A DNA stretch of 28,469 nt from a virus: positions 64,001 to 92,469 of IMG/VR virus record IMGVR_UViG_3300001097_000003; one strand, given 5' to 3'. Position 1 is the first letter of the stretch. Each line of letters opens with the position of its first letter. Under the pieces are notes generated by a model. It had not been told where the DNA came from. It ran no database searches and saw only the letters and a program-made list of their open reading frames with translations. The position numbers were made by a program, and so were the translations under genes. Shown here piece after piece: positions 1-28,469 of the stretch.

Positions 1-1490
1 TTAGTTAATTGAATTTTACTAGGTGTTATATCTCTAACAAGTCTATAATAATCTAAATATTTAGAATGATATTTTGGTAAAGGTACTATTTCAAATAAAT
101 CAGAAATATAAATATTGGGCATTGCTATATATGGTATAGGTTTAGCAATATCACTTAAATTTAATTTATTAATGATAATATAATCTTCTTCAGGTATTGA
201 ATTAATTACATAATTAGTACCTTTTTGAACACCATAATCAACATCTGTTTTTATACATTTTAAAAGTAAATTTGTATAATTATAAATATTTGGTTTAATT
301 TGAATAGCGTTAAATTGAGTAGGTTCTTTAAATAACATTGGAATATATAAACCCATATATTCATAAAATATTTCATTATAGGAATTTTTGAAGGATCGTG
401 TAAATAAAACATTCCATGTTTCTACTTGAATTTCATTATTATTGGCTTTTCTATATCCTGATCTTAATTTTAAATTATCTTCTCGTGTTGGTACTTCAAT
501 TTGAATTCCAATTCTACTATGTAAATCAACATTAGAAGAATAACTTTTAATTTTAGGATTATTTGTTATAATAGTTTCATTAAGAGCAAGTCTTTTTGGA
601 GAAATACAAGGAATATAATTTAAAATATTGTCATCGTTATCAGTTTCATTATCATCCTCATCATCAACATCATTTATTTCGCTTAAAGAATTAAGTCTAT
701 TTCCAGTATCAATAATTTTTTTTAATTTTTCTTCTCTATCTGATGCTCTAGCTAAATCCCATTCTTCTAAATCTTCTCCAAAAGATTCACTATCTCTATT
801 ATTATACTTTTTACAAACTTGTCTGTCTCTAAAATCTAAATAATTTGGTGATGAATATTCATTACCTCCTACGTTTCTTATAGTTTTATCTTTAAAACTA
901 GCGTTAGAATAATAATATCCATTTTCATGAAACCAATCTCCAAATTTTATAAAATCTGTATTGGAATTAGGAAATAAGAATACTAATCTATTAGTTGATA
1001 ATTTTGTACTAAACAATTCTTTAAAAAATTCAGGATTATCTTCTAGTAAATCCATTATTTTAGACTTACCTAAAAACTCTCTAATGAAATGATAAGTATC
1101 TGAAAACATAGAATTATGAGAACCATATGAATAAAAAGTACCATTATGAGCCATAACAGGTAAATTAGTAATAGTATGATTTTGTAATATATCAGTGGCA
1201 TTATCCGATACTGCAAATGGATGACACATATCTGTATTAATACTACCTCTATTTCCTATTCTTAAATGGACTATGAGTTCATCTCGTTTAGCAATTCTTT
1301 GATTTCTCATAGCCGCTAAAGCTTTTTTTATAGTTTTATATCCTTTACTAATATAAACTTTTTTAGTTTTATCACTTTTATATGCAAAACCAATTCCGTC
1401 ATTATTAGTAATTGAAGCTATAGTTAAACCATCTATAAATTCTTTACTATATTTATCTTTACCTTTCGGTACTATACTAATTAAGCACAT
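1..1490 (-). CDS. Class II glutamine amidotransferase-like protein (N-terminal nucleophile type), C-terminus cut by window edge
   Basis: The frame opens at the ATG at 1488-1490 and runs off the left edge without a stop, giving 496 readable codons. It begins Met-Cys-Leu-Ile-Ser, so removing Met would expose a Cys2 nucleophile, the hallmark of class II (Ntn) glutamine amidotransferases. Further family motifs are visible: HLRIG at residues 75-79, HPF at 90-92, HNG at 115-117 and a Ser-Asp-Thr at about 130-132. An acidic linker (DDEDDNETDNDD) at about residue 260 separates this domain from a C-terminal part I do not recognise. Glutamine hydrolysis to glutamate and ammonia is the family reaction; the acceptor is unknown. 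Its start overlaps the stop of the upstream amidoligase gene by 10 bases, so the two are probably translationally coupled. Confidence 0.85.
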   Translation of the reverse strand, partial: MCLISIVPKGKDKYSKEFIDGLTIASITNNDGIGFAYKSDKTKKVYISKGYKTIKKALAAMRNQRIAKRDELIVHLRIGNRGSINTDMCHPFAVSDNATDILQNHTITNLPVMAHNGTFYSYGSHNSMFSDTYHFIREFLGKSKIMDLLEDNPEFFKELFSTKLSTNRLVFLFPNSNTDFIKFGDWFHENGYYYSNASFKDKTIRNVGGNEYSSPNYLDFRDRQVCKKYNNRDSESFGEDLEEWDLARASDREEKLKKIIDTGNRLNSLSEINDVDDEDDNETDNDDNILNYIPCISPKRLALNETIITNNPKIKSYSSNVDLHSRIGIQIEVPTREDNLKLRSGYRKANNNEIQVETWNVLFTRSFKNSYNEIFYEYMGLYIPMLFKEPTQFNAIQIKPNIYNYTNLLLKCIKTDVDYGVQKGTNYVINSIPEEDYIIINKLNLSDIAKPIPYIAMPNIYISDLFEIVPLPKYHSKYLDYYRLVRDITPSKIQLT

Positions 1491-3043
1491 ACTACTTCTT
1501 TAATTGATCTTGATATTGGTAATACATCTTCTTTATAATCTAGACTTTCGTCTTTAACTTTAAAGATTTCTTTTCTTTCTCTTACATACTCAATTAATTT
1601 TTCAGCTGTTTTAGGATAAGATTTAACAATCATCAATTCTAAATTTAATTTATATTCTGTACCATTTGTATGTACATATTTACCAGCTTTAATTATATTT
1701 TTAAAATTTTCAACAAAATATACAAAAGCAATACAAATTTTAATCCAATTTCTAATTTTAGCAAAATTCAAAGTAGCTCCGTGGGGTCTAAATTCTAATG
1801 TATGAGAATTTGGAATTCCTTTAGTGTCAAATAATAATGTTACATAATTTAACCAACAATATCTTTGGGCTGTTTTATCATATCCACATTTTGATCCTTT
1901 TGGATGATTACTATTTTTATTAATTTTTGCATTAGGTCCTTCTGTATCTCTTGTACCAGCTACTTCTTGATGAATTGCATTATATAATTCTTCAATTTTT
2001 AACAAATAATCTGAATTACTAGGTGCTTCTGATAAATAATTAAATTTATCTAATAACAAAGGATTTAATTTTCTACAATAACTATTGTTTCTTCTAGATT
2101 TAGGTAACATTGTGAACAAATCTTCTTCTAGATGTTGAGCTAATAAATATGAATATACTACATCTTCTTTATTCCATTTCATTCCTCCTATGTGGACATG
2201 GACACCACATTGATGATTGATAAAACATTTATTAGATAATACTTTACAAATTTCATGAAGTTGTTTAAATCCACTATCTCCATATAATATACCTGTTACA
2301 TATTCTCCACCAGGAACATTGCCAGCTTCATCTCTCAAGGAACCATCATGTACTGCTTTAACATTTAAATCTTTTACATCAGATTCTTCAAGTCTTCCTA
2401 AACAAGTTTCTAATTCTACACCAAATGTATATCTTTTATTTTCAAGTATTAAATGAGTTAGTGAATCTACTCCCATTACTAAATTTCGATTTAAGACATT
2501 TTTACTAAGTTCATTAATATCTTTAGTATTTTTATCTATATTTGGTAATAATAACTTTTTTACATCTTGTTTGTAATAAGTATTATCAAATTTTCTGTAT
2601 GGTTTTGGTTTATCCATTGTTTTTAATTCTCTTTTAAGATAATAAGTATCAGTATTATTAATACCTAATACTAAATCATGTTTTTTAATAAATTCTTTTT
2701 TATCTAAAGGAAATACTTCTATATATTCATATCCTGAAATTGTACATATTACAACTTTGACTAAATAAGGATTTATTATATTTTCGTCTATAGTTTGATG
2801 TTTAACAGTTCCTGATAATGTACCGTAATAATCTTTAGTATTATTATCATTAATAGAAAATTGTTTTCTAGGAGCAGTATGTTTTTGTTCTAATACTAAA
2901 TCCATTATTAATTTAGTAAAATTACTTAATCCATTACTTAGTTTTAAAAAATATTCTTTAGTAATATAATCTTGAACTATATTTGGATTAGATAAATTAA
3001 ACATTATACCATCAATTTCTATTTTTTCTTCTTCTTTTATCAT
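1481..3043 (-). CDS. Amidoligase_2-type putative amide-bond ligase
   Basis: This 520-residue protein has the pattern of the Amidoligase_2 family, which belongs to the glutamine-synthetase-like COOH-NH2 ligases. The C-terminal half carries FGVELET (about 207-213), VHDGSL (231-236), GGEYVTG (245-251), CGVHVHIG (279-286), RYCWLNY (394-400) and LEFRPHGATLN (416-426). In this superfamily such Glu, His and Arg residues form the metal and ATP site used to join a carboxylate to an amine. The first 200 residues have no motif I recognise. The gene lies between two class II amidotransferase genes and starts 2 bases after the upstream stop, in a TTATG context. Substrate is unknown. The family call rests on motif order and spacing, without a profile search. 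Confidence 0.85.
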   Translation of the reverse strand: MIKEEEKIEIDGIMFNLSNPNIVQDYITKEYFLKLSNGLSNFTKLIMDLVLEQKHTAPRKQFSINDNNTKDYYGTLSGTVKHQTIDENIINPYLVKVVICTISGYEYIEVFPLDKKEFIKKHDLVLGINNTDTYYLKRELKTMDKPKPYRKFDNTYYKQDVKKLLLPNIDKNTKDINELSKNVLNRNLVMGVDSLTHLILENKRYTFGVELETCLGRLEESDVKDLNVKAVHDGSLRDEAGNVPGGEYVTGILYGDSGFKQLHEICKVLSNKCFINHQCGVHVHIGGMKWNKEDVVYSYLLAQHLEEDLFTMLPKSRRNNSYCRKLNPLLLDKFNYLSEAPSNSDYLLKIEELYNAIHQEVAGTRDTEGPNAKINKNSNHPKGSKCGYDKTAQRYCWLNYVTLLFDTKGIPNSHTLEFRPHGATLNFAKIRNWIKICIAFVYFVENFKNIIKAGKYVHTNGTEYKLNLELMIVKSYPKTAEKLIEYVRERKEIFKVKDESLDYKEDVLPISRSIKEVVCA

Positions 3044-3045
3044 AA

Positions 3046-4788
3046 TTATATAATATCTTTATCATCTTCTATTTCTTCAATATATTCATTTTCATCTTCA
3101 TCATTATCTATTATTTCTATTTCATCCATAGGAATAAAGTTTTCTAAAGTATCAACATTATATAATTGGACAATTTCGTTTTCTAAATCTTTAGCATCTT
3201 CTAACGCATCATCATACATACCACTATTTAATAATGTTACAATTCCTGTAATAGCATAATGAAGTTCTCCAATAATGTTACACATAGTTCCATAACTAAA
3301 TTGTAAATTATCATAAAATCCAATATTGTTTGGAGAAATCTTTTTTAAAGATTGACTATTTTTTAATAATTCTAAAACATCTTTTTCTTTTTCGATTTCT
3401 TCTTCATATTGCTCAATTTCTGCACTAATTATAGGTTTATTAAAATTAATTTCGCATGTTTTAGCTTTTTCTTTTAAATAATTATTAATTTCCCCTGCTC
3501 TAGCTACCCTTATACAATGAATAGGACAAGTTCCAGACTTACCTGTAATAGGCTGTTCTACAGTTATTTCTTGATTACCATATTCATATTTTTTAACTAA
3601 TAAAAATTCTTCTTTATCTGCTAAAGTATTTCCTGTTTTAGTATATGTTAATGGTTTCATTACAATAACATATTTATCAACTTGAGGAATGAAATTAATT
3701 AAATTAAATTTACTTGTTGTACAAATAATACCTTTTTCTCCTTTTTCATTTTCTACTTCAAAATATTCTGTATCTTTGTATTTAGGATCATTAGGTTTTC
3801 CAATAACAGAATACCAACTGTTTATATTTAATAACTGTTGTTTTGCAAGAAATTCTGTATCATGATTTGAAAATCCACTTATGTCACATTGTATCCAGAA
3901 GTTTTTTAAATAATGAGGTTTAACAACAGATGTGTCAAATCCAGATATATTATCTTTTTCACATCTGATCTTTGTTACATTTTTCTTTATTCTAATATAT
4001 AAATCTTTTATAGTAGCTAAAATAGTTTCTGGAAAATTACTTTTTTTATTTGGAGTATAATTTGTTTTACTCAAAATAACACCTTCTTTTATTTGATATA
4101 AAGTATTTATTTTAAATTCTTCTATATCTTCACAATTTATAGCTTCTAAACTTTGTTTTATTGAAGAAATATATAATTCTGTTTTATCAACAAAACCATA
4201 AAATAAAGGTCTTTTCTGATCATGATAACAATATAAAATATCTTCTACTTTATTATAAAATAATAATGCAGCAGCACCTTCGTATTGTTCAAGAACTCTA
4301 AGTATTTCGTCATGTTTAAAGTTTATTTCAATACATTTCGCTAATATTTGGCTATCTACATTATAGTTAGATGAATTTAATTGATACATTCTAGCTAAAG
4401 CAAGATGATTTTCTAAAGTACCATTATGAGCTAATACAATGTCTCCATATTCAAATGGGTGGGCATTATTTACTGTGTTAGTACCTACTGTTCCTGCTCT
4501 AACATGTCCTATAAGAACTCTATCGTTTTTTATTTGAGAAGTTAATCGAGGACTATTAATAAAATTTTTAGCTTCAATATTATCTTTAACTATACTTGAT
4601 TTAGGAGTAAATATTCCTGTAGCATCTCTACCTCTTTCTTGACTATTCCAATAAAGTAAAAACTTAATTTTTTCACCATCATAATCTTTAGTTCCAGAAA
4701 ATCCTGAAAGACCACATCCTAAAACTCCTGGTTTTGGTTTAAATATAAATGCTATTAAAGCAAATATTAATATAATTTCTAATATCAT
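3046..4788 (-). CDS. Class II glutamine amidotransferase-like protein with N-terminal hydrophobic segment
   Basis: This is a second class II amidotransferase, 580 residues. Family motifs are clear: CGLSGFSG with the presumed nucleophile at Cys25, RGRDATGIF (52-60), GHVRAGT (94-100), HPF (110-112), HNGTLEN (121-127) and VDSQIL (144-149). Unlike the first copy, the Cys is preceded by 24 residues including a hydrophobic stretch (about 2-16) and KPKP. A free N-terminal Cys would therefore need propeptide removal, as in PurF and glutamate synthase. No usable start codon lies nearer the Cys. The ATG overlaps the stop of the upstream small membrane-protein gene as ATGA, supporting this start. The last 40 residues are very acidic. 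The middle and C-terminal regions are unrecognised. Confidence 0.85.
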   Translation of the reverse strand: MILEIILIFALIAFIFKPKPGVLGCGLSGFSGTKDYDGEKIKFLLYWNSQERGRDATGIFTPKSSIVKDNIEAKNFINSPRLTSQIKNDRVLIGHVRAGTVGTNTVNNAHPFEYGDIVLAHNGTLENHLALARMYQLNSSNYNVDSQILAKCIEINFKHDEILRVLEQYEGAAALLFYNKVEDILYCYHDQKRPLFYGFVDKTELYISSIKQSLEAINCEDIEEFKINTLYQIKEGVILSKTNYTPNKKSNFPETILATIKDLYIRIKKNVTKIRCEKDNISGFDTSVVKPHYLKNFWIQCDISGFSNHDTEFLAKQQLLNINSWYSVIGKPNDPKYKDTEYFEVENEKGEKGIICTTSKFNLINFIPQVDKYVIVMKPLTYTKTGNTLADKEEFLLVKKYEYGNQEITVEQPITGKSGTCPIHCIRVARAGEINNYLKEKAKTCEINFNKPIISAEIEQYEEEIEKEKDVLELLKNSQSLKKISPNNIGFYDNLQFSYGTMCNIIGELHYAITGIVTLLNSGMYDDALEDAKDLENEIVQLYNVDTLENFIPMDEIEIIDNDEDENEYIEEIEDDKDII

Positions 4789-5033
4789 TTTATTTTTTTA
4801 TATAAAGGTTCATGAATAATTTCATAATTTGATTGTTTAATTGGTTGCATTATATTTCCATTAAATTTAGATACTATAGTAAATAAACCAATTAATGAAA
4901 TAGAAACTATTATAATATTACATACTAGTACTATAAGCGTATTAATAAATAAATGTTTAAATCCTATTATTTGTCTTGTAATTATTGTAGACCAACAGAT
5001 AGAGAATATTAAAAATAATATAAGTTCTTTCAT
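4785..5033 (-). CDS. Small membrane protein, two predicted membrane segments
   Basis: This 82-residue protein has a hydrophobic segment at about 3-18 and a longer one at about 29-56, followed by a polar tail rich in Lys and Glu. I do not recognise the family. Its TGA stop overlaps the ATG of the downstream amidotransferase (ATGA), so the two are probably co-translated. That partner has its own N-terminal hydrophobic stretch, hinting at a joint membrane location; this is inference. A long stem-loop lies directly upstream of the start. Confidence 0.7.
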   Translation of the reverse strand: MKELILFLIFSICWSTIITRQIIGFKHLFINTLIVLVCNIIIVSISLIGLFTIVSKFNGNIMQPIKQSNYEIIHEPLYKKIK

Positions 5034-5048
5034 ATTTTTATTTTAAAT

Positions 5049-5108
5049 AAAGAGGATAGCGGAGGATAATATTTCTATTATCTAAAGCGAACTCAGGCTA
5101 CCCTCTTT
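5049..5108 (-). promoter_or_regulatory. Nested stem-loop in the intergenic leader
   Basis: Arms 5049-5060 (AAAGAGGATAGC) and 5097-5108 (GCTACCCTCTTT) pair over 12 positions with one mismatch. Inside them a perfect 7-bp hairpin is formed by GATAATA (5065-5071) and TATTATC (5076-5082) around a four-base loop. It is the only sizeable gap in the amide-ligase operon. In the minus-strand RNA it lies just after the phiEco32-type ligase gene and just before the small membrane-protein start. It could be a terminator or attenuator, an RNA-processing site or a 5' stabiliser; the sequence does not decide between these. Confidence 0.55.
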
Positions 5109-5118
5109 AATGTTTTAA

Positions 5119-5949
5119 TTAATCAATTGTATATACTTCAGATAAAACTTGATCTAACTGAAACTTAGTTATTAGTTTGTGAGCAATAACTTTATCATTA
5201 TTATTTATAGTTTCTTGAATTACAAATTGATCTTCGTCGTTTAATTCTTTACCGCTATTGATAAAATCAACAGCCTTATCAATACCTGCAAATATAAATT
5301 TTGTTAAAGATAATGTATTAGCCCAATAATTTGATAAACCTCTATATTCAACACCATAATCTTTTATTCTAAATTCACCAGCTTTACCATACATCTTTTT
5401 TCTATCTTTATCACTATCGAGTATTAAAGAAGGTATATTAAGATATAAATCTAAAGCTCTTATTAAGTTAATAGAAGTATCATCATTAGGATTTTCATAT
5501 CCTATATGAATATGACCACCGCAAGTTCTTAGATTAGTTTTATTACTTGGAGCTTTATTCATTTGGTAAGTCCAAGCATTATAACTTGGTTCACAACCAA
5601 ATGTTTTAGCTTGATCATCTTCTAAATATTTACTATCTAATATAGCTGATGGTTGTAATACAACTTCTAATTCTGCTGGAATTATATCATTTGTATATTT
5701 AATACATTTTTGTATATTGTCATATAATTCTTTTGCGGTATTACATGCTGGTACACACCACTCAACCATTACATTATCGGTTTGTATAAAAAATCCTTGT
5801 CCTATTTCTTTATGAAGGCTTACAGGTTCATATTTACTACCGGGAATTAATCCAATAGCAGATACTATTTCTTTAGTTTCTCTATTTCTTAAAAAAGCTT
5901 CTGGATCTGAACCAATTGTTATAAGTTGTTTATTTATATTTTGTTTCAT
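5119..5949 (-). CDS. phiEco32-type COOH-NH2 ligase (type 2) family protein
   Basis: This 276-residue protein matches the phage COOH-NH2 ligase type 2 pattern, first described from phiEco32-like phages. Visible motifs are GSDPEAF (13-19), DNVMVEW (58-64), GCEPS (118-122), CGGHIHIG (143-150) and a long conserved stretch at 187-209 ending EYRGLSNYW. The GSDPE Glu and HIHIG histidine motifs correspond to the metal and ATP site of the glutamine-synthetase-like fold. The expected reaction is ATP-driven amide formation between a carboxylate and an amine, but the substrates are unknown. It is distinct from the Amidoligase_2 protein encoded two genes downstream, so the operon has two members of this superfamily plus an ATP-grasp enzyme. 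Confidence 0.9.
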   Translation of the reverse strand: MKQNINKQLITIGSDPEAFLRNRETKEIVSAIGLIPGSKYEPVSLHKEIGQGFFIQTDNVMVEWCVPACNTAKELYDNIQKCIKYTNDIIPAELEVVLQPSAILDSKYLEDDQAKTFGCEPSYNAWTYQMNKAPSNKTNLRTCGGHIHIGYENPNDDTSINLIRALDLYLNIPSLILDSDKDRKKMYGKAGEFRIKDYGVEYRGLSNYWANTLSLTKFIFAGIDKAVDFINSGKELNDEDQFVIQETINNNDKVIAHKLITKFQLDQVLSEVYTID

Positions 5950-5959
5950 AAAATTATTA

Positions 5960-6451
5960 TTAATTTAACAGAAAATTTTTATAGTATTGAACCCAATCTC
6001 CTGATTCAACTTTATCTGTTTTATTTAAAACTTCTATTTCGTCAATTTCTTTTTGATCTTCAACATTAGCTAAATAAATTATACACTCTGTTTTTAATGT
6101 AAAAGATTGTGTTTCAATATTAATTGGAAGTTTATGTCTTGTATATCCTGCGTTTATTTCCATATTATCTATGATCATAAAAGCTTTATCAGATATTCTT
6201 AAAATATCAAAAACTATTGTTTCACTTGGTTTATTTGTAAATACAGCCATAGGATAAGCTCCTACATTATACATACTATAACCTCTCAATTTTGTAGTTT
6301 CAACATAACTAATAGCAAGATCTTTTATTTGAAATAAATCTCTTATTCGATTATAATTATACTGATCTTTTCTAAGAGTTCCGTAAGCTAATAAATATAG
6401 TTCTTTATGATCTTGAATTTTTTTATTCTCAATGATTATATTATTTTCCAT
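5960..6451 (-). CDS. Gamma-glutamylcyclotransferase-like (AIG2/GGCT fold) protein
   Basis: This 163-residue protein has the GGCT/AIG2 signature: YGTLRKDQ at 23-30 forms the typical substrate loop, and DNMEINAGYTR at 95-105 supplies the expected catalytic Glu98 and the following GYxR motif. The length is normal for the family. Enzymes of this fold release a gamma-glutamyl group as 5-oxoproline or cleave gamma-glutamyl-amine isopeptides. It lies between a ligase and a gamma-glutamyl hydrolase-like gene with gaps of only 6-10 bases, which argues that it trims or recycles the product of the ligases. Actual substrate is unknown. Confidence 0.88.
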   Translation of the reverse strand: MENNIIIENKKIQDHKELYLLAYGTLRKDQYNYNRIRDLFQIKDLAISYVETTKLRGYSMYNVGAYPMAVFTNKPSETIVFDILRISDKAFMIIDNMEINAGYTRHKLPINIETQSFTLKTECIIYLANVEDQKEIDEIEVLNKTDKVESGDWVQYYKNFLLN

Positions 6452-6457
6452 AAAAAA

Positions 6458-7240
6458 TTAATCCCAAATATCATGCATATAAAATTCTGATGAATCTACT
6501 GTTGTTAATTCTTCTTCTAAATCATCATCAAATATCATTAATTTACTTAACTCAGTACCTTTATTGATAACTTCTTCTAAAGTATTATTAATAAGACGAT
6601 AAGTTAACATTTTTAATATTTTTACTAATTGACTATTAGTACTCATCATTTCTGGATGACCTTGTATTCCTAAAGCATTTAATTCTTTATAGTAAACTAA
6701 TTCTGGTTCCATAATAATATTATCATTATCTTTTTCAGTAGGTAATAACATTTTTTGGTCACTACCATTTAAATGATAATTAGATAAACCTTCTGCCCAA
6801 GCTAATACTTTATATTTATTAGATTTCATACAAAATGGAAATTGTAATTGATGATGAAGTGAGTTTGTTTCAACAATTGTTCCATCCCAGAATTTAATTG
6901 TATGAGCATAAGGATGGGACATATCTTGTACTAAAGTTCCTCCTGCTAATGCACATAACATTTGAGCACCTCTGCAAGTTCCAAATATAGGTAAACCTAA
7001 TTTAACAGCTTTGTGAGTATATTCAATTTCTAAGGTATCTCTTTTATCATTAAAATGAGTTCTTGATCCTCTATTATTATTATATATATTAGGATTAATA
7101 TCTTCTCCTCCTGTTAACCATACAAGATCCGCTTCTTCTATATTTTCTACTAGATTACCTTCCATCCAACTAGCATAACCTTTTTGTGATCCTATTACGA
7201 ATATATTTATTTTATTTTTGTCTTTTTTAGTTTTACTCAT
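6458..7240 (-). CDS. Class I glutamine amidotransferase-like / peptidase C26-like gamma-glutamyl hydrolase
   Basis: This 260-residue protein shows the class I (Triad) GATase pattern of the PuuD-like C26 subgroup: TGGEDINP (43-50), a nucleophile elbow GTCRGAQ with Cys89, NSLHHQ (126-131) and GIQGHPEM with His195 and Glu197 completing the triad. Family members hydrolyse gamma-glutamyl amides, for example gamma-glutamyl-GABA. Its position in the operon points to hydrolysis of a gamma-glutamyl intermediate or delivery of ammonia. The last 50 residues are acidic and outside the core fold. The start ATG is followed by a Lys-rich stretch, and no better start is visible. Confidence 0.88.
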   Translation of the reverse strand: MSKTKKDKNKINIFVIGSQKGYASWMEGNLVENIEEADLVWLTGGEDINPNIYNNNRGSRTHFNDKRDTLEIEYTHKAVKLGLPIFGTCRGAQMLCALAGGTLVQDMSHPYAHTIKFWDGTIVETNSLHHQLQFPFCMKSNKYKVLAWAEGLSNYHLNGSDQKMLLPTEKDNDNIIMEPELVYYKELNALGIQGHPEMMSTNSQLVKILKMLTYRLINNTLEEVINKGTELSKLMIFDDDLEEELTTVDSSEFYMHDIWD

Positions 7241-7244
7241 ATTT

Positions 7245-8102
7245 TTATTTTATTATGTCTTTCCAGACTTGTAAAAACTCTGGTGTTTTACCTAATTGAT
7301 TATATAATTCTGTTACTTCAATTCTTTTTAATTTTTCATCAAATGCTTTGCTTTGTGAATATTCAAATTTATTACAATAAGGTACTAATCCACTATTTGA
7401 ATAAGTACTTTCAATAAGAAAATTATCGTTTTCATTAACTATTACTTTATCATAAAATTCCTCTATAGTAAAGTATTTCATTAATCCTTGAGTAGAAAAT
7501 ATACAATATCCTGGTAACTTTTTCATTAAAGGAAACTCTATAAATTCATTCATAATAAAACAATCCCAAGGAGTCATTTCAGGATATCGTATATGAAGTT
7601 TAAAAGCTTGTTTTAATACTTGACTACCAGCACTATTTATTAAATATCTAGCTAAAAATAAATGAAGTTTTCTGTCTTTATCGTTTATTCCTTTAGTTAA
7701 ATCTATATCTAAAGTAATAGCTTTTGTTTTTTCAGCACAATCGAAAGCAAGAATAAACTTATTATCATATTCTAATTTATTGTTAAAATAAGTATCTTCT
7801 ACTCTTTTTATATTTAAAGTAGGTATCCATTCATTTAACCATTTTAAATATAAATCAATTTCATCATTATTAAATATTAACTTATCATAATAATTATTAT
7901 AAGTATTAATTTGATATTCTTTATTTATATAATAAAGATTTAAAAAATGTTCTGGTAAATAATATCTAATTATATGATCTTTACCTTCGCTTAAGTTTAA
8001 TTTAGAATTTGTATATTCTCCAAAACAATCATATCTTCTTGATATTTGAATAATTTTGTTAGTACTTTTTTTAATAACGTCAAAATTAGTTCTTGGTCTC
8101 AT
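7245..8102 (-). CDS. Uncharacterised protein of the amide-ligase operon
   Basis: I do not recognise this 285-residue protein. It is soluble, rich in Tyr, Asn and Leu, without signal peptide or membrane segment. Scattered features such as FDCAEKTKAITLDIDLTKG (about 119-137) and the Trp-Asp-Cys in PWDCF (about 178-182) do not form a motif known to me. It overlaps the ATP-grasp gene by 17 bases upstream and is 4 bases from the C26-like gene downstream, so co-expression is very likely. It may be a substrate carrier, accessory subunit or further enzyme of the pathway. Confidence 0.75.
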   Translation of the reverse strand: MRPRTNFDVIKKSTNKIIQISRRYDCFGEYTNSKLNLSEGKDHIIRYYLPEHFLNLYYINKEYQINTYNNYYDKLIFNNDEIDLYLKWLNEWIPTLNIKRVEDTYFNNKLEYDNKFILAFDCAEKTKAITLDIDLTKGINDKDRKLHLFLARYLINSAGSQVLKQAFKLHIRYPEMTPWDCFIMNEFIEFPLMKKLPGYCIFSTQGLMKYFTIEEFYDKVIVNENDNFLIESTYSNSGLVPYCNKFEYSQSKAFDEKLKRIEVTELYNQLGKTPEFLQVWKDIIK

Positions 8103-9000
8103 ATTTTCTTTTTAATATTTTAGGAATTTCTTCTATATATTTTTTAGAAGTAATTTCTCCAAAAGAAGGAGCTGAATTAATTTCTACTACAATAAAATCA
8201 GGATCTTCTCTGTTTTTATCTTTATTATTATGGGAAGACTGAATTCTTAAGTCTACCGCACCAAAATCTAATCCTACTGCTTTTAAAGCATTAACAGATT
8301 CTGTAATTACATTATCCCAATTAACTGGTTTATCGAAATCTGGATTTTCTTCTACAATCCAGTTAGAATTTGAATCATTACGAAACCATCGCTTATCTTC
8401 GGGAGTATCTTTCCTAAGCATTTTTCTACAAGTATAGAAACAACCTTCTTCTGTAACATGGAGTCTATATTCTCTATTATAGTTATAAAATTTCTCAAAA
8501 ATATATTCAGATATGTTTTTATATTTTAAACAATTTTCTAATTCTTCTTGAGAGTTAATTAATGTATTACCTCTACCTCTACTACCAAATATATGTTTAA
8601 CTACTATAGGATAAGGTAATTCATTACTACGTATATTTTCTATAACTTCTTCTCCTTCTTCATCAATAAATTTTCTTTCAAAAGGTATATTTTGTAAAAT
8701 ATGATTATGTTTCCACCAATCAGCAGTTTTAACATTGTTTTCAGTAAAACACTGTTTCATTAGTAGTTTATTACTACTGTTTTTAATAGCTTGTATTGTA
8801 TTACATTCTATTCTTGTACCCCCATTTGTAACACTATCCTGTATATCAGTAATAGATCCTAGTCTTACTATTGATCTAAATGGTAAAAGAGCTAAGGTTT
8901 TATTCTTAGCTCTTAATATGCTGTGAGTTGGATGACGTGAACAAACCAAAGGTCTAAATAAAGTAACTACTTTACGCTTTGATGCTAGTTTTTGAATCAT
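8086..9000 (-). CDS. ATP-grasp ligase (RimK-like)
   Basis: From the ATG at 8998-9000 this is 304 residues; a TTG 12 bases upstream is less likely. The ATP-grasp fold is shown by PYPIVVKHIFGSRGRG (129-144, the Lys plus Gly-rich nucleotide loop), IFEKF (167-171), EYRLHV (177-182), FGAVDL (246-251) and VVEINSAPSF (271-280), whose Glu and Asn bind magnesium. Enzymes of this type activate a carboxylate as acyl-phosphate and couple it to an amine, often adding amino acids such as glutamate to peptides or proteins. It is the third amide-bond-forming enzyme of the operon. It overlaps the upstream gene by 29 bases. Substrate is unknown. Confidence 0.88.
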   Translation of the reverse strand: MIQKLASKRKVVTLFRPLVCSRHPTHSILRAKNKTLALLPFRSIVRLGSITDIQDSVTNGGTRIECNTIQAIKNSSNKLLMKQCFTENNVKTADWWKHNHILQNIPFERKFIDEEGEEVIENIRSNELPYPIVVKHIFGSRGRGNTLINSQEELENCLKYKNISEYIFEKFYNYNREYRLHVTEEGCFYTCRKMLRKDTPEDKRWFRNDSNSNWIVEENPDFDKPVNWDNVITESVNALKAVGLDFGAVDLRIQSSHNNKDKNREDPDFIVVEINSAPSFGEITSKKYIEEIPKILKRKYETKN

Positions 9001-10285
9001 TTTTATTATCAATTAATTTTAATTCTTTAGCTCTAAATCTAAATACTGATCCTTCTTGTGTAGAACACATAATAATATCTAATTGTTTAGTTTTAGAGTT
9101 TTTACATATTCTTTTAGATTGAGGATTTGGTTTAATATTTTGAATAGTAAGAATTGTATTAGTATTTAATCTTGGTGTATTTACTTTAATTTTTACATTA
9201 GAACCTATGACCATAGTTTTATCTTTTGGTATGTTATATCCCTTAATATCAGGAAATATGAAACTTACATCATTCATAACAAACTTAAGTTCGCCTGTTT
9301 TACCAGTTTCTTCATTTGTATAAGGTATTATAATATAATAAGTTTCTCCTATTTTTTTGGAGATACTCATTTTTATTTCATAATCTTTTACAATAGTATC
9401 GACAAGTTTATTTTTAATAAAAGATAATCCAAATACTTTACCAGATAACAATCCGCTTTCTATTTTAATAGGAAATTTATTTAATATTTCTAAAGTATTA
9501 TTTTTATTATTTCTTATAAAATCAGAAACTGGTATTTTAGTAAAATAATTAGATTTAAATTTAAATTTTATTTTTTCTTCTTCACTATTAAGTTTATAAT
9601 TATTGTTATTTATAACATAAACTAATATTTCAATAACACTTGTCTTTGATTTATTTGATCTATAATAATTATAAAGCTCATCAATATTATTAAATATTTT
9701 ATTATGAATAACATATCCTAAAACTATTGCAGATACTGTAGGTTTATAATCTTTTCTAAAATTTTTATTATCTTTAATATCTATAATAGTATTAATTGGA
9801 AAAATATTTAAATTTTCAGATGCTGCTAAAGAATTACAATATTTTTTTCTATAATAAGAAAGTAAATTATTACAAACACTTAAATTAATTTCTCCCGTAG
9901 TTAATTTAGTTTCTATTTTATTTTTTAAATTATTTATTTTTAATCCTTTTTCTCTCATATCAGAATCATCTTCTATATATACTTTAGTTTTACTATTTGA
10001 ACTTTTAACAACTTGTGTACGAGAAGCACCAAATATATCATTAAGATATTGTGGAAATTCAACAAAATTATTTGCTATTTCTATCTCTGCTATTTGTTCT
10101 TCTCTTCCTCTGAGTCTATTATTTATTTCTTCTTGAACTATATTTCCACCCTGTATATTTCTATCAAATTCTCTTTGTATTTTAATTCTTTCTACAGCAA
10201 TATGTATGTTATTTTCGTTCCAATTAATATGTGGTAAATCTGCTACAGCTACAACATTATCATTTTCATTACCATTTTCCGGCAT
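8972..10285 (-). CDS. Uncharacterised 437-residue protein
   Basis: I do not recognise this protein. The N-terminal part (about 1-90) is polar and contains a likely coiled coil with Arg/Glu repeats. The middle (about 110-330) is Lys- and Asn-rich. The C-terminal third has alternating hydrophobic residues typical of beta structure (for example VIGSNVKIKVNT and TILTIQNIK). There is no signal peptide or membrane segment. It lies between the DNA polymerase gene (10 bases) and the ATP-grasp gene (overlap), linking the replication gene to the amide-ligase operon. A nucleic-acid-binding or scaffold role is possible but not shown. Confidence 0.75.
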   Translation of the reverse strand: MPENGNENDNVVAVADLPHINWNENNIHIAVERIKIQREFDRNIQGGNIVQEEINNRLRGREEQIAEIEIANNFVEFPQYLNDIFGASRTQVVKSSNSKTKVYIEDDSDMREKGLKINNLKNKIETKLTTGEINLSVCNNLLSYYRKKYCNSLAASENLNIFPINTIIDIKDNKNFRKDYKPTVSAIVLGYVIHNKIFNNIDELYNYYRSNKSKTSVIEILVYVINNNNYKLNSEEEKIKFKFKSNYFTKIPVSDFIRNNKNNTLEILNKFPIKIESGLLSGKVFGLSFIKNKLVDTIVKDYEIKMSISKKIGETYYIIIPYTNEETGKTGELKFVMNDVSFIFPDIKGYNIPKDKTMVIGSNVKIKVNTPRLNTNTILTIQNIKPNPQSKRICKNSKTKQLDIIMCSTQEGSVFRFRAKELKLIDNKNDSKTSIKA

Positions 10286-10295
10286 AATTTTATTA

Positions 10296-12230
10296 TTAAA
10301 AAATTGTCAATTGTTTAGGCTCAAGTATATCAATAATTTTATTAGCTTCTTTAATATAAAAACTATAGTTTATTTTATAATCTTTAAATTCTTTTTCTAT
10401 ATATTTATTAAATATTTCAACCTCGTATCCTTTGTTTATTTCTTCAGTAGTACCTTTGCTATATACTTTAATAAATTTCTTATTTGATTTTGATACATAA
10501 TATCTAACAGTTTTTTGTTGTAATTCTTTTATATAGTTTCCATTCTCTAAATAATGTATTTCTCCATCGGAAGATTCTCTACCAAATTTCTGTCTACCAC
10601 AAAAATCATATATATTATTATGATTTATTATTGTATCTTTAATTGGTATATTATTTAAAAAATATTCTTGTATAGCTAGAGGAACAATTCTAAAACTATT
10701 ATCTTTATGATAAGCTCTTTCATTACCTACCATTTTATCTACTTCAAAAGCTCCTTTATTTTTAATTTTACCAGTATCTGTAATAGCTAAATAACTATTA
10801 ACGTCTCTCATTGCAAATTTAGAATAATAACCATGTTCTAAAGTTAGACCAATTTCTTGTTCCCAAATTGTACAAATAGAATCATATAAATCATTATAAC
10901 TTTTATCAAATAATGTAGTAATACCATCAGTATTTATTTGAATTACTTTTATATTAGGTATTTGATCTTGTAATCTTTCTCCTAACATACATAAACTTAG
11001 TTGTCCTGCTAAGGTAGTTTTAATCGTGTATAAAGGATCATATACAAAACTATACTCACTATTACTCTTACCATAAATACCATTGGCAGATAGCTTTAAA
11101 GCGTCTGAAATACTCATTTCTTTAGCTTTCTTAGCTCTAATTCTTTCATCTACAATTCCTTCTTTATATACAGTAAAGAATTGTTTTCCCAAATGTTGAG
11201 GATACAAACCGTTTACTATTGCTAAATTAGGATATAGACTAGCTACATCAGAATCTTTAATTAGTTCATTATCTTTAGGAGTATAAACTCCAGAATTATT
11301 AGCACCATGAATTCCACCAGTACCAAGATCATATTTAAATCCTTTATATATAACAGAATAAGCAAAAGAATTTTTTAAATTACTTACAGATATTCCTTGT
11401 AAATATTTTATTAAATCATTAAACTGTTTACTATTATATTTTATATAAGAAGGTATACAATCTTTAAAATCTAATTTAGATCTATAAGTTCTTAATTTTC
11501 TAACATCGTTAGGATTTTTATTAGTAGCTTCACAATAAAGTTTCAATACTAATTCTTCTCCTATTTTAGTATCAGGATAATTAATACAATCAATATTATA
11601 TTTAGAAAATATTTGTTTTCTTAGATTTAATTTATCTTCTGATCTTTTATAAAACTCATAAGTAGCTAAAACATCATTAAGATTATATTCTAAGATTGAT
11701 TTTATATCTTCTAAGCTAATATCTATTGTACTATGATGTATTGGCATATCCATTACATTTGGATAGTTCATAGCTATTTCTAAGGCTTTTAAACCAGTCA
11801 TTCTAGCTCTATTATCATAGTGCCAAACCTTAAATAAATCTAATTGTTTTATCTTAACATATTTATCTGGTATAGCTGGATAAAAATCATCTTTATTCTG
11901 GTTAGAAATTAATCTTTGAGCCTCTTGATATATTAAGCTTATTATTTTTTCTTCCCAATTAGATTCCCAAACTAAATCTTCCCATTTCCTATAATTGACT
12001 AAAATATAATGAATTATAGGATAATCAAAGTTTAAATTATTAAAACCTATTTGCCCTTTTAAAGTTAATAAATGGGTAACTAATTCATGTAACTCAAATT
12101 TATCTTTGTGTAATACAAATTGAGTTACTTTATTTGTATCTGTATTTAATCCTGTATATGAAAATAAACCCGCTAATGTTTCTAAATCATATACTTCAGT
12201 CTTCCTGTTTAATTTTTTCTGTCTCACCAT
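10296..12230 (-). CDS. Family B DNA polymerase with 3'-5' exonuclease domain
   Basis: This 644-residue replicative polymerase starts at the ATG at 12228-12230; a GTG three codons upstream is a weaker option. Exonuclease motifs are YDLET (Exo I, 14-18), GFNNLNFDYP (Exo II, 62-71) and YNLND (Exo III, 182-186). A TGGIHG element (about 304-309) resembles the YxGG linker motif. Polymerase motifs are DSDVASLYPNL (A, 326-336), KLSANGIYGKS (B, about 379-389) and INTDGI (C, 432-437), giving both catalytic aspartates. Both activities therefore look intact. Its start overlaps the upstream gene by 35 bases. Motif C lacks the usual Tyr before the Asp. A compact family B polymerase is found in many crAss-like phages. 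Confidence 0.93.
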   Translation of the reverse strand: MVRQKKLNRKTEVYDLETLAGLFSYTGLNTDTNKVTQFVLHKDKFELHELVTHLLTLKGQIGFNNLNFDYPIIHYILVNYRKWEDLVWESNWEEKIISLIYQEAQRLISNQNKDDFYPAIPDKYVKIKQLDLFKVWHYDNRARMTGLKALEIAMNYPNVMDMPIHHSTIDISLEDIKSILEYNLNDVLATYEFYKRSEDKLNLRKQIFSKYNIDCINYPDTKIGEELVLKLYCEATNKNPNDVRKLRTYRSKLDFKDCIPSYIKYNSKQFNDLIKYLQGISVSNLKNSFAYSVIYKGFKYDLGTGGIHGANNSGVYTPKDNELIKDSDVASLYPNLAIVNGLYPQHLGKQFFTVYKEGIVDERIRAKKAKEMSISDALKLSANGIYGKSNSEYSFVYDPLYTIKTTLAGQLSLCMLGERLQDQIPNIKVIQINTDGITTLFDKSYNDLYDSICTIWEQEIGLTLEHGYYSKFAMRDVNSYLAITDTGKIKNKGAFEVDKMVGNERAYHKDNSFRIVPLAIQEYFLNNIPIKDTIINHNNIYDFCGRQKFGRESSDGEIHYLENGNYIKELQQKTVRYYVSKSNKKFIKVYSKGTTEEINKGYEVEIFNKYIEKEFKDYKINYSFYIKEANKIIDILEPKQLTIF

Positions 12231-12900
12231 TAATAACACTATTTTTCTTTTTCTCGTTTTCTATTACTCTATTATATAAATCTTTATACTTTTGTTCTGC
12301 TTTATTTACTAATATATATAAGTTTTTTTCAAAAATATCGAATTCTAAACCAAAGAATAAATATAAACAATCATTTTCTTTACTTAAAAAGTTGTGTAGT
12401 TGTTGTTTAGTTTTAATTAAACAATGGGAGTAACCTAATGTATGATTTGTATTCCAAACAAAACTTGTTTTATTAACTGTTGCTATATTATTAGCAATAA
12501 GAAATAATGTTAGAGTATTTTCCTTTGGTAAAAATAATTTTAGATTTTTATAATGAATATATATATTATAAAAAGCATCAGATGTTGAACTAGGTCTTAT
12601 ACCTTCATATAAAGTTCTAATTACTGTACCAACAAATCTCTTTGTAGTCTTTGTTACATTTGATGCAAAAGAAATATAATAATCAGAATCTTCTTTTGTT
12701 AAAGTTATATCTACTCCCCAAGATTTAATATCGTCTACAAAAATTGTTAAATCTTCTTCTTGTATTTCAGGTTTTATATTTAATTTTTCTTGCTCTATAA
12801 TAATAGAACATTTTGCTTCAGTACTTATCATAACAGCAAAACAATTCTTATTTCTATCTATAGGAAGAGTTCCTAGTTTAAACGAACTATAGTAACTCAT
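12196..12900 (-). CDS. Uncharacterised 234-residue protein upstream of the polymerase
   Basis: I do not recognise this protein. It has no signal or membrane segment. The centre has aromatic and hydrophobic stretches suggesting a folded alpha/beta domain, and the C-terminus (about 195-234) is charged and probably helical. It ends in TGA inside the start of the polymerase gene and overlaps its own upstream neighbour as ATGA-type coupling (12897-12900). Co-expression with the polymerase suggests a replication role, by context only. Confidence 0.75.
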   Translation of the reverse strand: MSYYSSFKLGTLPIDRNKNCFAVMISTEAKCSIIIEQEKLNIKPEIQEEDLTIFVDDIKSWGVDITLTKEDSDYYISFASNVTKTTKRFVGTVIRTLYEGIRPSSTSDAFYNIYIHYKNLKLFLPKENTLTLFLIANNIATVNKTSFVWNTNHTLGYSHCLIKTKQQLHNFLSKENDCLYLFFGLEFDIFEKNLYILVNKAEQKYKDLYNRVIENEKKKNSVINGETEKIKQED

Positions 12901-13385
12901 TTTTTTATTGGATTAATATTTACTGTATATTGATGAACAGTGTTACCAGAATTTGGATTAAAAAATATATTAGTTAATTTCCAAGAACTATTTTCTTTAC
13001 CAAATTCAGATTCTAATGCTTTAACTATAGGATTATCATATGTATGAGTCCAACTAGCTAAACCTTTCTTTATATTTCCATCTTCAACAGATCTAACTAA
13101 TAATTTATATACTTGTTCCATACATAATGTATAAAATTGATTTTGTATATCTTCTGGTAATTCAGTTATATTTATATTATTAACTGTTGTTGAATATACA
13201 GTATCTCCTAGTTCTAATATTCCACAACAGAAAGTATTTTCTTCTAAATCAACTTGAAATAATGTTATATCTGCTATACATATTGAAATATATCCATCAT
13301 TTGTAAATTTAAATTCTATACGTTCTCTATTTTCAATTTTATATATTTCTTGTATTATATTTTTTAATCTTGATTTTACTCCCAT
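12897..13385 (-). CDS. Uncharacterised 162-residue protein
   Basis: I do not recognise this protein. It begins with a basic helical segment followed by beta-like alternating stretches (about 25-70) and a helical region. The C-terminus (YTVNINPIKK) is short and basic. The stop overlaps the ATG of the next gene by 4 bases, and it begins 3 bases after the gene upstream. It belongs to the transcription unit leading into the DNA polymerase. Confidence 0.72.
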   Translation of the reverse strand: MGVKSRLKNIIQEIYKIENRERIEFKFTNDGYISICIADITLFQVDLEENTFCCGILELGDTVYSTTVNNINITELPEDIQNQFYTLCMEQVYKLLVRSVEDGNIKKGLASWTHTYDNPIVKALESEFGKENSSWKLTNIFFNPNSGNTVHQYTVNINPIKK

Positions 13386-13388
13386 GTT

Positions 13389-13946
13389 TTAAAAATTTAA
13401 ATGATCAATTTCGTGTATTGGATCATATTCTTCATCATCCTCATCATCCTCATCCTCCTCATTTATATTAACCAACATTCCATAAAGTTGATGATTATTT
13501 AATACAAATTCAATAAATTCTTCTATTTCATTAAATTTATACCACTGTCTATTAAGAGTTACTAAATAAGATTGATCATCTGGTGATGTAAATGATAATA
13601 TAGGATGAACACTTGCTTGTAAAGGTATTATTGGAAATCCTTGACCATTAATAAGATTTGAATTAATATGTAAACATGACGAAAGATCTTCTGCGTAATA
13701 ATTAAATATTATATTATTATCTGCTTTTAATCTTTCTATTATTATATGATGATCATATGGAAATTCAATTCTTGCTGCGTTTATCATATTATTATAAGAA
13801 TATTTATTTTGGTTTAAATCAAACCATTTTTTATGATTTTCTGGTAATAAATTATATACATCATCACATATAGTTTTTACTTTATATATTTTACTACCTT
13901 CTTCTTTAATTTTATATTTCGATTTATTTTTTGCTTCTTCTGCCAT
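13389..13946 (-). CDS. Uncharacterised 185-residue protein with acidic C-terminus
   Basis: I do not recognise this protein. Residues 1-25 are Lys-rich, the body contains a plausible folded domain, and residues about 160-175 form a strongly acidic run (EEDEDDEDDEEYDP). Such tails occur on DNA-mimic or protein-interaction proteins, but the run alone proves nothing. A perfect hairpin lies 12 bases upstream of its start, and it is the first gene after that hairpin. Confidence 0.72.
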   Translation of the reverse strand: MAEEAKNKSKYKIKEEGSKIYKVKTICDDVYNLLPENHKKWFDLNQNKYSYNNMINAARIEFPYDHHIIIERLKADNNIIFNYYAEDLSSCLHINSNLINGQGFPIIPLQASVHPILSFTSPDDQSYLVTLNRQWYKFNEIEEFIEFVLNNHQLYGMLVNINEEDEDDEDDEEYDPIHEIDHLNF

Positions 13947-13958
13947 ATTATTAAATTA

Positions 13959-13984
13959 ACTATCTGATATTACTACCAGATAGT
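13959..13984 (-). terminator. Perfect 8-bp hairpin between genes
   Basis: ACTATCTG (13959-13966) and CAGATAGT (13977-13984) pair perfectly around a 10-base loop. It lies after the stop of the 97-residue gene and before the start of the 185-residue gene in the minus-strand transcript. No good U-run follows, so it may equally be a 5' stabiliser or processing site. Confidence 0.45.
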
Positions 13985-13992
13985 ATATTGCT

Positions 13993-14286
13993 TTAGACTA
14001 ATTGTTTTGCAATTTCTATAAATACTTTACCCGTTATTTGTGAAGTATTTAGTTCAGCTCTTTCTAAAGGATTTTTATTAGCTCTTCCTAAAGCAATAGC
14101 TCGCGCTTTCTTTTTTGTAAATATATCTTTAGTAGAACATTCAGCTCTACCAAATACTAATTGACTATCTTTTTTAATTGCACCAATAGTTACTCTGCGA
14201 ATTTCTGGTTTACCATTCCACATTACTTGTTTTTCTGAGTAATGAAAATAGTGTTTTTCTTCATTAATATTATTGTTTTCATTCAT
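13993..14286 (-). CDS. Uncharacterised 97-residue protein
   Basis: I do not recognise this protein. The start chosen is the ATG at 14284-14286 in a TTATG context; a TTG three codons upstream is less likely. The sequence includes a basic segment (TKKKARAIALGRANK) compatible with nucleic-acid binding. It has no signal or membrane segment. It follows the 137-residue gene by 13 bases. Confidence 0.68.
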   Translation of the reverse strand: MNENNNINEEKHYFHYSEKQVMWNGKPEIRRVTIGAIKKDSQLVFGRAECSTKDIFTKKKARAIALGRANKNPLERAELNTSQITGKVFIEIAKQLV

Positions 14287-14299
14287 AATGATCAACGTT

Positions 14300-14713
14300 T
14301 TATTTATTTGATATATTTAATTTATAATTATCTAAAATATTATTTATAGTTATTCTATCTAATTGTCTATATGTACTATGTACTCTTTTATTTACTGTAT
14401 TACACCAACTATTACATAAATAGTCTTTATATAATGATTGTACAGCTTCTTTTACATTTTTATAACTAATGTCTTTAATATAATATTTAGCAATTAAATA
14501 ACAATCTTCTATAGATCTCATATTACCTGTATGTTGAGGAATATATTTTCCAGATTTACTTATATGATATGTATAACCACATCTCTGATTATAGAATAAT
14601 TCTTGTAATACATCTCCTAAACTATTTATTACTATATCTTTATTAAATACTAAAGGTAAAACTTTTTTATCTAATTTTACTTGTTTTTGTTCGTCTGTTA
14701 ATTTATTTAGCAT
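14300..14713 (-). CDS. Uncharacterised 137-residue protein
   Basis: The ATG at 14711-14713 is preferred over in-frame upstream codons: it lies 2 bases after the stop of a 40-residue membrane peptide gene and has a TTATG context, whereas the longer frame would overlap that gene completely. The protein is Lys-, Tyr- and Asn-rich with several Cys residues and no recognised domain. It looks soluble. Function is unknown. Confidence 0.65.
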   Translation of the reverse strand: MLNKLTDEQKQVKLDKKVLPLVFNKDIVINSLGDVLQELFYNQRCGYTYHISKSGKYIPQHTGNMRSIEDCYLIAKYYIKDISYKNVKEAVQSLYKDYLCNSWCNTVNKRVHSTYRQLDRITINNILDNYKLNISNK

Positions 14714-14715
14714 AA

Positions 14716-14838
14716 TTACTTCATTAATGAAACTGCAAATAATATTCCTACCATTATTAACCATATTAAAAATATAGTTGTTGTAGGATTTATTGCGGTC
14801 CAATCAGTTATTTCTTTAGTTATTTTATTTAGTAACAT
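14716..14838 (-). CDS. Small single-span membrane protein, 40 residues
   Basis: A short frame from the ATG at 14836-14838 to TAA at 14716-14718 encodes a polar N-terminus (MLLNKITKEITDW) and one hydrophobic segment at about 21-38. The ATG overlaps the TAA stop of the upstream gene (TAATG), and the next ATG follows its own stop by 2 bases. That tight spacing is the main support for it being a real gene. No family recognised. Confidence 0.6.
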   Translation of the reverse strand: MLLNKITKEITDWTAINPTTTIFLIWLIMVGILFAVSLMK

Positions 14839-15128
14839 TATTTAATTTTATTTAAAGCATTATTAAACATACTATTAATATTTTTAGTGCGATTCTTCAT
14901 ATTTTCAATATCAATTAATCTTTGTTGCTTTTTATTCTGTTTAAATTCAATTAGTTTCTTAGTAATATTTTCAGAAATAGTTTTATATTCCGGAGATATA
15001 GATAATACTTTATCTCTTACTACTCTTTGATTAGTAGTTGGTAAATTAACATTACAAATATTAAAAGATCCTGTGGTAGCTACAGACAATAATAATTCTG
15101 TAGCTATCCTTTTCCTTTTTTTACTCAA
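14838..15128 (-). CDS. Uncharacterised basic 96-residue protein
   Basis: I do not recognise this protein. It starts with a cluster of Lys and Arg (KKRKR), and the C-terminal half is a probable Lys/Asn-rich helix. The ATG overlaps the upstream stop by 4 bases (15125-15128), and its stop overlaps the start of the small membrane protein. Strong basicity fits DNA or RNA binding, by composition only. Confidence 0.68.
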   Translation of the reverse strand: MSKKRKRIATELLLSVATTGSFNICNVNLPTTNQRVVRDKVLSISPEYKTISENITKKLIEFKQNKKQQRLIDIENMKNRTKNINSMFNNALNKIK

Positions 15129-15481
15129 ATTTTTATGATTTCCTCTTTTTTAAATTCTAATTCTCTTTCTTTAACTAATAATTCTTTGTATTGATTAATT
15201 AGATCTCTAGCTTCATCAGTAGTATCACAATGATGTAAAGTTGATGAAATTAAATCATTATTATCAAGAAACAAGGTTGTTACACCTTTATTATTAATAC
15301 AGATAATTGTTTGCCAACTACTCATCATACCCAGTTTGTATTCTGGGAAATACTTAGTCAAATTACTTTTTAATTGAATCGCTTTAATTCTAAATTTGTC
15401 TTCATAATTATTATCTGATGGATTTTCAGGATCTTCTTGACCATGAATTAATTTATTTAACCATTTAGGTAATTTTGTCAT
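15125..15481 (-). CDS. Uncharacterised 118-residue protein
   Basis: I do not recognise this protein. It has an N-terminal basic segment, a middle part with beta-like hydrophobic alternation (SSWQTIICINNKGVTTLFL, about 54-72) and a charged C-terminal helix rich in Glu and Lys. It begins at an ATG in a TTATG context and overlaps the downstream gene by 4 bases. Confidence 0.7.
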   Translation of the reverse strand: MTKLPKWLNKLIHGQEDPENPSDNNYEDKFRIKAIQLKSNLTKYFPEYKLGMMSSWQTIICINNKGVTTLFLDNNDLISSTLHHCDTTDEARDLINQYKELLVKERELEFKKEEIIKI

Positions 15482-15491
15482 AATTTCATAA

Positions 15492-15638
15492 TTAGTTATT
15501 TATATATATTCCCCAACATAAGCTTCCTTGTGCTAATTCATTAGCTTGAGTTGCTAACATTGTTTCTTCATTTGGTACTTCAATATATTGATTGGTTCCA
15601 AACAACAGTAATCTGTATCTTTCTTCTATTTCATTCAT
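15492..15638 (-). CDS. Small uncharacterised protein, 48 residues
   Basis: An ATG at 15636-15638 in the local TTATG context opens a 48-codon frame ending in TAA at 15492-15494. The product starts MNEIEERYRLLLFG and is mixed in composition without a membrane segment. It fills the gap between two genes on the same strand with 3 and 10 bases to spare, which supports it. Family unknown. Confidence 0.6.
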   Translation of the reverse strand: MNEIEERYRLLLFGTNQYIEVPNEETMLATQANELAQGSLCWGIYINN

Positions 15639-15641
15639 AAT

Positions 15642-16253
15642 TTAATAAGATATACAACAGTTTAACATTGGACAACCATCTCTATAAGTATGTAGACTTA
15701 CTTTATACTTAGAACTTTTATAGTCTAATTTATATTCACAACCATATTCTAAAGAAACTTTATTTAATAATTCTAACTTTTTTAATAATAATAATTTTTT
15801 AATAAAATCTAAAGTATCTTTTAATGTTGATTGTCTCATAGATACTGTAAACATAAATACTTTATTATAATCGCTTTGAATTTTGTTTTGTTTATTAAAT
15901 AATCTTTTTATAATATGATTTTGAGTACAAATATTACCCATTAAATCTAAATCAATAAATCTTTCAGCTTTAGCTAATTTTATATTACTACAATTAATTC
16001 TAACTTTTTTAGCTAGTTTTTTATTAAAGTTTCTATAATCTTGTATTTGATTATTTAATGAATCGTTATCAATTTCATAACTATTTATTTTACAATCTTT
16101 ATTTTTAGCTACTTTTTCATTAATAAAAGATATATACTCTTTAAAATTAGGTCCTCCTAATACTAAAGCATTAGATTCAATATTTATATTAGAAAATATT
16201 ACATCCTGTATATATCTTTTACCTTTGTTGTTGTATTGTTTTTTTATTATCAT
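15642..16253 (-). CDS. Uncharacterised 203-residue protein, possible Rossmann/methyltransferase-like fold
   Basis: The N-terminal half has the order of a class I nucleotide- or SAM-binding fold: a strand ending in a Gly pair (NALVLGG, about 28-34), a strand ending in acidic residues (INSYEID, about 56-62) and a later strand FIDLDLMG (about 98-105). The rest is Lys-rich and ends with a Cys-containing tail (GCPMLNCCISY). This motif reading is weak and no catalytic motif IV is clear. It is a single gene among small unknown ones, so context does not help. Confidence 0.62.
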   Translation of the reverse strand: MIIKKQYNNKGKRYIQDVIFSNINIESNALVLGGPNFKEYISFINEKVAKNKDCKINSYEIDNDSLNNQIQDYRNFNKKLAKKVRINCSNIKLAKAERFIDLDLMGNICTQNHIIKRLFNKQNKIQSDYNKVFMFTVSMRQSTLKDTLDFIKKLLLLKKLELLNKVSLEYGCEYKLDYKSSKYKVSLHTYRDGCPMLNCCISY

Positions 16254-16257
16254 AATA

Positions 16258-16461
16258 CTATCTATTTTTTAATTTAGCTTTCTTACTAAATCTTAGACGA
16301 TTTGATTTATGCTTATACATTTGTTTAGTACTATTTAAATAAATAGGACTAGGATAATAATTTCTCACTTTTCCTAAATTACATAAATTAGGTTTAAGTA
16401 CTCTTGATTGTAATAATATAATACTAATTATAATTATTACTGAAAATAATAGAATGTTCAT
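16258..16461 (-). CDS. Small membrane-anchored basic protein, 67 residues
   Basis: An N-terminal hydrophobic segment (about 2-18) is followed by a strongly basic tail with many Lys and Arg residues (HKSNRLRFSKKAKLKNR at the end). This suggests a single-span inner-membrane protein with a cytoplasmic basic domain. The ATG has the usual TTATG context. No family recognised. Confidence 0.65.
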   Translation of the reverse strand: MNILLFSVIIIISIILLQSRVLKPNLCNLGKVRNYYPSPIYLNSTKQMYKHKSNRLRFSKKAKLKNR

Positions 16462-16476
16462 AATTTTAAATTTAGT

Positions 16477-16830
16477 TTATTTACTTGGGTTAAAGGCTTC
16501 GTTAATAATATTTGAGATATCATCTCTTAAATTGGTGTATTCTCCGAACAATAGATTTTCTATCCTTTCCAACGCTTCTTTGTAACGGTTTTCGTTGGTG
16601 ACATACTCTTTAGGAAGCAAGCCTTTAGCCAGAACATTATTATTATGACGCTGAGTTGCAAGTGCTGAGTTAAGTTCTGATACTTGCTTTTTGAGTGCTT
16701 TTAGTTGCTCGCTGGATTGTGATTGAGCGAAGGTGGCACCGGCAATGAAAGCGTCTCGAATGGCTCTACCTTCGTTATGGTGGGTGTGCATAAGGTAGAT
16801 TTCTGCTTCCCTTTTGATTTCTCTGTTCAT
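16477..16830 (-). CDS. Uncharacterised 117-residue phage-type protein in G+C-richer block
   Basis: This protein contains AIRDAFIAGATFAQSQ, a style of motif common in small accessory proteins of phages and prophages, followed by a coiled coil (about 40-62, LKALKKQVSELNSAL). Codon use is clearly less A+T-biased than in the genes on either side. Its ATG overlaps the upstream stop (TAATG). It is the last of three adjacent genes that share this composition and probably arrived together from another phage or prophage. Confidence 0.72.
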   Translation of the reverse strand: MNREIKREAEIYLMHTHHNEGRAIRDAFIAGATFAQSQSSEQLKALKKQVSELNSALATQRHNNNVLAKGLLPKEYVTNENRYKEALERIENLLFGEYTNLRDDISNIINEAFNPSK

Positions 16831-17267
16831 TATTTCTTTGTTAGGGTATATCCTGCCTTCTTAAATTCATCGTACATTTCAATAGCTATCTTTTTATCAA
16901 GTGTGAGCCAGTTGCCTATCAGCCCAACTAATTTATAGAAATGATTTTTTTCCTCTCCCCGCTCTTTGCAATATAGATCAGTATGCTCTTTCACTTCTTT
17001 TGAGATATATTTTTCAGGCAAAGGATTTTCTCCCTGCTCTTTACGGATGAATACACCGTCTATGCAGGTCATTAAAAACTTCCACCCAACCTCTTCGTTA
17101 ACTTCAGCTCTATCCGCTGCATCATTCAAAGCCTGTTGAGCGACAAGACTGGCAAACTCATTCATTATTTCTATAAGCCTACTGAAATTCTCTTTACTCA
17201 TATTTTTATTTAAGAAAGTGGTTTCTGGACATTCCTTTAATAACTGTTCTGCTGTTTTCTTTTCCAT
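16830..17267 (-). CDS. Uncharacterised 145-residue phage-type protein in G+C-richer block
   Basis: The protein includes QQALNDAADRAEV (about 45-57), a helical pattern frequent in small phage proteins of unknown role, and a Trp-containing C-terminal half. No signal or membrane segment. Base composition matches its two neighbours in the block and differs from the surrounding phage genes. Start ATG at 17265-17267; its stop overlaps the start of the next gene. Confidence 0.72.
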   Translation of the reverse strand: MEKKTAEQLLKECPETTFLNKNMSKENFSRLIEIMNEFASLVAQQALNDAADRAEVNEEVGWKFLMTCIDGVFIRKEQGENPLPEKYISKEVKEHTDLYCKERGEEKNHFYKLVGLIGNWLTLDKKIAIEMYDEFKKAGYTLTKK

Positions 17268-17269
17268 CG

Positions 17270-17467
17270 TTATTTATTTAATCCAAAAACCTTAATTACG
17301 GTGTCAAGTTCTGACAGGGATTGGATGTTGAGGGTAGTGTAATTCCCGTTTATGTTAACTTCAATCAGGCTCAGGCTAGTTCCTGAAGCCTGTATGGTTA
17401 TATCACCAGAATTTAACTGATATTCTACAAAGCCCCTGTCTAATAAGTCTTGTTCTGTGTATGTCAT
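17270..17467 (-). CDS. Small uncharacterised protein, 65 residues
   Basis: The ATG at 17465-17467 is chosen because it overlaps the stop of an upstream 27-codon frame as ATGA. A GTG-initiated form 19 codons longer (from 17524) is possible. The product is mainly beta-like with Thr, Ser and Asn (GDITIQASGTSLSLIEVNING). It is part of the G+C-richer block. Family not recognised. Confidence 0.6.
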   Translation of the reverse strand: MTYTEQDLLDRGFVEYQLNSGDITIQASGTSLSLIEVNINGNYTTLNIQSLSELDTVIKVFGLNK

Positions 17468-17547
17468 TTGCTTGGGGTTAGGGTTAATTCTGTTCCGTTC
17501 ATTATAAAAAAGAAATTCTGCCACTCAGTTTCTCTTTGACTTTTCAT
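17464..17547 (-). CDS. Possible 27-residue coupling peptide
   Basis: An ATG at 17545-17547 has AGGAAG about 4 bases upstream, a Shine-Dalgarno-like match that the native phage genes here lack. The frame of 27 codons ends in TGA overlapping the next ATG (ATGA), and its own start overlaps the stop of a truncated gene upstream in the same way. The chained ATGA junctions argue that this is an original operon structure of the incoming block. The peptide may be a real small protein or a remnant. Confidence 0.4.
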   Translation of the reverse strand: MKSQRETEWQNFFFIMNGTELTLTPSK

Positions 17548-17603
17548 TTTCTTCCTTTTTTAATGCCGCTAACTTTTCCGGCTGGTCGTTCACTTGCTAT
17601 TTG
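17544..17603 (-). pseudogene. C-terminal remnant of a gene truncated at the tRNA-Thr 3' end
   Basis: Reading leftward from the tRNA, an open frame gives IASERPAGKVSGIKKGRK followed by TGA, which overlaps the next ATG as ATGA. It resembles the Lys-rich C-terminus of a small phage protein, but there is no start: the frame runs back into the tRNA-Thr sequence. I read it as the broken edge of the imported block; its exact junction is uncertain. Confidence 0.4.
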
Positions 17604-17674
17604 AGCCTCTATGAGGATTCGAACCCCAATTATCTGATTACAAAACAGATGTCCTACCATTGAACGATAGAGGC
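17604..17674 (-). tRNA. tRNA-Thr (anticodon TGT)
   Basis: The minus strand folds as a class I tRNA: acceptor GCCTCTA/TAGAGGC (7 bp), D arm GTTC/GGAC, anticodon arm TCTGT/TCAGA around the loop TTTGTAA, and T arm TGGGG/CCTCA around TTCGAAT. U33 and the anticodon TGT (reads ACA) are in place. The closing anticodon-stem pair 31-39 is T-T, a mismatch. CCA is not encoded. It marks the right boundary of the G+C-richer block. Confidence 0.9.
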
Positions 17675-17704
17675 TTTAATCGTCTTTTTGATCTTTTATC
17701 TATT

Positions 17705-17905
17705 TTATATAACTAATTTAACTTCTGCGCTACATAATAATTCATAACCTTTATAAGAACTACCTATATTATCTAACTCGGAATTTAACATACCTATAGC
17801 CTCATCTTCAGTTAAATTAATAGTATCTTTATTAAGATAAGATCTAAAACTTACTGTAATTTCACCTTCGATATATCTTCCAACAATATCTGTTTTAATA
17901 CACAT
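17705..17905 (-). CDS. Small uncharacterised protein, 66 residues
   Basis: The product has alternating hydrophobic residues suggesting a small beta/alpha domain (YIEGEITVSFRSYL, then a helix with DEAIGMLNSEL, then AEVKLVI). No signal or membrane segment. TTATG start context; 2 bases separate it from the upstream gene's stop. Family not recognised. Confidence 0.65.
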   Translation of the reverse strand: MCIKTDIVGRYIEGEITVSFRSYLNKDTINLTEDEAIGMLNSELDNIGSSYKGYELLCSAEVKLVI

Positions 17906-17907
17906 AA

Positions 17908-18213
17908 TTATAATCCTGTTGTTATAATAGTATCTTCAGTATTATCAACTTTAACTTTTTTAACAGTTGTTTTCTTTTCTTTAATAGATTCTTGAAGGTC
18001 TTTAGTTTTATCTAAAATTTCAATAACTCTATCTTTAGCCTCTCTAAGATAAGGATTCGCTATATTGTTATGCTCCTTATATTCTCTGATAAGTTTTCTA
18101 GATTGAGTATCAGTTTTACCTTCAATAAGATTTCTTAATGTTGATATAGTTCTTCTAAATCTTATATCATGTTTAGTAGCTGTTCTACCAAATATCCATT
18201 GTTTATAGTTCAT
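17908..18213 (-). CDS. Uncharacterised basic helical protein, 101 residues
   Basis: This Lys/Arg-rich protein begins MNYKQWIFGRTATKHDIRFRR and is predicted to be mainly helical with a charged C-terminal segment (about 72-88). It is compatible with nucleic-acid binding, but no motif such as helix-turn-helix is clear. The ATG follows AAATTAAAATT, the initiation context shared by many genes here. Confidence 0.65.
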   Translation of the reverse strand: MNYKQWIFGRTATKHDIRFRRTISTLRNLIEGKTDTQSRKLIREYKEHNNIANPYLREAKDRVIEILDKTKDLQESIKEKKTTVKKVKVDNTEDTIITTGL

Positions 18214-18240
18214 AATTTTAATTTAAATAAATATTTATTT

Positions 18241-18471
18241 TTAGGTTAATGTTTGTAAATTTTTATTATCATCATCATCATGATCTTCATATATCCATAT
18301 TATTAAAGATATTAATATAAAAAATACAATAAATAAGAATACTTCTATTGATAATTGAGTAAAAGGATAAGTAATATATAAAAATGCTAATAATACTATT
18401 CCAATTAATGCAATCATTAGAGCTATACTTCCTAGAGTATATTTCTCTTCTGGTAATTTAGAATTAGACAT
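18241..18471 (-). CDS. Small membrane protein, two membrane segments
   Basis: Hydrophobic segments lie at about 13-34 and 41-60, separated by a very short loop, with a short N-terminus and an acidic His/Asp-rich C-terminus (YEDHDDDDNKN). This suggests a hairpin membrane protein with both ends on the same side. Function unknown; small membrane proteins of this sort are common phage host-takeover candidates. Confidence 0.68.
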   Translation of the reverse strand: MSNSKLPEEKYTLGSIALMIALIGIVLLAFLYITYPFTQLSIEVFLFIVFFILISLIIWIYEDHDDDDNKNLQTLT

Positions 18472-18473
18472 AA

Positions 18474-18707
18474 CTATTTCAATTTATTACTTACCAATAC
18501 TCTAGGAGTATTACCGTGTTGCCACTTAGAAGTTAACTTCGCTTTTTTAATAGCTAATTTATTAGAACTAACTGTTTTAAGTTTAATCTCTTTGACAATA
18601 GGAATACTAACTACTTTTTTAGATAATTGTAATCCAAATTCAGGATAACTTTTCCTTGAATTAAATTCTGGAATGAATCCTAATGTTTTTACTCTTGATA
18701 AGTTCAT
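18474..18707 (-). CDS. Small basic protein, 77 residues
   Basis: The sequence is Lys-rich throughout (KAKLTSKWQHGNTPRVLVSNKLK at the end region) and lacks acidic clusters, signals or membrane segments. No recognised family. Likely soluble and nucleic-acid- or ribosome-binding by composition only. It starts in a TATTATG context and is 2 bases from the next gene. Confidence 0.6.
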   Translation of the reverse strand: MNLSRVKTLGFIPEFNSRKSYPEFGLQLSKKVVSIPIVKEIKLKTVSSNKLAIKKAKLTSKWQHGNTPRVLVSNKLK

Positions 18708-18728
18708 AATATTTAAGTTTAGGTTTAA

Positions 18729-18917
18729 TTAATGATATTTTATTAATACTGAATGAACTGTTTTTGCTTTTTCATTACAATAATTACCAATAACAGTTTG
18801 TATTATACAAGTATTATAAGTAATTTCTAATATTTGATTTGAAGCACTAAAACTATTTATTTTATTATTGAATGTATCAATATTATTTTCTGATATTGTA
18901 TGATATTTGATATACAT
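18729..18917 (-). CDS. Small uncharacterised protein, 62 residues
   Basis: An ATG in an ATATTATG context opens a 62-codon frame on the same strand as its neighbours, 4 bases from the upstream stop. The product is mixed polar with two Cys residues and no signal or membrane segment. No family recognised. Confidence 0.58.
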   Translation of the reverse strand: MYIKYHTISENNIDTFNNKINSFSASNQILEITYNTCIIQTVIGNYCNEKAKTVHSVLIKYH

Positions 18918-18921
18918 AATA

Positions 18922-19428
18922 TTATTTTTTGATTCTTATTAATTCAACTGGTTTATTAACTAATTTAGCAATATCTTCTAAAGAATATTCTGTTATTTCT
19001 TCTAATGGTTTAATTTTTCTCCAAACAACAGTATTAAAATTACAATTTTCTTTATATTCATATTCACTATCTCCATCGACACAAATATATAAATTTTCAG
19101 TATTTTCAATTTTAACTGTGGTTAAATGTATTCTATTTTTCCAATTTTCACCATCAGCAGATACTAATACCCTATCACCTCTTTTAAATTCTGGTTCTAA
19201 GAAGTCTTTTACTGATTGTACAATAACTAGATTATTATAATTTTGTGAACTTGCCCAACGTTGATTATAAGTTTTACTTTTATAATAATATTTAGATAGA
19301 CCTAATGTTATTAAATCATGTTTTGGAAATGCTAATTTCAATACTTTTCTTAGTTGTTCTACTGTACCATCATTTATAACAGCACATTTACCTTCTGATA
19401 GGTCTTTAATTGTAAATTTTTGTTTCAT
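18922..19428 (-). CDS. Uncharacterised phage protein with SH3-like C-terminal region
   Basis: This 168-residue protein has FKRGDRVLVSADGENWKNR at about 80-98, followed by further beta strands and a VWRKIKPLEE segment. This arrangement resembles small beta-barrel proteins common in Bacteroidota phages and prophages whose function is unknown. The N-terminal half (about 1-75) looks alpha/beta. A nested hairpin lies about 20 bases upstream of its start, and the ATG follows AACTTAAAATT. Confidence 0.68.
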   Translation of the reverse strand: MKQKFTIKDLSEGKCAVINDGTVEQLRKVLKLAFPKHDLITLGLSKYYYKSKTYNQRWASSQNYNNLVIVQSVKDFLEPEFKRGDRVLVSADGENWKNRIHLTTVKIENTENLYICVDGDSEYEYKENCNFNTVVWRKIKPLEEITEYSLEDIAKLVNKPVELIRIKK

Positions 19429-19450
19429 AATTTTAAGTTTAAATAATAAA

Positions 19451-19526
19451 TATAATACTATAAGATTTACTCTTAATTTTCAAATGTCCTTAATACTGTT
19501 TAATAGTATTAACTCATAGTATTATA
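19451..19526 (-). promoter_or_regulatory. Nested inverted repeats in the gene leader
   Basis: TATAATACTAT (19451-19461) is the exact inverted repeat of ATAGTATTATA (19516-19526). Between them TAATACT (19491-19497) and AGTATTA (19505-19511) form a second perfect hairpin. The outer-plus-inner design matches the element at 5049-5108. It lies in the leader of the 168-residue gene and could act on RNA stability or as a protein-binding site. Confidence 0.45.
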
Positions 19527-19546
19527 TTATACTTTAATTAATTATT

Positions 19547-19702
19547 TTATAAATCATCTGTCCCATTTCCAAAGGAAGCATTTCACTCCATATAAGCAGT
19601 TACTATACCTCTACAATGAACAACAGCTATTGGATTAGCTTGTAACCACGGGAATCACATTATCCATAATAGAATAACTACCAATCTGAGATTAGTGTTC
19701 AT
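19547..19702 (-). pseudogene. 52-codon frame with two internal TGA codons, or a structured RNA
   Basis: From the ATG at 19700-19702, codons run to TAA at 19547-19549 with TGA at codons 16 (19655-19657) and 40 (19583-19585). The pieces read MNTNLRLVVILLWIM, then FPWLQANPIAVVHCRGIVTAYME, then NASFGNGTDDL, and look protein-like. Either the gene is broken or TGA is read through. The same DNA also has long-range pairing: AATCATCTG (19552-19560) with CAGATGACT (19710-19718), one G-U in the minus-strand RNA, and AATGAACA (19615-19622) with TGTTCATC (19696-19703). So a structured RNA is a real alternative. It occupies most of the 300-base gap between neighbouring genes. Confidence 0.35.
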
Positions 19703-19731
19703 CTTCAAGCAGATGACTTGTTTTTAATAAA

Positions 19732-20175
19732 TTATAGTTTTTTAATAATATTATCATTATTATGTAATACACTATCACCTATTTTATATTTATTACTTTT
19801 TGTAATAAACTCAATGGTTCCTTCGTATTCTATATCTTCAACAATAATAGTATATTGATTATAACTACTGACTTGTCCTCCAGTCATTTTACCTACACCA
19901 GCACTTGCTACAGCACCTATTGCTACTTTAGTAAATGATGGTCTTGATGATAAAAGATATGATCCTATACCGCCTATAACAGCACCAGTTACAGCATTGT
20001 CATTTGATTCATCTTTATATACAGTTTCAATTTGTATATCTGTTACAATACCGGTATCTATTACGCTTTGATTTTGATAATAAGTATTATTTGTATTACC
20101 TTGATTACAACTTATTACTAATAATATAGTAAATATTGATAGAAATAAAGATAATATTAAAATTCTATTTTTCAT
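19732..20175 (-). CDS. Predicted lipoprotein with glycine-zipper segment
   Basis: The N-terminus has a basic start, a hydrophobic core and the lipobox-like LVISC with Cys23, so lipid attachment is expected. After a Tyr/Asn/Gln-rich linker comes a Gly/Ala-rich stretch, AVTGAVIGGIGSYLL (about 60-74) and AIGAVASAGVGKMTGG (about 86-101), typical of glycine-zipper proteins such as the SlyB/Rcs-type outer-membrane lipoproteins. The C-terminus is beta-like. A phage-encoded envelope lipoprotein could block superinfection or alter the host surface; that role is inference. It lies immediately downstream of the tmRNA gene on the same strand. Confidence 0.8.
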   Translation of the reverse strand: MKNRILILSLFLSIFTILLVISCNQGNTNNTYYQNQSVIDTGIVTDIQIETVYKDESNDNAVTGAVIGGIGSYLLSSRPSFTKVAIGAVASAGVGKMTGGQVSSYNQYTIIVEDIEYEGTIEFITKSNKYKIGDSVLHNNDNIIKKL

Positions 20176-20213
20176 AATTGTTTATTTATGTTATTGTTTA
20201 ATTAATATTTTAA

Positions 20214-20241
20214 TAAGTCTGGTATATTTCAACCAGACTTA
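20214..20241 (-). terminator. Strong hairpin after the tmRNA coding piece
   Basis: TAAGTCTGGT (20214-20223) and ACCAGACTTA (20232-20241) form a perfect 10-bp stem with an 8-base loop. It follows the 5' half of the permuted tmRNA in the minus-strand transcript and is the natural candidate for its 3' boundary or terminator. The following bases are A/T-rich but not a clean U-run, so read-through into the lipoprotein gene is possible. Confidence 0.6.
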
Positions 20242-20244
20242 AAT

Positions 20245-20515
20245 AGGATTTAGCTCCTAATGGCTGATTAGGCAGCAAGTCTAACTTGCATTCCAGTCAT
20301 TGGTATAACCTTTGCGGTTATTGTTAAATAATTACTCTACTATACTTACTTATATCCTGTCAATTCCGGTCGCCCCCATATTGTCATAAGCGATCATTAA
20401 TCAATCTTATGTATTAATTCCCACAATTGGAATAGTGGTGGAGGCGGAGAGATTCGAACTCTCGTCCAAACATACTTTAGATATAGTGTCAACATAACTA
20501 TTTGTTTTTAATATT
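20245..20515 (-). ncRNA. ssrA: Circularly permuted tmRNA (transfer-messenger RNA)
   Basis: On the minus strand the 3' half comes first. It has TTTGGACGAGAG and a T arm GAGAG-TTCGAAT-CTCTC, then CGCCTCC, A and CCA ending at 20436. After a 58-base linker the 5' half begins at 20377 with GGGGGCGACCGGAATTGACA, the tmRNA-type 5' end and D-loop region. GGGGGCG (20371-20377) pairs with CGCCTCC (20440-20446) over 7 bp. The third pair is G-U, the alanyl-tRNA synthetase identity element. GATATA in the 5' half can pair with TATATC upstream in the 3' half (helix P2). The 5' half then encodes a tag ending LAA and a stop. The linker holds two hairpins (20417-20433 and 20385-20411), as expected for a spacer removed to give a two-piece RNA. 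The outer ends (about 20245 and 20515) are estimates. It rescues stalled ribosomes with SmpB; none is seen here, so host SmpB is presumably used. Confidence 0.92.
20268..20315 (-). other. tmRNA tag reading frame
   Basis: Starting at a GCA resume codon (20313-20315) the frame reads AKVIPMTGMQVRLAA and stops at TAA (20268-20270). Hydrophobic C-termini ending LAA are the proteolysis signal of bacterial tmRNA tags. At 15 codons it is longer than many. The resume codon lies in the loop of a perfect 6-bp hairpin, ATAACC-GCAAA-GGTTAT (20305-20321), which is unusual because this segment is normally unpaired. An upstream resume codon cannot be excluded. Confidence 0.8.
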
Positions 20516-20688
20516 TTAATAAACTCTTCCACCTAATTAGACAGAAGAGTTTTAATAAGGGAATAATGGTTAATGTATCCTTATTGTATTATATACCACC
20601 AAGTTTGAGCAAACCAATACTTATTATATGCTCTTTCTTCAATAGACTTTTCTAATGTCGGACTTTGTTATGGTGGAATATATTAATG
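20516..20688. other. Non-coding leader upstream of the tmRNA
   Basis: A 9-bp perfect hairpin is formed by AAACTCTTC (20521-20529) and GAAGAGTTT (20544-20552), just upstream of the tmRNA acceptor piece in the minus-strand RNA; it may mark its 5' processing boundary. Further upstream, near-perfect inverted repeats around GGTGG/CCACC (about 20591-20682) enclose a 28-codon stretch without a start codon whose end reads KYWFAQTWWYIIQ. I cannot tell whether that is a gene fragment or structured RNA. Confidence 0.4.
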
Positions 20689-20793
20689 TTATAAATTAAA
20701 ATGTTGAATTATAGCATAAGCTCCAATTATAATAAATGATATTGCAATTACTCCTAGAGCATGTATTGCAATTGATAATAATGTAGTTTTCAT
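20689..20793 (-). CDS. Small membrane peptide, 34 residues
   Basis: An ATG at 20791-20793 with the local AATTATG context opens a frame encoding MKTTLLSIAIHALGVIAISF and a further hydrophobic run, ending in TAA. Almost the whole product is one membrane segment. It lies between the leucine-type tRNA and the tmRNA. Small size and lack of homology information keep confidence moderate. Confidence 0.55.
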   Translation of the reverse strand: MKTTLLSIAIHALGVIAISFIIIGAYAIIQHFNL

Positions 20794-20825
20794 AATTTAT
20801 TTGTTTAAGTTTAATTAATTTGTTG

Positions 20826-20946
20826 CTGTACAGGAAGGAGTCGAACCTTCACGATTGTTTAGGGATTTCTGTAACCATCACATAGATCTACAAAAACAAT
20901 CATATCCGAGACGAGGATACGTGTCTGCCAATTCCACCACCGTACA
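20826..20946 (-). tRNA. Aberrant class II (leucine-type) tRNA or tRNA-like RNA
   Basis: The minus strand has a full class II layout: acceptor TGTACGG/CTGTACA (one G-U pair), a leucine-style D arm (GTGGAATTGGCAGACAC), anticodon arm TATCC/GGATA, a very long variable arm and a T arm GAAGG-TTCGACT-CCTTC. The anticodon loop is TCGTCTC: position 33 is C, not the near-universal U, and the triplet would be GTC (Asp), which does not fit a leucine body. The variable arm, closed by ATTGTTT/AAACAAT, is about 47 bases, far above the usual 10-20. No CCA is encoded. It may be a decayed tRNA, a tRNA mimic, or an unconventional decoder. Confidence 0.7.
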
Positions 20947-20950
20947 ATAT

Positions 20951-21442
20951 TTATTTTATTAATAAGTATTCTTTTTGAATAACTTTAATAGTTATTTCTA
21001 TATTATATATTACTATAACTAATATAGCTATTATTTCAAATGTATATAATCCAAAGCATAATAGGGTTATTATATTTAATATCATTATTATACTGTATAC
21101 ATATCTTTTGTCTAAGAATAATACAATAGTAAATAATAAGAAAAATAATGCTGCTATTATATAATGGATAGTTGCATAATTTATTGCATCATAATAAACT
21201 ATTAATAAGATTAATATAGATGGTAATAAATATGCTTTTCTAATCATTAATGAAATACTAATTATTATTAAAGAATAATTAAAGATTTGTGCACCTATTG
21301 GATCTACAACATAGAATGATAAACTTTTATTAATATTTTCACCACATACATAATAAAGTATAATAGGAAATAATAATGCTGTTATACAACCTATTATAGA
21401 TATAACAATCCTAAATAATATTGGTATTTTATTAATGGTCAT
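20951..21442 (-). CDS. Multi-span membrane protein, 163 residues
   Basis: The protein is almost entirely hydrophobic with about five or six membrane segments (for example around 11-31, 53-66, 72-83, 90-108, 114-132 and 135-150) and short loops. No family recognised. A phage protein of this kind may act on the host inner membrane, for example in superinfection exclusion, but nothing in the sequence proves it. It is 9 bases from the gene upstream, with which it is probably co-transcribed. Confidence 0.72.
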   Translation of the reverse strand: MTINKIPILFRIVISIIGCITALLFPIILYYVCGENINKSLSFYVVDPIGAQIFNYSLIIISISLMIRKAYLLPSILILLIVYYDAINYATIHYIIAALFFLLFTIVLFLDKRYVYSIIMILNIITLLCFGLYTFEIIAILVIVIYNIEITIKVIQKEYLLIK

Positions 21443-21451
21443 ATTTTAATC

Positions 21452-21799
21452 TTAAAATGATTGACAATTATCAATATTAAATGATTTATTAAAATCTTTA
21501 TTATTTGTTAATTCTAAAGATAAATTAGAACTATAATAACCATTATTATAAGCATATCCGGGTATTTTAATTGAATGACCTTTTATTGGAATTAATTCTA
21601 TACCATAGTCTTCTATTCTATTAAAAAACTTTTCTGTTGTCAAATCAAATTCTAAATCTTTAAAGTCTTCAATTGTTATATCACTAAAACTTAAATAATG
21701 TTCTTCACAACACTCTTGGTCATGATATGATGATAGTTTAATATTGTTTTCAAATTCAATATTATTTTCTGTTACTTTTATTACTTTTAATCTATTCAT
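21452..21799 (-). CDS. DUF7448-like small phage protein
   Basis: The sequence contains SYHDQECCEEHYLSFSD (about 24-40) and GHSIKIPGYAYNNGYYSSNLSLEL (roughly 74-97), a pattern I associate with a family of small phage proteins of unknown function (DUF7448-like). The paired Cys-Cys near His could bind metal. The 22-bp segment carrying its start codon is perfectly duplicated just upstream, producing a second ATG and a short overlapping frame. A 15-bp stem-loop precedes that. Confidence 0.7.
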   Translation of the reverse strand: MNRLKVIKVTENNIEFENNIKLSSYHDQECCEEHYLSFSDITIEDFKDLEFDLTTEKFFNRIEDYGIELIPIKGHSIKIPGYAYNNGYYSSNLSLELTNNKDFNKSFNIDNCQSF

Positions 21800-21835
21800 A
21801 ATTGTTTAATTTACTATTCATAATTGTTTAATTTA
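21792..21835 (-). repeat. Perfect 22-bp tandem duplication of the start region
   Basis: The segments 21792-21813 and 21814-21835 are identical. Each contains the leader AATTAAACAATTATGAATAG, so the ATG of the downstream gene has a twin at 21819-21821. The upstream ATG opens a frame of 9 codons ending in TAG that overlaps the true start codon in another frame. This may be a recent slip or a translation-control uORF. Confidence 0.8.
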
Positions 21836-21836
21836 A

Positions 21837-21900
21837 TAAAGTAGGTAATAGCATAACATCGTATCTAGAATGTCTGTACATCTACTATTACACTACTTTA
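21837..21900 (-). promoter_or_regulatory. Long stem-loop in the gene leader
   Basis: Arms 21837-21851 and 21885-21900 pair over 15 bp (TAAAGTAG plus GTAATAG against CTATTAC, a bulged A, and CTACTTTA). The 33-base loop includes a small ATGT/ACAT pairing. It lies directly upstream of the duplicated start region of the 115-residue gene. It resembles the other leader hairpins in the window. Confidence 0.6.
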
Positions 21901-22157
21901 ATTCGCTTAAATAGGGAATCCTTAGACTCAACCTTAGTTTCTATCATAAGCTATTGCATCAGCAATAGTCATGAGAACCCCGTATACTTCTACCATAATT
22001 TTGTTTATTTAATTAGTTTATAAGTTTGTAACGCTATATTAATAAGTATAATTGATTTATTAATTATTTAAAAGGTAATATATTGGATGGATATAGTCGG
22101 CGTAGTAATTATATTAATATAATGTGTAGTAATTATATTAATAAATACTCTTAAATA
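21901..22157. other. Non-coding stretch with micro-ORF and palindrome
   Basis: A minus-strand micro-ORF at 21934-21996 would encode MVEVYGVLMTIADAIAYDRN from an AATTATG start, weakly supported. An 18-bp direct repeat (GTAGTAATTATATTAATA) occurs at 22102-22119 and 22126-22143, the first copy running into a perfect 16-bp palindrome at 22108-22123. No longer gene or tRNA is visible here. Confidence 0.4.
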
Positions 22158-22409
22158 ATAACAATAGTGTGCTACTAAGTTACACCACTTGGATTCCTCT
22201 ATTGTTATGTAATATAAAGAATAATAATAGGATGAATAGTACTACCGAGCGACGGTATAATGTACAATATGTTTATCAGCATCCTAATTTAACTGCATAT
22301 CTAAAAGTTGTAATTACTTACTATTATTCTAATATATAAGATAATAATAGATTAAATACCCTAACCAACGTCGTTCTAGAAATAAGGATTTACATTAACC
22401 TATTATTAT
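22158..22409. repeat. Array of three stem-bounded non-coding units
   Basis: Unit 1 is bounded by ATAACAATAG (22158-22167) and CTATTGTTAT (22199-22208). Unit 2 starts at AATAATAG (22223-22230) and ends at CTATTATT (22321-22328), with an inner TAGGATG/CATCCTA stem (22228-22234 and 22280-22286) and a TACCG/CGGTA hairpin. Unit 3 is bounded by ATAATAATAG (22341-22350) and CTATTATTAT (22400-22409). The closing stems are variants of one sequence, ATAAYAATAG with its complement. The interiors differ and encode no proteins. They look like small structured RNAs or protein-binding sites. Confidence 0.6.
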
Positions 22410-22410
22410 A

Positions 22411-22677
22411 CTATAGAATTATAGCTAATCTACGATGAACTACAACACTAGTACTATCTCTTAATTTAAGAAGATATAAAGTATCTAATTTACTACCGTC
22501 TACGATATTAAATCTACCATAAGTAGCACCTACACTAACTGTATCTCCCGATACATATTGAACTTCATCAAGAGATGCTAATCCTTTAGAATTATCATCA
22601 ACAAATGTAATTTGTACTTTTTCTTTAGCACAAGAAGCAAATCTAGCAATTAATGCTACTAATAGTAACTTTTTCAT
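22411..22677 (-). CDS. Small predicted lipoprotein, 88 residues
   Basis: The N-terminus MKKLLLVALIARFASC ends in a lipobox-like FASC with Cys16, suggesting lipid modification, though Phe at -3 is not ideal. The rest is mostly beta-like with a Gly- and Tyr-containing centre and a hydrophobic C-terminal end. No family recognised. It is the second lipoprotein candidate on this arm. Confidence 0.65.
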   Translation of the reverse strand: MKKLLLVALIARFASCAKEKVQITFVDDNSKGLASLDEVQYVSGDTVSVGATYGRFNIVDGSKLDTLYLLKLRDSTSVVVHRRLAIIL

Positions 22678-22724
22678 AACGATTTGATTTATATAAGATT
22701 AATTGGGTTAATTAGATTTAAAAT

Positions 22725-22750
22725 AAGAATAATCCCTAAGGACTACTCTT
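22725..22750 (-). terminator. Terminator-like hairpin after the 119-residue gene
   Basis: In the minus-strand RNA AAGAGUAGUCC and GGAUUAUUCUU pair over 11 bp (two G-U wobbles) around a UUAG loop, followed by AUUUUAAAUC. It begins 8 bases after the stop at 22758. It is a plausible intrinsic terminator separating the 119-residue gene from the small lipoprotein gene. Confidence 0.6.
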
Positions 22751-22757
22751 AAACGCT

Positions 22758-23117
22758 TTACTTGGCTTTCTTAGCCGGAATAAGGTCTTCTTCAGTAGAT
22801 TCTACAGCACTAGAAGCACCAATAGCACGATTGATTGGATTACCAAGCTTTTTACGCAAATCAATGAATTGCACCACATCTACTGCCTGAATTACTTCAG
22901 TCTGTACATTATCAGGATATTCCGGATCAATAGTGTTTTGGCATAGGTACACTTGATCTTCAATAAGGTTAGCTCTACCAAACATAGTACCATTAATGAT
23001 ACTACCTGATGACTCACCAGCTAGTACAGTACCGATGAATGGCATATTACCATGCTTATCACCTTTGAATGGAGCACCAGATGTTTGTGTAAATTTAGCA
23101 ACGAATAACTTGTTCAT
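22758..23117 (-). CDS. Uncharacterised 119-residue protein, first gene of the leftward arm
   Basis: I do not recognise this protein. It begins MNKLFVAKFTQTSGAPFKGD, has a beta-like N-terminal half with several Gly residues and ends with an acidic then Lys-rich tail (EEDLIPAKKAK). Codon use is less A/T-extreme than in its neighbours, and it has its own terminator-like hairpin, both consistent with strong expression. As the first leftward gene beside the divergent region it is probably early and abundant. A single-stranded-DNA-binding type tail (acidic end) is not present. Confidence 0.72.
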   Translation of the reverse strand: MNKLFVAKFTQTSGAPFKGDKHGNMPFIGTVLAGESSGSIINGTMFGRANLIEDQVYLCQNTIDPEYPDNVQTEVIQAVDVVQFIDLRKKLGNPINRAIGASSAVESTEEDLIPAKKAK

Positions 23118-23529
23118 AATAAATATAGATTAATTAGATTAAAGTATACATCAGGTATACAAGCTGGAGCGAATTACACTATCATGTATAAAACATGACG
23201 GGTGTATCCGATCTCAAAATTATGTAAGGGGAGAGTTTGCTAGGCTATCTTGCAAACATACTCTCATAAATTTTTTAAAAAATTTTTTAAAATTATTAGG
23301 ATATGTCGATTATTATATCTATCTTTGTTACTTAAATAACTCCAGAACCTAATAAAGTTGGAAGCTGGCGCGTAAGGCACCAATTATATTAATTATTACA
23401 ATTAATACTTTGAAAGTACAGTACATTGACTTTCCTCATCTAAAAACCTAGTGGCAGTTTAGAAAACGAGTTTTATTGGCCACTGAATTTTAACCATAAC
23501 CTACTAGCGTAGGATAAAAACTATAAATT
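23118..23529. promoter_or_regulatory. Divergent intergenic region between the two arms
   Basis: No gene is visible in these 412 bases. Leftward genes start at 23117 and rightward genes at 23530, so promoters for both must lie here. Small perfect hairpins are dense: GTATAC/GTATAC and TCATGT/ACATGA on the left arm side, GAGAG...GTTTGC/GCAAAC...CTCTC at 23231-23265, GAAAGT/ACTTTC at about 23411-23433, AGTGGC/GCCACT, and CCTAC/GTAGG just before the plus-strand start. Alternating T6-A6-T6-A4 blocks lie at 23271-23292. TATCTTTG at 23320-23327 matches the Bacteroidota -7 box (TAnnTTTG) on the plus strand, but a -33 TTTG is not clear. An origin of replication is possible. Confidence 0.5.
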
Positions 23530-24063
23530 ATGATTATAAAAAACTTATTATTAACAATATTACTGTTAACTAGTTTATCTACTATTGGTCAAACTGTTAA
23601 TGCAACTATGAATGTAGCTATTAATTCTATAGTTACTTCTACTACAACAGGAAGTCCTAATATAGCTCCTTTTGTAACAGAAAGTGATATAGAAAATGGA
23701 TTAATTACTGATCCAATTAGCTTTGCAGTTAAGTCTAATAGATTGTGGAAGTTAACTACTTCTATTACTAATATAACAGCTTCTCCTATAACAGGAGGTC
23801 CTACAGCTATTACAGCTCCTTTACAACCTTCTAATATATTATGGGGAGTAGTTAACGGATCTAATGGAACAGTGACCTTATTTACTCCTTTTGTAAATAC
23901 TACTAGTACATCGGCTGGACCAGTAGAAGCTAAAACTGGAGTAAGAGGTAATCCTAGTACTACAGGTAATACCTTTACATTAAGATATAAAGTTATACCT
24001 ACCTTTACAGTTGATCCAGCTAATTATGTAGTAGAAGTTACCTATACTTTAAGTAATCAATAG
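23530..24063 (+). CDS. Secreted beta-rich protein with signal peptide
   Basis: The 177-residue product starts with a basic residue and a hydrophobic core, then LSTIGQTVNA, a standard signal-peptide cleavage region at about residue 20. The rest is rich in Thr, Ser, Asn, Val and Pro with beta alternation and ends VVEVTYTLSNQ. This resembles Bacteroidota secreted pilin-like or WxL/DUF4402-like beta-sandwich proteins; the match is by style only. A signal peptide is unusual for a phage structural protein, so it may be a host-envelope-directed factor. It ends TAG followed directly by TAA. A CCTAC/GTAGG hairpin lies in its leader. Confidence 0.75.
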   Translation: MIIKNLLLTILLLTSLSTIGQTVNATMNVAINSIVTSTTTGSPNIAPFVTESDIENGLITDPISFAVKSNRLWKLTTSITNITASPITGGPTAITAPLQPSNILWGVVNGSNGTVTLFTPFVNTTSTSAGPVEAKTGVRGNPSTTGNTFTLRYKVIPTFTVDPANYVVEVTYTLSNQ

Positions 24064-24065
24064 TA

Positions 24066-24218
24066 ATGCAAGAGATAGATGATGTTATTAAATCCCACGT
24101 TCAATCTTGGGAAAAATATGCTGATGAAGTTAATGAATTAGTTAATAACAGTACTATCAGTGTTAATAAAGCTATTAAGTTAGTTATGGTTAGGTATCCT
24201 AATCTATTACCTAATTAA
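24066..24218 (+). CDS. Small uncharacterised protein, 50 residues
   Basis: The ATG lies 2 bases after the upstream stop and opens 50 codons ending in TAA. The product is helical and charged (MQEIDDVIKSHVQSWEKYAD) with no membrane segment. Spacing supports co-translation with the secreted protein gene. No family recognised. Confidence 0.6.
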   Translation: MQEIDDVIKSHVQSWEKYADEVNELVNNSTISVNKAIKLVMVRYPNLLPN

Positions 24219-24270
24219 AATAATTACGATTTTATTTGGAATTGTCAATTATTATTTTTATCTTTGATTT

Positions 24271-24438
24271 ATGAAATTAACAAAGAGATTACTAACAGAT
24301 GAAGAATTAGATAAGTTTCTAGAATTAAGAGAGACTAAAGGAGATAAACAAGCTGCTAAATATATGGCTGGTTTACAAGATAAATTATATACAGATATAA
24401 AAGAAACCAAAACAATTATTATTCATGGCAATAAATAG
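24271..24438 (+). CDS. Small uncharacterised protein, 55 residues
   Basis: An ATG at 24271 opens 55 codons of a charged helical product beginning MKLTKRLLTDEELDKFLEL. It ends in TAG and overlaps the next gene by 14 bases in another frame, a usual packing in this phage. No family recognised. Confidence 0.6.
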   Translation: MKLTKRLLTDEELDKFLELRETKGDKQAAKYMAGLQDKLYTDIKETKTIIIHGNK

Positions 24439-24649
24439 TATTACTAATACAGAAGAAGACGTACAAATTATAAATTGTTTAATTCAAGCATTAGCTTACG
24501 TACAAGAAGTAACAGTTATGCAAGACTCTAAATCAGTAGTTATAGGATCACATAAAGTACCTCATTACTCATATAAGAAAACAGTTATAGAGGGAGAACT
24601 AAGGAATACACTTCTAACTAAATTAGAAGAAAAAGTAAATAAGCTTTAA
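24425..24649 (+). CDS. Small uncharacterised protein, 74 residues
   Basis: The product is a small acidic-to-basic protein with a hydrophobic central segment (QIINCLIQALAYVQEVTV, about 14-31) and a Lys/Glu-rich C-terminal helix. It starts inside the upstream gene and ends 5 bases before the initiator-like tRNA. No recognised family. Confidence 0.65.
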   Translation: MAINSITNTEEDVQIINCLIQALAYVQEVTVMQDSKSVVIGSHKVPHYSYKKTVIEGELRNTLLTKLEEKVNKL

Positions 24650-24654
24650 AATAT

Positions 24655-24729
24655 TGCGGGTTGGAGAAATGGTATCTCGCCGGACTCATTACCCGAAGAA
24701 AGTCAGTTCGATTCTGACACCCGCTACCA
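24655..24729 (+). tRNA. Initiator-like tRNA-Met (anticodon CAT)
   Basis: Acceptor TGCGGGT/ACCCGCT has an unpaired 1-72 position (T-T), the key feature of bacterial initiator tRNAs (normally C-A). The D arm GAGA/TCTC has the A11-U24 pair also typical of initiators. The T arm is GTCAG-TTCGATT-CTGAC and a full ACCA end is encoded. The loop CTCATTA carries CAT with U33. The anticodon stem CCGGA/CCCGA has mismatches at both ends (C27-A43 and A31-C39), so the three G-C pairs of initiators are incomplete. It is transcribed with the packaging-side genes and followed by a terminator. Confidence 0.85.
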
Positions 24730-24752
24730 ATAACAATTCCTTTCTCCCAATT

Positions 24753-24783
24753 AGGTACAAGCAATATAGTTTGTACCTTTTTT
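24753..24783 (+). terminator. Intrinsic terminator after the initiator-like tRNA
   Basis: AGGTACAA (24753-24760) and TTGTACCT (24771-24778) form a perfect 8-bp stem with a 10-base loop, followed by a run of six T residues. This is the clearest intrinsic terminator in the window and ends the transcript containing the secreted protein and tRNA. Confidence 0.8.
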
Positions 24784-24795
24784 ATTTAAAACTTT

Positions 24796-25005
24796 ATGAA
24801 AGTAACACAACTAAATAGTAAACAAAGAGTAACTAGTATTCGTTATGATAGTATAGATACGTTAATAGAACGAGAACCCTATATGATTAGAACTCAACAA
24901 AACTATCTAAATAGAAATAATATAAATGAAGTTATACTAGATACGTTTATAACTTTGACAAAAGATAAATATATATTAAATATTGTATTAGAAAAAATAG
25001 ATTAA
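24796..25005 (+). CDS. Small uncharacterised protein, 69 residues
   Basis: The first gene after the terminator encodes a polar, mixed-charge protein starting MKVTQLNSKQRVTSIRYDS, with a C-terminal beta-like end. No membrane segment, no recognised family. Two bases separate it from the next ATG. Confidence 0.65.
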   Translation: MKVTQLNSKQRVTSIRYDSIDTLIEREPYMIRTQQNYLNRNNINEVILDTFITLTKDKYILNIVLEKID

Positions 25006-25007
25006 AT

Positions 25008-25223
25008 ATGGAAATACAAAAAGTTAAATTAACAAAAGAACAAATAGAATTATTAAAAACAGGTAATATTAATTATTTTGCAAATGGTGATATATATTAT
25101 CACTTACCACAATATTTTAAAGGATCATTAAGTAAGAATATATTTGAAGTTAGTTTTGATAAACCTAAAGTAATTCAAGATAGAGATAATAAATATAAAA
25201 AACAAATAGAAGAAAATATATAA
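25008..25223 (+). CDS. Small uncharacterised protein, 71 residues
   Basis: The product is Lys-, Ile- and Asn-rich. It starts MEIQKVKLTKEQIELLKTGN and contains aromatic beta-like segments (YFANGDIYYHLPQYF). No recognised family. One base separates its stop from the next ATG, so it is probably part of an operon running into the terminase gene. Confidence 0.65.
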   Translation: MEIQKVKLTKEQIELLKTGNINYFANGDIYYHLPQYFKGSLSKNIFEVSFDKPKVIQDRDNKYKKQIEENI

Positions 25224-25224
25224 T

Positions 25225-25551
25225 ATGGCAATTACAAAAGAAACTTTAGTATCATTAGGATTTAAACCTTCTAAAAGAGGAGGAGGTCTAGCTAAACATA
25301 AGAAGTATGATACTTTAATATATCCAATAAACAGTACTGATTTTTTATATATAGGATACAATCAGTTTAAAAGAGAAGTTAATAATAAAGTAATATGGAA
25401 ATCTTTTAAAGCAGAAGAAGGTAGAATTACTTATCCTGTTATATCATTAGGAGATACAGGATATAGTGAGCTTAAAGACTTTATTACCAGATGTCATAAT
25501 ACACAAAAACCAGTAGTTGTAGAAGATAATGATAGACCAGATAATAGCTAA
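25225..25551 (+). CDS. Uncharacterised 108-residue protein
   Basis: The protein starts MAITKETLVSLGFKPSKRGGG and has a Gly-rich basic turn, Tyr-rich strands and an acidic C-terminus (VVVEDNDRPDNS). It overlaps the HU-like gene by 23 bases. Small soluble protein; no domain recognised. Confidence 0.68.
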   Translation: MAITKETLVSLGFKPSKRGGGLAKHKKYDTLIYPINSTDFLYIGYNQFKREVNNKVIWKSFKAEEGRITYPVISLGDTGYSELKDFITRCHNTQKPVVVEDNDRPDNS

Positions 25552-25762
25552 GATAGCTGCTAAGACAAATCAACCTGAAGAAGTAGTAGAAAAGCTTATA
25601 AGATCTCAATTTGATTTTATAGCTGATACTATGAGAGAAGGTAATGGAGAATCAGTTAGATTACAATACTTTGGTATATTTGGAGTTAAACAAAAATCTA
25701 AGGAAAGAATAGATAAACTATATGAGAGAAAACAAGAACTTATCAATCAATCAAAAATATGA
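25529..25762 (+). CDS. HU/IHF-like DNA-binding protein
   Basis: The first 58 residues follow the HU/IHF core: two helices (MIDQIIAKIAAKTNQPEEVVEKLI and following) and the strand pattern SVRLQYFGIFGVKQKSKER, matching the family's V-x-L-xx-FG-x-F element at about 43-51. The protein is 77 residues and ends in a charged helix, so it lacks the long beta arm with the intercalating proline of typical HU/IHF. Such a protein near the packaging genes is a conserved crAss-like feature; it probably compacts or bends phage DNA. It overlaps both neighbours. Confidence 0.8.
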   Translation: MIDQIIAKIAAKTNQPEEVVEKLIRSQFDFIADTMREGNGESVRLQYFGIFGVKQKSKERIDKLYERKQELINQSKI

Positions 25763-26060
25763 TAACTTAGATTACCTAGAAGTCCAAATCATACAAGATA
25801 TATATACTCCTAAGAAAAACGATCCTGATGAATATGATTTAGTCAAAACAGGAGTTAAATCTAGGAAGATTATCTGGAAAGCAGACGTAGCTTCTATAAA
25901 TGAAATGGTTAATAAGAAAGGTAATCCAGTTAGTCATAAAGTACAGATAAAGATTAAAGGAGAAGATGCTCTAATAGTATCTGGTAACTATAAACAACTT
26001 AAACAAGTAATATTTGGATTACCTAAGATAACAGGTAATCTAGGATTTAAATTTTATTAA
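25722..26060 (+). CDS. Uncharacterised 112-residue protein
   Basis: The only usable ATG lies 41 bases inside the HU-like gene; no ATG, GTG or TTG occurs in the first codons after that gene's stop. The body has beta-like alternation (KVQIKIKGEDALIVSGNYKQLKQVIFGL, about 70-97). No recognised domain. Its position between the HU-like gene and the gene before TerL suggests a virion-assembly role. Confidence 0.65.
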   Translation: MRENKNLSINQKYDNLDYLEVQIIQDIYTPKKNDPDEYDLVKTGVKSRKIIWKADVASINEMVNKKGNPVSHKVQIKIKGEDALIVSGNYKQLKQVIFGLPKITGNLGFKFY

Positions 26061-26061
26061 T

Positions 26062-26595
26062 TTGAACTATATAGATAATTTCAATACTGACTTTAGCTTC
26101 TGGGAACTATACCCAGAGTTTAAAGTTATAGAACCTTATAAAGAGTTATATAAGTCTGATAAGAATAAGACTAAGAAAGACTCTTCTATGATGATGTGGT
26201 TTGTAGCCTATTGTTATTCTAAAGCTAGTAAGTTTAGAAACTTAGCTAAAGATGGAATAGATGGTAAACATTATGTAGTAGGAGAAGACTATTGTGATGA
26301 TCCTAATTATTATAGTAAGAATAAAAGTAAACTAGATATAATTATAGATAACTTTATAAAGTCTCAGTTTACTCCTCTAGAACGTCACCTAATGGTTTGG
26401 GATGAATTACTAGATAAAAGAACAGCCTATCTTAAAGAACAAGAATATGACTTTAGTACCTATGAAGATCTAGATAAGATGGCTGTAGGTACTTCTAAAG
26501 TATTTGAAACTATTAAGAAGATATGGGAAGATTTACAGAAAGAAGAAGGAAGTGGTATTGCTAAAGGAGGATCAGTACCTTCATTGAACGATTAA
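26062..26595 (+). CDS. Uncharacterised 177-residue protein upstream of TerL; candidate terminase partner
   Basis: The start is a TTG at 26062, 1 base after the upstream stop; the next Met is more than 40 residues in, so TTG is the best choice. The protein is mostly helical and charged with aromatic residues (FWELYPEFKVIEPYKELY near the N-terminus) and a Gly/Ser-rich C-terminus. Direct placement 6 bases before TerL is where a small terminase subunit often lies, but no DNA-binding motif is visible, so this is context only. Confidence 0.65.
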   Translation: MNYIDNFNTDFSFWELYPEFKVIEPYKELYKSDKNKTKKDSSMMMWFVAYCYSKASKFRNLAKDGIDGKHYVVGEDYCDDPNYYSKNKSKLDIIIDNFIKSQFTPLERHLMVWDELLDKRTAYLKEQEYDFSTYEDLDKMAVGTSKVFETIKKIWEDLQKEEGSGIAKGGSVPSLND

Positions 26596-26601
26596 TAATA
26601 T

Positions 26602-28469
26602 ATGAGTTTCGACTATTTAGATTATAAAAATAAAATACCTTTACAGAAGTGTATAGTTAAATTAGAAAGAATAAATCCTCTTTCAGTTAACTATGAACGT
26701 TTCTGGTTCCATACTATTAAAAGAAAACAGATTGAGGGTTATTGGGTAGATCATAATAATGAATACAAGTGGATACCAGGATCTGTATTTCAATATGTTA
26801 ATTTATGGAATATAGAGATGAAGAAGAAGAATACTTCTTCTAAAGGTAAAGTTATTGGTAAGCCTAGATTAAGAGACTTAGAGTGGATTAAAGGATACGT
26901 CCACGCAGCTGCTAGAGGCTTTAGTGGATTTAAAGAAGATGAGGAATACTCCTGTCATAGAGTCTTATTAGATGAGAACAGAGATGATATAGTTCCTTAT
27001 CTAGACGCTTACATAAGAGAAAATATATTAAGACGAGATGGTAGTTATAAATACTATATACCTGCTTTACAATACCTATATGAATATAAAACTAGGAATC
27101 TAGGTAAACCTTTATTCCATAACGAAGCGAAGAATGTTATTGAAATAGGTGCTCGTAACTATGGTAAAACTGTATGGTCAGGTAATATATCTGGACATAA
27201 CTTCTTAACAGATGGTATAACAGATTATGATGAATGGTGGGTTAATAAGCAACTTCCTAAAGAAGATAGAATCATATATACTACTCAAACATTAATAGCA
27301 GCATCTGATTCTAAGTATGTTAATAATATAAATAAACATATCAAGATAGGATTAGAGAATCTTCCGGGTAAAATGGAAATAGGTGGAGTATTATATCCTC
27401 CTCCATTATCTAAGAAGACTGCTGGTAGCTGGGTAGTAGGTAAAGATATTATAGCTAGATATGAAGAGAAGATTGGTGGTAACTGGGAATATAAAGGATC
27501 AGGTAGTGGATTCCTCCATAGATCATTTAAAGATAATCCTTTTGCAGCTAATGGATCTAGATATGGATTTGGACTAATAGATGAAGTAGGTTTTATGAAT
27601 AACCTAGAAGAAGTTTTAGGACAACTCCATGAATGTACTACATCAGATGGTGAGAAGTATGGAACTATCTGGTTAACAGGTACAGGTGGGTCTATGACAA
27701 ATGGTGCTACAGAACCTACTAAGAAAGTATTCTATGATCCTGATGCAGCAGATTGTATATCATTTGAAGACCAGTTTGAGAACAAAGGTAGAATAGGATT
27801 GTTTATACCTGCTTGGATGGCATTAGATAAGTTCAGAGATGAGTTTGGTAATGTAAATAAAGAATTATCATTAAGAGAACTGATGAGAGAAAGAGAAATA
27901 GCTAAAGCAGCTAAATCAAAACAACCTTACTACTCTCTATTACAAATGAAACCTCTAGTACCTTCTGAAGCTTTCTTAGTAATGACTGGTAATCTATTCC
28001 CAGTAGCAGAACTAAAAGACCATCTAGCCTATCTAGAATCAACAGATCATAAAAAGGATCTTGGTGACAGTGGTTGGATGGGTAGAGATACAGCAGGTAA
28101 AGCTGTATTTAAGATAGATCATAATTTAATACCAGCAGATTACCCAACTAGACAATCAATTGATCCTAAAGGAGCTATTGTAATATGGGAACATCCGACT
28201 GACAAAATAGGATATGGACAATATGTTGCGGGCATTGACCCTTATGACCAAGATAAAGCAGAATCATCCGTATCGTTTGGTTCTATATTTATATATAAAA
28301 GATTTGTTAATGCAGATCAAACGTACCACTTACCAGTAGCAGAGTATACAGGTAGACCAGAATCAGCTAATGAGTTCTATGAGCAATGTAGAAGACTACT
28401 TGAATACTATCAATGTAGAGCTTTATTTGAGAATCAAAACACAGGTATTAAACAATACTTCCAGACCAA
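26602..28469 (+). CDS. Terminase large subunit (TerL), C-terminus cut by window edge
   Basis: The readable 622 codons carry both TerL domains. The ATPase shows Walker A GARNYGKT (183-190), Walker B LIDEVG (325-330) and the coupling motif LTGTGGS (358-364). The RNase H-like nuclease starts with GIDPYDQD (544-551), and FENQN (609-613) supplies the next acidic residue; the last catalytic Asp lies beyond the edge. It cuts concatemeric DNA and drives it into the prohead through the portal. The start is 6 bases after the upstream stop. The N-terminal 170 residues before Walker A are long, as in crAss-like terminases. Confidence 0.95.
   Translation, partial: MSFDYLDYKNKIPLQKCIVKLERINPLSVNYERFWFHTIKRKQIEGYWVDHNNEYKWIPGSVFQYVNLWNIEMKKKNTSSKGKVIGKPRLRDLEWIKGYVHAAARGFSGFKEDEEYSCHRVLLDENRDDIVPYLDAYIRENILRRDGSYKYYIPALQYLYEYKTRNLGKPLFHNEAKNVIEIGARNYGKTVWSGNISGHNFLTDGITDYDEWWVNKQLPKEDRIIYTTQTLIAASDSKYVNNINKHIKIGLENLPGKMEIGGVLYPPPLSKKTAGSWVVGKDIIARYEEKIGGNWEYKGSGSGFLHRSFKDNPFAANGSRYGFGLIDEVGFMNNLEEVLGQLHECTTSDGEKYGTIWLTGTGGSMTNGATEPTKKVFYDPDAADCISFEDQFENKGRIGLFIPAWMALDKFRDEFGNVNKELSLRELMREREIAKAAKSKQPYYSLLQMKPLVPSEAFLVMTGNLFPVAELKDHLAYLESTDHKKDLGDSGWMGRDTAGKAVFKIDHNLIPADYPTRQSIDPKGAIVIWEHPTDKIGYGQYVAGIDPYDQDKAESSVSFGSIFIYKRFVNADQTYHLPVAEYTGRPESANEFYEQCRRLLEYYQCRALFENQNTGIKQYFQT

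Follow-up and report, generated by a model that had tools for sequence, protein, structure and literature searches.

The crAss-like phage studied here carries a circularly permuted tmRNA gene, in which the T arm and acceptor lie 5' of the coding piece on the minus strand. We regard it as highly probable that this locus is a permuted ssrA of a compact lineage, which probably arose by its own permutation from a one-piece tmRNA of the Bacteroidota type, and whose product is predicted to be processed, charged and used in ribosome rescue. The window, the 28,469-nucleotide stretch that was analysed, comprises positions 64001-92469 of a 92,469-base IMG/VR virus record. Gene order, pairing, covariation, tag frame and class features are read from the sequence; the host, the processing, the charging, the rescue and the separate origin are inferred.

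The Rfam model tmRNA_permuted (RF04321) matches over its full length at positions 20499-20268 of the minus strand with 68.3 bits (E 2e-11 for the window), well above its gathering score of 47 bits. ARAGORN, which is independent of Rfam, calls a tmRNA* (permuted) gene with the tag AKVIPMTGMQVRLAA at about 20178-20529, an extent with an arbitrary 3' end that overlaps the leader of the next gene. A standard one-piece tmRNA is ruled out for the locus, because the corresponding model (RF00023) reaches 24.5 bits, below 47. An earlier note, made from the letters of this DNA, had proposed a permuted tmRNA and recommended covariance models as a check; both the permuted model and ARAGORN bear the proposal out.

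The locus opens with a P2-type strand 5' of the T arm (about 20476-20505, minus strand, as are all elements that follow), which pairs with the coding piece in a two-piece cofold and forms helix 1 of the alignment described below. The acceptor piece (20436-20475), delimited by the 3' tRNA domain of ARAGORN and by covariation, consists of the T arm GAGAG-TTCGAAT-CTCTC, the 3' acceptor strand CGCCTCC, the discriminator A and an encoded CCA that ends at 20436. A spacer of 58 nt (20378-20435, measured between the ARAGORN domains), which is expected to be excised, separates it from the 5' end of the coding piece, GGGGGCGACCGGAATTGACA (20350-20377; ARAGORN 5' tRNA domain and RF04321 alignment). The latter holds the 5' acceptor strand GGGGGCG, which pairs with CGCCTCC over 7 bp, G3-U70 included. 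The tag reading frame (20268-20315) encodes AKVIPMTGMQVRLAA, ends in LAA plus a stop and has GCA as its resume codon, as assigned by ARAGORN and by the xKVI tag start in relatives. A possible 6-bp hairpin, ATAACC/GGTTAT (20305-20321, from cofold prediction), would present the resume codon in its loop, and a hairpin 3' of the tag, AAGTCTGG...CCAGACTT (20215-20240, from sequence and fold), may mark the 3' boundary of the coding piece. All elements named in the earlier note, from the T arm, CGCCTCC and ACCA to the start of GGGGGCGACCGGAATTGACA at 20377, the 7-bp acceptor pairing and the tag frame, are found where it had placed them. The gene downstream is a 147-aa lipoprotein-like ORF with the lipobox ISC (19732-20175, from the ORF list and translation), and a lipoprotein gene likewise lies 3' of the tmRNA in cr10_1. 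Upstream, at 20826-20946 on the minus strand, there is a tRNA-like element missed by ARAGORN and Rfam, with a class II D arm, a T arm, a long variable region, a 7-bp acceptor (TGTACGG/CTGTACA) and an anticodon loop TCGTCTC without U33.

Covariation supports this architecture. In an alignment of both pieces from 12 phages, with the spacer removed, RNAalifold recovered the T stem, the acceptor stem and the inter-piece helix. Standard pairs occupy 96.6% of the cells in these three helices, compared with 72% in shuffles and 45-53% in slid versions, and compensatory changes occur at 13 of 17 pairs, a level reached by none of 500 shuffles. The T stem and acceptor are paired in 100% of cells, so that the acceptor pairing, on whose conservation in relatives the earlier note had made its reading depend, is fully kept; G3-U70 is present in 12 of 12 sequences. 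The inter-piece P2-type helix is paired in 88% of cells and shows changes on both sides at all five of its pairs. Since the pairing exceeds that of shuffled and slid controls and is maintained by compensatory changes, the permuted tmRNA is not a chance resemblance.

The window phage is a crAss-like phage (Crassvirales). The terminase, portal and major capsid protein of the record match crAss-like families (PHROG); the capsid protein matches crAss-like phages with at best 49% identity, the closest being Crassvirales such as cr118_1, and it has further relatives in phages of Bacteroides, Flavobacterium and Cellulophaga. A tree of capsid proteins places the window phage beside three environmental contigs and away from the gut Suoliviridae. 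A Bacteroidota host, as the earlier note had supposed, is well supported by relationship, given the Crassvirales capsid, portal and terminase and the presence of the compact gene in Chryseobacterium phage MA9V-3 and in contigs related to phages of Bacteroides, Cellulophaga and Tenacibaculum.

Judged by their sequence features, the permuted tmRNAs of Bacteroidota phages are a distinct compact class. The 47 permuted tmRNA genes compared, all of them from phage contigs or records, comprise 23 compact genes, in which the distance from the coding-piece start to the resume codon is 56-68 nt, and 24 others, in which it is 79-144 nt. The motif TTGA occurs in 22 of the 23 compact genes versus 3 of the 24 others, and AND/ANE-type tags are absent from the compact genes (0/23) but nearly universal elsewhere (23/24). 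CCA is encoded by 3/23 versus 23/24, a count biased by the fact that G005, G006 and the window's twin contig came from CCA-requiring patterns; scans with patterns lacking this requirement returned both types with the same clean split. Compact genes have TTTGAC in place of TTCGAC, with the exception of MA9V-3, which has TTCGAC. The window gene, with its AKVI tag, AATTGAC and a resume codon reached 62 nt into the coding piece, lacks the AND/ANE tag, the TTCGAC and the 5' segment of at least 79 nt by which alpha-, beta- and cyanobacterial two-piece tmRNAs are recognised; it does encode CCA, like proteobacterial permuted genes. Its tag start belongs to an xKVI subset comprising AKVIPM (window), DKVIPM (G005), AKVITL (L239), VKVINL (L264), GKVIQM (L242), SKVINL (L243, read by eye) and GNVIDI (MA9V-3). 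In every member the tag frame closes with alanine and a resume region (AATAAC or similar) is retained, and the frames are varied and open. Judged from length, the compact form apparently has no room for the pseudoknot PK1, which typically precedes the tag in two-piece coding pieces (PMC3985003). Hairpins akin to that at 20305-20321 are predicted in other xKVI members. A conserved resume-codon hairpin was nevertheless rejected, as stem length (mean 4.9 bp in compact versus 4.3 bp in other permuted genes) is mostly not beyond shuffles.

How widespread is the compact form? A one-off gene in the window was rejected, because many relatives carry permuted tmRNAs. RF04321 scores above the cut-off in cr130_1, cr53_1, cr114_1, contig G035 and Chryseobacterium phage MA9V-3, ARAGORN makes permuted calls in cr115_1, cr60_1, cr52_1, cr125_1, cr50_1 and cr10_1, and, with the cr53_1 gene as query, homologues turned up in another 13 gut records. 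The search of related phages for the same gene order, proposed in the earlier note, thus succeeded in many Crassvirales. Several GenBank/RefSeq records label the gene 'transfer-messenger RNA, SsrA', and none of them contains the word 'permuted'. The suggestion that the gene is unprecedented therefore falls, the more so as other phages with permuted tmRNAs are known (PMC9004378). MA9V-3 was isolated on a known Bacteroidota host. Because none of its proteins is detectably shared with the window phage, this type of gene spans different groups of Bacteroidota phages. Compact genes were also found on a contig related to Bacteroides phages (L249) and on one related to phages of Cellulophaga, Tenacibaculum and Croceibacter (L243). 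No permuted tmRNA was found in Bacteroides phage DAC19, a relative of L249.

Closer to the window phage, the gene is evidently optional in the clade: the closest large relative (G002) has an ordinary one-piece tmRNA, and in the near relatives G004 and G013 no tmRNA was detected. The one-piece gene (L071, G002:69491-69861) has an unusually long tag of 27 residues, GKTIKLSETTFNDIMRQVSNVELEMAA. It occupies the same accessory region as the permuted gene of the window, in the same orientation; however, the flanking genes are not homologous, so that tight synteny was rejected and we do not claim a switch in place. A minus-strand cluster of amidoligase, glutamine amidotransferase-like and RimK-like ATP-grasp genes (window positions 1481-9012) is partly conserved in all three relatives.

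The spacer varies from 17 to 213 nt among relatives. It contains a tRNA-His in cr114_1 (L083:3044-3116), a tRNA-Tyr in contig G029 (L177:1558-1630) and a tRNA-like stretch in cr130_1 (L172), and in cr50_1, cr53_1 and cr60_1 a tRNA or tRNA-like element lies 3' of the coding piece. In four loci (L213, L216, L218 and L219, from cr113_1, cr56_1, cr4_1 and cr6_1, respectively), the acceptor part appears to be interrupted at or near the T loop, and an annotated endonuclease or other ORF adjoins the interruption on the opposite strand, an arrangement resembling a group I-type intron in a permuted tmRNA. Two further genes (L177 of contig G029, and L221) have an altered T arm, possibly through degeneration or a T-loop insertion. 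At L079 (cr53_1), the major capsid gene contains an in-frame stop codon, consistent with the reassignment of stop codons that is known from phages of this kind.

From where did the compact class originate? Bacteroidota chromosomes are known to carry a one-piece tmRNA, and Bacteroides ihuae, the sole control genome here, matches RF00023 and not RF04321. One-piece tmRNAs of this type (GENNYALAA tags) have a 5' segment of 94-96 nt, TTTGACA and no CCA, and the tRNA-like domains of some compact genes are nearly identical to theirs; the domain of contig G035 is close to that of L224. The short 5' segment, TTTGAC, the mostly absent CCA, the tags that are never AND/ANE and the Bacteroidota-like tRNA-like domain together favour a separate permutation, and we infer that the ancestor of the compact class was a one-piece tmRNA of the Bacteroidota type, permuted in an event distinct from those of alphaproteobacteria, betaproteobacteria and cyanobacteria, with loss of PK1. 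We would put at about even the chances of the fuller scenario, whereby Bacteroidota phages hold a fourth bacterial-type permuted lineage in which a small resume-codon hairpin possibly took the place of PK1 while the hosts kept the one-piece form. Independent evolution, one of two routes raised by the earlier note, is thus favoured by the class features, whereas the tree of the short tRNA-like domain (56 columns, mostly unresolved) agrees with it only weakly: AU tests on this weak tree speak against a single clade of all permuted genes (p 0.036) and against a grouping of the window gene with AND-tag permuted genes (p 0.0497), and the AND-tag genes themselves do not form a clade in it. Alternatively, the window gene may have been acquired from a permuted tmRNA of proteobacteria or cyanobacteria, or of their phages, and later have become shorter and diverged. 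Its encoded CCA, a 58-nt spacer resembling theirs and a second-best Rfam match to beta_tmRNA (32.8 bits) would fit such a transfer, and phages have moved genes of this kind between host groups (PMC9004378). We nonetheless consider it unlikely, given that the gene has no AND/ANE tag start, has TTGAC for TTCGAC and a 5' segment shorter by about 20 nt, that tag, motif and length separate the two classes almost without exception, and that the tRNA-like domains nearest to its own are those of one-piece genes of the Bacteroidota type. When bacterial genomes were scanned for the CCA-encoding TTGACA form, none was found.

How might the permuted gene work? We envision that host tRNA-processing enzymes cut the transcript near 20436, at the acceptor end, and before the GGGG at 20377. 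Once the 58-nt spacer had been removed, the acceptor and coding pieces would remain joined through the acceptor stem and the P2-type helix; the tRNA genes within the spacers of cr114_1 and G029 fit processing by tRNA enzymes. G3-U70 is the alanine identity element and would direct charging with alanine. SmpB was found in none of five phage records, the window phage's included, which implies that the phage tmRNA would use host SmpB. Stalled ribosomes might then be rescued, and the added tag, ending in RLAA, would lead to proteolysis; such rescue during infection is plausible. For the proposed cutting into two RNAs that stay paired, the Caulobacter two-piece tmRNA serves as the model (PMC3985003). 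It is also conceivable, if quite improbable, that the RNA acts as a decoy that sequesters host SmpB or alanyl-tRNA synthetase and thereby blocks host trans-translation. The apparent lack of room for PK1 would suit such an inhibitor, and mycobacteriophage DS6A has a tag-less tmRNA for which a role of this kind has reportedly been suggested. A tmRNA-like domain by itself does inhibit tmRNA (PMC4131195, PMC11915505), yet every member of the compact class has retained the resume region and an open, alanine-ending tag frame. That the gene is decayed, or a chance resemblance with a non-functional product, we hold to be extremely improbable: its absence from G004 and G013 and the degenerate look of the T arm in G029 and L221 could be read in this way, but the window gene has kept all seven acceptor pairs, its T stem, G3-U70 and an intact tag frame, covariation is strong, and the same gene type recurs in contigs of several metagenomes.

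To our knowledge, the tmRNA gene has been permuted only a few times, and the cases known come from mitochondria and three groups of bacteria. A compact class in Bacteroidota phages, including the crAss-like phages of the human gut, would add an origin of permutation seated in viruses, and suggests that these phages invest in ribosome rescue or tagging. It could be studied in the cultured pair of MA9V-3 and Chryseobacterium. Databases currently enter such genes as plain 'SsrA', with form and class unmarked. As a kind, permuted phage tmRNA is known: one survey lists 133 unique tmRNA genes of phages, and 53 of these are two-piece (PMC9004378). For the compact form of Bacteroidota phages, we found no published description in the open literature, where permuted tmRNA is likewise unreported, as far as our searches show, for crAss-like phages and for any other phages of Bacteroidota; a large survey of crAss-like genomes from 2021 does not mention tmRNA.

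Several known systems invite comparison. The family described by RF04321 (PMC11915505), whose model recovers the window gene above its cut-off, comprises the two-piece tmRNAs of alphaproteobacteria, betaproteobacteria and cyanobacteria and shares the order of acceptor piece, spacer and coding piece, the 7-bp acceptor stem with G3-U70, the T arm, the inter-piece helix and a tag ending in alanine. The window gene differs from it by a 5' segment about 20 nt shorter, a TTTGAC-type motif, a tag other than AND/ANE and a host group that has a one-piece tmRNA of its own. Permuted tmRNAs are likewise phage-borne in the OM43 phage Melnitz, in pelagiphages and in cyanophages, but those are of alphaproteobacterial or cyanobacterial types and belong to phages of marine hosts (PMC9004378), whereas the window gene is of the Bacteroidota type. 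The compact permuted form itself is shared with cr114_1, cr115_1, cr60_1, cr52_1, cr125_1, cr50_1 and cr10_1, where the gene is annotated SsrA, and with MA9V-3, which also has the VI tag core and a spacer of similar length (59 nt), and whose tag ends in LEVAA. Unlike the window gene, those of gut Crassvirales and MA9V-3 do not encode CCA, some of their spacers hold tRNA genes, and the tags of the gut genes are YTR(I/L)AA-like. Finally, the one-piece tmRNAs of Bacteroidota and their phages (GENNYALAA type, phi38:1/Calle, FpV4, G002) resemble the window gene in the sequence of the tRNA-like domain and in TTTGACA, and Gly-started tags occur in many members; they differ in the order of their parts, in a 5' segment of 91-112 nt with room for PK1, and in being a single RNA.
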